61,787 nt of DNA from Bacilli bacterium (lineage in GTDB: Bacteria > Bacillota_I > Bacilli_A > ML615J-28 > CAG-313), in contig JAFTPH010000065.1 in the NCBI GenBank assembly GCA_017463365.1, positions 1-61,787 of the forward strand, given 5' to 3'. Under the pieces are notes generated by a model. The model did no database searches and had not been told where the DNA came from. It was given only the letters and a program-made list of their open reading frames with translations. Both the position numbers and the translations under genes were made by a program. Positions 1-61,787 of the stretch are shown here, piece after piece. Each line of letters begins with the position of its first letter. Within the stretch, counting starts at the first letter, position 1.

Positions 1-151
1 ATAATATAAATAGCGGCAACCATTGTACAATATATAAGATAGCAATTTCAATTTTAGTATCAATATATTCAGCTAGAATTTTACTAACATGTGATACTAA
101 AATGAACATAGCAATAACTATTCCTAATAAGATTTTGTGTTATCTTTTCAT
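1..151 (-). pseudogene. Partial small membrane protein with an early in-frame stop
   Basis: An open frame on the minus strand runs off the left edge and encodes a hydrophobic, membrane-like sequence (HKILLGIVIAMFILVSHVSK...). The only well-placed ATG, at 149-151 behind a TTAGGGA-like ribosome site, reads ATG AAA AGA TAA and stops at codon 4 just before this frame. The gene may be broken, may start at a later internal ATG near position 104-106, or the stop may be a base error. It follows the small membrane gene at 164-436 by about a dozen bases, so both could share a transcript. Function unknown. Confidence 0.3.
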
Positions 152-163
152 TTGATAAAGTCC

Positions 164-436
164 CTAAATATATTTTTTAATACATTCACAAAAATAAAAT
201 CCTAATAAATAAATTAATATATATTTTAACAAGATGTTAATCCAATTAATAGAAATAATTGAAGCAACCATCAATAAAACTGCATATATTAATCCACCAA
301 AAATCAATAAAACAAAGGTTTTTAAATATTTATTTTTATCAAATCCATAAATTAATGGAATTGGAATAGCAAATAAAATAAAAGATAAAAGATTTACAAA
401 AGGCATATACTTAATAATATTTAAAATTTTCTTCAT
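164..436 (-). CDS. Small multi-pass membrane protein, unknown function
   Basis: This encodes 90 residues with about three hydrophobic segments and a short lysine-rich C-terminus. The start at 436 is chosen because the ribosome site TAGGAG lies 10 bases before it, whereas the upstream in-frame ATG at 445 sits only one base from that site. No catalytic or binding motif is visible. I do not recognise a family. It is separated from yhaM by a terminator and probably belongs with the hydrophobic frame at the left edge. Confidence 0.6.
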   Translation of the reverse strand: MKKILNIIKYMPFVNLLSFILFAIPIPLIYGFDKNKYLKTFVLLIFGGLIYAVLLMVASIISINWINILLKYILIYLLGFYFCECIKKYI

Positions 437-445
437 ACCACTCAT

Positions 446-594
446 ACTCCTATATATATTTTACCACTAAATTGTTATTTTGGTCAATTATTTTAAATCC
501 TTTTCACTTATAATACAATTAATTAAGAGAAAGGTGACAAAATATTATATATAGAAAAGTCTCCTTTTTAAAGGAGACTAATTTATATATCTTT
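446..594. other. Intergenic region with promoter-like AT-rich DNA and yhaM terminator
   Basis: This 149-base gap contains the terminator described at 558-579 and AT-rich sequence that could hold the promoter of the small membrane gene. Nothing coding is visible. Confidence 0.5.
558..579 (-). terminator. Rho-independent terminator after yhaM
   Basis: Perfect 10-bp stem AGTCTCCTTT/AAAGGAGACT with a 2-base loop. On the minus strand it is followed by CTTTTC and lies 15 bases beyond the yhaM stop. Confidence 0.85.
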
Positions 595-1551
595 CTATTT
601 TATATTTGGTACATATAATGACTTACGACTTAATGTTGGAATTGGATTTGTTGTTGATCCCGCATCTGTTTTTGATACTTCCGCATTAATTCCGGCCATT
701 TTAGAGTCTAATAAATCAATATAGAATAATAATTGAGCTTCCATAATTAATGGTTCTTTAGGACTACCATACTCAAGTTCTCCATGGTGTGCTGCAATCA
801 TATGTTCTAAAGCTAGAACTTCTTCAGTGTTTAAAACATTTAGTTCTTTTGCCGCTTCATGTAACATTTGTAATCCAATTACAATATGCCCAAGAAGATT
901 TCCTTGAATTGAATAAGTTGGAATTTTTGAATCACTAATTTCAATTGTTTTACCAATATCATGAATTAAAATTCCTGAAAATAGTAAATCCTTGTTTAAC
1001 GCTGGATAGTTTAGTAAACATACTTCCGCAATCTTTAACATTGAATAAGTATGATAAACAAGACCATTTATATAATTATGATGCATTGTCATCGCTGCAG
1101 GATGAGTAAAGAATTTATCTGCACTTTCATTAATTAATTTCGCAACAACACTTCTTAGTACCGGATTAGAGATCTTAGATACATATTCTTTAATCCCTTG
1201 TTTTAGTTCTTCTATACTAAGTGGAGCACTGCGATAGAATTTCGCTTGTTCTTCTGGTGTTAATGCTACATCTTCAATACGGTTAATGATGATTTGGTTT
1301 TTCCCACCATATTCATTAACTTTAATTATCATCTTATATACAGTTCCAACTTTAATTTCTTTTTCCGCAAGTTCATTTACTAAATTAACCGTCCAAATTC
1401 TTGCGTCTGATAGATTTTCTCCATCAGAAATCATTAATCCATAATATGGAGTTTGGTTAACTGTTTGACGAACTTTACAGTCAGTTACTAATGCTAAAAT
1501 CTCTAAATTATTATCTCCAACTTTTAAATCTTTAAATTTTGGATAATCCAT
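595..1551 (-). CDS. yhaM: 3'-5' exoribonuclease YhaM
   Basis: 318 residues. An N-terminal OB-fold nucleic-acid-binding region (about 10-110) is followed by an HD phosphohydrolase domain with the HHNYINGLVYHT helix, the HDIGKT metal-binding motif and a later HH pair (AAHHGE). This order and length match YhaM, the Mn-dependent 3'-5' exoribonuclease of low-GC Gram-positives that trims RNA and single-stranded DNA in the cytoplasm. Its ATG shares one base with the stop of cca (TAATG), so the two genes are translationally coupled. A strong terminator follows. Confidence 0.93.
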   Translation of the reverse strand: MDYPKFKDLKVGDNNLEILALVTDCKVRQTVNQTPYYGLMISDGENLSDARIWTVNLVNELAEKEIKVGTVYKMIIKVNEYGGKNQIIINRIEDVALTPEEQAKFYRSAPLSIEELKQGIKEYVSKISNPVLRSVVAKLINESADKFFTHPAAMTMHHNYINGLVYHTYSMLKIAEVCLLNYPALNKDLLFSGILIHDIGKTIEISDSKIPTYSIQGNLLGHIVIGLQMLHEAAKELNVLNTEEVLALEHMIAAHHGELEYGSPKEPLIMEAQLLFYIDLLDSKMAGINAEVSKTDAGSTTNPIPTLSRKSLYVPNIK

Positions 1552-2978
1552 TAAATTAATCCCCCTTCAACTAAAGCATTATATTTTGGTTTTTTCTTTA
1601 GTAGCATTTTCTTCATATTGTTTTCAACTTGTTTAGTTGTTTCTTGAACTTCTTCTTCCGTCATTTCATCATCTAATAATAAGTCTAGATTAGCCTTAAC
1701 TAGTTTTTCAAGTTCAATTAAATATTCTTGTTTTAGTTGTTCTAAATCATTTTCTTTTACTTCTTTAACTGGACCTTTTACTTTTTTGATTTGTCCTTCA
1801 ATAATACCTTTTTCAATCAAGATATTTTTAGCTTCCGTATTTAAGTCTTCAAAAGAGTTTTTGATTTCTCCAATAACAACTTTTTGTCTTAATGCTTCAA
1901 TTACTTCTGAAACAAATGGACCTGTTGCCCCATTTGTTAAAGCTAAAACATCGTTTCCTTTGAATTCAAGTTCGCTAGCTGAATTAATTGGCATACTTCT
2001 TCCAAGTCTTTCAATTTCTCTTTCGCTAGATTTTAATTCTTTATTAGTAATCGTTCTAATACGATCAACAGATGAAAGGATATCAGCACCATAATGGAAG
2101 ATATGCATTCTATCAACTGGAGCATCTTTTAATTCTTCTAAAGTTTTAAGAATTGTTTTGATTTTTGTTAACATTACTCTGTCTAATGATAAGTTTTGAG
2201 GAATGCTGCCATTTAAATAGAAACATAAAGCGAATTTTTCTTCTGTTGATAATTTATTAAAATTCTTTTTAACTAATTCAATTCCTTTTGAATATGCTCT
2301 TAAGTAATCAACTACTTTTAATTTAAGCATTTGTTTTAAAGCTTTTTTACCATATTTACTATCAAAAATTACAAACATTTTTTCGTTTAATTTATTATCT
2401 GAAATATTTGTTAGTTGAAGAACAGATTGTCTAATTCCTTCTTTAGTTCTAAAAGTAAAATGGAAACCAAATCTCGCAATTAATTCAAAACCTCTTAAAA
2501 TACGTACTGGGTCTTCTTTATAACGTTTTTTAGGACGACCAATAACATTAATTCTTTTTCTCTTAATGTCTTTTAACCCTTTACATAAATCAATTACTTT
2601 TAAATTTTGAGTCATTGCTAGAGCGTTAACTGTATAATCACGACGATCAATATCATCTGATAAATTTGTTGAATAGTATTTAGCTGATGGATGACGAGAA
2701 ATTGAAGCATATTCTTCACGTTTAAAGGTACTTACTTCAAATTCATATTCACCATCTTTAATAATTACACAACCATCAGCTGCATAATCCATATTAACAT
2801 TCGGGAAGAATTTATTAATTTCTTGAGGAGTAGCACTAGTTGCGATATCAATATCAACAAAATCATTTTTCATTACATAATCACGAACCATTCCCCCTAC
2901 GAAAAATGCTTCATATGTTAATTCATGAAATCTTTTAAGAAGCGCTTGTCCTTTTTCTAAATATTCTCTTTGATTCAT
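1551..2978 (-). CDS. cca: CCA tRNA nucleotidyltransferase / poly(A) polymerase family
   Basis: 475 residues. The N-terminal nucleotidyltransferase domain shows GGMVRDYVM, then the catalytic pair in FVDIDIATSA and the NALAMT segment, followed by the RNA-binding head (RILRGFELIARFGF). This family adds or repairs the 3' CCA of tRNAs. From about residue 400 there is a long Lys/Glu-rich, probably coiled-coil tail beyond the usual core, so a poly(A) polymerase-like role cannot be excluded by eye. The start has an AAGGAGAAC ribosome site. It lies between ychF and yhaM, all on the minus strand, in an RNA-metabolism cluster. Confidence 0.88.
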   Translation of the reverse strand: MNQREYLEKGQALLKRFHELTYEAFFVGGMVRDYVMKNDFVDIDIATSATPQEINKFFPNVNMDYAADGCVIIKDGEYEFEVSTFKREEYASISRHPSAKYYSTNLSDDIDRRDYTVNALAMTQNLKVIDLCKGLKDIKRKRINVIGRPKKRYKEDPVRILRGFELIARFGFHFTFRTKEGIRQSVLQLTNISDNKLNEKMFVIFDSKYGKKALKQMLKLKVVDYLRAYSKGIELVKKNFNKLSTEEKFALCFYLNGSIPQNLSLDRVMLTKIKTILKTLEELKDAPVDRMHIFHYGADILSSVDRIRTITNKELKSSEREIERLGRSMPINSASELEFKGNDVLALTNGATGPFVSEVIEALRQKVVIGEIKNSFEDLNTEAKNILIEKGIIEGQIKKVKGPVKEVKENDLEQLKQEYLIELEKLVKANLDLLLDDEMTEEEVQETTKQVENNMKKMLLKKKPKYNALVEGGLI

Positions 2979-2996
2979 AAATGTTCTCCTTATCGG

Positions 2997-4094
2997 TTAT
3001 ACATTAAATTTAAACAACATGATATCGCCATCTTGAACAACGTAATCTTTACCTTCTTGACGTACTCGACCAGCATCTTTAACTGCTTGTTGTGAACCAT
3101 ATTTCATGAAATCATCATAACTCATTGTTTCAGCTTTAATAAATCCACGTTCAAAATCAGTATGGATAATCCCAGCACATCCAGGAGCTTTCATTCCTTT
3201 TTTGAAAGTCCAAGCACGGCATTCTTTTTCTCCAGCAGTAAAGAATGTTGCAAGACCTAATAAATCATAAGCTTCTTTTACTAGCTTATCTAATCCAGAT
3301 GATGAAACTCCTAAATCTTCTAGGAACATTGCGCGATCTTCATCATCTAAATCACTTAATTCTTCTTCAATTTTCGCACTAATCATTACAACTTTAGAGT
3401 TTTCTTTTTCAGCAAATTCTTTAACTAATTCAACGTATTTGTTACCTTCTGCGATTTCATCTTCCCCGACGTTCGCGACATATAACATTGGTTTCATTGT
3501 TAAGAAGGCATAGTTTTTAATAAAGGCTTTTTCTTCTTCATCTAAATTTGCCATTCTTGCCGGTTTACCTTCATCTAAAACTGCTTTGATTTTTTGTAAA
3601 ATAGCATATTCTTTAACCGCATCACTACCTGGTTCACAGTGAGCTTTCTTTTCAATTTTCGGAATTCTTTTTTCTACTACTTCTGAATCCGCAAAAATTA
3701 ATTCTAGATTAATTGTTTCAATATCACGAATCGGATCAACACTACCTTCAACGTGAACAATATCTCCTGAGTCGAAACATCTTACTACTTGGCAGATCGC
3801 ATCAACATCACGAATATGTGATAAGAATTGGTTTCCAAGACCTTCACCTTTACTTGCTCCTTTTACAAGTCCCGCAATATCAGTGAATGAAAAGGCGGTA
3901 GGTACAACACTTCTTGGATTAACAATCTTAACGATGTTATCTAGTCTTTCATCTTTTACTTCAACAATTCCCACATTTGGTTCGATAGTCGCAAAAGGAT
4001 AGTTTGCTGCTAAAATTTTTGATTTTGTAATTGCGTTAAATAAAGTTGATTTACCAACGTTTGGTAATCCAACAATTCCTGCTGTTAAACCCAT
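2997..4094 (-). CDS. ychF: Redox-responsive ATPase/GTPase YchF (OLA1 family)
   Basis: 365 residues, the normal family length. The G1 loop GIVGLPNVGKSTLFNAIT is at residues 5-22, the G3 region is DIAGLVKGASKGEGLG, the specificity motif appears as NVGE instead of NKxD (as expected for the ATP-preferring YchF branch), and a C-terminal TGS domain ends in VQDGDIMLFKFNV. The protein binds ribosomes and is linked to stress responses. The ribosome site AGGAGATG precedes the ATG. It starts 11 bases after the stop of the membrane protein gene at 4106. Confidence 0.96.
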   Translation of the reverse strand: MGLTAGIVGLPNVGKSTLFNAITKSKILAANYPFATIEPNVGIVEVKDERLDNIVKIVNPRSVVPTAFSFTDIAGLVKGASKGEGLGNQFLSHIRDVDAICQVVRCFDSGDIVHVEGSVDPIRDIETINLELIFADSEVVEKRIPKIEKKAHCEPGSDAVKEYAILQKIKAVLDEGKPARMANLDEEEKAFIKNYAFLTMKPMLYVANVGEDEIAEGNKYVELVKEFAEKENSKVVMISAKIEEELSDLDDEDRAMFLEDLGVSSSGLDKLVKEAYDLLGLATFFTAGEKECRAWTFKKGMKAPGCAGIIHTDFERGFIKAETMSYDDFMKYGSQQAVKDAGRVRQEGKDYVVQDGDIMLFKFNV

Positions 4095-4105
4095 ATATTC
4101 ATCTC

Positions 4106-4972
4106 CTATAAAAATATTACTAATCCAATAATAAGTAAAATTCTAAATACAATATTACTTAACATTGATTGTTTGTTATAAAAATAATTTAAATTTAAAA
4201 CACCTTGATAAATAAGTGAACCTATAAAAATATATATAAGTGAAATAACTGTCCCACTTGAGAATAAACTAAAACAAGCAATATCAAGGACAGCCCCTAC
4301 AATAGTCATCAAAATAAAGGTCGCGGGAGTACTAAGAAGGGTACTTTCATCGATTGCTCCAAATAGATGCTTTCTAAAAACATATTCTTGAACAACACTA
4401 TAAGTCATAAGAATTAAAATTATTTTCCACATACTTATGGAGTTCATAAATAAATCAGCATCAGCTATCGTTCCTTGAATATATTCTTTCATATATAACG
4501 GAATAACACTAATTGGTGTTTCTTTAGTTAAAAAGATTAAACCAACACCAATTATACTCATTATAATCGCACTAATAAATGCCCGTTTTTTTTCTGTTAT
4601 TTTGTAATCAACAAAAATGTTTTTCGCATTAATCAATAGTATTAAAAGAAACATAATTAAACTAGTTATTAAAAGGGCATTAATACTTGAGAAATACGTA
4701 ATATCTTTAGGCATTGGATCGCCAATTTCTCCATATTCTCCTGGTTTTAATTTATCAAAGAATACTCCATATAAAACAAATAAACCACCATTTAAAAGAA
4801 AAGCAATTCCTAAGTATAAATAAATATGAAGTTTAAATAATCCCGTTTCATCAACTGGAATTTCACCTGTTTCCATAATTCTTTGAATTTCTTCGCTATG
4901 TGTTCCACATTTAGTACAATATTCTTCGTTATTATTCAAAACACGATAACAATTATTACATCTTATTTTCAT
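4106..4972 (-). CDS. Zinc-ribbon membrane protein of CPBP/Abi-like type
   Basis: 288 residues. The N-terminus is a four-cysteine zinc ribbon (CNNC...CTKC), followed by about seven hydrophobic segments. A stretch reading VQEYVFRKHLFGA resembles CPBP motif 1 (EExxxR) with the first Glu replaced by Gln. The second and third CPBP histidine motifs are not evident, so intramembrane protease activity is doubtful. The ATG at 4972 is preferred over an in-frame GTG at 4981, which forms part of the ribosome site TAGGTG. A good promoter (TTGCGT-17-TATAAT) lies just upstream. Confidence 0.6.
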   Translation of the reverse strand: MKIRCNNCYRVLNNNEEYCTKCGTHSEEIQRIMETGEIPVDETGLFKLHIYLYLGIAFLLNGGLFVLYGVFFDKLKPGEYGEIGDPMPKDITYFSSINALLITSLIMFLLILLINAKNIFVDYKITEKKRAFISAIIMSIIGVGLIFLTKETPISVIPLYMKEYIQGTIADADLFMNSISMWKIILILMTYSVVQEYVFRKHLFGAIDESTLLSTPATFILMTIVGAVLDIACFSLFSSGTVISLIYIFIGSLIYQGVLNLNYFYNKQSMLSNIVFRILLIIGLVIFL

Positions 4973-4990
4973 ATTTTTCACCTATTTATT

Positions 4991-5019
4991 ATTATATCAA
5001 ATTTTTTATATTTACGCAA
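4991..5019 (-). promoter_or_regulatory. Sigma-A promoter of the zinc-ribbon membrane gene
   Basis: The minus strand reads -35 TTGCGT (5014-5019), a 17-base spacer and -10 TATAAT (4991-4996). The ribosome site and ATG follow at about 20 bases. Confidence 0.6.
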
Positions 5020-5039
5020 AGTTTTAGACAATTTTAAAA

Positions 5040-5058
5040 AAGTTCCCTTTGGGAACTT
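5040..5058 (-). terminator. Terminator after the HAD phosphatase gene
   Basis: Stem AAGTTCCC/GGGAACTT with a TTT loop, followed on the minus strand by TTTTTAAAATTG. It begins one base after the stop codon. Confidence 0.8.
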
Positions 5059-5059
5059 C

Positions 5060-5737
5060 TTACTCTATTATATCTATTAACTCTTGTGGATTTGAAATAA
5101 TTAATCCTGCGCCACTTTGAATTAAAAATTCTTTTGTTCTAAATCCCCAATCTACTGCAACACAGTCAATTCCTGCATTTTTTGCTGTTAAAACATCAAC
5201 ATCAGAATCACCTACATAAAGGGTATTTTCTTTAGAAATATTAAGTTTATCTAAAACATAATTAACCATCGCAGGATGAGGTTTTTTAGGTCTAATCGGA
5301 TCATCTCCTACTGCTACATCTACTAATCCTGGATAGTAATCATTACATAATGAAACAACAGCAGGATGAATTTTATTAGATGCAACAGCAATCTTACATC
5401 CCTTTTCTTTTAAAGCATGAAGCATTTCAATGATACCATCATAGGGTTTCGTTTTAATGGCACAGTGAGCTTGATAATATTCACTAAACATCTTAAAGGT
5501 TTTTAAAATATCTTCCTTACTAGTATCTTTAGGAACAGCTCTCTCTATTAATTTCATAACCCCATTACCAACAAAACTTCTTACCTCATCAACTGTTCGC
5601 TTCTGATATCCAATCATCTTAAATACCGCATTTAAACTATCAGCCAAATCATCTAAAGTGTTTAAAATAGTCCCATCTAAATCAAAGATAACTAGTTTAT
5701 AACTTTTATTTTTTAAAGTATTCATCATATCTTTCAA
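5060..5737 (-). CDS. HAD hydrolase, phosphoglycolate phosphatase-like
   Basis: 225 residues with the full HAD signature: VIFDLDGTI nucleophile motif (Asp19, Asp21), a cap domain, AVASNK motif II, lysine in RPKKPHP, and VGDSDVDVLTA motif IV. The likely reaction is phosphate ester hydrolysis (phosphoglycolate or nucleotide phosphate, PGP/PpaX group). The gene overlaps the end of ppa by 32 bases, so the start is uncertain: ATGs at 5737, 5728 and 5725 are all possible and none has a strong ribosome site. Coupling with ppa suggests a shared role in pyrophosphate or phosphate handling, in the manner of PpaX. Confidence 0.85.
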   Translation of the reverse strand: MKDMMNTLKNKSYKLVIFDLDGTILNTLDDLADSLNAVFKMIGYQKRTVDEVRSFVGNGVMKLIERAVPKDTSKEDILKTFKMFSEYYQAHCAIKTKPYDGIIEMLHALKEKGCKIAVASNKIHPAVVSLCNDYYPGLVDVAVGDDPIRPKKPHPAMVNYVLDKLNISKENTLYVGDSDVDVLTAKNAGIDCVAVDWGFRTKEFLIQSGAGLIISNPQELIDIIE

Positions 5738-6236
5738 TCGCTTCTTTAATTAAACGCTGTGCTTCTTTTGGACCTCTTGTTTCCACAATTGAAGTAGTCA
5801 TTCCTTCAAGTTCTTTATATACTCTAAAGAAGTGTCTCATTTCTTCTAAAATATGTTCTGGTAATTCATCAATATTTGAATATGAATTCCATGATGGGTC
5901 TTTACATGGTACAGCAATAATCTTTTCATCAATCATATCATTATCAATCATTTTAATTACACCAATTGGACGACATTCAACTAAACATAGTGGAACGATT
6001 TCTGATTGACATAAAACTAAAACATCTAATGGGTCATTATCTCCCCCATATGTTTTAGGAATAAATCCGTAGTTAGCTGGATAATGCGTTGAAGTAAATA
6101 ATACCCTATCTAAAATTAATCTTCCTGATTCTTTATCTAATTCATATTTCATTTTACTGTTTTTAGAAATTTCAATACACGCAATAAACTTTGTTGGTGT
6201 AACTCTTTTAATATCTATATCATGCCAAATATTCAT
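5706..6236 (-). CDS. ppa: Soluble inorganic pyrophosphatase, family I
   Basis: 176 residues. The family I signature is clear: YGFIPKTYGGDNDPLDVLVL, with the metal-binding DNDPLD. The enzyme hydrolyses pyrophosphate to drive biosynthesis in the cytoplasm. The ATG is preceded by AGGAGAG. It starts the two-gene unit ppa-HAD phosphatase, with a 32-base overlap. The upstream gap is divergent with the plus-strand gene at 6326 and carries a TATAAT on the minus strand. Confidence 0.95.
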   Translation of the reverse strand: MNIWHDIDIKRVTPTKFIACIEISKNSKMKYELDKESGRLILDRVLFTSTHYPANYGFIPKTYGGDNDPLDVLVLCQSEIVPLCLVECRPIGVIKMIDNDMIDEKIIAVPCKDPSWNSYSNIDELPEHILEEMRHFFRVYKELEGMTTSIVETRGPKEAQRLIKEAIERYDEYFKK

Positions 6237-6325
6237 ATATATCTCTCCTTGTAACTTAATCTTATTATAACATATTTTGCTTTTTATTGAAAATTATTTT
6301 ATAATTATACTAGAGGTATAGATAT

Positions 6326-6616
6326 ATGGTCGTATTTTTAACAAACAAATTTTTAGAACTTATTCCTAATAATGATGATACTTTAATCATCGAAAAAGCT
6401 GTGGAACTTGTTGATGATTGTCACTTAGTAGTTGATGGAAAAACAATTGAATTTGATTATTTAATTGCTTATGATCAATCATTTATTGAAAAGCATCACT
6501 TGCCATTTGTGATGGATGGAAAAAATATTATTACTAATTGGGTAGGACAAAGCTCAATTGAGAACATTTATATAGGAAATTTTCAAAAAGCAATTGAAGA
6601 TTTATTTGAAAACTAA
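6326..6616 (+). CDS. Small hypothetical protein
   Basis: 96 residues on the plus strand, behind the ribosome site AGAGG about eight bases from the ATG. The sequence is acidic and soluble, with segments such as KTIEFDYLIAYDQS and NIYIGNFQKAIEDL that faintly recall pieces of an FAD/NAD-dependent oxidoreductase, but no nucleotide-binding glycine motif is present. I do not recognise it. A strong terminator follows immediately, so it is a complete monocistronic unit. Confidence 0.65.
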   Translation: MVVFLTNKFLELIPNNDDTLIIEKAVELVDDCHLVVDGKTIEFDYLIAYDQSFIEKHHLPFVMDGKNIITNWVGQSSIENIYIGNFQKAIEDLFEN

Positions 6617-6646
6617 AATAGTTATTTTGATAAAAAATAACTATTT
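6616..6646 (+). terminator. Terminator after the 96-residue gene
   Basis: 13-bp stem AAATAGTTATTTT/AAAATAACTATTT followed by TTTTCTTTT. Confidence 0.85.
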
Positions 6647-6714
6647 TTTCTTTTACCAAATTATGGTTATATATATTTAATATTTTTGGTAAAAATAAGA
6701 ATGGTGATTTAGAT

Positions 6715-8655
6715 ATGCTTAGGAAAATATTAAAAATATCAAAAATATTATTAGTTTGTTTTGTTAGTTTAATATCTATTTTAGTAATTACTTTTTCAAT
6801 TATAAACTATAATTTAAAATATGAAATGCCTCAAATATTAAACATTGAACTATATGATAATAATAACCAAAAGTATTTATCAGTTTCTAATAATCGTAAA
6901 CAATCCTATGTTACTTTAGATGAAATTAGCCCTTATGTAATTGATGCTTTTATTGCTATTGAAGATAAACGTTTTTATGATCATCAAGGGGTTGATTTTA
7001 TCCGCATTGGTGGCGCAATTATCTCTGATATAAAAAATCAAGAATTCGTGGAAGGGGCTTCAACCATTACGCAACAATATGTTAAAAACTTATATTTAAG
7101 TAGCGATAAAACGATTGAGAGAAAGCTTCATGAAGTAATGATTGCGATGAACATTGAGCGTCAATATAATAAGAATGATATCTTAGCTGGTTATTTAAAT
7201 TCCATTTATTTTGATAGTGGAGCATATGGCATTGAAGATGCTAGTATCTATTATTTTGGTAAAAGCGCTAAAGACTTAAACTTGGTTGAAGCTTGTAGTT
7301 TGGCAGCCATCCCTAAAAGTCCTAGTAATTATTCTCCTATTAAAAATCCAGAAAATAATAAAACACGACGAAATTTAATTCTTCAAGAATTATATAATGA
7401 TGGTAAGATTAATGAAGAAACGCTTATTTCTTCTAAAGCATCTGATATCAATCTAGTAGGTAAAAACCCCAATATGCTAAATGAAAATGCGCCATACTTT
7501 CAAGACTTAGTGCTAAAAGAATTAAGTACGATGGGATGGTTAAATGACTATACTGCCAAAGGATTAAAGGTATACACAACCCTTGATTCTAAGCTTAATA
7601 ATAGTATTATTAAAAGTATTAATAAACGTTTACCTAATGAAGAAATTGAAGCAGCAGTTTACGCGTTAAATCCCAAAACCGGTGAAGTGTTAGCGGTTGT
7701 TGGGGGTACTAATTATCAGGATAGTTCTTTTAACAGGGCAGTAGATGCTCTTCGTCAAAGTGGTTCTACTATTAAACCTTTTCTATATTTAGCAGCCTTG
7801 GAAAATGGCTTTACACCAGCGACAACCTTTAAAAGTGAAAAAACTACCTTTTATGTAAATGGCGAAGCTTACTCTCCTAACAATTATGCGGATATATATG
7901 CCAATCAAGATGTTTCAATGGTATATGCTTTAGCTACTAGCGATAATATATATGCGGTTAAAACCCACCTCTTCTTAGGCACTGATACTCTAGTAAATAT
8001 GTTAAAAAGATTAAAAATATCTGGTAATATCCCAAGTGTTGCATCCCTCGCTTTAGGAACATATGAAATAAGTCTTCAAGAACTTTCAACTGCCTATAGT
8101 GTTCTTGCTAATGAAGGAGTATATTTAGAACCAACTTTAATAACTAAAATAACCACTTTTGATGATGAAGTTCTTTATGAAAATAAATCAAAAACTGTAG
8201 AACGTCTAGCAAATATTCAAGATGTTTATCTCTTAAATGAATCAATGACTTCTATTTTTGATAACTCGATGACTTATAATATAAGACCTACGGGCGGACG
8301 TCTTGTATCTTTATTAACCCATAAGTATGCGGCTAAATCAGGTTCTACCAAAACCGATAATTTAATGGTTGGTTATAATCCTGATATTTTAGTAGCTGTA
8401 TGGACAGGATATGATGATAACCGAATTATTGAAAATCACGAAGATACAACATTTGGAAAATATATTTGGGCTGAGGTTATTGAAAGTTATTTAAAAGATA
8501 AACATACATCTTGGTATGAAACTCCTGAGGGAATTATATCAGTCGATTTAAATCCTATGACTGGTTTTTATCCCGCAATTGGTGAATATCATAAAGATAT
8601 TTATTTTAAAAGAAATAATATTCCTTGGTATATTGAATTATTATATAATAAATAA
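6715..8655 (+). CDS. Class A penicillin-binding protein (PBP1A type)
   Basis: 646 residues. An N-terminal membrane anchor (about 8-33) is followed by a GT51 glycosyltransferase domain (EDKRFYDHQGVD, GASTITQQYVKNL) and a transpeptidase domain with the SxxK serine in SGSTIKPF, SxN as SDN, and KSGS in place of KTG. It polymerises and cross-links peptidoglycan outside the membrane. It is shorter than PBP1 proteins carrying C-terminal extensions. The ATG follows GGTGATTTAG. It is monocistronic, flanked by terminators on both sides. Confidence 0.95.
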   Translation: MLRKILKISKILLVCFVSLISILVITFSIINYNLKYEMPQILNIELYDNNNQKYLSVSNNRKQSYVTLDEISPYVIDAFIAIEDKRFYDHQGVDFIRIGGAIISDIKNQEFVEGASTITQQYVKNLYLSSDKTIERKLHEVMIAMNIERQYNKNDILAGYLNSIYFDSGAYGIEDASIYYFGKSAKDLNLVEACSLAAIPKSPSNYSPIKNPENNKTRRNLILQELYNDGKINEETLISSKASDINLVGKNPNMLNENAPYFQDLVLKELSTMGWLNDYTAKGLKVYTTLDSKLNNSIIKSINKRLPNEEIEAAVYALNPKTGEVLAVVGGTNYQDSSFNRAVDALRQSGSTIKPFLYLAALENGFTPATTFKSEKTTFYVNGEAYSPNNYADIYANQDVSMVYALATSDNIYAVKTHLFLGTDTLVNMLKRLKISGNIPSVASLALGTYEISLQELSTAYSVLANEGVYLEPTLITKITTFDDEVLYENKSKTVERLANIQDVYLLNESMTSIFDNSMTYNIRPTGGRLVSLLTHKYAAKSGSTKTDNLMVGYNPDILVAVWTGYDDNRIIENHEDTTFGKYIWAEVIESYLKDKHTSWYETPEGIISVDLNPMTGFYPAIGEYHKDIYFKRNNIPWYIELLYNK

Positions 8656-8657
8656 AA

Positions 8658-8684
8658 AATAAGAGAAGTATTACTTCTCTTATT
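8658..8684. terminator. Bidirectional terminator between the PBP and HtrA-like genes
   Basis: 13-bp stem AATAAGAGAAGTA/TACTTCTCTTATT in the convergent gap, A-rich on one side and T-rich on the other. Confidence 0.85.
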
Positions 8685-8694
8685 GTTTTACATT

Positions 8695-9552
8695 TTATAG
8701 ATAGTCTTTAAATACTTCTAATATAACATGTATTGGGATACTAAATCCCATGTTTTCAACAATATCTCCTGCTGATGATTGAATTTTTTGAGTATTGATT
8801 CCTAGTAGTTTACCTTCAATATCAAATAATCCTCCACCACTATTTCCAGAGTTTATTGCTGCATCGTGTTGAATATAAGCATTAGTTACTGTTCCTTGAG
8901 GTTCACGTCCTAAAATAAAAGCATCATCTTCTAAATATCTAAGTGGATAACTAACAATCCCTAAAGTTGCAGTTCCATAATATTCCAAACTATATGGTGA
9001 CCCAATTGCTACCACGAATGTTCCTTTTTTAAGGGTTGTAGTATCGCCTAGGCTAGCCTCTGGAATATATATTGTTGAATTAAAAGTGACCAACGCTAAA
9101 TCTTCTTTACTAGAATAAGCTATACAAGTTGCGGTCTCAACTTTATCGCCATCACCAACATATACTTTTAAGTTTGTACTAAATGTATTTCTTGTTGTTA
9201 AAACCACATGACGATTAGTTACGGCTGTATATGTATAAGAGATAATATTACCTTCTTTTTCACCTAGCGATTCATCTTCTAACACAGCTTCTCTTTTTAA
9301 TACGACTCCGCTACCAAGAGATGTTGATCCCATCCATCCGCCTTCAGTGTGGACAATCGCAATCGCTGATGCTTCAGCTTTTTCAATTGCAGTTTGAAGG
9401 GCAGTTTGAAAATCATTAATCGTAAAATCATCTACTTCGGTTACTTTATTAGTAATATTATTTATAGTTTCTCCTTCATAGGAAAACAACCCACAACTAG
9501 ATAATCCAAATAACATTATCACAACTAAAATAAAACTTTGTAATTTCTTCAA
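8695..9552 (-). CDS. Trypsin-like serine protease lipoprotein (HtrA-like, no PDZ)
   Basis: 285 residues. A lipoprotein signal ends in the lipobox LSSC (Cys20). The trypsin-fold triad is visible as His in VTNRHVV, Asp in KEDLALV and Ser in NSGNSGGGLFD. The protein ends shortly after the protease domain, so it lacks the PDZ domains of DegP/HtrA. It would act as a surface-attached quality-control protease. The start codon is TTG at 9552, nine bases after GGAG, and this site lies inside the end of tatD. It forms a pair with tatD (6-base gap). Confidence 0.9.
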   Translation of the reverse strand: MKKLQSFILVVIMLFGLSSCGLFSYEGETINNITNKVTEVDDFTINDFQTALQTAIEKAEASAIAIVHTEGGWMGSTSLGSGVVLKREAVLEDESLGEKEGNIISYTYTAVTNRHVVLTTRNTFSTNLKVYVGDGDKVETATCIAYSSKEDLALVTFNSTIYIPEASLGDTTTLKKGTFVVAIGSPYSLEYYGTATLGIVSYPLRYLEDDAFILGREPQGTVTNAYIQHDAAINSGNSGGGLFDIEGKLLGINTQKIQSSAGDIVENMGFSIPIHVILEVFKDYL

Positions 9553-9558
9553 TTAAAT

Positions 9559-10326
9559 CTACTCCAATTTAAATAATTTTTTTGCGTTCGCTAAAAGTAT
9601 TTTTGCTACTTCTTCTTTATTTATACCTTTGATATTTACTATCTCATCAACAATTAAAGGTATATACTTTGGTCCATTTTCGGTACCACGATATGGATGA
9701 GGAGTTAAGTATGGCGAATCTGTTTCACTTAACAAATGTTCAAGGGGTATAACTTCTACAACTCTTTTAATTTCTTTTGCGTTTTTAAAAGTTACAGGTC
9801 CCCCAATTCCTAGATAGAAATTTTCTTTTATAAATAATGGAGCCATTTCTAAACTTCCCGAATAAGCATGCATTACCCCACCAACCATTTTCGCATTTGT
9901 TTCTTTTAAGGTATCAAGGGTTAATTGAATTGCATCTCTTGAATGAATTATTAATGGTTTGCCTGCTTTTTTGGCGATAGAAATTTGGCGAACAAATGCT
10001 TCAGTTTGTTCTTCTTTAGTCGTTGTATCCCAGTGAAAGTCATATCCTATTTCTCCTAAAGCTACAACTTTCTCATCATTAATGTGTTCTTCTAACCACT
10101 TATATTCTTTTTCGCCATATCCTTTGATTTCTGTTGGATGATATCCTATAGCCGCATATACAAAAGGATATTTTTTGGCTAGTTCTAACGCGATAACAGA
10201 AGTTTCAAAATCAAATCCTGGAACAATAAATAATTCCACTTGATTATCTATCGCTTCTTTTATCACTTCTTCTAATTTTTCGTATAAAACTTTACTATTT
10301 AAATGTGAATGTGTATCAATATACAT
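9559..10326 (-). CDS. tatD: TatD family metal-dependent hydrolase/DNase
   Basis: 255 residues, typical length. The family marks are DTHSHLNS at the N-terminus, GEIGYDFHW, PLIIHSRDA, GGVMHAYSG and SETDSPYLTP near the C-terminus, giving the metal-binding His/Asp/Glu set of a TIM-barrel amidohydrolase. TatD proteins act as 3'-5' DNases or D-aminoacyl hydrolase-like enzymes in the cytoplasm. The ribosome site GAGGGA precedes the ATG. The downstream protease gene is initiated from within its 3' end. Confidence 0.93.
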   Translation of the reverse strand: MYIDTHSHLNSKVLYEKLEEVIKEAIDNQVELFIVPGFDFETSVIALELAKKYPFVYAAIGYHPTEIKGYGEKEYKWLEEHINDEKVVALGEIGYDFHWDTTTKEEQTEAFVRQISIAKKAGKPLIIHSRDAIQLTLDTLKETNAKMVGGVMHAYSGSLEMAPLFIKENFYLGIGGPVTFKNAKEIKRVVEVIPLEHLLSETDSPYLTPHPYRGTENGPKYIPLIVDEIVNIKGINKEEVAKILLANAKKLFKLE

Positions 10327-10373
10327 AGTTATTCCCTCAATTTGATATATATATTATATATCTTTTTCTTAAA

Positions 10374-11192
10374 TTATTCAATGTCTAAAATGTGAATGTT
10401 TCCTGAAACTGAGCTGATATCGCACTTATTATCATCATTTTGATATAAATACTCATTGTTTTTAATTATACATGGAAAATCAGAAGATATATCTCCCGAT
10501 ACCGTTTCAATCTCAAATAAAAATGAAGCCCATTTATTTAAGCATACTTTTATATCACCTGATACGGTATCAATGTTACCTTCCCAATTAGTCATCGCTG
10601 GAAATGTATCCATAATTAAAACTTCAATATCCCCACTAACGCTTGAAAAATCAAACTCTTTAGGTGATGACATTGTTAGTTCTATATTACCAGATACTGT
10701 TTCAATATCTACTTCATCACAAAGTTGTAGTTGACCATTTATATCTCCTAATACTGTTTCAATATCAAGATTACAAACAATACCACCTATTTCTACATCA
10801 GCAGCAATGGTAGTAATATTTAAACTATCAAGATTAAAGTCATTTGGTAAAGCAATTGTTAATTCTTTGTTTAAATTATTAAAATCTTGCCAACCTTTTT
10901 CAGCAAATCTGATATCTAAAACCCCATCTTTTAAATAATAGCGTAATTCTTCTTTTTTATCAAGAGTTTTATTTGCTGTTTCATAAACATAAATTTGATC
11001 ATCACTAGTAGTACGTATGATATTTATTTTTCCACTTACCCAGTCAACATCAATTTGTTCAATGCTTTTATCAAGACTAACACGTCCCACACTATATTTT
11101 TCCGCATTTTTGTAACTATAGTAATTTGAATTACAACTAGTTAAACTTAAAAATAATACTATTAAACATATCAGCAAAATATTCTTTTTCAC
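10374..11192 (-). CDS. DUF4097-type beta-helix lipoprotein
   Basis: 272 residues. A lipoprotein signal ends in LTSC (Cys20). The mature part is a repetitive beta-solenoid built on recurring xVSGDIxx, TVSGNIEL and SVSGDIEV units typical of DUF4097, a putative adhesin or envelope-stress family. The start is GTG at 11192: GAGGTG lies about seven bases upstream inside the end of the DJ-1 gene, whose TAA directly abuts it (TAAGTG). The two genes are therefore coupled. The antisense open frame here is an artefact of the repeats. Confidence 0.82.
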   Translation of the reverse strand: MKKNILLICLIVLFLSLTSCNSNYYSYKNAEKYSVGRVSLDKSIEQIDVDWVSGKINIIRTTSDDQIYVYETANKTLDKKEELRYYLKDGVLDIRFAEKGWQDFNNLNKELTIALPNDFNLDSLNITTIAADVEIGGIVCNLDIETVLGDINGQLQLCDEVDIETVSGNIELTMSSPKEFDFSSVSGDIEVLIMDTFPAMTNWEGNIDTVSGDIKVCLNKWASFLFEIETVSGDISSDFPCIIKNNEYLYQNDDNKCDISSVSGNIHILDIE

Positions 11193-11750
11193 TTATTTCA
11201 CCTCAACATTATAATATATAACATTTTGAATTCTTAATGCTTCTTCTTTTCCTTTTAATACTTCAATTATTTTTAAAGCGAAATCGATTGCTGTACCAGC
11301 AGATCTTGAGGTAATATAGTTATCTACCAATTCAACAGTTGATTGTTTTTGATAAATACCTTCAATAACTTCATTTTCTAATGATGGGAAACATGTAAAG
11401 TTTTTATTTTTTAATAGTCCCATTTTTCCAAGAATCGTTGGAGCTGCACAAATTGAAGCAATTAATTTTTTATCTTTATTAAAAGTTTCTACTACTGCTT
11501 CAATTTCTTGATTATTAAGTTCGCTAAAAACAGCTTTACCTCCAGGAATGATTAAAAAATCATATTCTGAAAAATCAGCATTTTTTAGTAATTCATCACT
11601 TTCATAATATACTCTGCTTTGAGATAAAATGCGTTTATCATTATATATTGAGAATGTATATACCTCAATATTAGCACGACGTAATAAGTCTAACGCTGTA
11701 ATCATTTCCATATCTTCAAAGCCATTTGCTAAAAGTATCATACCTTTCAT
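11193..11750 (-). CDS. DJ-1/PfpI family protein
   Basis: 185 residues of the class I glutamine amidotransferase-like fold. The nucleophile elbow is ASICAAPTIL with Cys in the expected position. The N-terminal GFEDMEMITALDLLRRA segment is typical of the DJ-1/ThiJ branch (oxidative-stress chaperone, deglycase or protease-like). The ribosome site AGAGG precedes ATG 11750. It abuts the DUF4097 lipoprotein gene downstream. Confidence 0.9.
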   Translation of the reverse strand: MKGMILLANGFEDMEMITALDLLRRANIEVYTFSIYNDKRILSQSRVYYESDELLKNADFSEYDFLIIPGGKAVFSELNNQEIEAVVETFNKDKKLIASICAAPTILGKMGLLKNKNFTCFPSLENEVIEGIYQKQSTVELVDNYITSRSAGTAIDFALKIIEVLKGKEEALRIQNVIYYNVEVK

Positions 11751-11788
11751 ATCTGTACCTCTTTTTTTAAATTATCTTTATAAAATAA

Positions 11789-11813
11789 GTGGAACTATAT
11801 TCTAAAGTTCCAC
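11789..11813 (-). terminator. Terminator after trmB
   Basis: Stem GTGGAACT/AGTTCCAC with a 9-base loop, followed on the minus strand by TTATTTTAT. Confidence 0.6.
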
Positions 11814-11846
11814 CCATAATATCAAAGTAGATGTATACTTAATAGT

Positions 11847-12479
11847 CTATTTCTTAATCTTTATATAATATATTGGATTTCCTTTTTTCATAAATTTATC
11901 TTCATATTCAGTAGTAACAATATCATCACCATTACGATGAAGGTCACATGAGAATTCTAAGAAATCATATCCAACACGATTAAATTCCATAACACTATAT
12001 TCAAATAAACCAATGTTATCAGTTTTAAATTCGATATTACCTTTTTTATTTAATATTACATCATAAACTTTTAAGAATTTTTCATTAGTTAATCTTCTTT
12101 TCGCATGACGACTTTTTGGCCATGGATCAGAGAAATTTAAATAAATTTTATCTACTTCACCTTTTTTAAAGTAATCATTTAAGTTAATCGCATCAACATT
12201 TAGAAAATAGATATTTGTTAAATTTTCTGAAGAAGCTTTTTCTACTCCTTTAATTAAAACACTATCATATTTTTCAATCCCAATATAGTTAATATTAGGA
12301 TTTCTTTTAGCATGTTCAATAATAAACTTCCCTTTACCCATTCCTATCTCAATATATATAGGATTGTTATTATTAAATTTTTTATGCCATTTACCTTTAA
12401 ATTCTTGAGGATTAACAATATATAATCCTTCTTTATCTAATAAGCGTTCTTGAGCATTTTTTATTTTTCTAAGTCTCAT
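11847..12479 (-). CDS. trmB: tRNA (guanine-46-N7)-methyltransferase
   Basis: 210 residues. The SAM-binding loop is IEIGMGKGKFI and the family signature is LNFSDPWPKSRHAKRRL, followed by ExKTDN (EFKTDN). It methylates G46 in the tRNA variable loop. The ATG lies one base after the pepV stop, and the ribosome site AGGTAAATAG is inside the pepV end, so pepV and trmB are coupled. A hairpin follows. Confidence 0.96.
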   Translation of the reverse strand: MRLRKIKNAQERLLDKEGLYIVNPQEFKGKWHKKFNNNNPIYIEIGMGKGKFIIEHAKRNPNINYIGIEKYDSVLIKGVEKASSENLTNIYFLNVDAINLNDYFKKGEVDKIYLNFSDPWPKSRHAKRRLTNEKFLKVYDVILNKKGNIEFKTDNIGLFEYSVMEFNRVGYDFLEFSCDLHRNGDDIVTTEYEDKFMKKGNPIYYIKIKK

Positions 12480-12480
12480 A

Positions 12481-13848
12481 CTATTTACCTAATTCATACA
12501 TCGCTTCCGCATAGATTGCGATACAAGTTAAGAAATCTTTAATAACTAAATATTCATTTGGTTGATGGGCAACCGTAACTGCTCCTGGCATTTCCATTCC
12601 AAAGGCTACTCCTTTTTTGATTGCACGAGCATATGTTCCTCCCCCAATAGTATGAGGTTTGTTAACAGTATCGTTAGTATATTTTACATATGCTTGATAT
12701 AAAGTAGTAACTAGTGGATCAGTTGGTTCAATGTAATGTGGTGCTTTATTAGCAACAATTTTACATTCTAAATTATACATTTTTGACCATTCATTTAAAG
12801 TTTTTTCAAAGTTTTCTAAATCAAAGCCAATTGGACAACGCATATCTAAAGTAAGCATATTTTGTCCTTTTTCGAATTTAATAATTCCAATATTACATGT
12901 TAACTCACCCATTTCTTCATGAGTATAAGCAAGGGCGGCTTTTTCTAAGAAATGATCATTATGAAGAGCTGCTCCTAGTTTAACTAAACCATTATTTGAA
13001 TACATACTTAAGAAGTTTAACATATGTGTTCCCGCATTAATTCCTTTAAATGGTTCCATCGCATGAGCAGATGTCCCTGTGATTTCATAAACATATAATC
13101 CGTCTTTGAGGTTGCATGTTCCACTTAAATTATTATCTTTTAAATACTTGTTAAAATCATCTTGGTGATCTTTAAGGGTTGCAGCTTCAGCTAAATCAAT
13201 AACAACATTAAAACGTTCTCCACCTTTGATATATACAATATCATCATCAACATCATGATTTTCCACAATTGTATTTAAGATACCTTTTTCACCATATATT
13301 AATGGGAAATCAGCATCTGGTGCGAAACCAATTTCTGGTAAACCATATTTTTCTTTATAATGAGCAATTCCACGCCATCCAGTTTCTTCATCTGTACCTA
13401 AAATAAGTTGAATCTTTTTATTTAACTTAATATTTAAATCTTTTAAAATCTTTAAAGCATAATAGGCAGCCATTGTTGGTCCTTTATCATCCATTGCTCC
13501 TCTAGCATAGATTTTACCATCTTCAATGGTAGCTGAAAAAGGAGGATAACGCCAATTATTACCAGTAGGCACTACATCTAGATGACATAATACAGCAACC
13601 TTTTCTTCACCATCACCATATTCAACAACTCCAGCATATCCTTCATCGTTAAATGTTTTAAACCCATCATTTTTAGCCATATCTAAGAAAACTTCTAAAC
13701 ATTCTTTAATACCTTTACCAAAAGGTGCTCCTTCGCTAATTGTTTCCTCATCTAAAACACTATCAATTTTTAAAATTTTTTGAAGATTTAAAATAGCATC
13801 TTTTTCATAGTTTTTAACATATTCTAAAAAATTAATATTTTTATTCAT
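12481..13848 (-). CDS. pepV: Dipeptidase PepV (M20 family)
   Basis: 455 residues. Zinc-site motifs are in order: LCHLDVVPTG, GAMDDKGPTMAA, GTDEETGWRG, APDADFP, and the late HTIGGGTYAR plus HQPNE. A lid domain insertion lies in the middle. It cleaves dipeptides in the cytoplasm. The ribosome site GAGGTAATTATT precedes ATG 13848. It is divergent from sspI and coupled to trmB. Confidence 0.95.
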   Translation of the reverse strand: MNKNINFLEYVKNYEKDAILNLQKILKIDSVLDEETISEGAPFGKGIKECLEVFLDMAKNDGFKTFNDEGYAGVVEYGDGEEKVAVLCHLDVVPTGNNWRYPPFSATIEDGKIYARGAMDDKGPTMAAYYALKILKDLNIKLNKKIQLILGTDEETGWRGIAHYKEKYGLPEIGFAPDADFPLIYGEKGILNTIVENHDVDDDIVYIKGGERFNVVIDLAEAATLKDHQDDFNKYLKDNNLSGTCNLKDGLYVYEITGTSAHAMEPFKGINAGTHMLNFLSMYSNNGLVKLGAALHNDHFLEKAALAYTHEEMGELTCNIGIIKFEKGQNMLTLDMRCPIGFDLENFEKTLNEWSKMYNLECKIVANKAPHYIEPTDPLVTTLYQAYVKYTNDTVNKPHTIGGGTYARAIKKGVAFGMEMPGAVTVAHQPNEYLVIKDFLTCIAIYAEAMYELGK

Positions 13849-13921
13849 AATAATTACCTCAATTTGTATAATTTTATTATTTCCTAAAATAATATTATTG
13901 TATTATTATTTAGGAGGATTT

Positions 13922-14128
13922 ATGGATTTAGATATTCGAAAAGCAGTTTTAAATAATTTAAATAATGCATCATTTGATGATGTTACCACAACTATTAATG
14001 ATGCGATTAACTTAGGGGAAGAAAAAACACTTCCTGGTCTTGGAGTTTTATTTGAACTCCTATGGAATAACGCAAGTGCTGAATGGAAAGCCGAATGTGC
14101 TAACCAACTTGTAAATTATTTAAACTAA
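13922..14128 (+). CDS. sspI: Minor small acid-soluble spore protein SspI
   Basis: 68 residues: MDLDIRKAVLNN at the start, then INLGEEKTLPGLGVLFELLW, closely resembling SspI of Bacillus, where the GEEKMLPGLGVLFE core is diagnostic. SspI is made only in the forespore and packed in the spore core. The start at 13922 is fixed by TTAGGAGGATTT directly before the ATG; the longer in-frame start at 13898 has no ribosome site. It is a single gene with its own terminator, divergent from pepV. Confidence 0.93.
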   Translation: MDLDIRKAVLNNLNNASFDDVTTTINDAINLGEEKTLPGLGVLFELLWNNASAEWKAECANQLVNYLN

Positions 14129-14138
14129 CTTAAGAAAA

Positions 14139-14158
14139 AAGGCTTATTTATGAGCCTT
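14139..14158. terminator. Bidirectional terminator after sspI
   Basis: Stem AAGGCT/AGCCTT with flanking A and T runs (AAAAAA... and ATTTTTT). It serves sspI and the convergent gene at 14157. Confidence 0.75.
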
Positions 14159-14528
14159 ATTTTTTATATTGAGATAGCTCATCAGCCATTTCTTTAGATG
14201 AACATTTAACAATATTTCCTGTAATTTGCGTTCCAACATTTAATGCCTGTAAATCACTGATATTTACTAAAGCTGTATCTTTAACTTCAATTAATACACG
14301 ATTTAATTGAACTTCAACTCTTACAATATTATCTGCTCCTCCAAAGATTGGAACATATATTTCTGTTTTAATTCCCTTTAACTTTTTATTAACTTTAATT
14401 TGTTTCTTACATACTAAAATAAATTTAACAATTAGTACCATTAAAATTGTTCCTATAAAAATTCCAAGTATTGTTAATGTAACAATAACTTCAGGATTAG
14501 TAATACCACTTTTTTCTAAAATATTCAT
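14157..14528 (-). CDS. Membrane-anchored orphan PTS EIIB-like domain lacking the active cysteine
   Basis: 123 residues. One transmembrane helix (about 15-40) is followed by a basic linker and a 70-residue domain, FGGADNIVRVEVQLNRV...VKDTALVNISDLQALNVG, which follows the glucose-type PTS EIIB pattern (GGxxNI..v..C.TRLR..vkD). Where EIIB has its phosphorylated Cys and TRLR this protein has QLNRV, so phosphotransfer is not expected. No EIIA or EIIC gene is nearby. A TTGTAA-17-TATAAT promoter and the ribosome site AAAGGAG lie upstream. A regulatory or structural role is inference. Confidence 0.65.
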   Translation of the reverse strand: MNILEKSGITNPEVIVTLTILGIFIGTILMVLIVKFILVCKKQIKVNKKLKGIKTEIYVPIFGGADNIVRVEVQLNRVLIEVKDTALVNISDLQALNVGTQITGNIVKCSSKEMADELSQYKK

Positions 14529-14559
14529 AATTTATACTCCTTCTTTTTTACTTATATAT

Positions 14560-14588
14560 ATTATACTACATTTGGGATTTTTTTACAA
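14560..14588 (-). promoter_or_regulatory. Sigma-A promoter of the EIIB-like gene
   Basis: -35 TTGTAA (14583-14588) and -10 TATAAT (14560-14565) on the minus strand with a 17-base spacer. Confidence 0.6.
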
Positions 14589-14660
14589 CAATAAATATCT
14601 GATATTTATATGAGTAATTTTTTTATTTAATAATATCTTTTTAAGTGATTAAGCGCCTAT

Positions 14661-14687
14661 ACAACTTTTATTTTTTATCATAAACTA
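14661..14687 (+). promoter_or_regulatory. Sigma-K-like promoter of the coat gene
   Basis: AC at 14661-14662, 16 bases, then CATAAACTA at 14679-14687. This fits the mother-cell sigma-K pattern (AC, 16-17 bases, CATAnnnTA) and sits about 20 bases before the coat gene start. The match to a late sporulation gene supports it; the sequence is short and AT-rich, so chance is possible. Confidence 0.45.
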
Positions 14688-14709
14688 TATTGAAAGCGAG
14701 GTGCTTATT

Positions 14710-15108
14710 ATGGGATGTGCAGCAACAGTAAATAATAACAATAATAATCAAACAAGAAATTCTATTTATGACTTATTAAGAAGAATTGATCAAATGCAAA
14801 AAGAAGTTATTATTAATAACTTACGTAATGGTTGTGAAAATTGTATGCTTGGTTCTTTAAATAATACTAAACCAATTTCAATTTATAACCAATGTGGTAT
14901 TTTTAGTGCGACAATAGATGCGGCTAATACTACAGCTACAACTCTTTTCAGAGTTGAGGAAGTTAATGATGAAACTGTTGTATTACGTTTATTACAAGTT
15001 GAAGATGGTGTAACTACATGCACAAACATGACTTTAGTTTATAATATTGCATGTATTTGTTGTGTTCAATGTTTTGAATCTATCAATTGTGAACGTTGTA
15101 CAAATTAA
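14710..15108 (+). CDS. Spore coat protein, CotY/CotZ family
   Basis: 132 residues, cysteine-rich. After an Asn-rich N-terminus (NNNNNNQ) it shows FRVEEVNDETVVLRLL and a C-terminal cluster CICCVQCFESINCERC, matching the layout of CotY/CotZ (FFRVERV..., CFCAINC). These proteins cross-link into the outer coat or exosporium crust by disulfides. The start at 14710 is chosen because GAGGTG lies six bases before it; the in-frame GTG at 14701 is part of that ribosome site. It is monocistronic, with a sigma-K-like promoter and a strong terminator. Confidence 0.85.
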   Translation: MGCAATVNNNNNNQTRNSIYDLLRRIDQMQKEVIINNLRNGCENCMLGSLNNTKPISIYNQCGIFSATIDAANTTATTLFRVEEVNDETVVLRLLQVEDGVTTCTNMTLVYNIACICCVQCFESINCERCTN

Positions 15109-15112
15109 AATT

Positions 15113-15138
15113 AAAGGGGAAAGTCCTCTTTCCCCTTT
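15113..15138 (+). terminator. Terminator after the coat gene
   Basis: 11-bp stem AAAGGGGAAAG/CTTTCCCCTTT with a 4-base loop. Confidence 0.85.
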
Positions 15139-15167
15139 ATCCATAATAAATATGCTTTTAAAAAAAT

Positions 15168-15188
15168 ATCCAATCACTAAGATTGGAT
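15168..15188 (-). terminator. Terminator after the metallophosphoesterase gene
   Basis: Stem ATCCAATC/GATTGGAT, loop ACTAA, followed on the minus strand by ATTTTTTT. Confidence 0.75.
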
Positions 15189-15905
15189 TTATTTTTTATA
15201 TAGATAGAAATTTTTAGAAATAAAATCTCTTTCTGGCATTTCTTTTCGATACATGTCTTTTACTACTTCTACCGAATTATATGTTAGTTTTAATGGTATA
15301 TACTCAACCTTACCATTATCTATTATTAAAATAAGACCTCTTGTAATATCTTTTTCAGGATATGGACAACCACATGATCCAACATCTAAATATAGTTTTT
15401 TACCTTTAATAAAACTTGAAATATGTTCATGTCCATAACAGATGACATCCGCATCAACATCTTTAAATAAATTATCTAAATCTGATGCTTCCGGATTGTG
15501 AACAATATATTCATAGTGTACTGGTTCTGTTGATCTAAGTGGGTAATGCATAAAACATAATTTTACACCTTCAATAGTTTTATTAATCTGATATCTTGTA
15601 CCTTCAATAAATGATTGATGGTGAGGATTAATACTCTCTTTTACCCAATCTTGATGAGTAGATTCAGTACAACTAAGGGGATTAGAAAAACCAAATAAAT
15701 AGTATTTTTCATGATTCCCTCTAATACTTGAGAAATTATTAAGTTTAGTTACAATATCTAATACTTCATTAGAATTAGGTCCAATCGCAATTAGATCTCC
15801 TAAAGAAATTATTTCATCAACATTATATTTTTCAATTTCTTTTAAGATTAGCTTTAAAGCTAAATCATTACCATGTACATCTGTAAAAAGTCCTATTTTA
15901 TACAT
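15189..15905 (-). CDS. Calcineurin-like metallophosphoesterase
   Basis: 238 residues with all metallophosphoesterase motifs: FTDVHGN, SLGDLIAIGPN, IRGNHEKY, and the late GHEH, which bind two metal ions. The YfcE/MJ0936-like size and the preserved GDxxAxGPxP-like loop suggest a phosphodiesterase acting on a small substrate; the substrate is unknown. The ribosome site GAGGATACAAT precedes the ATG. It lies 12 bases after the HprK-like gene and may be cotranscribed with the tsa block. Confidence 0.88.
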   Translation of the reverse strand: MYKIGLFTDVHGNDLALKLILKEIEKYNVDEIISLGDLIAIGPNSNEVLDIVTKLNNFSSIRGNHEKYYLFGFSNPLSCTESTHQDWVKESINPHHQSFIEGTRYQINKTIEGVKLCFMHYPLRSTEPVHYEYIVHNPEASDLDNLFKDVDADVICYGHEHISSFIKGKKLYLDVGSCGCPYPEKDITRGLILIIDNGKVEYIPLKLTYNSVEVVKDMYRKEMPERDFISKNFYLYKK

Positions 15906-15917
15906 ATTGTATCCTCA

Positions 15918-16733
15918 TCAATTAAAATATATTTTGTTAAATATATTTTTTAAGTCTTTCATTTTACCTTGATATTTATATATATCTACTTTATCACATA
16001 AGTCAACACAAAAATTAAATAGTTTTTTATTACTTATTGTTTCATTCATTATGCCTAGTTTTTTAACCATTACATCCATTTTTTCCGTACCATCTAGTTC
16101 AATGATTTTTTCAGTTAAACCCTTTTCTAAAAGGACAATTGTTTTTAAAGTACCTTCATAATCACTTGCTACATTACCACTACCATTCCATGGATTAGCA
16201 TAAACAACAATTTGATTATTTTTTAGTTTTATAAAAAGTTTATCATCACTAATTAAGTTTTCTTCATTTAACATTTTAATCCATTGTTCAATAAACAATT
16301 TAGTTAGATTATTATTGTCAACAATAATTGCTTTATCTTTAAATGTTACGGCTGTTGCATGAAGCGAAATTACTCCTTCATCTGCGACAACTTCAGTAAA
16401 ACACATATAACTTAAGATATGTTCATATTTAGCTATTTCAGTAAAGCCTTCGATAAAATAAACTGTTGTTTTAGTTTTATCTATTTCACATCTAATTACA
16501 ACAATACCTTTATCATTTCTAATGTCGACTAGTTTTTTTTCATCAACTATTTTGTATTTTAACCCATTTTCATCCTCTTGTAAGCCAGTAAGCGGTTCAA
16601 GATGGTTAATCATTTCAAAAATAATTTGATAACTAGCCAATTCTTCAGTTTCAAAATTTCTAAAATATTGGTGTTTTCCTTCATCGATAAATTTAATTTG
16701 AATAGTTTTTTCTGCGATTTTGTAGTTTTTCAT
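15918..16733 (-). CDS. HprK/PEPCK-fold protein with degenerate P-loop
   Basis: 271 residues. The C-terminal half follows the HPr-kinase-like pattern: ISLHATAVTFKDKAIIVD, then LISDDKLFIKL and ANPWNGSGNVAS. In that family the text after the IIxD strand should be GPSGAGKST, but here it reads NNNLTKLF, so ATP binding through a normal Walker A is lost. The N-terminal 110 residues are unassigned. It sits between tsaD and a phosphoesterase, all on the minus strand. It is probably a pseudokinase or a diverged family member; function unknown. Confidence 0.5.
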   Translation of the reverse strand: MKNYKIAEKTIQIKFIDEGKHQYFRNFETEELASYQIIFEMINHLEPLTGLQEDENGLKYKIVDEKKLVDIRNDKGIVVIRCEIDKTKTTVYFIEGFTEIAKYEHILSYMCFTEVVADEGVISLHATAVTFKDKAIIVDNNNLTKLFIEQWIKMLNEENLISDDKLFIKLKNNQIVVYANPWNGSGNVASDYEGTLKTIVLLEKGLTEKIIELDGTEKMDVMVKKLGIMNETISNKKLFNFCVDLCDKVDIYKYQGKMKDLKNIFNKIYFN

Positions 16734-16758
16734 ATATACATACCCCTCTTCCTTTTTT

Positions 16759-17715
16759 TTATTTTACTACTTTATCTTGAAAGTACGCGGCAACCCCTAT
16801 CATTGCTGCATTATCAGTGCAATATTTAAAGCTTGGGAATGTTAATATAACATCATCAAGTTCATCTACTGCTTCTTGTAATATTTTTCTCAAACCTTTG
16901 TTAGCTGCTACCCCACCAGCAACAATAATTTGTTTTGCCCCAAATTCTTTAGTCGCTCTAATTGTTTTTTCACATAATACATCTAGTACTGCATCTTGGA
17001 ATGAAGCCGCAAGATTATTAGCATTTAGCTCTTCGCCTTTCATTTCTAGTTTGTTACATAGATTAATTACTGCTGATTTTAACCCTGAGAAACTAAAATT
17101 ATAACTATCTTTACCAAGTTTAACATGTGGTAAAGCATAAGTAGGCTCCCCTAGTGCGGCCATCTTATCAATAATTGGCCCTCCTGGATACCCTACTTTA
17201 ACAACTCTAGCGACCTTATCGTAGCTTTCTCCAACTGCATCATCTAGAGTTTCCCCAATAACTTCAAAGTTCATATGGTCTTTCATTAAAACAAGTTCTG
17301 TATGACCACCTGATACTACTAAAGCTAAAACAGGAAATTTAAAATCACTTTCTAAGTAATTTGCATATATATGACCATGAATATGGTCGACCATAATAAC
17401 TTCTTTGTTGTAGCATAATCCAATAGTTTTTGCGGCATTGATTCCAACCATTAAAGAACCAACAAGTCCTGGAAATGCTGTTACCGCAATTTTATCAATT
17501 TCATCAATTGTAATTTTAGCTTCATTTAATGCTTCTTCTATTACATATGTTATTTTTTCAATATGATGACGACTGGCTATTTCTGGAACTACTCCACCAA
17601 ATTTTGTATGAATGTCAATTTGTGTAAAAACTACATTACTTAATACTTTTTTACCATCTTCGACAATCGCCACACTAGTTTCATCACAACTTGATTCAAT
17701 TGCTAAAATTTTCAT
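16759..17715 (-). CDS. tsaD: tRNA t6A synthase catalytic subunit TsaD
   Basis: 318 residues. Family motifs: ESSCDETSVAIV at the start, VPEIASRHHIE, HIHGHIYANY (metal-binding His pair), ALVVSGGHTEL and IVAGGVAANKGLR. TsaD transfers threonylcarbamoyl from its AMP ester to A37 of ANN-decoding tRNAs, together with TsaB and TsaE. Its ATG overlaps the rimI stop (ATGA). All partner genes TsaE, TsaB and RimI are directly upstream in one overlapping operon. Confidence 0.97.
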   Translation of the reverse strand: MKILAIESSCDETSVAIVEDGKKVLSNVVFTQIDIHTKFGGVVPEIASRHHIEKITYVIEEALNEAKITIDEIDKIAVTAFPGLVGSLMVGINAAKTIGLCYNKEVIMVDHIHGHIYANYLESDFKFPVLALVVSGGHTELVLMKDHMNFEVIGETLDDAVGESYDKVARVVKVGYPGGPIIDKMAALGEPTYALPHVKLGKDSYNFSFSGLKSAVINLCNKLEMKGEELNANNLAASFQDAVLDVLCEKTIRATKEFGAKQIIVAGGVAANKGLRKILQEAVDELDDVILTFPSFKYCTDNAAMIGVAAYFQDKVVK

Positions 17716-18149
17716 TCAATCACCTTCTTCATTATTAACGCATTTGTTAAATCTTGATAATAATTCTTTCTAATACTTATTTGAACATATCCTTGTTTTA
17801 AATAAAAATTAATAGCTTGAATGTTATTTTCTTTAACTTCTAACATTACATTATTACAATTATTTCTTTTAGCATCCTCTTCCATTTTAGCAAATAATGC
17901 TTGTCCATAACCATAATGTTGATAATTCTTATCAATTACCACATTAATAATGTCAACTGTATCTTCAACCATCCAACAACTTAAATATCCAATTACTTCG
18001 TCATTAAAAGTAGCCACATAAAAGTATGCGAATTTATTATGTAGTTCTGCCGCAAGCATTTCTTCTCCGACAGTTTCTTTTAGTAATTCTTCTTCTAGTT
18101 CAACAAGTCTTTTAATATCATTTCTTTCGATATTTCTAATTTTAAACAT
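17712..18149 (-). CDS. rimI: GNAT acetyltransferase RimI
   Basis: 145 residues with the GNAT acetyl-CoA loop in VVIDKNYQHYGYGQALFAKM and the NNIQAINFYLKQGYVQ segment. RimI acetylates the N-terminus of ribosomal protein bS18 and is commonly coded with tsaB/tsaD. The start at 18149 is chosen because GTGGAGTATAAA immediately precedes that ATG; the upstream in-frame candidate at 18188 would overlap tsaB heavily. It overlaps tsaD by four bases. Confidence 0.92.
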   Translation of the reverse strand: MFKIRNIERNDIKRLVELEEELLKETVGEEMLAAELHNKFAYFYVATFNDEVIGYLSCWMVEDTVDIINVVIDKNYQHYGYGQALFAKMEEDAKRNNCNNVMLEVKENNIQAINFYLKQGYVQISIRKNYYQDLTNALIMKKVIE

Positions 18150-18150
18150 T

Positions 18151-18732
18151 TTATACTCCACTACGTAAGTATGTTGGAACAAATGCATGAATATCTTTTT
18201 CTTCTTTTACTAAGTTATATTTTAGTAATAAGTCAAGATTATATTTTGTATCTTCACTTGTGATAACATCAAGATTAGGATAATTATTTTCTAAATATTC
18301 ATTTTCCACAAAAGCTTCATCAAAAATTACTTCAACTATATCTTCTTTTACTTCAACAACTTTCGCAAAACTGTTACCACGTCTTGCATCCATCAACACC
18401 TTATATGTACCTACTTTATCAAGTTTAGTGCTAAGTAATAAATCTAGTGAACTAAAACTATAAAGCTTTTTATTTTTAATAAATGCCATTACTTTCGCAA
18501 CCGTACAAGCAATTCTAACTCCAGTATATGATCCTGGTCCACGTCCAACATATATTTCTTTAATATCATCAACACTTAAACAATTTTTGTTTAAAAATTC
18601 TTTTAAAACATCAATTAATTTTTCTGAATGATTATTATTGCCTTCCATTAAAACAGAATCTATAACATTATCATCTTTCATAAGGGCAATAAACAAGTAT
18701 TTATTTGAAGTGTTTAAAAATAATCTTAACAT
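18151..18732 (-). CDS. tsaB: t6A biosynthesis protein TsaB
   Basis: 193 residues of the ASKHA fold. The diagnostic segment is YVGRGPGSYTGVRIACTVAKVMAF. TsaB is the non-catalytic scaffold partner of TsaD. It overlaps the end of tsaE by seven bases (ATGTTAA) and is followed one base later by rimI. Confidence 0.95.
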   Translation of the reverse strand: MLRLFLNTSNKYLFIALMKDDNVIDSVLMEGNNNHSEKLIDVLKEFLNKNCLSVDDIKEIYVGRGPGSYTGVRIACTVAKVMAFIKNKKLYSFSSLDLLLSTKLDKVGTYKVLMDARRGNSFAKVVEVKEDIVEVIFDEAFVENEYLENNYPNLDVITSEDTKYNLDLLLKYNLVKEEKDIHAFVPTYLRSGV

Positions 18733-19193
18733 AGATATTCACCCACAATACTTTCTAATTTTTCCATAAATTCTTTATCTGTTGAAGTAATTTCAACTAA
18801 TCTATTTCCTACCTCATTAATTGTAAAGTGTAGATAAATGGTGTTATTTGGTAATAAATCACTAATATTATCAGCCCATTCTACCACACTTACCCCATCT
18901 AAATCAAAGTATTCTTCCAATTCAAAATCAGAATCACTATTTTCAATACGATAAACATCTAAATGATATAGCGGCATTGTTCCTTCATATACTTTCATAA
19001 TCGTAAATGTTGGACTATTAATTGTTCTTTTAATTCCTAATGCTTTTCCAAGTCCTTTAGTAAGGGTAGTTTTTCCTGCTCCTAAATTACCGTTCATCGC
19101 AAAAACAATTTTAGGATAACATATGCTACCAATTAATTCTCCTAAATGGATCATTTGGTCTTCGGTTTTGATTATTAAATTTAATTTATCCAT
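18726..19193 (-). CDS. tsaE: t6A ATPase TsaE
   Basis: 155 residues. Walker A is MNGNLGAGKTTLTKGLGKAL; TINSPTFTIM and YHLDVYRIE are the family signatures, and VVEWAD is the later conserved motif. TsaE is an ATPase that resets the TsaB-TsaD complex. The start at 19193 follows GGAGATAATTAAT, placed in the end of cwlD. It overlaps tsaB downstream. Confidence 0.96.
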   Translation of the reverse strand: MDKLNLIIKTEDQMIHLGELIGSICYPKIVFAMNGNLGAGKTTLTKGLGKALGIKRTINSPTFTIMKVYEGTMPLYHLDVYRIENSDSDFELEEYFDLDGVSVVEWADNISDLLPNNTIYLHFTINEVGNRLVEITSTDKEFMEKLESIVGEYLC

Positions 19194-19194
19194 A

Positions 19195-19863
19195 TTAATT
19201 ATCTCCACTATTACCTAAATATTTTAATATTCCAAGATATACCGCATAAGCAATATTTTCTTGATAGGTTTTATTTTTTAGTTTGTTTAATTCTTCATTA
19301 TTAGTTAAAAAGCCAACCTCTACCAAACAACCGACTTTATTTACTTTATCAATTAAGTATTTACCACTAATACTTTTAGCTTGTCGGTTATTATAGGGAT
19401 CAACAATTTTTAACATTTCCATAATATTTTTAGCTAACTCTTCGCTATTTTCCTGATTTACTTTATAGAATGTTTGTGCTCCCTTAACAATTCCACTAGG
19501 ATAGCTGTTCGCATGTATACTTATATATAACAAACAGTTAGATTCATTAATTAATTTTACTCGTTTATATATATCTTCACTTTTAGTACTAGCTAAAGCT
19601 GAATCGTTATCTCTTGTTAAAATAACTTTATATCCTGTTTGTTCTAGATAATAAGCTAAAATTTTACTGATATCTAGCGTAATATCTTTTTCAAGAGTTT
19701 CTTTATTAATGGAAGTTGCTCCTCCATCAAAACCACCATGTCCAGGATCTATATATATAACCTTCTCTTCTTTTGCGAGAACATGATGATAAACACCAAA
19801 TAAACCAATTATTTGGAAAATAAACGTAAGAAACGTTAAAAACAAAATTGCACTTTTTTTCAT
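19195..19863 (-). CDS. cwlD: N-acetylmuramoyl-L-alanine amidase CwlD-like
   Basis: 222 residues. A signal/anchor helix (about 5-28) precedes an Amidase_3 domain with IYIDPGHGGFDGG (zinc His), ETLEKDITLDISK, SIHANSYPSG, and VEVGFLTNNEE (catalytic Glu). The size and single-domain form match CwlD, which makes muramic-delta-lactam in the spore cortex. The sporulation genes elsewhere in the window support that over a general amidase role. The start is ATG 19863, because the upstream GTG is part of the TTAGGTG ribosome site. It leads the tsa operon, one base from tsaE. Confidence 0.85.
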   Translation of the reverse strand: MKKSAILFLTFLTFIFQIIGLFGVYHHVLAKEEKVIYIDPGHGGFDGGATSINKETLEKDITLDISKILAYYLEQTGYKVILTRDNDSALASTKSEDIYKRVKLINESNCLLYISIHANSYPSGIVKGAQTFYKVNQENSEELAKNIMEMLKIVDPYNNRQAKSISGKYLIDKVNKVGCLVEVGFLTNNEELNKLKNKTYQENIAYAVYLGILKYLGNSGDN

Positions 19864-19911
19864 AAAAATCACCTAATGCATTTTATTTTTAACGTACTCA
19901 TTTAATGCTTA

Positions 19912-20550
19912 CTAATTTATTTTTTCAAACGCTTCTTTTAGTAAAGCAAGATATTCATCTTTATAGTTTTTTTCATCCCCATTTATATATAAAACATCTG
20001 TTTCTTCATTATATAAATATTCTTTTACTATAACATCTACTACTTTTCCCTCTTTAATAACAAAAATAGCAGGCACCGCTAAACGATCAATATCTGTACC
20101 TTCAGTAGTAACTCCATTCGGATTAACATATCCTAAAGCTTCAATTAAAGTACGATATAGATTTGTTTGAGCATCATTATTACAATTACGAATATCATTT
20201 TCCCCTGTTTTTACACTTGATATTCTTGTATCAAAATTATATACTTCATTAATTTCTAAAGTTTTTGCTGTTTCGTTAATAAACTTAACAACTGCTTGAC
20301 AGTTTGGACACCAAGCTCCACCGATATATAAAATAAAGGTATCACTTTCTAATTTCTTAATTAAATCTTCATATTTGATTGATACAAAAACATTGCCGCT
20401 ATCTTTTAGGTATTCATACTTATTATTAAAATCACTAGTTGATAATTTTTCGTATTCTTTTAATACTTGTTTTTCTTCATTACTGTAACGACAAGAACTC
20501 ATCATAAATAAACATCCTATAATAAATAATATATTAATGATTTTTCTCAT
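19912..20550 (-). CDS. Thioredoxin-fold lipoprotein
   Basis: 212 residues. A lipoprotein signal ends at MSSC. The active site is GGAWCPNCQAVVKF (CxxC), followed by a cis-proline region (RLAVPAIFVIKEGK). It is probably a membrane-attached thiol-disulfide protein outside the cell. ATG 20550 is preferred because AAAGGAGCTTAAGA precedes it; this makes the gene overlap the S1 gene by 17 bases. The longer frame from 20601 has no ribosome site and would bury the signal peptide. Confidence 0.85.
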   Translation of the reverse strand: MRKIINILFIIGCLFMMSSCRYSNEEKQVLKEYEKLSTSDFNNKYEYLKDSGNVFVSIKYEDLIKKLESDTFILYIGGAWCPNCQAVVKFINETAKTLEINEVYNFDTRISSVKTGENDIRNCNNDAQTNLYRTLIEALGYVNPNGVTTEGTDIDRLAVPAIFVIKEGKVVDVIVKEYLYNEETDVLYINGDEKNYKDEYLALLKEAFEKIN

Positions 20551-20872
20551 TCTTAAGCTCCTTTGCAATCCACCCTGGTAAAGCTTTTTTAATTGGCTCA
20601 AAACCGATTTTATATTGAGGAATACGACATTTAACTCCTCTTGTTTTGTGGATTTGTTTGTAACTTAATTTAATGCGTTTATTTTCTTCATCAATTTCAA
20701 TAATTTTTAATTTAATTTGATCACCAATATGTACATAATCATTGATATCTCTTACAAAATGGTCAGAAAACTCGGAAATATGAACTAATCCATCGTATTC
20801 TTCTACTTGAACAAAGGCACCGTATCCGACAATATTGGTAATCTTTCCGTATACGATATCACCATTTTTCAT
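20534..20872 (-). CDS. S1 RNA-binding protein, CvfD/YugI type
   Basis: 112 residues. A single S1 domain (about 1-72: MKNGDIVYGKITNIVGYGAF, GLVHISEFSD, IKLKIIEIDEENKRIKLSYK) is followed by a short basic tail with PLPG-like ALPGWIAKEL. This form matches general stress protein 13/CvfD, a ribosome- or RNA-associated post-transcriptional regulator in Firmicutes. It lies between a NifU-like gene (9-base gap) and the overlapping thioredoxin-like lipoprotein. Confidence 0.88.
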   Translation of the reverse strand: MKNGDIVYGKITNIVGYGAFVQVEEYDGLVHISEFSDHFVRDINDYVHIGDQIKLKIIEIDEENKRIKLSYKQIHKTRGVKCRIPQYKIGFEPIKKALPGWIAKELKNEKNH

Positions 20873-20881
20873 AATGACATC

Positions 20882-21103
20882 CTATTCTACTTGTTCAACC
20901 GCAATTACTCCAGGTACTTCTTCTAATAATAAAGCTTCAATTCCATCTTTCATTGTGGTATCAAGTTGTACACATCCTACACATGCCCCATGCATACGAA
21001 CATATACAATTCCATTTTCAAATTTAACGAATTCCACGTCTCCACCATCATTTTGTAAATATGGGCGGATTTTTTCTAAAATATAAATAATCTTTTGTTC
21101 CAT
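20882..21103 (-). CDS. NifU C-terminal domain (Nfu) Fe-S carrier
   Basis: 73 residues: IRPYLQNDGGDVEFV followed by GACVGCVQLDTTMKDGIE, the CxxC that holds a bridging 4Fe-4S cluster. It delivers clusters to apoproteins; [4Fe-4S] clients such as NrdG lie in the same window. The length fits the stand-alone YutI/Nfu form. It is the first gene of a unit with the S1 protein. Confidence 0.93.
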   Translation of the reverse strand: MEQKIIYILEKIRPYLQNDGGDVEFVKFENGIVYVRMHGACVGCVQLDTTMKDGIEALLLEEVPGVIAVEQVE

Positions 21104-21187
21104 AATAATTAATTCTCCATTATATTTATTATACTACAAAACAATTTGTCTTGTTGCAAATTTGATAAAGTAATTTTTATAAATATT

Positions 21188-21853
21188 TTAATTATCACTA
21201 GGAATATATGGAAAACTTTCATTACTATTTGAGGAATAATAGTATTTAGGAACTTCACCTTGAATTATTGTTGAAAGAATAATAATTTTTGTTTCATTAG
21301 GAAATGATTTCTTTTGAAGTGGGATTAACGCTTCAATATCAACATCAATCGCAAGATAAAGTTCAACTAATGAATTGTTTATTCCATATGACACTGTGTT
21401 AGTTAAAACATCTATTTTATATGATCCAACGGGAGTTATTGGTATTCTTATTATTGGTCCAATTCCTGAAAAAATACTTTTACTAATTAAAGTTCCAAGC
21501 GGTATTTCTAAATCTAAAAAATATTCTTCTAAATGTTTATCAAAAATGTCCTCAATTACTATATGTGCCTCATCTAAGATTTGATTAACTAACTTAGTAT
21601 TGATAATTACACTACTAACATTACTTACAGAACTATAATTAATAACTACTAATTCACTAACATCTACTTCATTTAAGACGCTTTTATTAATAACTTCTTG
21701 AAAGGTTCTAGTTGATGCTAGTTCTATTTGTTTACCAATATACATCGTAGTTCGATCACTATAATAGTTATCAGCAAAACTAACAATAACTAAAGGAATA
21801 AATATTATTAAACAAATAACCGTTAATATTTTTAATTTTCTAAGACTTTTCAT
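21188..21853 (-). CDS. yunB: Sporulation protein YunB
   Basis: 221 residues. One N-terminal transmembrane helix (about 9-28) precedes a domain with the YunB traits: an ASxxFQEVINKSV segment, IPLGTLISKSIFSGIGPIIRIPITPVG, and a late hydrophobic region near QGEVPKYYY. YunB is a sigma-E-controlled protein needed for efficient sporulation. The ribosome site GGTGAATTATT precedes the ATG. It is a single gene between terminator-bounded neighbours. Confidence 0.85.
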   Translation of the reverse strand: MKSLRKLKILTVICLIIFIPLVIVSFADNYYSDRTTMYIGKQIELASTRTFQEVINKSVLNEVDVSELVVINYSSVSNVSSVIINTKLVNQILDEAHIVIEDIFDKHLEEYFLDLEIPLGTLISKSIFSGIGPIIRIPITPVGSYKIDVLTNTVSYGINNSLVELYLAIDVDIEALIPLQKKSFPNETKIIILSTIIQGEVPKYYYSSNSNESFPYIPSDN

Positions 21854-21898
21854 AATAATTCACCAATATATTTTATTTTAATAAAACATAAAATATTA

Positions 21899-21932
21899 AA
21901 AAAAGAAATTGTAATATTACAATTTCTTTTTT
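21899..21932 (-). terminator. Terminator after the PrcB-like lipoprotein gene
   Basis: 34-base perfect palindrome made of AAAAAAGAAATTGTAAT and its complement, lying three bases from the stop codon. Confidence 0.85.
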
Positions 21933-21935
21933 AAA

Positions 21936-22844
21936 CTATTCATCTGAAGAACCAGCTATTTTTTTAAATTCTTCGGTATTTTTAATATAATTATTTATAA
22001 GTTCTTCAATTGTTTTCCCTAGTTCTCTAAAGCTTTTCCACTCAAAATCAATTAAGTCTTCACCCCAAATTGAAATACTTTCAGCAACACCGTTTACTTT
22101 AACGTAAATTATTATTTCCTCATAAGGATCATTTTTTGCGTTTATCGCATAAGGTAATTTATCAATTTCAATTTCTCTTACTATTTGGTAAATTTCGCTT
22201 AAACCTTCTTTAGAAATAACAAACTCGGTTTCTTTTTCATTGTAAACTAATTTATTTTTTGAAGTGCTAAAAATTAATTTCTCATCGGTGTAACATGCAA
22301 TAGAAAAAACAAAATCTTCTGGCATTTCTTCAGGTAATCTTGTTGTTGTTTTATCATAAGATTTTAATTTAATAACTTTACCACCTTTTGATATATTTAT
22401 ACCATTTGTGATTTTACCAAAATCTTCCTGGCTTATTTCATAAAAGACTGCCCAATATGCCATATTCATCGTAATTCCGCCTTGGGTTAATTTTACATCT
22501 AAATATAAAGTTCCACTATCACTTATGTCTGAAGTATATATATTATGAGCATTTCCCCCACTACTTTCTTCGACCATAAAAGCCAGTAAAACATTATTTC
22601 TAAAAAACTTTTTATCATATTTTTTTAGAGTATTTTCTTTCCCTAAATGGTTTTTCAAAAATTGTTCTAATTCACTCACAGAGGTTATTTCATAATAATA
22701 CTCTCTAGCTAACACCTCAGAGCTATTTTTAAACTCGACATATGTAGCATCATAATTACTCTCATCAATTATATCTTGGTTATCACAACCCGTTAAAGAT
22801 AAAACAAAAATTAGCAACACAACTCCAATCAGGATTCTTTTCAT
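21936..22844 (-). CDS. Lipoprotein with a PrcB-like domain
   Basis: 302 residues. A lipoprotein signal ends at LTGC (Cys20). The stretch KKFFRNNVLLAFMVEESSGG and LYLDVKLTQGGITMNMAYWA resembles the PrcB C-terminal protease-regulator fold, but that is a by-eye likeness. The C-terminal 120 residues are unassigned. The AGGAGGTATTTC ribosome site is strong. It probably shares the neighbourhood function of the larger lipoprotein at 22916, from which it is 71 bases away. Confidence 0.6.
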   Translation of the reverse strand: MKRILIGVVLLIFVLSLTGCDNQDIIDESNYDATYVEFKNSSEVLAREYYYEITSVSELEQFLKNHLGKENTLKKYDKKFFRNNVLLAFMVEESSGGNAHNIYTSDISDSGTLYLDVKLTQGGITMNMAYWAVFYEISQEDFGKITNGINISKGGKVIKLKSYDKTTTRLPEEMPEDFVFSIACYTDEKLIFSTSKNKLVYNEKETEFVISKEGLSEIYQIVREIEIDKLPYAINAKNDPYEEIIIYVKVNGVAESISIWGEDLIDFEWKSFRELGKTIEELINNYIKNTEEFKKIAGSSDE

Positions 22845-22915
22845 GAAATACCTCCTATTTTCTTCTCAATAATAATATATCATATTATTTAAAAGATTAC
22901 AAGATATAAATAATA

Positions 22916-24835
22916 TTAGGTATTTTTATGCATATAGTTTTGATAAATTATTCGAATTTGTTCTTCATTAAAGAAATTCAAATTGTATGCCTCTGTTAGT
23001 GTATATATATTATTTTGAAAATAAATAATAATTTTATTAGAATTTGGATATATAAATTCGTATCCTGCGACAACTTCTTCCGTGAGGACATCATCATAAA
23101 CAGCATATTCATTTGTCATCAACAATGCGGTTGCATCATTAAATCTACCATAAGCTCCCAAAATTGATATTTCATATTCTCCAAAATCTGGATAATACGA
23201 ACTCTTTTTATATGCCATTTTAATATCACATATATCGTTACAAATTAACATCATATATTTCATATCTTGATATAGACAATTAAAAGTTACTTCAAAATTA
23301 TCTTTTAAAGCCTTGCCAAAAGATGATGGGATTAAGATAATATCACTATATGTTGTCACTGCTGCGTCATATATTCCTGTTGACTCACAAGAATATTGAA
23401 TGGTTATATATAAATTTTTACTTTCTACAAAGGCATCATAATATTCTACTTTTCTATAGTCATCATGAATTGGACCATTTCTACAAATTATTAATAACAT
23501 ATAATCATTTCTTATCTCTTCATCATTCAGTTTATGATCTAACCCTATAACTTCAGCTAAACTCTCACCATTTAATGCTTGGTAATTATCTAAACTTTCT
23601 ATTCTTGTTTTATTTAATCCAGCATCTAGTCCCGTATAAATTAGTTTTTGCATATTTTCTGTTGATATTATATGAGGATTTTCAATATACGAAATCTCTT
23701 TTTTCTTTTCATATTTTATTAGTTTATCTATTTCTTCAAATCCATCTTCTACAAGATAAATGACATCATCATATTTAAAATAACGATTATTCATAAAATA
23801 TAATATTCCATATGGAGTTTTTAAACTATAATTATCAACAAAATTAATTTCTTCAACATTATGAATAAATTTAATTTTACCTAAATCCATAGTATAGTCA
23901 TCAATTTTATATGACTTATTATATAGCTCTCCGCTAATAGAATCTATATAGAAAGAATAGTTAATTCTATCTGGTTGAATATAAACGTCATTTTTACCAA
24001 CAACATAATATTCATTATTCCAAATTAAACAATTTTGATAGAAATCAACTTCATATGTTTTATTATTTTTCATATATATAATCATTTTTTTACTTGTTCC
24101 TCCAGGAGTAACAATGTCATAATAATCTATTTTACTTAAAGTAGAAGTTTTATATAATTCTATATATGCATTAATGGTTTCAGAGTTTTCAAAATATTCA
24201 TGCCCCTTTAATCTCATGGCTTGATAATCACTTGATGAAGAAATAACTTCAATATTTGTTACAACATCACTATTGATTTCTTGAAAAATAGGATGCAAGT
24301 CAACAAACAACATATTAGTATAACAATATTTTTCTAAATAATACTTAATTGCCCGACCAAAATCATTTATAACTGTTTCTTTTAGAACAATACATGCGGT
24401 ATTAGATAAACTATCACTTATTCTTAAACTATATTCATTATCATTATAAACATATATAAATTTTATAAAATTATCTTCTTCTTGATTTTCTAAAAATAAA
24501 TTAAATACTCCTTTTATAGGAGAAGGCATCGGTGATGTCAACAAATTATAATCACTTTTTTCATCTTCTTCTTTCGAAACATCTATTTTATTTTTAGATT
24601 CGACTTCTGCGACTGCATTATATACATATTGTAAAAAACTCTTTAATTCAGCATAATCTTGTTCTGTTAATAGATGTTTTTCCCCACAATTAGCATCTTT
24701 AACATATATGGTGTCATAATTTTCATATGAGGTAATGTAATCTTTAACGCATTTTTTGACTAAATCACTTTCGCCATCACATCCTCCTAAGTATAGAGTA
24801 AATAATATCACAATTAAAACAAATATCTTTTTCAT
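22916..24835 (-). CDS. Large unidentified lipoprotein
   Basis: 639 residues. A lipoprotein signal ends at LGGC (Cys19). The rest is rich in Tyr, Asp and Asn, mostly predicted beta by eye, with recurring phrases such as KxxIYxKNNKTYEVDFYQN and SNKIIIYFQNNIYTLTEAYN. No known domain was recognised. Repeated similar blocks (residue ranges about 240-280 and 590-620) suggest internal duplication. The ribosome site AAAGGAGG is strong. Confidence 0.6.
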   Translation of the reverse strand: MKKIFVLIVILFTLYLGGCDGESDLVKKCVKDYITSYENYDTIYVKDANCGEKHLLTEQDYAELKSFLQYVYNAVAEVESKNKIDVSKEEDEKSDYNLLTSPMPSPIKGVFNLFLENQEEDNFIKFIYVYNDNEYSLRISDSLSNTACIVLKETVINDFGRAIKYYLEKYCYTNMLFVDLHPIFQEINSDVVTNIEVISSSSDYQAMRLKGHEYFENSETINAYIELYKTSTLSKIDYYDIVTPGGTSKKMIIYMKNNKTYEVDFYQNCLIWNNEYYVVGKNDVYIQPDRINYSFYIDSISGELYNKSYKIDDYTMDLGKIKFIHNVEEINFVDNYSLKTPYGILYFMNNRYFKYDDVIYLVEDGFEEIDKLIKYEKKKEISYIENPHIISTENMQKLIYTGLDAGLNKTRIESLDNYQALNGESLAEVIGLDHKLNDEEIRNDYMLLIICRNGPIHDDYRKVEYYDAFVESKNLYITIQYSCESTGIYDAAVTTYSDIILIPSSFGKALKDNFEVTFNCLYQDMKYMMLICNDICDIKMAYKKSSYYPDFGEYEISILGAYGRFNDATALLMTNEYAVYDDVLTEEVVAGYEFIYPNSNKIIIYFQNNIYTLTEAYNLNFFNEEQIRIIYQNYMHKNT

Positions 24836-24915
24836 AAGATTATTACCTCCTTTAAATATATAACAATTAATCTTTTATTTTTATTTGTAAAATAATATTT
24901 TTTATTAAATTTAAA

Positions 24916-24938
24916 AAAGTAGGACTCACTCCTACTTT
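24916..24938 (-). terminator. Terminator after the HTH membrane regulator
   Basis: Stem AAAGTAGGA/TCCTACTTT, followed on the minus strand by TTTAAATTT. It overlaps the last codon. Confidence 0.75.
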
Positions 24939-25896
24939 ATAAAAACTGTATTAATATCATAATTAAATTAATAATGATTGCTGAAGCAAATCCCCATATA
25001 TACCAAAAACGCATTTTTTTAAATCGTTCCACGTTATCTACTTTAGCATCTAGTAACCATATAATTTGGAATAATAATCCCGGAATTCCTAGAAATAACC
25101 CATTTAAAAAACTCATTACCGCATCAATCCTCTTATACTCTTTTCTTTCTTGTGGTAAAGTATATTTATTATTATCAAATCTTCTTATAATCATCACCAT
25201 TATTAACGAAACAAAACAAAGAACAGTTGATACATTCATTAATGCATATAGTCTTGATAATTCAGAGACTAGTTTAATATAAACAATTTCTGTATGAACT
25301 CCATCTACTTGTGGTAATGAATTAATATAATTTGAAGATATATATCCAAAAAGATATTCTAAAAAGAATGTTATACCAACAAAATAAACAAGAAAAGCTA
25401 TTAGTTCAAACAATGTTGATAAGTTGTCTTTTTTCATTCTTTTCAATGTTATACAAGAAACTACAACTGTAAAACTACAAGTTATTAGTTTTTGGATGAA
25501 ATCAACAGTTGGGAAAACCGCTACCCATTCACTATATTTAAAAATTGATAAATTCTTTTGAAAAATAACAACTAATAGATAATAAACTAAATATAAAATC
25601 GCTAACGCAATTGAAGTTTTAAACATTATTTTCGTAAGTCTTTTGATTTTATTCGCATCATACTCTTTATTTTTTTCAACAATTATTTCTTTTTTAATTT
25701 CGCTAGATTTTACTAGCGAATCAATTGTAACATTAAAATATTCGGATAATAATTTAATTTTATCTAAATCAGGAATCGATTGGTCAGTCTCCCATTTCGA
25801 AACGGCTTGTCTTGAAACATTCAAGTCTAAAGCCATTGTTTCTTGTGACACACCTTTTTCACTTCTAAGTTTGTAAATTTTTTCACCTATTGTCAT
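24937..25896 (-). CDS. XRE-family regulator with membrane domain
   Basis: 319 residues. An N-terminal helix-turn-helix of Cro/CI type (GVSQETMALDLNVSRQAVSKWET, about 15-38) is followed by a linker and five or six hydrophobic segments (about 90-319). Such proteins are membrane-tethered transcription factors or sensors. The start is ATG 25896; the GTG at 25902 belongs to the GAAGAGGTG ribosome site. The neighbours do not point to a target. Confidence 0.8.
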   Translation of the reverse strand: MTIGEKIYKLRSEKGVSQETMALDLNVSRQAVSKWETDQSIPDLDKIKLLSEYFNVTIDSLVKSSEIKKEIIVEKNKEYDANKIKRLTKIMFKTSIALAILYLVYYLLVVIFQKNLSIFKYSEWVAVFPTVDFIQKLITCSFTVVVSCITLKRMKKDNLSTLFELIAFLVYFVGITFFLEYLFGYISSNYINSLPQVDGVHTEIVYIKLVSELSRLYALMNVSTVLCFVSLIMVMIIRRFDNNKYTLPQERKEYKRIDAVMSFLNGLFLGIPGLLFQIIWLLDAKVDNVERFKKMRFWYIWGFASAIIINLIMILIQFL

Positions 25897-26020
25897 AATC
25901 ACACCTCTTCTTTATGATATCATATTTTTTAATACATGGTCATTATAAAACTTTTTTATTTTTTAATCAACCAAGTTTGGCTTACAGGAGTGTCAACTAG
26001 CGGTTGCATATGTAAAAAGA

Positions 26021-26043
26021 CTAATATTAAACTTTAATATTAG
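26021..26043 (-). terminator. Terminator after the first Fic gene
   Basis: Stem CTAATATTAA/TTAATATTAG followed on the minus strand by TCTTTTT. Confidence 0.7.
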
Positions 26044-26054
26044 CCCTATTTTTT

Positions 26055-27035
26055 TTATTTAATATATTTTTGATTTTTACTATTTGGTTTATCTGGTAAA
26101 GTCATTCTTATAAGACCATTTTGAATAGCTTCGTTCAAATAACTTGCTCTTAACGTCTCTTTTGTTTTTATCCCTAATCTCTCCATTAATTGGTTTGCTG
26201 AATATGGAATATCTGGTTCCATTACTTCTAACAATTTATTTACTTGATCAGATATATTCTTGCTTTCTTTTTCAACACTTATTAAAATTTCATCAAGGGT
26301 TGCATTTATCATTTTTAGCATAAATTCTATAAATTCATTAGAATTACCATTTTTATGACAATTTGCTATTTTTTCATAATAATCTGTTTGATATTTTTGA
26401 ATATAAGTTTCAATTGGTATATATTCAAAAATCGGATTCCATTTACTTAATAATATATTTTGCCAAAGTCTAGCGATTCTACCATTTCCATCACCAAAAG
26501 GATGTATAAAAACAAATTCATAGTGGAAAATACATGATTTTATTAAAATTGGTGTTTCATCATCATTTCTTAACCATGCAAATAAATCTTTCATCAAAGT
26601 GGGAACTAGATCCTCAGGTGGTGCAACAAAAATCACCTTACTTCCATCAAATACTCCTTCCCCATGGTTTCTATATTTACCTGATTCCTCACATGTCAAA
26701 TATGTTAAAATACTATGAGCTTTTAACAAGTCTTTTTCGTTATAGCCATCAAAGTCACTAAACATACTGTATGCCTTATAAGCATTTTTTACTTCTTGGA
26801 TTTCTTTTTGTGGCCCTATAACAATTTTACCATCTATAACATCACGCACTTGACTAAGTGATAGAGAATTAGCCTCAATTGCAAGTGAAGAATGAATAGA
26901 TTTTATTTTATTATTTCTTCTTAACACCGGCATTCTTTTAAGAGAATTATATGAAGTAATTCTACCTATTTTTTCAGTAATTAAAATAGAAAGATTTAAC
27001 ATTTTTTTTGTTATATCAAATGGTGGTTTATACAT
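26055..27035 (-). CDS. Fic domain protein (class II)
   Basis: 326 residues. An N-terminal inhibitory motif is visible as SSLAIEANSL (the S/TxxxE helix, with Ala where Gly is usual), and the catalytic motif HPFGDGNGRIARLW is complete (about 200-213). Fic enzymes usually transfer AMP to protein hydroxyl groups. A C-terminal winged-helix-like segment (MERLGIKTKETLRASYLNEA) completes the common Fic/DOC layout. The ATG follows GGAGTTGATGTT. It lies between an HTH regulator and the nrd operon. Confidence 0.9.
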   Translation of the reverse strand: MYKPPFDITKKMLNLSILITEKIGRITSYNSLKRMPVLRRNNKIKSIHSSLAIEANSLSLSQVRDVIDGKIVIGPQKEIQEVKNAYKAYSMFSDFDGYNEKDLLKAHSILTYLTCEESGKYRNHGEGVFDGSKVIFVAPPEDLVPTLMKDLFAWLRNDDETPILIKSCIFHYEFVFIHPFGDGNGRIARLWQNILLSKWNPIFEYIPIETYIQKYQTDYYEKIANCHKNGNSNEFIEFMLKMINATLDEILISVEKESKNISDQVNKLLEVMEPDIPYSANQLMERLGIKTKETLRASYLNEAIQNGLIRMTLPDKPNSKNQKYIK

Positions 27036-27127
27036 AACATCAACTCCATTAATATTATATCATAAAACTTAAAATTAATCAAGTTATCTTACTTAAATCT
27101 TGCTTAATATCTTGCTTATTTAAAAAT

Positions 27128-27156
27128 AAAAAGATGAAGTTTAACTTCATCTTTTT
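27128..27156 (-). terminator. Terminator of the glyA-nrdG-nrdD-trxB operon
   Basis: 14-bp stem AAAAAGATGAAGTT/AACTTCATCTTTTT with a 1-base centre, six bases beyond the trxB stop. Confidence 0.9.
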
Positions 27157-27161
27157 GGTTA

Positions 27162-28070
27162 TTATTTATCTAAATAATTGATAGCTTGAACTGCTGCAAT
27201 TGTTCCATCAGCGATAGCTGTTGAGATTTGTCTAATACGTTTTTGGCGACAATCCCCAGCAACATATAAACCTTCTGTTTCTGTTGTACATGCATCACCT
27301 GCCACAATGAAACCATCTTTATCTAATGTACAGATATTTTTGAATGGTTCATTATTAGCCATATGTCCAATAGCAACAAATACTCCATCAGTATTAATAA
27401 CTTCTAATTCTTTTGTTTTAGCATCTTCAACAACAATAGATTCTAGTTTATCAGAACCAATTAGTTCAACAACTTTTTTGTTGTAAATAACTTTGATATT
27501 TTCTGTTTTATTAATTAAATCTATTCCTGATGCTTCACCAGTTAATTTTTCAAGGTTTTGGACCATCGTAACTGATTTACAATATCCTGCTAAAAGAACC
27601 GCTTCTTGTTGAGCAGTGTTTCCACCACCAACAATAACAACATTTTGATCAGCATAGAATGGACCATCACATACAGCACAATAAGATATTCCATGTCCTG
27701 TTAAGGCTTCTTCATTAGGTAATCCTAATGTACGATGTTTTGAACCGGTTGCTAGAATTAATGTTTTACCTTTATAGTTATTATTTTCTCCAACTAATAC
27801 AAAGTTTTCATCTTCTTTTTTAACTTCTAAAACATCATCAAATTCAAAGTTAACTCCTAAATCCATTGCTTGAGCAATGAATTTATCAGCTAAATCTAAA
27901 CCACTAATTGAATTAAATCCAGGATAGTTTTCGATTTTTGGTGAGTGCGTAATCAAACCACCAAAAGCTTCTTTTTCAATAACCAAAACCTTTTTTTGTG
28001 ATCTAGCCGCATAGATTGATGCGGTTACACCAGCAGGACCTGATCCAATTATTAAAATATCATATATCAT
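27162..28070 (-). CDS. trxB: Thioredoxin reductase
   Basis: 302 residues. The FAD loop is LIIGSGPAGVTASIYAAR, the redox motif CAVC is at residues 131-134 (GISYCAVCDGPFY), the NADPH loop is VIVGGGNTAQQEA, and the C-terminal VYVAGD-like motif is LYVAGDCRQKRIRQ. It reduces thioredoxins with NADPH. It is last in the glyA-nrdG-nrdD-trxB operon, three bases after nrdD. The thioredoxin-like domain fused to NrdD is its probable substrate. Confidence 0.95.
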   Translation of the reverse strand: MIYDILIIGSGPAGVTASIYAARSQKKVLVIEKEAFGGLITHSPKIENYPGFNSISGLDLADKFIAQAMDLGVNFEFDDVLEVKKEDENFVLVGENNNYKGKTLILATGSKHRTLGLPNEEALTGHGISYCAVCDGPFYADQNVVIVGGGNTAQQEAVLLAGYCKSVTMVQNLEKLTGEASGIDLINKTENIKVIYNKKVVELIGSDKLESIVVEDAKTKELEVINTDGVFVAIGHMANNEPFKNICTLDKDGFIVAGDACTTETEGLYVAGDCRQKRIRQISTAIADGTIAAVQAINYLDK

Positions 28071-28073
28071 ATC

Positions 28074-30455
28074 TTACTCCTTGTTTACTAAATTAACTTC
28101 AATAAAACGACGGATGTTAGATACGTTTTCTACAACTTCTGTTCCTTCTTTTGTTACAACAACTAAAGTTGGAGCAGCATTAATATTTAATGATTTAGTA
28201 AGGTCTACATTTTCAGTAGCAAGCACTTCGCTATATTCAACATTTGCTTGAGCTAAGAAGTTTTTCGCCATACGGCAGTTTGGACAAGTTGCTGTTGTGA
28301 ATAAATATACACCTTCAGCAAGTTTTACTTGATCTTTAGATTCTTCTACTTCATCAAGATGTCTATCCACTTCCGCATGAATAGCATGTTCAATACTATA
28401 TTCTTTACGATCTTTAAATTCTTGAGCTTTACCATCATTCCAGTTTTGAACAGGACGATAGTATCCAGTAATACGGCTGTAGATTTCTGTCTTACCACCA
28501 CATGTTGGACATGTTGCTTTTTCCCCAACGATATATCCGTGTTCAGGACAAATAGAATATGTTGGTGATAAAGTATAGTAAGGTAATCTATGGTTTTCTG
28601 CAATCTTTCTAACTAATGCAGCTGCACTTGACCAATCAGGAAGTTTTTCACCTAAGAAGGCATGGAATACAGTTCCTGATGTATATAATGTTTGAAGTTC
28701 ATCTTGAATAGCTAGAGCTTCAAAGATATCTTCAGTGAATCCTACTGGTAAGTGTGAACTGTTTGTATAGTATGGAGTATCTCCATCTTTAGCAGCTGTG
28801 ATGATATCTGGATATCTCTTTCTATCATGTTTAGCTAAACGATAAGATGTAGATTCAGCAGGTGTTGCTTCTAAGTTATATAAATCTCCATATTTTTCTT
28901 GATAGTCAGAAAGTCTTGTACGCATATGATTTAACACTTTAACAGAGAATTCTTGCGTAACTTTATGAGTCATATCTTTCTTAATCCATTTAGCATTTAA
29001 TCCTACTTCGTTCATACCAACAAGACCAATTGTTGAGAAGTGATTATTAAATGTTCCTAAATATCTCTTAGTATATGGGTATAAACCAGCTTCTAATAAT
29101 TGGGTAATAACTTCACGTTTTACTTTTAATGAACGAGCTGAAATATCCATAATCTTATCTAATCTTTGGAAGAAGTCTTCTTCGCTTGTTGCAAGATAAG
29201 CGATACGAGGCATATTGATAGTTACAACCCCAACTGAACCAGTTGATTCACCACTACCAAAGAATCCTCCAGATTTCTTTCTTAATTCTCTTAAGTCTAA
29301 TCTTAAACGACAGCACATACTTCTTACATCACTTGGTTCCATATCACTGTTGATATAGTTAGAGAAGTAAGGTGTACCATATTTAGCAGTCATTTCAAAT
29401 AATAAACGGTTGTTTTCTTTATCAGACCAGTCAAAGTTTTTAGTAATTGAATATGTAGGAATTGGGTATTGGAATCCACGTCCATTAGCATCTCCTTCAA
29501 TCATTGTTTCGATGAAGGCTTTGTTTACCATATCCATTTCTTTTTGACAATCTTTATATTTGAAATCACATTCTTTTCCACCAACGATAGCATTTAATTC
29601 GGCTAAGTCATTAGGAACTGTCCAGTCTAATGTAACGTTAGTAAATGGTGCTTGAGTACCCCAACGAGATGGTGTATTAACCCCATAAATGAATGATTGA
29701 ATGCATTGTTTTACTTGAGCATAAGTTAAATTATCAACCTTTACGAATGGTGCAAGATAAGTATCAAATGATGAGAATGCTTGAGCTCCAGCCCATTCAT
29801 TTTGCATGATACCTAAGAAGTTAACCATTTGATTACATAATGTTGATAAGTGTTTAGCAGGTGAAGATGTAATTTTACCAACTACTCCTCCTAAACCTTC
29901 TTTAATTAATTGTTTTAATGACCAACCTGCGCAGTATCCTGTAAGCATTGATAAGTCGTGTAAGTGAATATCTCCATTACGGTGAGCATTAGCAACTTCG
30001 TCATCATATACTTCACTTAACCAATAGTTTGCTGTAATAGCTCCTGAGTTAGAAAGAATTAATCCTCCTACTGAATATGTAACTGTTGAGTTTTCTTTAA
30101 CACGCCAGTCATTAATTTTTAAATAGTTGTTTACTAATGATTTATAATCTAAGAAGGTATTTTTTGCGTTACGAACATTTTCATGTTGACGACGATATAA
30201 AATGTAAGCTTTTGCTACATCGTCATATCCAGCTTGAATTAATACTGTTTCAACACTGTCTTGAATATCTTCAACAGTAATTAAATCATCTCTAATTTTA
30301 TCTTGGAAATGAGCTGTTACTTTTAAGGCTAAAAAATCAATTGTTGATTGATTATATTCTTTTTGTTTAGCTTCAAACGCACGTACTATCGCGCTAACAA
30401 TCTTTTCAATATCAAAATCTTTTATTTTTCCATCTCTTTTTACGACTCTATACAT
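28074..30455 (-). CDS. nrdD: Anaerobic ribonucleotide reductase NrdD with fused thioredoxin-like domain
   Basis: 793 residues. An N-terminal ATP-cone (VVKRDGKIKDFDIEKIVSAI) controls activity allosterically. The catalytic barrel carries a Cys-rich zinc site (CPEHGY...CPTCGG) and the RITGYYRPVQNW region, which should hold the glycyl-radical loop. After about residue 700 there is an extra 78-residue glutaredoxin/thioredoxin-like domain with CPNC at 724-727 and a cis-proline stretch (NINAAPTLVVV). It reduces nucleoside triphosphates to deoxy forms without oxygen. It is coded with its activase and a thioredoxin reductase, which suggests the fused domain carries electrons. Confidence 0.92.
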   Translation of the reverse strand: MYRVVKRDGKIKDFDIEKIVSAIVRAFEAKQKEYNQSTIDFLALKVTAHFQDKIRDDLITVEDIQDSVETVLIQAGYDDVAKAYILYRRQHENVRNAKNTFLDYKSLVNNYLKINDWRVKENSTVTYSVGGLILSNSGAITANYWLSEVYDDEVANAHRNGDIHLHDLSMLTGYCAGWSLKQLIKEGLGGVVGKITSSPAKHLSTLCNQMVNFLGIMQNEWAGAQAFSSFDTYLAPFVKVDNLTYAQVKQCIQSFIYGVNTPSRWGTQAPFTNVTLDWTVPNDLAELNAIVGGKECDFKYKDCQKEMDMVNKAFIETMIEGDANGRGFQYPIPTYSITKNFDWSDKENNRLLFEMTAKYGTPYFSNYINSDMEPSDVRSMCCRLRLDLRELRKKSGGFFGSGESTGSVGVVTINMPRIAYLATSEEDFFQRLDKIMDISARSLKVKREVITQLLEAGLYPYTKRYLGTFNNHFSTIGLVGMNEVGLNAKWIKKDMTHKVTQEFSVKVLNHMRTRLSDYQEKYGDLYNLEATPAESTSYRLAKHDRKRYPDIITAAKDGDTPYYTNSSHLPVGFTEDIFEALAIQDELQTLYTSGTVFHAFLGEKLPDWSSAAALVRKIAENHRLPYYTLSPTYSICPEHGYIVGEKATCPTCGGKTEIYSRITGYYRPVQNWNDGKAQEFKDRKEYSIEHAIHAEVDRHLDEVEESKDQVKLAEGVYLFTTATCPNCRMAKNFLAQANVEYSEVLATENVDLTKSLNINAAPTLVVVTKEGTEVVENVSNIRRFIEVNLVNKE

Positions 30456-30470
30456 AATTATTATACCTTT

Positions 30471-31160
30471 CTAATCTATTTCTCGTAAAGATGCGTATTC
30501 AACGTAATCTTTAACTTTATTTAAACACAACTGCAGTGATTCTTTTGTCATTGGCGATAGGTCCTTACATCTAACACTATCTTTGTATTGGTAACTTTGT
30601 AAGTAGTAACGCTTTGCTCCTTTGATTAATTTACCAATTTTTTCAAAATCAGCAATATCATGAAACTCTTTAACAACTGTTGTTCTAAACTCATAATCTA
30701 CATTACCATTGATTAAAAGACTAATACTTTCTTCAATCTTTGATAGATTAAGTTTACAATCAATTGTTGTTTCATACTTATCCAAAGCATTTTTTATATC
30801 CATTGCGACATAATCAACAAGGTTTGAATCCATTAAATGTTTAAGAACACTAGGAAAAGATCCATTGGTATCTAATTTAATTTTGAAACCTAATTCTCTA
30901 ATTTCTTTAATGAAATCAACAATTTCTTTATGTAGTAATGGTTCTCCACCAGTAATAGCAACTCCATCAAGAATTCCTTTACGGCGTCTTAAGAAATCAA
31001 ACAATTCTTCTTTTGATAATAGTTCTAATCCATCATTACGGATTAATGAAGAATTGTAGCAAAATGGACAATCAAAATTGCATCCACCTAAAAATACTGT
31101 ACAAGCAACATGTCCTGGAAAATCAAGTAATGTTACTTTTTGTAATCCACATATTTTCAT
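30471..31160 (-). CDS. nrdG: Anaerobic ribonucleotide reductase activating protein (radical SAM)
   Basis: 229 residues. The radical-SAM CxxxCxxC is at Cys27, Cys31 and Cys34 (GGCNFDCPFCYNS), and TGGEPLLH is the SAM-binding GGE motif. It generates the glycyl radical on NrdD. The start at 31160 lies two bases after the glyA stop. The upstream longer frame (to 31187) would run into glyA and has no ribosome site. It is followed by nrdD after 15 bases. Confidence 0.95.
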   Translation of the reverse strand: MKICGLQKVTLLDFPGHVACTVFLGGCNFDCPFCYNSSLIRNDGLELLSKEELFDFLRRRKGILDGVAITGGEPLLHKEIVDFIKEIRELGFKIKLDTNGSFPSVLKHLMDSNLVDYVAMDIKNALDKYETTIDCKLNLSKIEESISLLINGNVDYEFRTTVVKEFHDIADFEKIGKLIKGAKRYYLQSYQYKDSVRCKDLSPMTKESLQLCLNKVKDYVEYASLREID

Positions 31161-31162
31161 AA

Positions 31163-32371
31163 TTAAAGTTCTTCGATTTTTTGCCAACTGCTAGTCATTT
31201 CTTTAACTTGTTTTTTAGCAGTAACAGCATCAATCTTATTAGCTAAATATTCGTGAATTATTAACGCAATTTTTTCGGCATCTTGTTTTGTGCAACCTCT
31301 AGTAGTTATTGCAGCAAAACCAATTCTTAATCCACTTGTTTCCTTAGGAGATAGTTTGTCTCCTGGAATCATATTTTTATTGGCAGTAATATCAATTTCT
31401 TCCAACTTATTTTGAGCATCTTTACCAGTTATTCCATAGCTATCTAAAGTATTAAGTAAGAATAAATGGTTTTCAGTATCACTAGTAAGGGCTCCAAGTT
31501 TTGCCAAAACATCACGGCAAGCTTTAGTATTTTCAATAATCTTACCAGCATATTCTTTAAAATCATCTTTTAATGCTTCATCAAAACAGATAGCTTTTCC
31601 AGCAATTATATGTTCTAGTGGTCCTCCTTGATAATAAGGGAAAATCGCACTATTTATTTTCTTAATCAATTCATCACTATTAGTTAAGATTAATCCACCA
31701 CGTGGTCCTCTTAATGTTTTATGAGTTGTACTTGTCACAATATCCGCATATGGTACTGGATTTGGATGTTTACCTGATGCCACAAGTCCCGCAATATGAG
31801 CCATATCAACGATAAAGTAACAACCTACTTCATCACAAATTTCTTTAAACTTTTTAAAATCTATTATATATGGATATGCACTATATCCTGCTAAAATTGC
31901 ATTTGGTTTTTCTTTTTTAGCAATTTCTAAAATAACTTCATAATCTAATTTCCCATCACTTGAAAGCGGGTAATGTACAAAATCATATAAATGACTAGAG
32001 AAACTTACGGGACTTCCGTGAGTTAAATGTCCTCCATCATTTAGAACTAAACTCAAGATTTTTCCACCAGCTGGCATTAATGCACGATATGCGGCAGCAT
32101 TAGCTTGAGATCCGCTATGAGGTTGAACGTTTGCATATTTTGAACCAAATAATTCGCATGCTTTTTTAATAGCTAGTTCTTCAACCAAATCTACATACTT
32201 ACATCCACCATAATATCTTCTGTTTGGATATCCTTCCGCATACTTATTTGTAAGAATAGATCCACAAGCTTTTCTTACCATTTTACTAGCATAGTTTTCA
32301 CTGGCAATAAGCTCAATACCTTCATTTTGTCTATCACATTCTTTATCTATTAGTTCAAATATTTCTTTCAT
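31163..32371 (-). CDS. glyA: Serine hydroxymethyltransferase
   Basis: 402 residues. PLP-binding lysine in STTHKTLRGPRGG, substrate region YGGCKYVDLVEELA, and VQPHSGSQANAAAY are all present. It makes glycine and 5,10-methylene-THF, which feeds thymidylate synthesis and so fits with the nrd genes. ATG 32371 is preferred because the GTG at 32380 is part of the AGAGAGGTG ribosome site. It is first in the operon, behind a promoter at 32435-32463. Confidence 0.95.
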   Translation of the reverse strand: MKEIFELIDKECDRQNEGIELIASENYASKMVRKACGSILTNKYAEGYPNRRYYGGCKYVDLVEELAIKKACELFGSKYANVQPHSGSQANAAAYRALMPAGGKILSLVLNDGGHLTHGSPVSFSSHLYDFVHYPLSSDGKLDYEVILEIAKKEKPNAILAGYSAYPYIIDFKKFKEICDEVGCYFIVDMAHIAGLVASGKHPNPVPYADIVTSTTHKTLRGPRGGLILTNSDELIKKINSAIFPYYQGGPLEHIIAGKAICFDEALKDDFKEYAGKIIENTKACRDVLAKLGALTSDTENHLFLLNTLDSYGITGKDAQNKLEEIDITANKNMIPGDKLSPKETSGLRIGFAAITTRGCTKQDAEKIALIIHEYLANKIDAVTAKKQVKEMTSSWQKIEEL

Positions 32372-32434
32372 TTCTTTCACCTCTCTTTACAGGGAAAATA
32401 AAAGTAGAAAAATACTTCTCTCTACTGTTAATAT

Positions 32435-32463
32435 ATTATACCACAAAAAGGTTTTTTTGTAAA
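32435..32463 (-). promoter_or_regulatory. Sigma-A promoter of the glyA-nrdG-nrdD-trxB operon
   Basis: -35 TTTACA (32458-32463), 17-base spacer and -10 TATAAT (32435-32440) on the minus strand. The leader is about 57 bases and contains an AGTAGA/TCTACT hairpin around 32405-32427 that could be regulatory; I cannot show that it is a riboswitch. Confidence 0.75.
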
Positions 32464-32611
32464 ATGCGATGCATAACTATTTTTTGCCACTTTTTTGGTA
32501 TCCAAAGACTATTTCCTACCTAAAAATAGGCATTTATTTTTAACTTAAAAACTTAATTTTAATCACTTAAAAAGAGCTCATTTCTCCTCATTTTTTCGCA
32601 TTTTTTTCTAA

Positions 32612-32635
32612 ACATATATCGGTATATGTTATAAT
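32612..32635 (+). promoter_or_regulatory. Inverted repeat and -10 box before the MBL gene
   Basis: ACATATA/TATATGT (32612-32629) lies directly before TATAAT (32630-32635), about 16 bases from the start. It could be an operator; no good -35 is seen. Confidence 0.35.
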
Positions 32636-32651
32636 ATATGTGGGTGATAAA

Positions 32652-33575
32652 ATGAAAATACATTTCTTAAATACTATATGGAGTGATGCTATTATTTTAG
32701 AAAATAACCATCATTTTGCTTTTATTGATACCGGTAGTGCTTTCTATTATCCTATGGTTGATCGTTATTTAAAAGATTTAAAGGTTGAAAAATTAGATTT
32801 TATTCTAATAACTCATTTCCATAATGATCATTATGGTAACACAAAACAAATAATCGATAACTATCAAATTGATAAACTATATTTAAAACACTATTATGGT
32901 TTAGATGGAACAACCTCTAGTGGTTCTACATCTAATGATGAATATACAAATAGCGAAATGAGTAAATATTTAGCTATTTTAGATGCAGCTAATAACCATA
33001 ATACTGATACTATTTTCTTAGATGATTTTAATCTTGATTATTTAACCATTAATTTAGATAATCTGGAACTTGAAATATATGAAATTAGACATCATCTAAG
33101 TGAAATGTATAATGATCCAAAAGGGGAATTTTATCACCAAAAGAAATTTAATCAAAACTTTAATTCCGCATGTGTCTTCTTTAAAATAAATAATTTTAAT
33201 GTTTTCTTAGGTGCTGATCTAACATGTTCTAAAACAGATATTGTTGAATTAAAAGGTATAGCTATAAAAACTATTGAAAAGATTTATCAAAAGCATGATA
33301 TTAATCATATTGATATATATAAATCATGCCATCATGGTGGTAGTGGAACAAATCCTAAAGAACTATGTGATTTATTAAAAGCAAAACATGTTATTATTAC
33401 CAATACAGCTAGATGGTTAGATACCTATACAACTTGTGATGATTTGCGTCTTGCAAATAAAGAGGTTAATATTTTAACTACTGATCATCAAAAGTATGTT
33501 TTTGATATTAGTGATAAAATAACATATCAAACTATTAAAGAGGAATCTTTATTTTTAACGCTTAAAAAAGATTAA
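32652..33575 (+). CDS. Metallo-beta-lactamase-fold hydrolase (ComEC-like type)
   Basis: 307 residues. The metal-binding THFHNDHYGN is at about 58-67, and a later SCHHGGSGTN plus the TDHQKY region complete a ComEC/RNase J-like MBL layout with no transmembrane helices. The substrate is unknown; the ComEC-related branch acts on DNA or small phosphodiesters. The start at 32652 follows GGTGATAAA; the in-frame GTG at 32640 is upstream of that. It is monocistronic, with an inverted repeat at its promoter and a strong terminator. Confidence 0.85.
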   Translation: MKIHFLNTIWSDAIILENNHHFAFIDTGSAFYYPMVDRYLKDLKVEKLDFILITHFHNDHYGNTKQIIDNYQIDKLYLKHYYGLDGTTSSGSTSNDEYTNSEMSKYLAILDAANNHNTDTIFLDDFNLDYLTINLDNLELEIYEIRHHLSEMYNDPKGEFYHQKKFNQNFNSACVFFKINNFNVFLGADLTCSKTDIVELKGIAIKTIEKIYQKHDINHIDIYKSCHHGGSGTNPKELCDLLKAKHVIITNTARWLDTYTTCDDLRLANKEVNILTTDHQKYVFDISDKITYQTIKEESLFLTLKKD

Positions 33576-33600
33576 ATAGCAGATTTAAAATCTGCTATTT
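33574..33600. terminator. Bidirectional terminator between the MBL and GHL10 genes
   Basis: 13-bp stem AAATAGCAGATTT/AAATCTGCTATTT with T runs on the exit side. It overlaps the end of the minus-strand gene. Confidence 0.85.
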
Positions 33601-34860
33601 TTTCTTCCAATCTTGTTTTAATATTTCTAAAGCCTCATCTAGTATTTTGTTTTTACCAGGAATTAAGTTTTTATAGTGGAAAAAGATTGTTCCTTGGATA
33701 TTATCATATTTAGTATTATAAGCAAGTTGATGATGAATTTCATATGGGTCTTGCCAAGTTTCACAGTGTTTCACATCTTGTTCCCCAACATGATAAATGG
33801 CTTGTCCCATATATAGTTTAGTTTTAGTTTCTTTACAAATATTAGCCCACCACCAACATATATCGTGATAACTTACATCTTCTCTATTAAATGAAAAATA
33901 ATCTTGGGGAACAATGTAATCAATCCAACCTTCCTTCATCCATTTATATATATCTGAATATTGGCCTTCATAACATTGGAAGGCTTCTTTAGTATGATAT
34001 GAACCTTTTTCCCAACCGGTTTCTAAAATGCTTTTATTCGTTCTATAAATAGGGAAAGGACTTACCCCAAATTCAACTCTTTTACCTTTTTCAAGATATA
34101 GTTTTTCTAATTCTTTATGAACATTTTCAATAAACATATCGACATTTCTTCTCCGCCAATCTTCAAAAGTTTCATTATCTTTACAATATTTTAAATAATC
34201 TTCTTCTTCACTTTCCTTAGGAATTGGAGCATATGGATAAAAGAAATCATCAATATGAAGAGCTTCAACATCATAATTTCTAGCTACTTCCATCATTGAT
34301 TCAGTTACAAAATCAATTACTTCTCTATGTCCTGGTCTTAAAATTATCTTGTTTGCGCCATCAACAATGGTATGTTCTTTATGTAATCTTGCCCAGTTAT
34401 TAACAGAAAGGGTTTCTAAAAACTCGTCTTTTGAAAGTCCTAGTTTTTCAATATCTTGTCCACTTACCCTATATGGATTAAACCAAGCATGTACTTTGAT
34501 TGATCTTTTTGCTGCTTCTTCAATAAAGAAAGCTAAAACATCAAATCCTGGGTCACGCCCTTCAACCCCTGTAAGATATTTACTCCAAGGGTTTAATTTA
34601 GATGGGTAGTACGCATCATTTGTTGGTCTAACATGAAAGATTGCGGTATTCATGTTGTAAAGTTTCATGGTATCAAGAATAGATATTAGTTCTTTTTTAT
34701 ACTCTTCTACATTTTCACATTTACCTGTATCCATGTTTGCGACATTAGCAATCCATACTCCACGAACATTATCTTCTTGATAGCAATATTCTGGAATATC
34801 TATTTCTTCGTTATTATGACGATATTTTAAATATTCATTATTAATTCCTTTTAGCTTCAT
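33595..34860 (-). CDS. Glycosyl hydrolase-like 10 (GHL10/YngK type)
   Basis: 421 residues. The DUF187/GHL10 pattern is clear: RGVWIANVANMD, FHVRPTNDAYYPSKLNPWS, WFNPYRVS and a late YIVPQDYFSFNR. These proteins have a TIM-barrel fold and probably act on cell-wall glycans. No export signal is present, unlike secreted YngK, so a cytoplasmic or non-classical role is possible. The stop is followed by the MBL terminator. It starts four bases after the second Fic gene. Confidence 0.85.
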   Translation of the reverse strand: MKLKGINNEYLKYRHNNEEIDIPEYCYQEDNVRGVWIANVANMDTGKCENVEEYKKELISILDTMKLYNMNTAIFHVRPTNDAYYPSKLNPWSKYLTGVEGRDPGFDVLAFFIEEAAKRSIKVHAWFNPYRVSGQDIEKLGLSKDEFLETLSVNNWARLHKEHTIVDGANKIILRPGHREVIDFVTESMMEVARNYDVEALHIDDFFYPYAPIPKESEEEDYLKYCKDNETFEDWRRRNVDMFIENVHKELEKLYLEKGKRVEFGVSPFPIYRTNKSILETGWEKGSYHTKEAFQCYEGQYSDIYKWMKEGWIDYIVPQDYFSFNREDVSYHDICWWWANICKETKTKLYMGQAIYHVGEQDVKHCETWQDPYEIHHQLAYNTKYDNIQGTIFFHYKNLIPGKNKILDEALEILKQDWKKK

Positions 34861-34864
34861 AATA

Positions 34865-36103
34865 TTAATATACCTTATCCTTATTATATATATTTAATTT
34901 TTCTAAATCAACTTGATAATAACGATATTTACCACTTCTATTTTCAACAATTAAATCTTTACTTTTTAGTATTGTTAAAAATTCCGTAATTTTAGTATTA
35001 CCTTTATTTAATAATTGACACATTTCAGCCTTAGTTATTCCAAAATCTCCAAAAATGCTCGCTTGAATTAAAATATTTAATAACTCTTTAATATCGGTTT
35101 GGTTTTTATATTCAATAAAAATATTATCAATTTTTTCTAAAATACCTAGATATTTATTATATTCTTGTGTTTTTTCTAAAGCATAAAGTTCAGTTTTTAA
35201 ATAAGATTTGTATACAATATCTAAAAATTCATAAACAAATGTTGATACATCAGCTCTATTTCTTATATCATTAGTATGTACAAAAGCATCTAAATATTGA
35301 GTTAAATTTTCTTTAATAGTCATACTTAATCTAAAACCAACAATTTCGTTTAAATTTTTGGATAACACATAACTTGAAATAAAACGATTTATTCTACCAT
35401 TCCCATCATAGAATGGATGAATAAAACCAAAATAATAATGAACTAAAGAGACTCTTATCAAAATATCTATAGATGAATCATTAAGTATATCTAAAGTTTT
35501 ATTCATATATTCAATTATCTTATCTTCAGGCATAATTCCATTATGAATTATTTTATTAGTTGTTCTTAATATATGAACTTCTTCTTTTCTAAATATTTTA
35601 CCATCAGGAAGATTATTTTTATCTTCTTGTTTAATTTCATTATATAACATTTCATCATATATTTCTCTGATAGTAGTTGCTTCAACAAGATTTAGTTTTT
35701 CTTTCGTTAACATTAAATACTTATTAACTATCCCTTCGAAACGATTTTTGGTTTTAATCTTCTTTTCAATTTCATTAATTAAATCATTAATATCTTTTCT
35801 TGTCGAAACAACTCCTTCAATCTCATTTGTATAAGCTATTTCATCAATTAAAGATTTTCTCATGTATTGTGCTACAGCAAGCGCAGGTAGTTTGGAAAAA
35901 AGCCTTGATACAGTAGCATCAATATCTCTAATCTTAGATACTAATTTCATTATTTCTACATCATAAGTAAAAAAAGATTGATAATTATTTATTAGAATAT
36001 CAAATTTAATTGTTGATGAAGAATTTATTTTTTCTCGATATATATCATTAAACGCACTTATATTATTCATTACATATAGTTTATATAAAGATTTAAAGCT
36101 CAT
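34865..36103 (-). CDS. Fic domain protein with C-terminal winged helix
   Basis: 412 residues. The inhibitory motif TNEIEG (class II) and a complete catalytic HPFYDGNGRINRF are present. The C-terminal 80 residues form a winged-helix DNA-binding domain (GITKAEMCQLLNKGNTKITEFLTIL). The start is ATG 36103, after GAGGTGTTAATT. Its own promoter carries inverted repeats just upstream (36153-36186), so autoregulation through the winged helix is plausible. It precedes the GHL10 gene by four bases. Confidence 0.9.
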   Translation of the reverse strand: MSFKSLYKLYVMNNISAFNDIYREKINSSSTIKFDILINNYQSFFTYDVEIMKLVSKIRDIDATVSRLFSKLPALAVAQYMRKSLIDEIAYTNEIEGVVSTRKDINDLINEIEKKIKTKNRFEGIVNKYLMLTKEKLNLVEATTIREIYDEMLYNEIKQEDKNNLPDGKIFRKEEVHILRTTNKIIHNGIMPEDKIIEYMNKTLDILNDSSIDILIRVSLVHYYFGFIHPFYDGNGRINRFISSYVLSKNLNEIVGFRLSMTIKENLTQYLDAFVHTNDIRNRADVSTFVYEFLDIVYKSYLKTELYALEKTQEYNKYLGILEKIDNIFIEYKNQTDIKELLNILIQASIFGDFGITKAEMCQLLNKGNTKITEFLTILKSKDLIVENRSGKYRYYQVDLEKLNIYNKDKVY

Positions 36104-36120
36104 AATTAACACCTCAATTT

Positions 36121-36149
36121 ATTTTAGCAAAAATGCATTTTTTTGTCAA
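36121..36149 (-). promoter_or_regulatory. Strong sigma-A promoter of the second Fic gene
   Basis: -35 TTGACA (36144-36149), 17 bases, -10 TAAAAT (36121-36126), followed by GAGGTG and the ATG. Confidence 0.8.
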
Positions 36150-36152
36150 TAT

Positions 36153-36213
36153 ATATCGTTCATTTTTTATTATTTTTGAACGATATTATTATATTTTATC
36201 CATTAATCGTTCA
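36153..36213 (-). promoter_or_regulatory. Operator-like repeats upstream of the second Fic gene
   Basis: An inverted repeat, ATATCGTTCA (36153-36162) and TGAACGATAT (36177-36186), starts four bases upstream of the -35 hexamer. A third half-site TCGTTCA lies at 36207-36213. Confidence 0.6.
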
Positions 36214-36258
36214 TTTTATTATAATTTTATTGGTTACATTCATTTTTTGTTAACAAAA

Positions 36259-36284
36259 AAAGCCGATTTCTAAAAATCAGCTTT
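36259..36284 (-). terminator. Terminator after the M13 peptidase gene
   Basis: Stem AAAGCCGATTT/AAATCAGCTTT with one mismatch, followed on the minus strand by TTTTGTT. Confidence 0.7.
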
Positions 36285-36296
36285 CATTTATATATA

Positions 36297-38195
36297 TTAC
36301 CAAATCACTACACGTTTTCCAGGTGCAATATACATTTTATCAGTTTTCTTAACTTTAAATGTTTCATACCATTCAGGGAAGTTACGTGGTGGCATATTAG
36401 CACGTAAGATACTAGGACCATGAACATCTAAATTTAGAAGTAATTGTAAGTATTCTGGTTTTGCTTTTAAACACCATACTTTTGCCCAGTTTGTGAAGTA
36501 TTCTTCATATGAAGCATTAGGTGTATTTGACATAATTTCTAGTGTTACTGCCATACCACCATTGTCAGCCATATTTTCACTTACAATAAATTTACCATTT
36601 ACTTTACCCCAAGGAAGTTCAATTCCATCGAATTGTTTAATCATTGCTTTAATCTTAGTTTTGAATCTCTTTTGGTCTTCTTTAGTCCACCAGTTATTAA
36701 TATTACCATTTTCATCACATTTTGCTCCATTTGAGTCAAAAGCATGAGAAATTTCATGACCAATAACTGCTCCAATTCCTCCTAAGTTTTCACTTCTTGT
36801 TTGTTTTAATGAATAGAAAGGTGGTTGTAAAATAGCTGCTGGGAAAGTAATATCATTAACAAATGGATCATAACATGCGTTAACCATATGTCCAGGCATT
36901 TGCCAATGACCAGGATTTGTTTCTTTAGTTAATTTACTTAAACTATCAAGCATTATAACTTTTTCTAAAGTATTGTAGATATCATATAATGAATCTTCTT
37001 CATTAAATACTAACTGATCATAGATTTCTTCAACTTTATCAGGGTATCCCATTTTTACCCCAATTTTTGATAATTTTAAAATAGCTTTTTCTTTGGTTGC
37101 ATCTTCTAAAATTTCATTCTTTTGAATTCTTACTTTATATGTATCAATAATTTGATATACAATTTCAGTAATATCTTTTTTAGCTTCTTCACCAAAGTAT
37201 TTTTCTCCATAATATAAACCAACTGGTTCTGAATACATATTAGAAGCAAGTTGATATGCGAACTTTTCTAAAGGAGTATTTGCAGGTATTCCAGCAATCG
37301 TACGGAAGTATAAGCTACCTAATTCTCTTAATTCTTCTGTTAATAATGAACATGAATTAATAAATCCTGTTACATATGCCCAGTGTTTATATAATTCAAA
37401 TGTTTCTTCATTTAAAACATTAACAAAGTTTTTAAAGAATCTTGGTTCAGAAACAATAATTACTTCTGGCACAAAACCAAATAAGTCTTTTAAAATCTTT
37501 TTAAATTTAATAGTTTTCATTAATGAAGCAACCTTTGTCACTTTCATTGGATTATATGCATCAACATATTCTGACCATTCTTCACTTGTTTTTACTAAAC
37601 TACCTAAGATAGCATCAAATGCTAAAGTATCTTCAAGATATTTTGCTTGTTCTTCTTCAGTTAAATTAGTTTTAGTTAAAATTTGTTTTGCGACATTAGT
37701 CCAAATACCTAAAACCATTTCTTTTTGAGGAGCCATTTCTTCTTTATAATAAGAAGCATCCGGTAAAATAACACTTGGACCTTGAATAGCAACACAGTGT
37801 TGTTTAGTATTTTTCATATCTGTATCAACTGATACTTTAAATGGTAATGGTAATCTATTTAACATTAAATCTTTATAAGCATTATTTAATTCATTAAGAT
37901 CTTTTAAATTTTTAACATTTTCAAGATTCTTTAATGCTGGTTTTACACCATCTAATTCTTTCTTTTCAGCGTTTTTAATTACTTTAAATAAAGTACAAGC
38001 ATTCTTTAAATAATCATTAGGATAAGCTTCTTTTTCGCTCATTTCCTTAAATTCATTGATCATTATCTTTTCAACTTCATCAGCTAAGATATTAAACCCA
38101 CCAGTAGCTGGTTTATCATTAGGAATAACTAGCTGTTCTAGTTTTTCCCCATTTACATATGTATATAAATCATCTTGTATTCTTACTTTTTCCAT
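36297..38195 (-). CDS. M13 family zinc endopeptidase (PepO-like)
   Basis: 632 residues. The zinc site is VIGHEISHAFDSNGA with the third ligand in SENMADNGGM, and a C-terminal NxPEF-type substrate region (RNFPEWYETFKV). M13 enzymes cleave oligopeptides. There is no signal peptide, as in lactococcal PepO, so it is cytoplasmic. The start at 38195 follows GGAGGTATTAAT; the in-frame start at 38216 is upstream of that site. Confidence 0.93.
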   Translation of the reverse strand: MEKVRIQDDLYTYVNGEKLEQLVIPNDKPATGGFNILADEVEKIMINEFKEMSEKEAYPNDYLKNACTLFKVIKNAEKKELDGVKPALKNLENVKNLKDLNELNNAYKDLMLNRLPLPFKVSVDTDMKNTKQHCVAIQGPSVILPDASYYKEEMAPQKEMVLGIWTNVAKQILTKTNLTEEEQAKYLEDTLAFDAILGSLVKTSEEWSEYVDAYNPMKVTKVASLMKTIKFKKILKDLFGFVPEVIIVSEPRFFKNFVNVLNEETFELYKHWAYVTGFINSCSLLTEELRELGSLYFRTIAGIPANTPLEKFAYQLASNMYSEPVGLYYGEKYFGEEAKKDITEIVYQIIDTYKVRIQKNEILEDATKEKAILKLSKIGVKMGYPDKVEEIYDQLVFNEEDSLYDIYNTLEKVIMLDSLSKLTKETNPGHWQMPGHMVNACYDPFVNDITFPAAILQPPFYSLKQTRSENLGGIGAVIGHEISHAFDSNGAKCDENGNINNWWTKEDQKRFKTKIKAMIKQFDGIELPWGKVNGKFIVSENMADNGGMAVTLEIMSNTPNASYEEYFTNWAKVWCLKAKPEYLQLLLNLDVHGPSILRANMPPRNFPEWYETFKVKKTDKMYIAPGKRVVIW

Positions 38196-38245
38196 ATTAA
38201 TACCTCCAATAAACATATATTAATTATACTACTAATTATGCAAAA

Positions 38246-38440
38246 TTAAAATAGATTTGCACAGTTTATTATTGTTTTCAAAAATACAAAAGCAATTAAC
38301 GGTATCCCTAAAGCACAAGCTATCATTTTATCTTGTAAATCTTCTAAATCTAAAATCAACTTAATTAGAGGTTTAGCTATCTCAATAATAAATATGAAAA
38401 GTGATTTTAAAATTGTCCAAAAAGTATTAAATAATTCCAA
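38246..38440 (-). CDS. Small TTG-started transmembrane protein coupled to the SocA-type antitoxin
   Basis: 64 residues with two hydrophobic segments (about 8-28 and 41-60). The start is TTG at 38440, eight bases after a full AGGAGG that lies in the last codons of the antitoxin gene, and the two genes overlap by 14 bases. That strong site and the overlap argue it is a real gene and not a shadow. Antitoxins with the Panacea (DUF4065) domain are known to pair with various toxins, including membrane-active ones, so a toxin or immunity role is possible. It has no recognised family. Confidence 0.55.
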   Translation of the reverse strand: MELFNTFWTILKSLFIFIIEIAKPLIKLILDLEDLQDKMIACALGIPLIAFVFLKTIINCANLF

Positions 38441-39449
38441 TATCTTCTCCTCCTAAATCTATAAATTTTGCATATTCAAAAGATATAAACTCATTATCTT
38501 CCGTGTTTTTATACGCTATCTCATTATGCATATATTTTACAAGTTCTACAGTAGTGAACTTTTTAAACTTCTTTATTACTTTATTAATTATCTTTTTTTC
38601 GTCTTCATTTAATTTACAACTACACATAACATCTTTAACCAAATATGAAACTTTATCATCGTATTCATTTTCTTCTATTATTAAGCTATCAGATTCCAAA
38701 ATTAAATTTAATCCTAACGGACATGCTCCATAATTCATATGAAAATAAGCAAGACCTGTTAATGATTTTCTATTTTCTTTATAGTACAACATATCGATAT
38801 ACCACATTAATTTAGCCATTTTAGTTTTATATAGTGTTATTCCAGAATCTACAACATATTTAATTATTGAAAGTATCTTTTCAATATTAATTTTTTGATA
38901 TCCTTTCATTTTTTCATTAATTGAAAAATGTTTTTTTATCAACATATCTTCAATCATTTTATCACTTTGTCTGTTCTCAGGAATTGATGAAGTTATTTTT
39001 TCTAATATTTTAGCTTGTTTTTTTTCAGTAAAAGCAGTTTTATTCATATTAAAATAATTATACAAAACATATGGATCTTCAGAAATTTTTCTTAATATTT
39101 CATCATATTTTTCATTTTGTATTTCTTTTGTTTCATATCTTGTAATTGTTATTTCACCCCAACCTAATATTAAAGCTAAATCAGCTTGAGACAAATTATA
39201 TTTATCTCTAATTTCTTTTATTTCTTTTGAAGTCAATAACTTATGTTTTATTCTATATTCATCTCTTGCATTTTGTAAGTTTTTATTATTCAATTCTGAA
39301 TCCATAAATTCAACATTTATTTTTGAACAAACATATTTTTTTACATCACTAATAATTTCTTCTTCTTTTATAATTAAAGTCTCTTTTTTTGTAACAATTT
39401 CAATTTCATGCTCAGCATCACAAATTGGACAATATTTTTTAATATTCAT
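38427..39449 (-). CDS. MqsA-like antitoxin with SocA/Panacea domain (copy 1)
   Basis: 340 residues. An N-terminal zinc ribbon (CPIC...YVC) is followed by a helix-turn-helix (YNLSQADLALILGWGEITIT, about 95-114) and a C-terminal SocA-like/DUF4065 domain (KLMWYIDMLYYKENRKSLTG, then FHMNYGACPLGL). This is the MqsA plan with a SocA tail. The start at 39449 follows AAAGGAGG, and its ATG shares bases with the toxin stop (ATGA). It probably represses the operon by binding the palindrome upstream of the promoter. Confidence 0.88.
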   Translation of the reverse strand: MNIKKYCPICDAEHEIEIVTKKETLIIKEEEIISDVKKYVCSKINVEFMDSELNNKNLQNARDEYRIKHKLLTSKEIKEIRDKYNLSQADLALILGWGEITITRYETKEIQNEKYDEILRKISEDPYVLYNYFNMNKTAFTEKKQAKILEKITSSIPENRQSDKMIEDMLIKKHFSINEKMKGYQKINIEKILSIIKYVVDSGITLYKTKMAKLMWYIDMLYYKENRKSLTGLAYFHMNYGACPLGLNLILESDSLIIEENEYDDKVSYLVKDVMCSCKLNEDEKKIINKVIKKFKKFTTVELVKYMHNEIAYKNTEDNEFISFEYAKFIDLGGEDIGII

Positions 39450-39821
39450 AATTTTACCTCCTTTGATATATGAAAAGAAAAACATATAATTATTTTATCA
39501 TTTTTCAAAGTTATTTTTATATATATTTCATAATCTTTTATAACTTTTTTAAAAACATATAACAATAAATTATCACCAACAACATCTAGAATCGTCTCAT
39601 AATAATCTTCATATTCTAATAACGATATTTCATTAATTATATCATCTATATCATAATTTAATAATATTTGAGTTGAAAGATTACTATATATCGTTTCTTC
39701 TAAGTCTTGTTTTCTTTCCAATAAATAAATGAGGATCAAAATTATCATCATTAATTACTGCTTTAACATTTCTCAAAAATCTAATAACATCATTTTTTAA
39801 ACTTTCAAAGTGTTGCTGCAT
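39446..39821 (-). pseudogene. MqsR-like toxin, frameshifted (copy 1)
   Basis: The reading begins at ATG 39821 behind GGGG (MQQHFESLKNDVIRFLRN...) and goes through DPHLFIGKK in one frame, then continues in another frame as QDLEETIYSNLSTQ to the end, DYEIYIKITLKNDKI and FSFHISKE. That tail is typical of MqsR (GQVYLKITVIHDVLIVSF). A change of one A in the A4 run at 39710-39713 restores a single frame of about 124 residues. It overlaps its antitoxin by four bases. It is either dead or affected by a sequencing error. Confidence 0.7.
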
Positions 39822-39848
39822 TATCAAACATCCCCTTTCTTTATATCA

Positions 39849-39877
39849 ATTATACCATTAAGAAGTTAAATTGTCAA
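39849..39877 (-). promoter_or_regulatory. Sigma-A promoter of MqsRA-type locus 1
   Basis: -35 TTGACA (39872-39877), 17 bases, -10 TATAAT (39849-39854). The toxin ATG is about 28 bases on. Confidence 0.85.
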
Positions 39878-39879
39878 CT

Positions 39880-39908
39880 AAAAAACACTATCAATGATAG
39901 TGTTTTTT
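39880..39908. promoter_or_regulatory. Palindromic operator (or terminator) upstream of TA promoter 1
   Basis: A 29-base palindrome AAAAAACACTATCA-A-TGATAGTGTTTTTT. Its core TATCAATGATA is shared with locus 2, at almost the same distance from the -35. The T-runs mean it may double as a terminator. Confidence 0.6.
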
Positions 39909-40027
39909 TGGATAATCTTTATATTTGCCTCCCTTATTTTTAAACTATTGATTACATTTTGTTTTAAACTTTTTCATGGCATTTTAAATCGTTAACTTCT
40001 ATATTAATATCTCCCATATAATTTTAA

Positions 40028-40053
40028 TAGAAAGGGTAAAGCTACCCTTTCTA
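40028..40053 (-). terminator. Terminator after the SPFH gene
   Basis: Stem TAGAAAGGGTA/TACCCTTTCTA followed on the minus strand by TTAAAATTAT. Confidence 0.75.
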
Positions 40054-40058
40054 TTTTA

Positions 40059-41066
40059 TTAATTATCACTTTCTTTATTACTAACTAAAGAACCAATTAA
40101 ACCACTTAAACTATCACTAGTTAATACTTCTGGTAATTTACCATCCCATTTTTCATAGAAGATAGTTTGTAAAACAATTTCAGCACATTGTTCATAAGTT
40201 AATGATGATTGATATTTAACATATATAGCATCAATCATATCAACAATTGCAGATTTTTCAGTTTCTACTTTATATGCTTCAGCATCAGCTTCAATTTTCA
40301 TAACTTCAGCTTTAGCTTCAGCTTCGATTTTAGCAACACTTGCGGCAGTTTCGGCTTTAATTTGTTCTGTTTCAGCTTCTACTTGTGCTTTTTGTTTTTC
40401 AGCTTCAGCAATTTCAATTTGTTGTAAAGCTTCTGCTTTATTCTTAATAATATTTTCAATACGTTCTCCGGCATCAATATCATCAAATGATGTAGATACT
40501 AAAGTAATTGAATAACGTTCTAATAAAATATTAGTTAAGTTATCAGAAAAATCTAAACGTACTTCTTCTAATTTATCCCCTAAAATACTATAAATATCGT
40601 ATTTAATAGTTGAACCTTGTAAAGCTTCTTTTACAAGTGATGATAATTGTTCAGCGGCAATATCACTATTTGATGTTTGTTTATAGAATTTACCAGCATT
40701 TTCGGCTTCAATTCGGTAGATAATGGTAATAACAAAATCAGCAAACGCACTATCATTTGTTTGACCAGCGACAGTTAATTGGGCAGTTTTATTAGTAGTA
40801 CTGATTTTAGTAATATGTTCAAAAACACTTTTAGTTTGAAAACCTTCGTATTTAACTTCTTCTAAAACCCCTTTTCTATCGTGATAAATAATACCTACTT
40901 CATTGGCATTAATTTTAGTAAAACTTCCAAATAATAATAAAAGCATAAATACTGCTCCAAGTGGGAAAGTTACTAAACTTTTCGCTTTCATTTTTCTCCA
41001 GTTAATTAAAACTAAGAAAACACCAGCTAAAACTGATAATAAAATACTTGTTATTAATAATGTCAT
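40059..41066 (-). CDS. SPFH/Band-7 (stomatin/prohibitin-like) membrane protein
   Basis: 335 residues. Two N-terminal hydrophobic segments (about 2-22 and 32-50) are followed by a Band-7 domain (about 55-200; GIIYHDRKGVLEEVKYEGF) and a long Ala/Glu-rich coiled coil (about 205-275). SPFH proteins form membrane scaffolds or lipid-domain cages. The ribosome site AAAGGGC precedes the ATG. It stands alone, between terminators and TA locus 1. Confidence 0.85.
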   Translation of the reverse strand: MTLLITSILLSVLAGVFLVLINWRKMKAKSLVTFPLGAVFMLLLLFGSFTKINANEVGIIYHDRKGVLEEVKYEGFQTKSVFEHITKISTTNKTAQLTVAGQTNDSAFADFVITIIYRIEAENAGKFYKQTSNSDIAAEQLSSLVKEALQGSTIKYDIYSILGDKLEEVRLDFSDNLTNILLERYSITLVSTSFDDIDAGERIENIIKNKAEALQQIEIAEAEKQKAQVEAETEQIKAETAASVAKIEAEAKAEVMKIEADAEAYKVETEKSAIVDMIDAIYVKYQSSLTYEQCAEIVLQTIFYEKWDGKLPEVLTSDSLSGLIGSLVSNKESDN

Positions 41067-41407
41067 ATCTTATGCCCTTTCTATTTCTACTTATATGATA
41101 TATACAATTCTATCACATAGTTTTTGGTTTGTCAAATTCTTAAAACTGCTTGCCTTTAACTTTAGCATGTAATAAAAAAACTTATAATTTATTTTCAAAT
41201 AAAGTTAACTTAATTTGCCAGACACTGTCTGGCCTTTTTGATATCCAATAATACACTTTCTAAGTTTAACTCAATTCATCACGCAGTGCGTGACGATTTT
41301 AAAAATTCCAACTAAGTTAATTTTTATAAAATCAACTTTCCGAGTAGTGTCTTTTGTTTTAACTAAGGTAGTAGCATTTCCTGATGTATTCAATCATCAA
41401 TATATAT
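41067..41407. other. Intergenic region with a DUF1016 remnant
   Basis: The 341-base gap contains two palindromes: GCCAGACACTGTCTGGC (41217-41233) and TCACGCAGTGCGTGA (41279-41293). Minus-strand reading around the first gives LRKCIIGYQKGQTVSGKLS, resembling MRKFFIEYPKFQTLSGKLS of the DUF1016 genes, then stops. It is probably a decayed gene fragment. Otherwise there is only AT-rich DNA. Confidence 0.5.
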
Positions 41408-42532
41408 TTAAGCAATTCTTTCAATAGTGATTGTAAATTCCACTTCAGCAGTATTGCCTTTGTATTTACCTTTATTTTCAACCACTTCAACAACGACAGT
41501 TTTTGAGGTTTTTTCCCCTATTTCAATTTTAGAAAATTCTATTGTGTTACTTCCGTAATCATCTCCTGAATCATCTTCTTCAATAGCGAAAGCTATTAAT
41601 GAAAGGACATTATTCGCTTTATGTTCTATTGTGTCACCTGATCCAATATAAGTATTCTCATATTTAATACCTTCAATCCATTCATTACCAACAGAATTAT
41701 TTTTAATAATTACAGATGTAAATTTAACTATATATTTTTCATTCTCGTTGATAGTAGGATTTTCATCTGTAGAATCACCAGGATTATCTTTATTATCTCC
41801 ACTTTCATCTTCTGTTTTATAATCGGGATCATTAGCACCACAAACTATACATTTACCTTCTTCATAAGAGTGTCCTTTTGTAGAAATGTCAGTTTGTGCA
41901 ACTAACACTTCATCACAAACTATACATTTTTTACCTTCAGTCACCCCAGATTCAGTACATGTTGCATCTTTTCCAGCAACTATTCCTTCTGTATGACCTA
42001 ATGCTTTAACTTCAGTTTGTTCTACTAAAGTTTCTCCACATTCAGAACATTTCTTTCCTTCAGTTAATCCAGTTTCAGTGCATGTTGCGTCTTTTGCAGG
42101 CATCACTTCTTCTGTATGTATATGAGTAGGTTTATCATCTTTTTCTTCATTAGAGCTATCTTTATCGTTTACCTCAGGCGTTTGATTTGAATCATTTCCA
42201 GAATCTGTAGAGGAATTTTCAGAAGTTGGCGCTGCCATAACTCCCACAACAAATAAAACTATTGATAATACTATTGCCATTTTAGGGTTTATATTAATTT
42301 TTTTACATAAATTAGCAATGTAGTTAATTGGTAAAATTAACACACCAGCAGCTATTAAAAATAAACTTGAATAATGAAAACCATTAACTATAGCAAATAT
42401 TATGAAAAGTATACCAAAACTACATCTTACAACACTTGATTTAGATAACTCTTTTTTATTATCTGAATTAGGACATTTATTACTATCATTTGAATTTGAT
42501 TCATCTATAGTTTCTTTAAATTTATTAGACAT
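41408..42532 (-). CDS. Membrane protein with cysteine-rich repeats
   Basis: 374 residues. Two or three membrane segments (about 30-100) are followed by an acidic linker and tandem repeats of the form HTEEVMPAKDATCTETGLTE with GKKCSECGETLV, then a similar GKDATCTESGVTEGKKC unit and a shorter third; the C-terminus is beta-rich. Such CxxC repeats occur in surface proteins of gut Firmicutes. Function is unknown. The AAAGGAGAAATAAA ribosome site is good. A TTTCGAAA lies just downstream of its -10. Confidence 0.7.
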   Translation of the reverse strand: MSNKFKETIDESNSNDSNKCPNSDNKKELSKSSVVRCSFGILFIIFAIVNGFHYSSLFLIAAGVLILPINYIANLCKKININPKMAIVLSIVLFVVGVMAAPTSENSSTDSGNDSNQTPEVNDKDSSNEEKDDKPTHIHTEEVMPAKDATCTETGLTEGKKCSECGETLVEQTEVKALGHTEGIVAGKDATCTESGVTEGKKCIVCDEVLVAQTDISTKGHSYEEGKCIVCGANDPDYKTEDESGDNKDNPGDSTDENPTINENEKYIVKFTSVIIKNNSVGNEWIEGIKYENTYIGSGDTIEHKANNVLSLIAFAIEEDDSGDDYGSNTIEFSKIEIGEKTSKTVVVEVVENKGKYKGNTAEVEFTITIERIA

Positions 42533-42620
42533 TTTATTTCTCCTTTATATATATCACCTTTTTCGAAATATAGTTAAATTATATCATTATTTAGATGTTT
42601 AAATAGGAGATTTAATAAAA

Positions 42621-42652
42621 AAGTGTCTACTTTACTAATAAAGTAGGCACTT
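42621..42652 (-). terminator. Terminator after antitoxin copy 2
   Basis: Stem AAGTG-T-CTACTTT / AAAGTAG-G-CACTT, followed on the minus strand by TTTTTTATT. Confidence 0.8.
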
Positions 42653-42667
42653 AAATTTATTATTAAT

Positions 42668-43633
42668 TTAATTATTAATATATTGTTTAAACATATATTC
42701 ACTGTATTTATTAATTTCATTAATTTTACATATATTATACTTTTTAATAATTTTTTCTCCATATTCTTTAAGTGAACTTTTTTCTATAATCTTATTCTCT
42801 GATTTTATTGCGTTAATCCATGGATCTTCTTGGTGAGTAAAAGATTTTAAAACAAGTCCTGTATAGCAACCAAAATATTTCAAAACATTATCAATAGTAT
42901 TTTTTAAATCTTCATTAAGTTCATTTTGGGGTGTTTCATCAATTATTATATTCTTACCAAACTTTTTATATTTATAATAAACACTACCAAAAACAGGTCC
43001 ATATTCCCAAGCATTACATCTACTATTAAATGCATGTGTTTTATAAATAGCTATATAAAACATTTGAACATAATAAAGAATTTTTTGTAATGCTAAATTA
43101 GTAATTTCAGCATTATTTACAATATATTTAGCTGCATCTTCAATAGTACTATCTTTAGATTCAATATCTAATATTTCTTTTGTTGCTTTTTCGCTTTTAT
43201 TAAAAGCAACCTCTTTTATATTATTTTTATTCATCTGTAATATAGAATAATAATCACTTGGAGAATATAAAATACTTTTTAAAATTTTAGAATTTTTTAG
43301 AGTAGGAACATAACCATCTAAATATCTTGTAATAGTAATCTCTCCTAATCCAAGTAATTGTGATAAAGGTCTTTTTCCAATATTATATTTTTTTAGTATT
43401 TCAAGTATTTCTTCTTTAGTTATAATTTCATATTCAAGTTTATAAGTTTCTACAATCTTATCTTGATTATATTTAACAACTTGATCATTAAATAACTCTT
43501 CTCCACAATGTGGACATATAGCTATTTTACTTATATATTTAATATCCATTATATCATCTTTATATTCATTCTCTTTTTCTAATATAATTGAATCTACATA
43601 TTTATTACAAATTAAACAATAATCTTTTTTCAT
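42668..43633 (-). CDS. MqsA-like antitoxin with SocA/Panacea domain (copy 2)
   Basis: 321 residues. Zinc ribbon (CLIC...CPHC), HTH (YNIGKRPLSQLLGLGEITIT) and SocA-like domain (KILYYVQMFYIAIYKTHAF, CNAWEYGPVFGSVYYKYKK) mirror copy 1 with moderate identity, so this is a divergent paralogue and not a recent duplicate. The ribosome site AAAGGAAAAGATAAT precedes the ATG. It follows a broken toxin gene after 17 bases. No small membrane gene follows it, unlike copy 1. Confidence 0.87.
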   Translation of the reverse strand: MKKDYCLICNKYVDSIILEKENEYKDDIMDIKYISKIAICPHCGEELFNDQVVKYNQDKIVETYKLEYEIITKEEILEILKKYNIGKRPLSQLLGLGEITITRYLDGYVPTLKNSKILKSILYSPSDYYSILQMNKNNIKEVAFNKSEKATKEILDIESKDSTIEDAAKYIVNNAEITNLALQKILYYVQMFYIAIYKTHAFNSRCNAWEYGPVFGSVYYKYKKFGKNIIIDETPQNELNEDLKNTIDNVLKYFGCYTGLVLKSFTHQEDPWINAIKSENKIIEKSSLKEYGEKIIKKYNICKINEINKYSEYMFKQYINN

Positions 43634-43650
43634 ATTATCTTTTCCTTTCT

Positions 43651-44014
43651 TTACCTTTCATTTATATGAAAAGATATAATAGGTAAATAATTATCTTTCA
43701 TTTTTATCTTTATATACACATCTTCTTTTTTATTTCTACCATAAATATCAATTAAATCAAATTTTTTTTTAACACTACTAATACTTCTGGACCATATTTT
43801 AAATATTCGATATCTTCTACTTGATATTGTATGTCATCTTTTTCTAAAGATAATAACATTTCTTTAATTTTTGTTCTATCTAATTTATATTGATTAATAA
43901 ATATATTATTTTTGTCTCTTAAAATTATTCCAAAACAGTCTTTTTTAATTAAATCAAGTAAAGTATTAATATAGATTGATTTAGCTATTTCACTAATATA
44001 AATTTTATCCCCAT
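43651..44014 (-). pseudogene. MqsR-like toxin, frameshifted (copy 2)
   Basis: Read from ATG 44014 (after AAGGAAGG), the frame is shifted at once and again at a run of nine T (43762-43770). Joining the frames gives KSIYINTLLDLIKKDCFGII..., LDRTKIKEMLLSLEKDD and the MqsR-like tail DVYIKIKMKDNYLPIISFHINE. One more G at 44009-44012 and one more A in the homopolymer would restore about 115 residues. Either decay, phase variation or homopolymer sequencing errors explain this. Confidence 0.68.
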
Positions 44015-44059
44015 ATTTTTATACCCTTCCTTATATTTTTTTATTTTTATCCTATTAAC

Positions 44060-44088
44060 ATTATATCATTTATTATTATTTTAGTCAA
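44060..44088 (-). promoter_or_regulatory. Sigma-A promoter of MqsRA-type locus 2
   Basis: -35 TTGACT (44083-44088), 17 bases, -10 TATAAT (44060-44065). Confidence 0.8.
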
Positions 44089-44094
44089 TACTTT

Positions 44095-44111
44095 TTGTAT
44101 CATTGATACAA
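44095..44111. promoter_or_regulatory. Palindromic operator of TA locus 2
   Basis: Palindrome TTGTATCA-T-TGATACAA centred at 44103, just upstream of the -35. Its core TATCATTGATA equals the core at 39889-39899 of locus 1. Confidence 0.65.
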
Positions 44112-44256
44112 TTTTCGAAATATAATAAAAACATTATATTAAAACAATACTAAAAGAGTCGTGTTTTTTTGATTTTTGAAAAATGTACACCTGACTATTA
44201 TTACTCTTGAGTGTTAATTTATCCAATTTTAGTAATGACATTTATACTTGCAAAAG

Positions 44257-44284
44257 AAAAAACCATTTGTTAAAATGGTTTTTT
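44257..44284 (-). terminator. Terminator after higA
   Basis: 12-bp stem AAAAAACCATTT/AAATGGTTTTTT with a 4-base loop; TTTTTT then TC on the minus strand. It lies about 125 bases past the higA stop. Confidence 0.75.
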
Positions 44285-44409
44285 ATACAATTTATCTATA
44301 TTGTGACGCTAACACATAACCATTACTTAGAAAAGGTAACATATATGGAACTTACCATTAGTTAATGTGGCTAACTTAATTGGTCTAATAATTTTACTTA
44401 TTTATAAAA

Positions 44410-45495
44410 TTATATTTCGAAATATAATTGATATTTAGGTTTATATTCATTAAACATATGCCATCCTAAATATCCTTCTTTTTGAAGTCGACCTATTAAC
44501 ATAAATATTGGAATACTTTGACTTTCAGCAAAATTATTTAACTTACTCAAAGAAAAATCATTTTCATTAATAAATTTTTCATATTCATCTTTATTTATTA
44601 ATTGATTATTAGCAAAATTATTTGCGAAAATTTCGTCTTCATCATTTATTTTATCTTTTTCTAAACTAATAGTTAAATGACGTTTTTTATTCCTAAAAGC
44701 ATGACCAATTTCATGATAAATATTAAACCATATCTTATCAGCGTCTTTACCATGATCATTAATTGCTATCATTATTGTATTATCACTAGATATCCATTTA
44801 GTTACAGCACTTACATTAGATCCTTTTAAATAAGGAAGAAACATTAGTTTTATACCCGCCTCACTTAAGTATTCCTTTAATAAAGGCGTAAATTCTTCGG
44901 GTGTTTTGGACATTAAACTTTTAATTTTAGGCAGATTTTCTAATAATTTTTGTTCACTATATGGTTTACACTCTATTTCTTTAGAAACATACATTGCTAG
45001 TGAAATCCAGGCATTTCTAAGAATTAATTGTTTTTCATCTATATCTTTTAAAACACTAGTTCTACAAAAAGCAAATAAATCATTTGACTTTAAACAACTA
45101 AGTGAATTTACCATAAATAATTTTTTAACTTTATTAATAACTTCTTTTTTATTTTCTTTATTTAAATCTATTTTTAAAATACTACTCAAATATTGTTTAT
45201 CAAAATAAGATAAAATTTTTAATTCTTCTTCCATTTGTTTTACAAGCTCAATATTTCTTAAATATTCATTATATGCTGTTTGTAAATTTAACCATACATT
45301 AACACTAGTACCAAAAAAATCTGAAAGTTTTGATGCTATATCAAAAGTAATACTAGCTTCACCACTTATAATTTTAGAAATTGTTTTCCCCGTTGTACCA
45401 ATCCTTATAGCAAATTCATTTTGAGTCATACCCAATTCATTTATTGCATCTTTAATATATTCTCCTGGATGAGAAACGTAATTAGTTTTACTCAT
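44410..45495 (-). CDS. higA: HigA-type antitoxin fused to ImmA/IrrE metallopeptidase
   Basis: 361 residues. The first 90 residues form a HigA-like XRE domain (HPGEYIKDAINELGMTQNEFAIRIGTTGKTISKII). The C-terminal part holds the zinc motif HEIGHAFRNKKRH of ImmA/IrrE peptidases. The start is ATG 45495, eight bases inside the end of higB (ATGAGTAA); an upstream GTG codon sits too close to GGAGG. It probably represses the operon through the 21-bp palindrome at 45864-45884 and neutralises HigB. The peptidase could cleave the antitoxin or another regulator; that is inference. Confidence 0.9.
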   Translation of the reverse strand: MSKTNYVSHPGEYIKDAINELGMTQNEFAIRIGTTGKTISKIISGEASITFDIASKLSDFFGTSVNVWLNLQTAYNEYLRNIELVKQMEEELKILSYFDKQYLSSILKIDLNKENKKEVINKVKKLFMVNSLSCLKSNDLFAFCRTSVLKDIDEKQLILRNAWISLAMYVSKEIECKPYSEQKLLENLPKIKSLMSKTPEEFTPLLKEYLSEAGIKLMFLPYLKGSNVSAVTKWISSDNTIMIAINDHGKDADKIWFNIYHEIGHAFRNKKRHLTISLEKDKINDEDEIFANNFANNQLINKDEYEKFINENDFSLSKLNNFAESQSIPIFMLIGRLQKEGYLGWHMFNEYKPKYQLYFEI

Positions 45496-45841
45496 AATGT
45501 TCACTTACCTCCATTATTTTTATTACAATACATTTTATAAACATCAAATTTTCATTATCCATACTTTTCATAATATTATTATCTTCATCTAATGGATATA
45601 ATATTAACCGATATTTAGAAGGTTTAAATATAACAATAGAATATTGATATTTTCTATCTCCTTTTAATTGATGCAACCGATATTGTGGCAATCTTGAAAC
45701 ATCTAATAAATTCTCTGCTTCTTCAAGATAGTTTATTAAATCGATTAATTTTCTTCCTACATCAGAACCATATTTTTTAACAGCAATTTTTATATCAGCA
45801 CATTCTTTTTCTAATTTTTTAGTCTGGAATATAATTTTCAT
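45488..45841 (-). CDS. higB: HigB-type RelE-superfamily toxin
   Basis: 117 residues. The HigB/RelE pattern is seen in SRLPQYRLHQLKGDRKYQYS followed by KYRLILYPLD. It would cleave mRNA at the ribosome when not bound by HigA. The start at 45841 is chosen for AAGGAGAATTGTT right before it; the longer frame starting at 45916 would cover the promoter and operator. It comes before its antitoxin, as in HigBA systems. Confidence 0.88.
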   Translation of the reverse strand: MKIIFQTKKLEKECADIKIAVKKYGSDVGRKLIDLINYLEEAENLLDVSRLPQYRLHQLKGDRKYQYSIVIFKPSKYRLILYPLDEDNNIMKSMDNENLMFIKCIVIKIMEVSEHYE

Positions 45842-45863
45842 AACAATTCTCCTTCCTATTTTC

Positions 45864-45892
45864 ATTTTACCATAATGGTAAAATAAATGCAA
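45864..45892 (-). promoter_or_regulatory. higBA promoter with operator in the spacer
   Basis: -35 TTGCAT (45887-45892), 17 bases, -10 TAAAAT (45864-45869). A 21-bp palindrome ATTTTACCAT-A-ATGGTAAAAT (45864-45884) covers the -10 and most of the spacer, so a bound repressor would block RNA polymerase. Confidence 0.8.
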
Positions 45893-45925
45893 GAGAAGTA
45901 TAAAATTATATTCCAAAATAAAAAG

Positions 45926-46163
45926 GGTGATTTTTGATTATCGTGTGAACGAGACTGCGCCCCACTTTTCTACCATAGTGTCTAAATTTTAGACCTCACC
46001 TTACCCCCATACTGCTGCTTTTATGCGATTTTTGGACACTATTTTAACACAAAATGATTTTTTGTTAAATTCCACTATGACCATTTGTCCAATTCCATAT
46101 TCACAAGTGTAAACTAGACATTAAAAAAGTGTCCAATTCACCTTGAATTTTTGGACACTTGGT
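45926..46163. repeat. Intergenic repeat unit C (DUF1016-associated)
   Basis: It shares TGATTTTTGATTATC, the GC-rich CGAGACTGCGCCCC, CTTTTATGCGATTTTT and the stretch TTTGGACACTATTTTAACAC (to about 46097) with units A (47250-47667) and B (48687-49090). It ends in the terminator hairpin of the first DUF1016 gene. No gene is seen in it. Confidence 0.7.
46127..46160 (-). terminator. Terminator after DUF1016 gene 1
   Basis: Stem AAGTGTCCAA/TTGGACACTT with an AT-rich loop, followed on the minus strand by TTTTTAATG. The same hairpin is at 47632-47665. Confidence 0.75.
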
Positions 46164-46188
46164 TTATATGTTTGTTAACTTTATATAA

Positions 46189-47211
46189 TTAATCTTTTTT
46201 ATCAAAATTTTCTATTACTTTTCTTACTTCATTTTGTAATACTTCTATGTCAGGCATTACAGTTGTATATTTAGCAGCATAAATGTTATTTTGTAGTCCT
46301 TGAATTGATAGTTCTGCGATTGATTGTTCTTTATCAGCACATAATATTATTCCAATTGGATCTTGGTCTAGTTCATCATTAATTTCATTTTTATAATAAT
46401 TAATATACATATTCATTTGACCAAAATTTTCTGGCTTTAACTTATTGATTTTTAGATCTATCAGTACATAAGCCCTTAGAATTTTATTATAGAATACCAT
46501 ATCCACATAATAATTCATTCCACCAATACTAATTCTTTGTTGAGAGCCAACAAATATAAAACCTCTGCCTAGTTCTAGTAAGAAATCCTAAATATGTTCA
46601 ATTAATGCTTTTTCTAAATCTGATTCTAGCATTGGTTTTTCTTCTGGTAAACATACAAACTCTACAACCATTGGATCTTTTATAAAACTATCAGGTGTAT
46701 TATATGTAATTCCTTTTTGAGCAAGTTCTAATACGATTTCTTTATTAACTTCTCCTTTTGATAATAATAATCTTTGATATAACGCAGAATCTATTTGTCT
46801 TTCTAATGCTCTTACACTCCAATTAGAGTTTTCACATTCATGTTCATAAAATGCTCTTTCATTTTTATCTGAAATTGCTAATAATAACAAATAATGAGAC
46901 CAACTTAATTTTCCAGACAGTGTCTGGAATTTTGGATATTCAATAAAAAACTTTCTCATACTAAATAAATTAGACTTAGAAAATCCTCTTCCAAATTCAT
47001 TTGTTAATTCTTTTGAAATTTCTTTTAAAAGCCTAGAACCATATTCAGCTTTTAAATTACCATTTTGTTCTTCTTCTACAATTCTTTTACCTATGTTCCA
47101 ATATGTTTGAAGCATTATTGTATTAACATTAGTAATAACAATTTTTCTAGCTTGTTCAATTATATTTTTTAAATCTGAATATAGTTCAACATTAACAATT
47201 TCATTTTTCAT
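46189..47211 (-). pseudogene. DUF1016 (YhcG-like) PD-(D/E)XK nuclease 1 with in-frame amber stop
   Basis: A single frame of 340 codons interrupted by TAG at 46588-46590, where copy 2 has a Glu codon (RHIEKFLLELG). The N-terminal 207 residues (QTLSGKLSWSHYLLLLAI) and the C-terminal part (YYVDMVFYNKILRAYVLIDLK) both read normally. The nuclease motif is changed as well: DLK instead of ELK. The gene has a good promoter (TTGTAA-17-TATAAT) and the ribosome site AGGAG. DUF1016 proteins are associated with restriction loci. This copy is probably inactive. Confidence 0.85.
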
Positions 47212-47230
47212 AGTATCAACTCCTATTGTT

Positions 47231-47259
47231 ATTATACACTTTTTTAATGTTTTTTACAA
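47231..47259 (-). promoter_or_regulatory. Promoter of DUF1016 gene 1
   Basis: -35 TTGTAA (47254-47259), 17 bases, -10 TATAAT (47231-47236). Copy 2 has the same -35 sequence but no -10. Confidence 0.65.
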
Positions 47260-47667
47260 CAAAGATAACATTAATTTTTGTATAAGAAATAGTGCAAAAA
47301 TGTCCAATTTTAGTCAAAATTTTGGACGGTGATTTTTGATTATCATGAACACGAGGCTGGCGCCTCGCTGGATTGTGGCAATGTTGTCCATTTTTTATAC
47401 CCCCTATGCTACTGATCCACTATCCTATGCACCCTCACTACCATCAATCGATACTACTTTTAAAGAAAAAAGTTTATAGGCAACCAGAAATAGGTTACTT
47501 ATAAGCTGTTTTGCTATACCAGGTTCAGATGCATTTTTGGACACTATTTTAACACAAAATGATTTTATGTTAAATTCCACTATGACCAAGTGTCCAATTC
47601 ACTTGTCACAAGTGTCAACTTAATATGAAAAAAGTGTCCAATTCATATTGAATTTTTGGACACTTGG
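47250..47667. repeat. Intergenic repeat unit A
   Basis: The 460-base gap 47212-47671 is filled by this unit. It has a 74-base block identical to 48687-48760, a hairpin CGAGGC-TGGC-GCCTCG (47352-47367), the block TTATAGGCAACCAGAAATAG (47473-47545 region, near-identical to 49011-49082), and the segment 47538-47603 shared with unit C. It contains no gene. Confidence 0.8.
47632..47665 (-). terminator. Terminator after DUF1016 gene 2
   Basis: Stem AAGTGTCCAA/TTGGACACTT, followed on the minus strand by TTTTTCATATT. Confidence 0.75.
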
Positions 47668-47671
47668 TTTG

Positions 47672-48685
47672 TTAATCTTTATTGTTTTTGTTAATAACTT
47701 TTTCTACTTCTTTTATTAACTCCTCCTTATTAGGTAAATATAATACATATTTTGATGCAAATATATTATTTGATAATCCTCCTAAAGCATATTCTAAATT
47801 AATATTCCCTTTATCGGTACACAAAATAATACCAATCGGTGGATTATCCCCCTCATCATTAATTTCCGTTTTATAATAATTTAAATACATATTTAATTGT
47901 CCGACTGCTTCAGGCATTAATTTAGTTGTTTTTAATTCTATTAAAACATAGGATTTTAAAATTTTATTATAAAATACCATATCAACATAATAATGATGGT
48001 TATTAAATGTCACCCTTTGTTGTGTTCCTACAAACATAAATCCTTTACCTAACTCTAGTAAAAACTTTTCAATGTGTCTAACAAGAGATTCTTCTAATTC
48101 ATTTTCAATAATAGGTTTATCTTCAGGAAGATCTAGAAATTCAAATACATATGGATCTTTAACAATATCTTTCGGATTTGCTATTTCATTGCCTTTTAAT
48201 GCTAACTCTAGTACTCTTTCTTTATTATTTTCTCCATTTGATAATAATAATCTTTCATATAATGAAGAATCAATTTGTCTTTTTAATTCTCTAACACTCC
48301 ATCTAGAATTAATACATTCTTTCTCATAAAAACTTCTTTTATTGACATCAGAAATAATTAATAATTCACAATAATGACTCCATGATAATCGTTCAGACAG
48401 TGTCTGAACAGTGCCATATTCTTTATAAAAATTTATCATATTCCAAATATTAGCTCTTGAAAAACCTTTTCCTAATTTTTTAGTTAACATTTTCGATAGT
48501 TCTGTTATGGACTTATTAGTTTCAGAGCTATCATCACGATAATATTCTACTAACATTTTACCAATTTCCATATATGTTGTAAGTAACGTATAATTTATAG
48601 TTGAAACAACATGTAATCTTGCATCAATAATTAGGTGTTCAATTTTGCTAATAATTTCATCTTTTGAATTAATTAAATTTTTCAT
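47672..48685 (-). CDS. DUF1016 (YhcG-like) PD-(D/E)XK nuclease 2
   Basis: 337 residues. The N-terminal helical DUF1016_N domain includes QTLSERLSWSHYCELLII; the C-terminal nuclease domain shows HHYYVDMVFYNKIL, VLIELK and GIILCTDK, with the D...ELK triad intact. It is intact, unlike copy 1. ATG 48685 aligns with the start of copy 1 but lacks its ribosome site and -10, because the repeat block is fused directly to the ATG. A GTG-started longer frame (to 48766) runs through the repeat. Expression is doubtful. Confidence 0.85.
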   Translation of the reverse strand: MKNLINSKDEIISKIEHLIIDARLHVVSTINYTLLTTYMEIGKMLVEYYRDDSSETNKSITELSKMLTKKLGKGFSRANIWNMINFYKEYGTVQTLSERLSWSHYCELLIISDVNKRSFYEKECINSRWSVRELKRQIDSSLYERLLLSNGENNKERVLELALKGNEIANPKDIVKDPYVFEFLDLPEDKPIIENELEESLVRHIEKFLLELGKGFMFVGTQQRVTFNNHHYYVDMVFYNKILKSYVLIELKTTKLMPEAVGQLNMYLNYYKTEINDEGDNPPIGIILCTDKGNINLEYALGGLSNNIFASKYVLYLPNKEELIKEVEKVINKNNKD

Positions 48686-48686
48686 A

Positions 48687-49090
48687 TTTTTTACAACAAA
48701 GATAACATTAATTTTTGTATAAGAAATAGTGCAAAAATGTCCAATTTTAGTCAAAATTTTAGGCACTGATTATTTTGATTTTTGATTGTTTTGATTGTCC
48801 CTCACACGAGACTGGCGCCCCGCTTTGTGTCCAATAATATCCAAATATTCGACCTCCCCCTGCCTTTTGATATCCCAAAAAATATAGTGGCATTGGCGCC
48901 CCCGCTGCTACGTGTCCAATTTTCTAATTTTTAATACCCCCTATGCTACAGATCCATCATCCTTGTGTGCTTTTGTAGCAGCTTTTATGCGATTTTTGTA
49001 CAAAAAAAGCTTATAGGCAACCAGAAATAGGTTACTTATAAGCTATTTTGCAATTATAGGTTCAGATGCATTTTTGGACACTTGGTTTGT
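48687..49090. repeat. Intergenic repeat unit B
   Basis: The 493-base gap 48686-49178 is mostly this unit: the 74-base block shared with unit A, the GC-rich CGAGACTGGCGCCCCGC, and the conserved AGCTTATAGG.../TTATAAGCT hairpin (49008-49044). It ends in TTTTGGACACTTGG like the terminators of the DUF1016 genes. The rest of the gap, 49091-49178, holds the orphan start described next. Confidence 0.8.
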
Positions 49091-49097
49091 TAGTTTG

Positions 49098-49187
49098 TTA
49101 ACTTTTATTTACTTCTTTGATATAATAAGTATATCATAAGGTGGAATAAAAGTAAAGGAGAATGATGTAATGTTAACATTAAGACAG
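49098..49187 (+). other. Orphan plus-strand promoter, ribosome site and 6-codon start
   Basis: TTAACT, 17 bases, TATAAT (49121-49126), then AAAGGAG, and ATG TTA ACA TTA AGA CAG followed by TAA at 49185-49187, running into the 3' end of the opposite-strand gene. It looks like the 5' end of a gene cut off at a rearrangement junction, or a leader peptide. Confidence 0.35.
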
Positions 49188-50438
49188 TAATTTTGGTAAA
49201 CCTATATTTACAACTTTATAATTATATTCTAGTATGTGTTTATCATCATCTAAAATAACAAGTCGACTTTCATTCACTTTAAGTATGCATTCATATTGAT
49301 AAAAATTGCCTAACACATCCTTTAAAACTAATGATACTTTTGGAGTATCTAGTTCACTTACATAAACTGTATTGTGAGTTGTGATTATTTTTACTGTAAT
49401 ATTTCTTTCAATAAATGGTTGTGTATCAAATACAAACATCTTATCATTAAGCATATATCCATATGGAATGCAATCAGAATTTTGTGAATTTTTTATTATA
49501 AAGTCATCAATTAAAAATAAACATTTTGTTTTTTCAGTTATTTCAGTATAAGCTTTAATTAAAGTATAGTTGAATGATCGACATTCGAATAATGCGGTAT
49601 CATTAGAAATTGTAAGATAAGGTATTTTGTTATTTCTTTCATCTTGTATTCTTTTTTCGTTATTATCTTTAATTGTCCAAGCAACACCTAGTAAAGTTAT
49701 ATATCCACCAAACACCGCTGAAACAATACTAGTAACAATTGTTTGTAATGAAGCATCTTCAATAATAAAAATTAAATAAGTTGTAATTGATAATCCAAAT
49801 AACACATCTTGAACAATAGAAAAAATTCTAAGTTTCTCGCTTTTTATAAACGATTTTGTTGAATTATAAAAAATAATTAAGATTGCTATAATACCAACAA
49901 TATATTGACCAACAATTACATCTTTAACAATAAATATATATAATAAATCTATCAATATATAAAACAACATTGAAACTACCATTTGCATGTTATTCTTTTT
50001 CCTTTGATTATCATCATAATTATTGAAGATATTTCTATATTTGTATATTACATAAATTGAACCTATAAATACAACTACTAATAATACAAAAATCATCCAT
50101 GCAATATCATAAAATTGTAATTCATAGTTATTGATTATAAACATACTACTAAAAAATATCACTAAAGATAATCCTGCTACATTTGAAAAACTATCACCTA
50201 TAAATTTTAATATTCCTATAAAGTTTTTTGGTAATTCAGTATAGTTGGATTTTTGTTCTTTATTTTTCCTAGGCAAGTATACATTTATAAGTAATATGGC
50301 ACTAGATAAATACCATATTATTTGCAAAAGAATATTAAATCTTTCACATGTTAAAAAGGGGATTATAATAAAACCTATTAAAGCACTAATTGATAATATA
50401 ATAAAAACTACGTTCCAAATTTTTTTAATTATTTTCAT
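49179..50438 (-). CDS. Polytopic membrane protein with cytoplasmic beta domain
   Basis: 419 residues. About eight hydrophobic segments occupy residues 1-255, followed by a charged linker TIKDNNEKRIQDERNNKIPY and a beta-rich C-terminal domain of about 140 residues. It is not a recognised family. It lies in the defence island between DUF1016 repeats and the helicase operon, so a defence effector role (membrane disruption) is possible but unsupported by motifs. The ribosome site is AGGAGAG. Confidence 0.65.
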   Translation of the reverse strand: MKIIKKIWNVVFIILSISALIGFIIIPFLTCERFNILLQIIWYLSSAILLINVYLPRKNKEQKSNYTELPKNFIGILKFIGDSFSNVAGLSLVIFFSSMFIINNYELQFYDIAWMIFVLLVVVFIGSIYVIYKYRNIFNNYDDNQRKKNNMQMVVSMLFYILIDLLYIFIVKDVIVGQYIVGIIAILIIFYNSTKSFIKSEKLRIFSIVQDVLFGLSITTYLIFIIEDASLQTIVTSIVSAVFGGYITLLGVAWTIKDNNEKRIQDERNNKIPYLTISNDTALFECRSFNYTLIKAYTEITEKTKCLFLIDDFIIKNSQNSDCIPYGYMLNDKMFVFDTQPFIERNITVKIITTHNTVYVSELDTPKVSLVLKDVLGNFYQYECILKVNESRLVILDDDKHILEYNYKVVNIGLPKLLS

Positions 50439-50500
50439 TTTTCTCTCCTATTATTTTCAATAATATTATAGCATATTTTTAAATAATAATCATCTTTTTG

Positions 50501-50758
50501 TCATAATAAAGTGCTAACTTTCTTAACTGCCTCATAAATACTAATATCATCAATCATATTTGCAAATGAATATAAGAATGCTTGGAGTTTAGTTGCTTCA
50601 AGTTTTGTTATTTTTTCTATTACAATATCATTCCCTTCAAATAAATCAAGGAAAGAAAAGTTATACATTGCAGCTGGTTTATCAGCAAGTAACCTGATAT
50701 ATGGATTCCAGTTAGTATAGCGTAAAACAGGCTTACATGATATTCTATTAATTGTCAT
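50501..50758 (-). CDS. Small hypothetical protein downstream of mazG
   Basis: 85 residues, no recognised domain; starts MTINRISCKPVLRYTNW and ends in a helical EAVKKVSTLL. The ribosome site AAGGAGGAGC is very strong. It is 52 bases from the MazG-like gene and in the same orientation, so it is probably the third gene of the helicase operon. Confidence 0.55.
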   Translation of the reverse strand: MTINRISCKPVLRYTNWNPYIRLLADKPAAMYNFSFLDLFEGNDIVIEKITKLEATKLQAFLYSFANMIDDISIYEAVKKVSTLL

Positions 50759-50810
50759 TATATAAGCTCCTCCTTCATAATATATTTAAAAATAAAAAGA
50801 GTAGCCTCCA

Positions 50811-51140
50811 CTACCCTAATTTATCATACTTAGTCGATACACCCTTTGCTTTATCTACTGGATACTTAAGCTCTGTTTTGTCCATCTTCTTATTTATTAC
50901 ATCTACTATATCTACATCTAACACTAATGACATTTGAATACAATAATTCATAACATCAGCTAATTCTTCCAATACTGCTTGTTTATCATATTCTGCATCA
51001 TTCCATTGGAAACATTCCAATAATTCACTAGCTTCTATAGATATAGACTTTGCTAAATTAGATGGTGTATGAAACTGATCCCAATCACGGTCTTTATTAA
51101 ATTTATCGATTCGTTGTTTTAATTCTTCTAGTTTTTCCAT
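50811..51140 (-). CDS. MazG-like nucleotide pyrophosphohydrolase
   Basis: 109 residues. The MazG metal motif is visible as ISIEASELLECFQW and AVLEELADVMNYCIQ (ExxE, then ExxD). It hydrolyses NTPs or dNTPs. It lies 11 bases after the helicase/nuclease gene and probably acts with it, for example by adjusting nucleotide pools in defence; this is inference. Confidence 0.9.
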   Translation of the reverse strand: MEKLEELKQRIDKFNKDRDWDQFHTPSNLAKSISIEASELLECFQWNDAEYDKQAVLEELADVMNYCIQMSLVLDVDIVDVINKKMDKTELKYPVDKAKGVSTKYDKLG

Positions 51141-51151
51141 AAAATAATCCT

Positions 51152-53014
51152 CTATTTAAGAAATGATTTTAAATATTTATTTAACTCTTCATCTTCACAA
51201 TAAACATAAGTTCCATAGATTGCTCTTGTTAATAAAACTTTATATGTATTTCTAATCATTTTGGATGCTGTAACAATATCAGCTTTACTGATTCCACTTG
51301 CTTTATCTGTTTTAGCGTTTTTTGTAGGATCAAATATTATTCGACCATTTCTATATATAATATCTTTTCCTATTATTACTCCTGCAAAGTCCATATCAAC
51401 TCCTTGAATAGTATGTATTGAACCTATTCTATCATTTTGTTCTTCATCTAAAATATAAGGTATTTCAGTATCTTTATTCCATTTCATTTTAAATTTTCCA
51501 TCTTCTAAATCGAAATCAAATACTGAATCATCTTTCTTACTTTCCCAATCATGAGTATACCCAGCAAGTAATCTTGATTTTGGATAGTCATTTTGTTTTT
51601 CTTTTATAGCTTCGTACATTTCAGACGGAGAATCAAAAATCCTAAATTCATAATTTTTAGGTTTATAACGTTTTATCATGTTATTATAACCCAAAAAAGA
51701 GTTTATAAAACTTATATAATTTTTCCCACCTGTACATCTAAATTGAGAAGTTAAATGTAATTCTTCTGCTTCAAAAATTTCTGATTTATATTTTTTTGCA
51801 TATTCTCTTATTCTATCAATTGTTAAATAATCATCTTTAGTTACCATTTGATCTTCATCAATAAAGAAGACATTAACACGTGAGGCATAAAAAATTTTAT
51901 CAATCATATCAACATCTTTTTTAACACCATGCCTAAATTTCCAAGTAAATGCTCTATGCGCTTCATCAACTATAATACAATCAAAATCAAACTCGCTGCT
52001 TCTAGAAAATGTAGCCATTTTCTTGAATAAATTATCTATCGCTGACTTTTTATAATCATTGTTAGTTAATATATTAGAAAACAAAGCTCTTGGAGTAAAA
52101 TTTGGAGTACAATAACAAACATTACAAGGAGCAGATCCATCACTAGGATTTAAAAGCTGTCCCATTGCGTTAATTGCAACTACACTTTTACCTGTTCCTG
52201 GACCACCTTTTATTATTATTGTAGCACGTCTATTATGTTCGATTGCCCATAAAGTTTCAGAAACAATCGTTGAAACAGATGTTGCTTGTTCATCATCAAG
52301 TGTAAAGATAGGTTCTCCTTTTAATGCTTTAAACATTAAACTCGCAAAATTTTTAGATGGCCTAATTTTTGCATTATCTATTTCATATAATAATTTGCGA
52401 TTACCTTTATTTACATATTTTTTTACAAATTCATATAATTTTTCGGCATCATCTTTTAAAAATATTGGACTCTTTTCTAAAAATGGAAATAATGTTTTAT
52501 TATCTACAACTGATACATAAATATTATCAAGATTATGTAAAAATGAACAAGAATTAATATTAACATTATTATCTTGAATATATTCATTAAAACCATTCAA
52601 AATATTTTCATATCTATACGCCTGATAAGATGGATGCAAATAATCTCTTGGGCCAGCTCCTCCAAATGCATATACAAAGTTGGGTTTATTAGAGTTTTTT
52701 ACATTACTCCATTGTTTAAGTTCCACTACAACTAAATTATCTTCATCATTAAAATCTTTTCCATATATTAACAAGTCTATTCTATTGCTCGTAACATCTA
52801 ATTTGTATTCTATTGCTACATTAATATCTTTAGACATGTCTTCATGATCTAATGCTCTTGCAACAAATGGCAATGATTCATTCCATGAATCTATTTCTTT
52901 TTGATTATTAATATTAAATCCAGATAAAATTAACCCTTTTTGTATTTCTTCTACAATTTGAGTCTTATTACAATTTTTTATAAATTTGTCGAGTGAACTT
53001 TCATATATTATCAT
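51152..53014 (-). CDS. DUF2075 SF1-type helicase with N-terminal PD-(D/E)XK nuclease
   Basis: 620 residues. The N-terminal nuclease-like motif is RIDLLI with Asp80 and Glu98-Leu-Lys100 (VVVELKQW). Walker A is GGPGTGKS (about 270-277) and Walker B is CIIVDEAH (about 346-353). The motif VI-like VLLTRAIYGTYVY is near the end. The fold resembles Schlafen-like DUF2075 proteins. A TTGTAA-17-TAAAAT promoter (53049-53077) carries a TTTCGAAA in its spacer. The operon also contains a MazG gene and a small protein. Confidence 0.9.
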   Translation of the reverse strand: MIIYESSLDKFIKNCNKTQIVEEIQKGLILSGFNINNQKEIDSWNESLPFVARALDHEDMSKDINVAIEYKLDVTSNRIDLLIYGKDFNDEDNLVVVELKQWSNVKNSNKPNFVYAFGGAGPRDYLHPSYQAYRYENILNGFNEYIQDNNVNINSCSFLHNLDNIYVSVVDNKTLFPFLEKSPIFLKDDAEKLYEFVKKYVNKGNRKLLYEIDNAKIRPSKNFASLMFKALKGEPIFTLDDEQATSVSTIVSETLWAIEHNRRATIIIKGGPGTGKSVVAINAMGQLLNPSDGSAPCNVCYCTPNFTPRALFSNILTNNDYKKSAIDNLFKKMATFSRSSEFDFDCIIVDEAHRAFTWKFRHGVKKDVDMIDKIFYASRVNVFFIDEDQMVTKDDYLTIDRIREYAKKYKSEIFEAEELHLTSQFRCTGGKNYISFINSFLGYNNMIKRYKPKNYEFRIFDSPSEMYEAIKEKQNDYPKSRLLAGYTHDWESKKDDSVFDFDLEDGKFKMKWNKDTEIPYILDEEQNDRIGSIHTIQGVDMDFAGVIIGKDIIYRNGRIIFDPTKNAKTDKASGISKADIVTASKMIRNTYKVLLTRAIYGTYVYCEDEELNKYLKSFLK

Positions 53015-53048
53015 GTTATATTCTCCAATTTATAATTTTGATACAGTT

Positions 53049-53077
53049 ATTTTAACATGTTTTTCGAAAAATTACAA
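53049..53077 (-). promoter_or_regulatory. Promoter of the helicase operon with TTTCGAAA in the spacer
   Basis: -35 TTGTAA (53072-53077), 17 bases, -10 TAAAAT (53049-53054). TTTTTCGAAAAA (53060-53071) is a palindrome inside the spacer. Confidence 0.7.
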
Positions 53078-53255
53078 ATTTTATATAGATAAATATCCAA
53101 TTATCAATAGAATAACAAAACATATTTAATGTAACAAGTAATTAACCTGTTTTTTACTTAATAATAGTTCTGAATCTTCATATTTTGCTTCATCTAAACT
53201 ATTAATATTTTTTAATACATTCACCTTTTTTCTTTATCATTATATAATAAAAGAC

Positions 53256-53273
53256 CACACAAAAGTGGTCCTA
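53256..53273 (-). terminator. Terminator of the restriction-modification operon
   Basis: Stem GACCAC/GTGGTC followed on the minus strand by TTTTATTATA. Confidence 0.65.
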
Positions 53274-53278
53274 CAGCA

Positions 53279-53776
53279 TTAAATTTTTGGTACTAATGTT
53301 TTATAATCTATTGACTTAGTTATTAAATCCCATTTACCGACTTGCATCTTTTTAATTTTTCTCCCATCCCCAAAATCTAATAAATCTTCTCTTGATAAAT
53401 TATTTAATATTTTATTCAAACTTCCGATACCACTTGATGAAAGCAAAAAAGCCTCTGATGGATCACACAATTTACAATATGACCATAATTGTCCTAAATC
53501 ATGTAAATTTAACTGTGTTTTCTTTGCTTCAATAAAAACAATATTAGTCTTATTTTTTTGAATTATAATACCTAGAACATCTATTTGTATATCAAGACCA
53601 ACTACTTGAGGATATTCATTAATAACACCATATTCTTCCAAGTATAAATCTAATGTTCGCGTATGCGAATCAATTGTTATTATTTTTGAATTTTTATATT
53701 TATCAGATAAATATTGTTGCAACCATATACGCATTGGTTCATACAATTCAATTTCTTTTAATACATTATTCGCCAT
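53279..53776 (-). CDS. Small PD-(D/E)XK nuclease subunit of the RM operon
   Basis: 165 residues. The nuclease motif is IQIDVLGII (Asp66) and FIEAKK (Glu83, Lys85), with an N-terminal helical EPMRIWLQQYL segment. It overlaps the LAGLIDADG-like gene by 11 bases and is last in the operon; a terminator follows. It is too small to be a usual type II enzyme on its own, so it probably acts with the adjacent DNA-binding-like protein. Confidence 0.78.
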   Translation of the reverse strand: MANNVLKEIELYEPMRIWLQQYLSDKYKNSKIITIDSHTRTLDLYLEEYGVINEYPQVVGLDIQIDVLGIIIQKNKTNIVFIEAKKTQLNLHDLGQLWSYCKLCDPSEAFLLSSSGIGSLNKILNNLSREDLLDFGDGRKIKKMQVGKWDLITKSIDYKTLVPKI

Positions 53777-54638
53777 AACCTAAACTTTTAGCTAAATCAG
53801 TCCATGAATCAAAATGCTTTCCACGAATTTCTTCTGGTAAGGATAGATCATTCTCTCCTGGATGATTTGGTTTTTTTCCTCTTCTTATAGTCTTTTCCCA
53901 GTAAAACTTATGCGTTTTATTTGGATCCTTCTTAGTTAATAATTCAGCACTATATTTTTCAAGTGCTTCTTGTTTATGTTGAATATTAAATCCTATAGGC
54001 AAGAATTCATTTGCATATATTTTAATTTGATGTTCCTTTTTCCAATATAATGTCTTCCCTTCGTCGTATTTTTTTAAATGCCCATCACGAAAATTAGGAT
54101 GCCCAAAGTCTATCGTTTGAACAGGAATATCAACATCTTTAAGCATATTTGCAATATCAATTACCATATACCAATTACCTGGTATTTCAATGTAAACTCT
54201 ATGTACTCCTTCTTCTCCAAAAGCAATATTACTTTTTCTTATATGAGCAGTAACATCCGCAATCCCTCTTAATAGGGATTTTTTCTCATCTGTAGTCAAT
54301 AAATATAATTCACTGTTCATTTTCATAGTTGAATGATGATTCCCATTACTTATTAATCTTAATATTTCTCTGATAACATAATCATTATTTTTCTTTACAA
54401 ATGACATTTTCGTTGAATGTTTTGTTTGTGTAATTGTAAGTTCATGACCAATTAGAGGTTCAATAATTCCTCTAATATCTACTGTACTTGCTTTTACATA
54501 TATTGCAACATCTTTCTGATCATCAGTATATAAATTTTTATAAGGAATATCAATTATAACAGTAGTATCAATATTACCTCTTTGAATTTCTCCATTTCCT
54601 AATATCATTCCTATTAAATATGCCATTTCTATATTCAT
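53766..54638 (-). CDS. Degenerate LAGLIDADG-fold protein, possible DNA-recognition subunit
   Basis: 290 residues. Two LAGLIDADG-like helices are seen: YLIGMILGNGEI (7-18) and SLLRGIADVTAHI (121-133). At the position of the catalytic acid, the first has Asn and the second has Thr, so cleavage by this domain is not expected. The C-terminal 80 residues are basic (KTHKFYWEKTIRRGKKPNHP). The gene begins one base after the C5 methylase stop and overlaps the nuclease. It is probably a sequence-specific DNA-binding subunit of the operon. Confidence 0.65.
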   Translation of the reverse strand: MNIEMAYLIGMILGNGEIQRGNIDTTVIIDIPYKNLYTDDQKDVAIYVKASTVDIRGIIEPLIGHELTITQTKHSTKMSFVKKNNDYVIREILRLISNGNHHSTMKMNSELYLLTTDEKKSLLRGIADVTAHIRKSNIAFGEEGVHRVYIEIPGNWYMVIDIANMLKDVDIPVQTIDFGHPNFRDGHLKKYDEGKTLYWKKEHQIKIYANEFLPIGFNIQHKQEALEKYSAELLTKKDPNKTHKFYWEKTIRRGKKPNHPGENDLSLPEEIRGKHFDSWTDLAKSLGYGE

Positions 54639-54639
54639 A

Positions 54640-55722
54640 TTATTTATTATCTCCTAATACTTCGTATATTTTATCTGCTATTGCTTTTGCCATTAACGGT
54701 GGTACAGCATTACCAATTTGTTGGCGTATTTGTACTTTAGGTCCAACAAATATAAATTTATCATCAAATGATTGTAACCTTGCAGCTTCTCTAGGTGTAA
54801 TAGAACGATTCAAAAAAGGATGATTGTTAGTGCCATTGGAACATGCATCAAATCTAGTGTCTATTGTCGGTGAAACATAATCCCATTTAAGTCTCCCCCA
54901 TGTCCCTGAAAATTGTTGTTTACCTAACATTTCTTCTGGAAGATGTTCTTTGCCACATTCAGGTGGAATCATTTCTAATTTTTTTATTGCAATATCTGCG
55001 TGTCGTGAAGCTTGATGGTTATATAACTTAAGACTACCTTGTCTCATAAGTTTTTGATATTCCGATGATGATTCAGTAATATATTCTTGTTCAAATGCAC
55101 CTTCGCCAGAATTCAAATAAGCTAAGTCAAATATTGCATTTTTAACTGTAACATTGTTTTCACATTTTTTTATCGGCAATGGTATACTACTATGTTTACA
55201 ACATATAAATATGGCTCTTTGTCTAGATTGAGGGACTCCAAAATCCGAAGCAGTTAAAATTCCATATTCCACAAAGTAACCTAATTTTTTTACACGTTTG
55301 ATTATTTCATCTTTGAACCATCCTGCTGATGTTGATAATAGAGCTTTTACATTTTCTATTACAAATACATCTGGTTTTATTATCTCTACTAAATTTAGGT
55401 ATTCATTGAACAAATAATTTCTTGGATCATCTAGACCTAGTTTTTTTCCTTTTAAAGAAAAACCCTGACACGGTGGTCCACCAATTATCATATTAACTTT
55501 AAAATTAAAACTTGTTTTTACAATCTCGTCTTTAATTTCTTTATTTGTTATATCTCCATTAATTATATAAACATTTGGCATATTATGCTTGAAAGTATTT
55601 AAAGCAGTTTTATTAAAATCTACAGCAACTACAGTTTCAAAATTTTCATTTTTTTCTATACCGTATGAAAAACCACCTGCTCCTGCAAATAAGTCTAATA
55701 TTCTAAATTTTTCAATCTTCAT
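54640..55722 (-). CDS. C5-cytosine DNA methyltransferase
   Basis: 360 residues with all main motifs: LDLFAGAGGFSYGIE (I), GGPPCQGFSLKG (IV, catalytic Cys85), IENVKALL (VI), QSRQRAIF (VIII) and IGNAVPPLMAKAIAD (X). It methylates C5 of cytosine in a specific site. It overlaps the preceding adenine methylase by 11 bases (start inside its end). Both methylases and the two downstream genes form one RM operon. Confidence 0.96.
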   Translation of the reverse strand: MKIEKFRILDLFAGAGGFSYGIEKNENFETVVAVDFNKTALNTFKHNMPNVYIINGDITNKEIKDEIVKTSFNFKVNMIIGGPPCQGFSLKGKKLGLDDPRNYLFNEYLNLVEIIKPDVFVIENVKALLSTSAGWFKDEIIKRVKKLGYFVEYGILTASDFGVPQSRQRAIFICCKHSSIPLPIKKCENNVTVKNAIFDLAYLNSGEGAFEQEYITESSSEYQKLMRQGSLKLYNHQASRHADIAIKKLEMIPPECGKEHLPEEMLGKQQFSGTWGRLKWDYVSPTIDTRFDACSNGTNNHPFLNRSITPREAARLQSFDDKFIFVGPKVQIRQQIGNAVPPLMAKAIADKIYEVLGDNK

Positions 55723-56761
55723 ATTTTATTTTTCCTTTTGTTGGTAATGGATTTTTATTTTTAATTAATATTCTTTTAAATATTTCTTTACCACCAATTG
55801 TTGGCTTAAATAAATCGTATTCGTTATCTGATCCATGATTGGCTTCCCCAATAATATCAAATTGATCAGCATTAAATTTATTAATTATTGTAATTGGAAC
55901 TCCCATTATACCTTCATAATCATACGGTATGTCAGTAATTTTTTTCACATTAATTGCATCATACAAATCATATTTCGGATAATCAATAGGGTTATAGCAT
56001 TTAGTCAAATTAATTCTTTTATGTCTTCTCTCAATATCTAAATTAGTCAACCACATAGCATTTCCTAGACTTCTCCATTTTTGTCCATCTTTATCTACCC
56101 AATATCTTGTTTTTCTAGGTTCAGAACAATTTGGAACTTTAAACTTCATTTCACCAAATTGGTATCCTGTCCAAGCTTCATTTTTTTGAATAAGAGGAAA
56201 TATTTCTTTATATGTCAATGCATTTTGATTACCAATCAATAAATATTTTTTTTTATAGGTAAGTATTTCAGAAATCAATTCTTTAAATAATGAGAAAGGT
56301 GGATTTGTAACAATTATATCGGCTTGCACTAAATATTCTATACATTCATTACTTCTAAAATCACCATCACCTTTTAATTCTTTAATTACATTTTTAAATC
56401 TTAGTAATTTTAAAATATATTCATCCGAAAACACTTCATTTAATTCCGAAAACTTTTCTATATCCAATACGTATCCGCTATTTTTCCTTTTTGATTTAAT
56501 AAATTTAGTTTGCGTTCCTGCAACTTTTGAAAATCCATATGATGTACATATTAACCTTTTTAATCTTAGGGTGTTAAAATTTTTTAAAAAGTATTTACAA
56601 AAATTTGATTCAAATGGATCATCGCAATTACATAACACGGTTTTATTTTCAAAATGCTTTGAATAATGAGAGAGTTCATTTTCTATGGTATCATAAGTTG
56701 TATAAAATTCATCATCTTTCGTATTTTTCGCGTATTGAAGATTTGTATTCTTATTTGCCAT
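55712..56761 (-). CDS. EcoRI-type adenine-specific DNA methyltransferase
   Basis: 349 residues. The family start DDEFYTTYDTIENELSHY and the catalytic NPPF (153-156, ADIIVTNPPFSLFK) match the EcoRI methylase group. It is expected to make N6-methyladenine. The start at 56761 is eight bases after AAAGGAG; the next ATG upstream is too close to that site. It is first in the RM operon, behind a TATAAT (56793-56798) and a TTTCGAAA site. Confidence 0.92.
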   Translation of the reverse strand: MANKNTNLQYAKNTKDDEFYTTYDTIENELSHYSKHFENKTVLCNCDDPFESNFCKYFLKNFNTLRLKRLICTSYGFSKVAGTQTKFIKSKRKNSGYVLDIEKFSELNEVFSDEYILKLLRFKNVIKELKGDGDFRSNECIEYLVQADIIVTNPPFSLFKELISEILTYKKKYLLIGNQNALTYKEIFPLIQKNEAWTGYQFGEMKFKVPNCSEPRKTRYWVDKDGQKWRSLGNAMWLTNLDIERRHKRINLTKCYNPIDYPKYDLYDAINVKKITDIPYDYEGIMGVPITIINKFNADQFDIIGEANHGSDNEYDLFKPTIGGKEIFKRILIKNKNPLPTKGKIKYED

Positions 56762-56792
56762 ATCCATTACTCCTTTCATCATTTTCTAATAT

Positions 56793-56811
56793 ATTATAAC
56801 ATATTTCGAAA
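56793..56811 (-). promoter_or_regulatory. RM operon promoter region with TTTCGAAA
   Basis: TATAAT (56793-56798) on the minus strand is preceded by ATTTCGAAAT; TTTCGAAA is at 56804-56811. A clear -35 is lacking. Confidence 0.5.
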
Positions 56812-56916
56812 TTTTATGCCATAAAATAAGATTATTCAACATATTTATTATTTTTTTATAAAATTCTAATTCAGCAAATATTTATTTTTAAAAAAGTTGG
56901 AAGTTCTTACAACACT

Positions 56917-58047
56917 CTATTTTGTACTCCCTACATAAATAACTTCATTGTGGTATTTTAAATAACGTTCCATATCAGGATTATATTTAATATCATATAC
57001 TTGTCCATCTATCAAGTGTAATTTTTCTATATTTTCTTTACTAATTAAATTTGAAATTAATATAGTCCCATCTTTTTTAAATGTAATTGATCCACTATCA
57101 AACAATCTATCGAAAGTCGCAGAAAGAAGCAATCCATTATCAACTGATAATCTTTCTTCATTGTTTGAAACAGCCCACGGTTTAATATGACTTGCAATTA
57201 AAACTTGTGAAATATTAATATCTGTAATAATACATCTATTATTATATTTTTCTTTTAGTTTATCTCTAAATAAACCTTGTCCTTTTCTTGCTTTAATTAA
57301 TGTTTCTTTTTCAGTTTCAGTTAACTTTTTATCTTTTTGCAAATTTTCTATTTCTTCTACTTCTTTCTTACCTAAATCAGTATTATGATAAATATAGCAA
57401 CGATATCTTTTTAATGAATTGCTATACATCCTTTTTCCTTTTTTATCTTTTTCAATAAATGATGGAGTTTTCATTATGATTGATATTGCTAAATCTAGTT
57501 CCATTAAATTCATTTCTTCTAATGGTTTACTTATTATACCTTCCTTTAGCATATCATCAGATACGACTGATAGGCCACTTATATAGTGGTCTATTGATCT
57601 TTTTGATAATGGTTCACCATCAGCCTTTTTATACATTTCTTTTAACCACTGTTCAAAGTTCATACCTAGTTTTTCTTCAATCAATGAATAATGTTTTTCA
57701 TCAATTTTATGAACAGTTCTAAATTGATTAATAAATACTTTGCATTCATTATGACTTATATAAGGTGAAGAATAGTTAATCTTGTCAATTCTTACATCCA
57801 CAGTCAATTTATTATTACAATAATTTTCTGGTGAGTTTTCTAAAATATAAGGTGCTTTTACAATTGTTCCAATTGCATATATACCACTTTCATAACTCTT
57901 ATTTTGAGAACCAACATGTAATAACACAATATTTCCAACATTCATGGATGAAGTTGCTAGAAAAGGCTCAACGTGTCCAACCCTTTGTACCTTTTCAAAC
58001 ATATTCCATTGATTTAAATTTACTGGTTCATAATAATATGCACTCAT
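56917..58047 (-). CDS. EVE-HNH modification-dependent restriction endonuclease (type IV-like)
   Basis: 376 residues. The N-terminal 130 residues look like an EVE/PUA-type modified-base reader (GNIVLLHVGSQ, then GIYAIGTIVKAP). The C-terminal HNH nuclease is clear: RCIITDI, ASHIKPWAVSN, LSVDNGLLLSATFDRLFDSG. Enzymes of this build cut DNA with modified cytosines. The ribosome site AAGGAGG lies in the end of the small preceding frame. It must avoid the host's own methylated DNA, so its target is probably a modification other than those of the local RM operon. Confidence 0.85.
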   Translation of the reverse strand: MSAYYYEPVNLNQWNMFEKVQRVGHVEPFLATSSMNVGNIVLLHVGSQNKSYESGIYAIGTIVKAPYILENSPENYCNNKLTVDVRIDKINYSSPYISHNECKVFINQFRTVHKIDEKHYSLIEEKLGMNFEQWLKEMYKKADGEPLSKRSIDHYISGLSVVSDDMLKEGIISKPLEEMNLMELDLAISIIMKTPSFIEKDKKGKRMYSNSLKRYRCYIYHNTDLGKKEVEEIENLQKDKKLTETEKETLIKARKGQGLFRDKLKEKYNNRCIITDINISQVLIASHIKPWAVSNNEERLSVDNGLLLSATFDRLFDSGSITFKKDGTILISNLISKENIEKLHLIDGQVYDIKYNPDMERYLKYHNEVIYVGSTK

Positions 58048-58049
58048 GA

Positions 58050-58214
58050 TTAAACCTCCTTAGGTTTTTTAACAATAAGATTACTTATTCCTAATATATA
58101 TCCTATTTTATTTGGAAGTGTTTTTGTTAATACTTTATATAGTTCAGTAGATGAATCTACTTTTTCACTTCCATCATTGTAGTTTTCTAATATATATTTA
58201 AATAGTTTATTCAT
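58050..58214 (-). pseudogene. MrcB-like N-terminal fragment
   Basis: 54 residues from ATG 58214. MNKLFKYILENYNDGSEKVD...LYKVLTKTLPNKI resembles the start of MrcB/DUF3578 (McrB N-terminal) domains. It is too short to be complete. A longer frame from a TTG at 58295 overlaps the RT stop but has no ribosome site. It may be a remnant of a larger restriction gene or a real small subunit. The HNH gene follows two bases later. Confidence 0.35.
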
Positions 58215-58291
58215 TATTTTATTTTTAATACTTTTTGATAATATATAAATATATGTAATTTTTAATAGGCGTAAATATTTGCACACTAAAA

Positions 58292-61252
58292 TCAATCGTC
58301 ACATTCTAAACTAAAATATTCTTTGTCAAAATCATCAGTTTCTCTTTTTACAACAATTCCTATATGCGCACCAGCTGATAAAGGCTTATATTTTTTATCT
58401 TCATGTTTTTTATTACCCTCAGCTCTATTGTTATGAAGTGATTTAATATCTACCTTCCCAACAGCTAAATAGCCATTTTTTCCACCTTTTAATCTTACTA
58501 TATCTTTGTAAATAGTAGGAAAAGGTCCTGTTATTTTGGAATCACCATATTCTGATGTATTTGCTAAACTAACATAGCAATATAATTCTCTAGCAGTAGC
58601 ATCTACTATAGATGAAAAATAATTTGTATCTCTGTTAAATACTGGTACAAATAAATTCGTGATACTATCTAATAAATCACAACGTTCTTTTAATGATGTT
58701 AATTCATAACATAGTAAATTTGTAAAAAATCCATTTCTAAATGAAACAATTTTAGGGCTTCTTTTTTCAGCATCATTAAATAACAATTTATTTTCATTAA
58801 ACATCTCAATTTCTTCATATGTATAATATTTTTTCTCTCTCATATCACAAAACATTAGTTTATAAACGCTACAAACTTTAAAAGGATATAAGGATGCAAC
58901 ACAGTTTGCAACCCTTTGTTCTTTGCTCCCAACACTTTTATTTACTATAAATTGTAATCCAAATGTTACTTGAATATTATGTCTTCTTGCAAAAAACATA
59001 ATATCTAACATCCAAGAAAATGGAATAGATAACTCGGGTAGAACTAAATGATCTATCTTATTTTTTATTGCTTCATTTAATATGTGGTTAATTAAACGTT
59101 TATATTTAACATCACAATATGTTTCTTTCTTTTTTAATTTTTCTTTTAATATGTTTTCTTTTAGTGGTATACTAGCTATTCCTATATTATAATCTCCATA
59201 GTCTATAAGTTTTTTTGTATAGTTCTCTAACCTCTCTTTATAATCTTCATCTGTTTCGTTAATCCCCCTTTTAGGAGCAACAAGTTGATTTAGCAATTTT
59301 ACTATTTGCTTGCCATTATTTGCTGTATACTCAAATTCATGCTTTCTAATAGCACGTTCATCATAATAAACTGCTCCAATATTATGCGGAGTAACAAACA
59401 TATCTTTTTCAATTTTATTTATTTTACAATATTCATCTATTATTTGATCATAATTTATATTACTACAATTATTAAAAATCTCTTGCATAGAAAAATATGC
59501 ACTTAACTCCTCAATAGATACCCAATAAGGTAAATATTCTTTCTTTTTTTCATCTAGTTCATATACATAATCGCTTATTTTATTTTTCCTCAACAAATAT
59601 AATGGTTTTGTTGTAATATTTCTATTAATCATTAGTGATTTTAGCCATTTATCACTATTAATATTTTTATCTATTTTTTTAGCAGATAAAGTCATATTCT
59701 TTAAATGTTTTAAAATTAATATTAAATTATAATTTGTCATTTTTTTGACTTTTTCTTCATTTTTATAATCCCCATTTTCAAAAACAAATTTAATATTATT
59801 ACTAATATATTTAAACATATTATCATAATATCTTTTTACATATTTACGTCCAAAAATATTTAACAAATTAAATATCTTTTCCCAAAATTGATGATATTTT
59901 ATTCCTTCATCATTTGATAAAACATCAATTAACATTTCCGCTATTTTACTACCTTCTTTTTCTATATCCTCTTTTGATACATTCTTGTATAAATTAAAAA
60001 GTTTTGTCAACATTATTGATAATGAATATTTATCAATTGATGTAGTTTTTAAATCACTTATTTTATTTAAATATTCACTGCTTTGATATCTAAATAACTC
60101 ATTTACTAATGTTTTCTCCGTTATAGCATCTTCTACATAATATCCTACATCGCTAACCCGCATCAGTATTTTGTTTTTATATATTTTAGATAAGATATCT
60201 TTATCTGCTTTTTTGAAATAATACATATCAATTTTTTTAGGATTTATTTCTAATTTATTAACGAAATTATTATCTTTTAATTGTAGATGTTTGAAAGGAA
60301 TAAAGCATTCATTATCTTTGAAAGTCAAAAATCCAAATGTATTTTCTATAATTTTCTCTATGTTTAATTCTTTTTTGTTTTTTATAGTAGCATCAGATAA
60401 TGGATAAACAATTATCATATCATCTACATATCTACCATAATATCCCTTACCTTCTACTTGACCTCTCACATATTTATCATACTTTGATAAGGCGATATTA
60501 CTTATAATTTTTGAAGAATATAATCCTATTGGCAAAACATATCTTTTTGTATTTTTTTTAAGTTTTTTGTATTTTTTTAAAAGATTATTATATTTACTAT
60601 ATATTTTTTCAATTACTAAACAATTAACATCATTATCTAATTGTAAATAATCTTTAATTTCATCAAAATTAACATAATAGTTATAATAGTATTGTTTTAT
60701 ATCATAATTAATTAAAATTAAATCATCATTTGGATTTAACCTTCTTATCGCTGAAAATGCATTATTTCTCCAAGATGTATATTTATAAAAGTATGGTTCA
60801 AAGAAAGTAGAATTATCAATTTCTGATTCAAATAATTTAAAACTTGATAATACGTTACCATATATAGAATCATCATCCAAAATTTTTTTATTATAACATT
60901 CTTTACCTACATCTAATGTCCATAAAACATCAAGTAAAAAAATTTCAATTGGAGCATCTATAAAAAAATTAACTGAATCAACATAATTTTCATCGGTTAA
61001 TCCATATATTATGTTTTTCGACGCTTTTTTCTCAACTTTTTTAGGTAAAGAAAATATAGATATTTTATCAAGATATAAATCAAATAATTTCAAATCTCCA
61101 TTATATATTTTAGCCACTTCATCGAAAGTTTTTTCAAAATTTTCTTTTGATTCGAAATCAGCTATCATATATTTATACTTAATGTTATTTGAATAATAAA
61201 TATCACTTTTCATCTTGACATATGCTTTTTTTACTTCATCAACTGTTACCAT
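58292..61252 (-). CDS. Reverse transcriptase-nitrilase fusion (defence-associated RT, DRT type 1-like)
   Basis: 986 residues. RT motifs: INYDIKQYYYNYY (Asp183 region), YVLPIGLYSSKIISNIAL (239-256) and YYGRYVDDMIIVYP with the YVDD at 275-278. A C-terminal nitrilase (C-N hydrolase) domain from about 700 has Glu740 in VLPELS and Cys848 in NLLCYEL, fitting the Glu-Lys-Cys triad. This RT-nitrilase arrangement is known from the UG1/UG5 (DRT type 1) phage-defence RTs. Start ATG has AGGAGGATATT. Middle region is 300-700, unassigned. Confidence 0.88.
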   Translation of the reverse strand: MVTVDEVKKAYVKMKSDIYYSNNIKYKYMIADFESKENFEKTFDEVAKIYNGDLKLFDLYLDKISIFSLPKKVEKKASKNIIYGLTDENYVDSVNFFIDAPIEIFLLDVLWTLDVGKECYNKKILDDDSIYGNVLSSFKLFESEIDNSTFFEPYFYKYTSWRNNAFSAIRRLNPNDDLILINYDIKQYYYNYYVNFDEIKDYLQLDNDVNCLVIEKIYSKYNNLLKKYKKLKKNTKRYVLPIGLYSSKIISNIALSKYDKYVRGQVEGKGYYGRYVDDMIIVYPLSDATIKNKKELNIEKIIENTFGFLTFKDNECFIPFKHLQLKDNNFVNKLEINPKKIDMYYFKKADKDILSKIYKNKILMRVSDVGYYVEDAITEKTLVNELFRYQSSEYLNKISDLKTTSIDKYSLSIMLTKLFNLYKNVSKEDIEKEGSKIAEMLIDVLSNDEGIKYHQFWEKIFNLLNIFGRKYVKRYYDNMFKYISNNIKFVFENGDYKNEEKVKKMTNYNLILILKHLKNMTLSAKKIDKNINSDKWLKSLMINRNITTKPLYLLRKNKISDYVYELDEKKKEYLPYWVSIEELSAYFSMQEIFNNCSNINYDQIIDEYCKINKIEKDMFVTPHNIGAVYYDERAIRKHEFEYTANNGKQIVKLLNQLVAPKRGINETDEDYKERLENYTKKLIDYGDYNIGIASIPLKENILKEKLKKKETYCDVKYKRLINHILNEAIKNKIDHLVLPELSIPFSWMLDIMFFARRHNIQVTFGLQFIVNKSVGSKEQRVANCVASLYPFKVCSVYKLMFCDMREKKYYTYEEIEMFNENKLLFNDAEKRSPKIVSFRNGFFTNLLCYELTSLKERCDLLDSITNLFVPVFNRDTNYFSSIVDATARELYCYVSLANTSEYGDSKITGPFPTIYKDIVRLKGGKNGYLAVGKVDIKSLHNNRAEGNKKHEDKKYKPLSAGAHIGIVVKRETDDFDKEYFSLECDD

Positions 61253-61282
61253 AATATCCTCCTAATTAATATTCAACAACTG

Positions 61283-61549
61283 CTAAATTATCCTTATATC
61301 CGCTTCAGCAAAATCCAACGTATATTCGTGATTTATTGTTTTGATAAAACCATTTACTTTAATTATACAATTAAGTTCTTCTTTTATTATTCTTATTAGT
61401 TCTTGTTCGTGGGTTTCTCCTTGTTCTATTTTGCCACCAGGAAACTCCCATTTAAAAACACATTCACCTTTCGATCTCCTTTGACAACAAAATACTTTGT
61501 TGTCTTTTTTTATTATTGCTGCAACAACTTCATAATGTGGTTTATTCAT
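61283..61549 (-). pseudogene. Truncated Nudix (MutT-like) gene
   Basis: 88 residues. MNKPHYEVVAAIIKKDNKVF and the Nudix box GGKIEQGETHEQELIRIIKEEL are clear, with Ile instead of Glu after the conserved Arg. The frame stops at FAEADIRII, about 40 residues short of the usual MutT length, 30 bases before the RT start. It is probably a remnant left when the RT gene joined this locus, though a short functional enzyme cannot be excluded. Confidence 0.7.
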
Positions 61550-61594
61550 ATTAATAATCTCAACTTTCTAAAAATGAGTATTTTATATACTAAT

Positions 61595-61623
61595 ATTTTA
61601 TCATATTTTGATGTTTTTCGAAA
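61595..61623 (-). promoter_or_regulatory. Promoter region of the Nudix-RT unit with TTTCGAAA
   Basis: TAAAAT (61595-61600) on the minus strand with TTTCGAAA at 61616-61623. No convincing -35. Confidence 0.4.
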
Positions 61624-61678
61624 ATTAAATGTAATTATAAATAAAAAGATAATATAACTTAGTTTGGGGTTTTGATAT

Positions 61679-61728
61679 ACCTATAACTTTCTTTGGGGTC
61701 TCCCCAATGTTAGTTATAGGTTTTTTTA
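61679..61728 (+). terminator. Compound hairpin with T-run at the right edge
   Basis: Outer stem ACCTATAACT/AGTTATAGGT and inner stem TTGGGG/CCCCAA, followed on the plus strand by TTTTTTT. No plus-strand gene lies before it, so it may end a transcript of an unseen RNA or be the end of a convergent unit. Confidence 0.55.
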
Positions 61729-61787
61729 CATAAAAAAAGGAAGACTCTTTGTTATAATTAAGTTACCACACAAAATTATTCAGAAAG

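Follow-up and report, generated by a model that had tools for sequence, protein, structure and literature searches.

What kind of restriction enzyme could belong to an operon in which two DNA methylases are followed by a LAGLIDADG-fold protein without catalytic acids and by a small PD-(D/E)XK protein? The operon lies in a window of 61,787 nucleotides (the whole stretch analyzed, contig JAFTPH010000065.1 of a Bacilli bacterium), where four minus-strand genes occupy positions 53279-56782 in the order m6A methylase, C5 methylase, LAG, and PDX, as we call the last two:

55712-56782, minus strand: m6A methyltransferase of the EcoRI family, 356 aa (PF13651 EcoRI_methylase, E 2.7e-118; NPPF motif intact)
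54640-55722, minus strand: C5 methyltransferase, 360 aa (PF00145, E 4.1e-73; PPCQ motif intact)
53766-54638, minus strand: LAG, LAGLIDADG-fold protein without catalytic acids, 290 aa, proposed DNA-recognition subunit (reading frame, AlphaFold2 model, fold matches, and alignment)
54591-54617, minus strand: first LAGLIDADG motif, LIGMILGNG, LAG residues 8-16, where N15 replaces the catalytic acid
54246-54272, minus strand: second LAGLIDADG motif, LRGIADVTA, LAG residues 123-131, where T130 replaces the catalytic acid
53279-53776, minus strand: PDX, small PD-(D/E)XK nuclease, 165 aa, proposed cleavage subunit (reading frame, model, and fold match)
53522-53581, minus strand: PDX active-site stretch D66 ... 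E83-A-K85, invariant in 32/32 aligned sequences

The frames of the two methylases overlap by 11 nt, those of the C5 methylase and LAG lie 1 nt apart, and the start of PDX overlaps the end of LAG, again by 11 nt. The operon described in the earlier note is real, but the m6A methylase frame extends to 56782, beyond the limit noted there; the four-gene layout itself was confirmed by the reading frames, family matches, folds, and alignments. The genome (1.74 Mb in 65 contigs) contains a single LAG and a single PDX gene. Neither protein was named by Pfam, NCBIfam, PADLOC, or PHROGs, and sequence searches of the PDB with both, profiles included, returned nothing significant. Some relatives gave weak Pfam matches, to Hom_end or LAGLIDADG_3 for LAG and to YhcG_C or PDDEXK_3 for PDX, in line with the predicted folds.

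The cassette sits in a defence and toxin-antitoxin island (38427-61549), in which the following genes were also found, together with two Panacea/MqsA-like proteins:

58292-61252: reverse transcriptase with nitrilase (UG5 type)
56917-58047, minus strand: HNH endonuclease, restriction endonuclease-like
51152-53014: Schlafen-type helicase
50811-51140: MazG-like protein
47672-48766: YhcG nuclease, with an N-terminal piece at 46588-47211
44410-45916: HigB-like/HTH-IrrE pair

An 88-aa NUDIX (MutT-like) frame (61283-61549), ending just before the reverse transcriptase gene, covers only the first part of the ~130-aa families and is probably truncated. The HNH gene, on the same strand 134 nt upstream of the cassette, contradicts the statement that no ordinary restriction endonuclease is present. 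That statement still holds for the system itself, of which the gene is not a member: it is missing from all the related loci and was rejected as the cognate nuclease.

Folds and active sites of LAG and PDX

The AlphaFold2 model of LAG, built without template, had a pLDDT of 89.3 and a pTM of 0.89 (one plasmid sequence row was omitted from the alignments used for structure prediction). When it was submitted to Foldseek, LAGLIDADG proteins made up 50 of the 50 PDB matches listed, among them bI3 maturase (E 2.2e-6) and I-AniI (E 2.3e-6), and the target TM was 0.70 for I-Tsp061I and up to 0.63 for both I-DmoI and WhiA. The model contains the two pseudo-symmetric alpha-beta-beta-alpha-beta-beta-alpha halves with LAGLIDADG helices that characterize this fold, and the halves, P1 and P2, align by profile comparison (E 1.3e-4) with LIGMILGNG and LRGIADVTA in register.

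The acid that ends each LAGLIDADG helix in homing endonucleases is absent from LAG. In the alignment of 37 sequences, the first acid site (position 15) is N in 35/37 and otherwise G or C, the second (position 130) is T in 35/37 and otherwise I or R, and none of the 37 carries D or E at either position. Read from their sequences, L074 has G and I and L076 has A and R at these sites, and the second motif of the distant member L061, LSGIIDGRGS, is a plain LAGLIDADG motif in which the acid has become R. The two LAGLIDADG-like helices lacking both acids that were noticed at the outset are therefore a feature of this LAG and of every relative checked. The window LAG has A131-H132 at the end of the second helix, where nearly all relatives have G131-Y132.

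Conserved polar residues (R134, R147, Y149, E151, Q204, and K206) were located on the predicted strands of LAG, in line with the proposed role in DNA recognition. With many invariant polar residues kept, LAG might also nick one strand through unusual residues while PDX cuts the other, and the pair would then be genuinely Type IIT, with a different active site in each subunit. BtsI and BspD6I, in which the large subunit nicks one strand (PMC4081073, PMC2909958), have this layout. However, the canonical acid positions hold N/T, G/I, C/R, or A/R, and E17 close by is replaced in some relatives (by T in L044 and by V in L059), which makes nicking by LAG unlikely.

The PDX model (pLDDT 93) had the restriction enzyme PaqCI as its best structural match (E 4.9e-3, probability 0.99, TM 0.45), with further matches to EcoT38I, BamHI, and MspJI; the predicted structure plainly resembles restriction enzymes, though at a modest score. 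E8, D66, E83, K85, and Q96 do not vary in any of the 32 aligned sequences, and D66, E83, and K85 form the D ... (D/E)XK pattern on the conserved core, which, with the fold match, bears out the intact D...EAK first read from the sequence.

Conservation and spread of the LAG-PDX pair

Related loci were collected from GTDB genomes (46 loci), two plasmids, two phage genomes, four viral contigs, and several further genomes. Among these ~60 loci, the PDX gene directly follows the LAG gene in every intact one. The single exception, L075 (G902), is decayed: an N4C-type methylase and LAG are left, with a transposase gene upstream, PDX is missing from both locus and genome, and the adenine methylase was not found. 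When viral contigs, plasmids, and phages were searched with PDX instead, exactly the LAG-bearing records came back. The co-occurrence of LAG with the nuclease and the methylases, which the earlier note had proposed to check, thus holds in all intact related loci, and its reservation that the nuclease gene might be absent from related operons applies once, to the decayed L075. Partly broken copies were also seen: PDX is split over two frames in L027, and in Streptobacillus notomytis (L038:6354-9366) all four genes are in pieces with broken frames.

The LAGLIDADG fold is typical of proteins from mobile elements, and LAG, which has it, could be a decaying homing endonuclease that invaded a restriction-modification (R-M) operon by chance. 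The median pairwise omega was 0.062 for LAG and 0.051 for PDX (simple Nei-Gojobori estimates, with some dS near saturation), a value at which LAG is not decaying; by these estimates, both proteins are under strong purifying selection (omega ~0.05). The gene order is the same in the ~60 loci across phyla, and LAG is never free-standing or borne by an intron or intein but always lies inside a methylase operon. No intron, intein, or active relative was found among the relatives, nor did the homologue check reveal one with catalytic acids or one standing as a homing enzyme. With conservation contradicting it, a chance invader in decay is hardly credible.

Pairwise distances were most strongly correlated for LAG and PDX (r = 0.84) and for the C5 and m6A methylases (0.81), against 0.62-0.77 across the pairs (40 loci; the sequences being related, only the ranking was used). 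Higher correlations within than across pairs are expected for a restriction module (LAG-PDX) and a modification module (C5-m6A), suggesting that LAG behaves as a part of the restriction module.

This ranking also bears on a reading drawn from the presence of WhiA among the structural matches, in which LAG would bind DNA as a WhiA-like regulator of the operon and PDX would, on its own, be an ordinary small homodimeric restriction enzyme. The smallest complete restriction endonucleases, such as PvuII, are indeed about the size of PDX. However, every intact locus keeps LAG together with PDX, LAG co-evolves more tightly with PDX than with the methylases, the overlap of the two frames suggests a fixed stoichiometry, and having two strand-specific methylases implies that the site is asymmetric. 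Moreover, LAG lacks the HTH domain that WhiA uses for DNA binding (PMC3781837), and we regard the regulator as quite unlikely. For the same reason, WhiA, taken by the earlier note as the analogy for a recognition role, turned out to be a poor one: WhiA/DUF199 shares with LAG a LAGLIDADG domain that has lost its catalytic residues, but it is a transcription factor with no nuclease partner that binds DNA mainly through its separate, added HTH domain (PMC3781837). The proposed recognition subunit is very probably a dead LAGLIDADG protein.

The hosts of the related loci include Bacillota, Bacteroidota, Spirochaetota, Desulfobulbaceae, Gastranaerophilales, Streptobacillus, and others, in addition to phages and small plasmids. 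Cultured strains with the system include L. plantarum P9, [Ruminococcus] torques ATCC 27756, and Anaerotignum neopropionicum DSM 3847. As LAG identity among relatives is mostly 66-79%, this distribution across phyla points to extensive horizontal transfer. In L. plantarum, two plasmids (6.5 and 8.8 kb) carry methylase, LAG, and PDX genes amid mainly replication and toxin-antitoxin genes; in two phage genomes, the methylase, LAG, and PDX genes stand alone near one end of the record. On the evidence of its sequence, the cassette is a real, conserved, and mobile R-M system.

Methylases associated with the pair

The LAG-PDX pair always lies downstream of DNA methylases, which are of three unrelated kinds, so the linkage of nuclease and DNA methyltransferase genes typical of Type II R-M systems is found with three unrelated methylase sets. 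Class A loci encode an EcoRI-type m6A methylase and a C5 methylase, as two genes or, in many relatives, as one fused protein of ~700 aa. Class B loci (L041-L044, L052, L053, and L058, with L072 known only in part) encode an Eco57I/N6_Mtase-type (gamma-type) m6A methylase and an N6_N4_Mtase with a TSPPY motif, the latter probably an N4C methylase. Class C loci (L059, L061, L074, and L076), of which no relatives were found in the viral contigs searched, carry only one methylase gene in the operon, for a C5 enzyme, and encode larger proteins (LAG 440-491 aa, PDX 190-225 aa). In the tree, L055, whose methylases are of class A, branches apart from the main class A clade, and at least two label changes are required by well-supported branches; methylase sets have thus been swapped.

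A family of ~150-aa proteins is encoded next to class B systems, upstream of LAG or downstream of PDX (L042:7497-7985, L043:2970-3419, the latter assigned by position only, L052:6374-6823, L053:5199-5648, and L058:2875-3330), with two tandem gene copies in L072. Longer proteins with weak similarity to this family precede LAG in L045/L056 and in L055, where a NOV_C domain is present. The ~150-aa neighbor may have an accessory or regulatory role as a subunit.

Relatives of the m6A methylase were also considered as a route to the recognition site. This approach was abandoned, as the other EcoRI-type methylases on plasmids adjoin DUF262 proteins and yield no site. On small plasmids of lactobacilli, the EcoRI-family adenine methylase gene overlaps or adjoins the DUF262 gene (L086:1934-4106, L087:802-2981, and L089:1983-4333), and this two-gene unit is perhaps another kind of R-M system.

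A proposed two-subunit enzyme and its known counterparts

We attach a high probability to the cassette being a complete, mobile Type II R-M system whose restriction enzyme has two subunits, a dead LAGLIDADG reader and the PDX cutter; the recognition, the complex, the cutting, and the asymmetry are what we infer from the data above. LAG would be a monomeric scaffold with two-fold pseudo-symmetry, which has lost both acids and would have been kept as the reader of a short asymmetric site. PDX, made from the overlapping frame, would dock on LAG and bring the PD-(D/E)XK active site. Bound to an unmethylated site, LAG would place PDX for a cut inside or near it. The m6A and C5 methylases would mark one A and one C, which probably lie on different strands of the site, and either methylated base would stop LAG from binding, thereby protecting the host. 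Since PDX has a single active site, a double-strand cut would need two copies, either two per LAG or through dimerization of two site-bound complexes, as in FokI.

The asymmetry of the site is suggested by the different chemistry of the two methylases, and such a site could be read by a monomeric LAGLIDADG protein but hardly by a symmetric PDX homodimer. As class C operons contain a single C5 methylase, an asymmetric site would not be general. The sites of LAGLIDADG enzymes are usually 14-22 bp long, much longer than those of methylases; LAG would therefore have to use only part of its surface.

Of the known systems, Type IIT enzymes come closest. Their definition requires two distinct catalytic sites: recognition and the cleavage of one strand fall to the larger subunit, cleavage of the other strand to the smaller, and protection comes from two methylases, in some cases fused (PMC4081073). 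BtsI, BsrDI, and BspD6I have the same layout of a large recognizing subunit, a small PD-(D/E)XK subunit, and two methylases (PMC4081073, PMC2909958), and the BtsI subunits (~38 and 18.6 kDa, computed from the concentrations in PMC2909958) are similar in size to LAG and PDX. However, the large subunit of BtsI has its own PD-EXK site (P57, D58, and E72) and nicks one strand (PMC2909958), whereas that of our system has an acid-free LAGLIDADG fold and one kind of active site is visible. The reported PD-EXK motif also led us to reject BtsI and BsrDI as LAG homologues. Classes A and B share the two unequal subunits and two methylases of Type IIT, class C operons encode only one methylase, and recognizable catalytic residues were found in PDX only. 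The system would thus work like a Type IIT/IIS enzyme while falling outside the Type IIT definition.

FokI-like Type IIS enzymes and PaqCI also separate recognition from PD-(D/E)XK cleavage units, but in a single chain and with other recognition folds. The homing endonucleases I-DmoI, I-AniI, and I-Tsp061I share the fold of LAG (target-normalized TM 0.44 to 0.70) and have two LAGLIDADG helices in one chain; unlike them, LAG has no catalytic acids, is regularly accompanied by a nuclease and methylases, and lies outside any intron or intein. The restriction design that the earlier note called unusual is therefore so only in its recognition fold, the layout being known from Type IIT (PMC4081073, PMC2909958): the new element is the LAGLIDADG recognition subunit. 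The three main catalytic themes of Type II enzymes listed in the standard review PMC4081073 are PD-(D/E)XK, HNH, and GIY-YIG, all recurring in homing endonucleases, and LAGLIDADG is not mentioned there. In the open-access literature, to which our search was confined (priority is therefore not asserted), no LAGLIDADG protein was described as a restriction subunit.

The LAG-PDX pair probably represents a widespread class of enzymes in which a LAGLIDADG recognition protein, derived from a homing endonuclease, would have lost its own catalysis and recruited a PD-(D/E)XK nuclease, the pair staying fixed while unrelated methylases were swapped around it. Such a change of methylase type around a fixed restriction module bears on the evolution of R-M systems. 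LAGLIDADG proteins rank among the major scaffolds in the engineering of DNA recognition. If our reading is true, a natural dead-LAGLIDADG reader with a separate nuclease would be a model for programmable cutters, in a family with many natural variants, and the LAGLIDADG fold would contribute recognition, not catalysis, to restriction.
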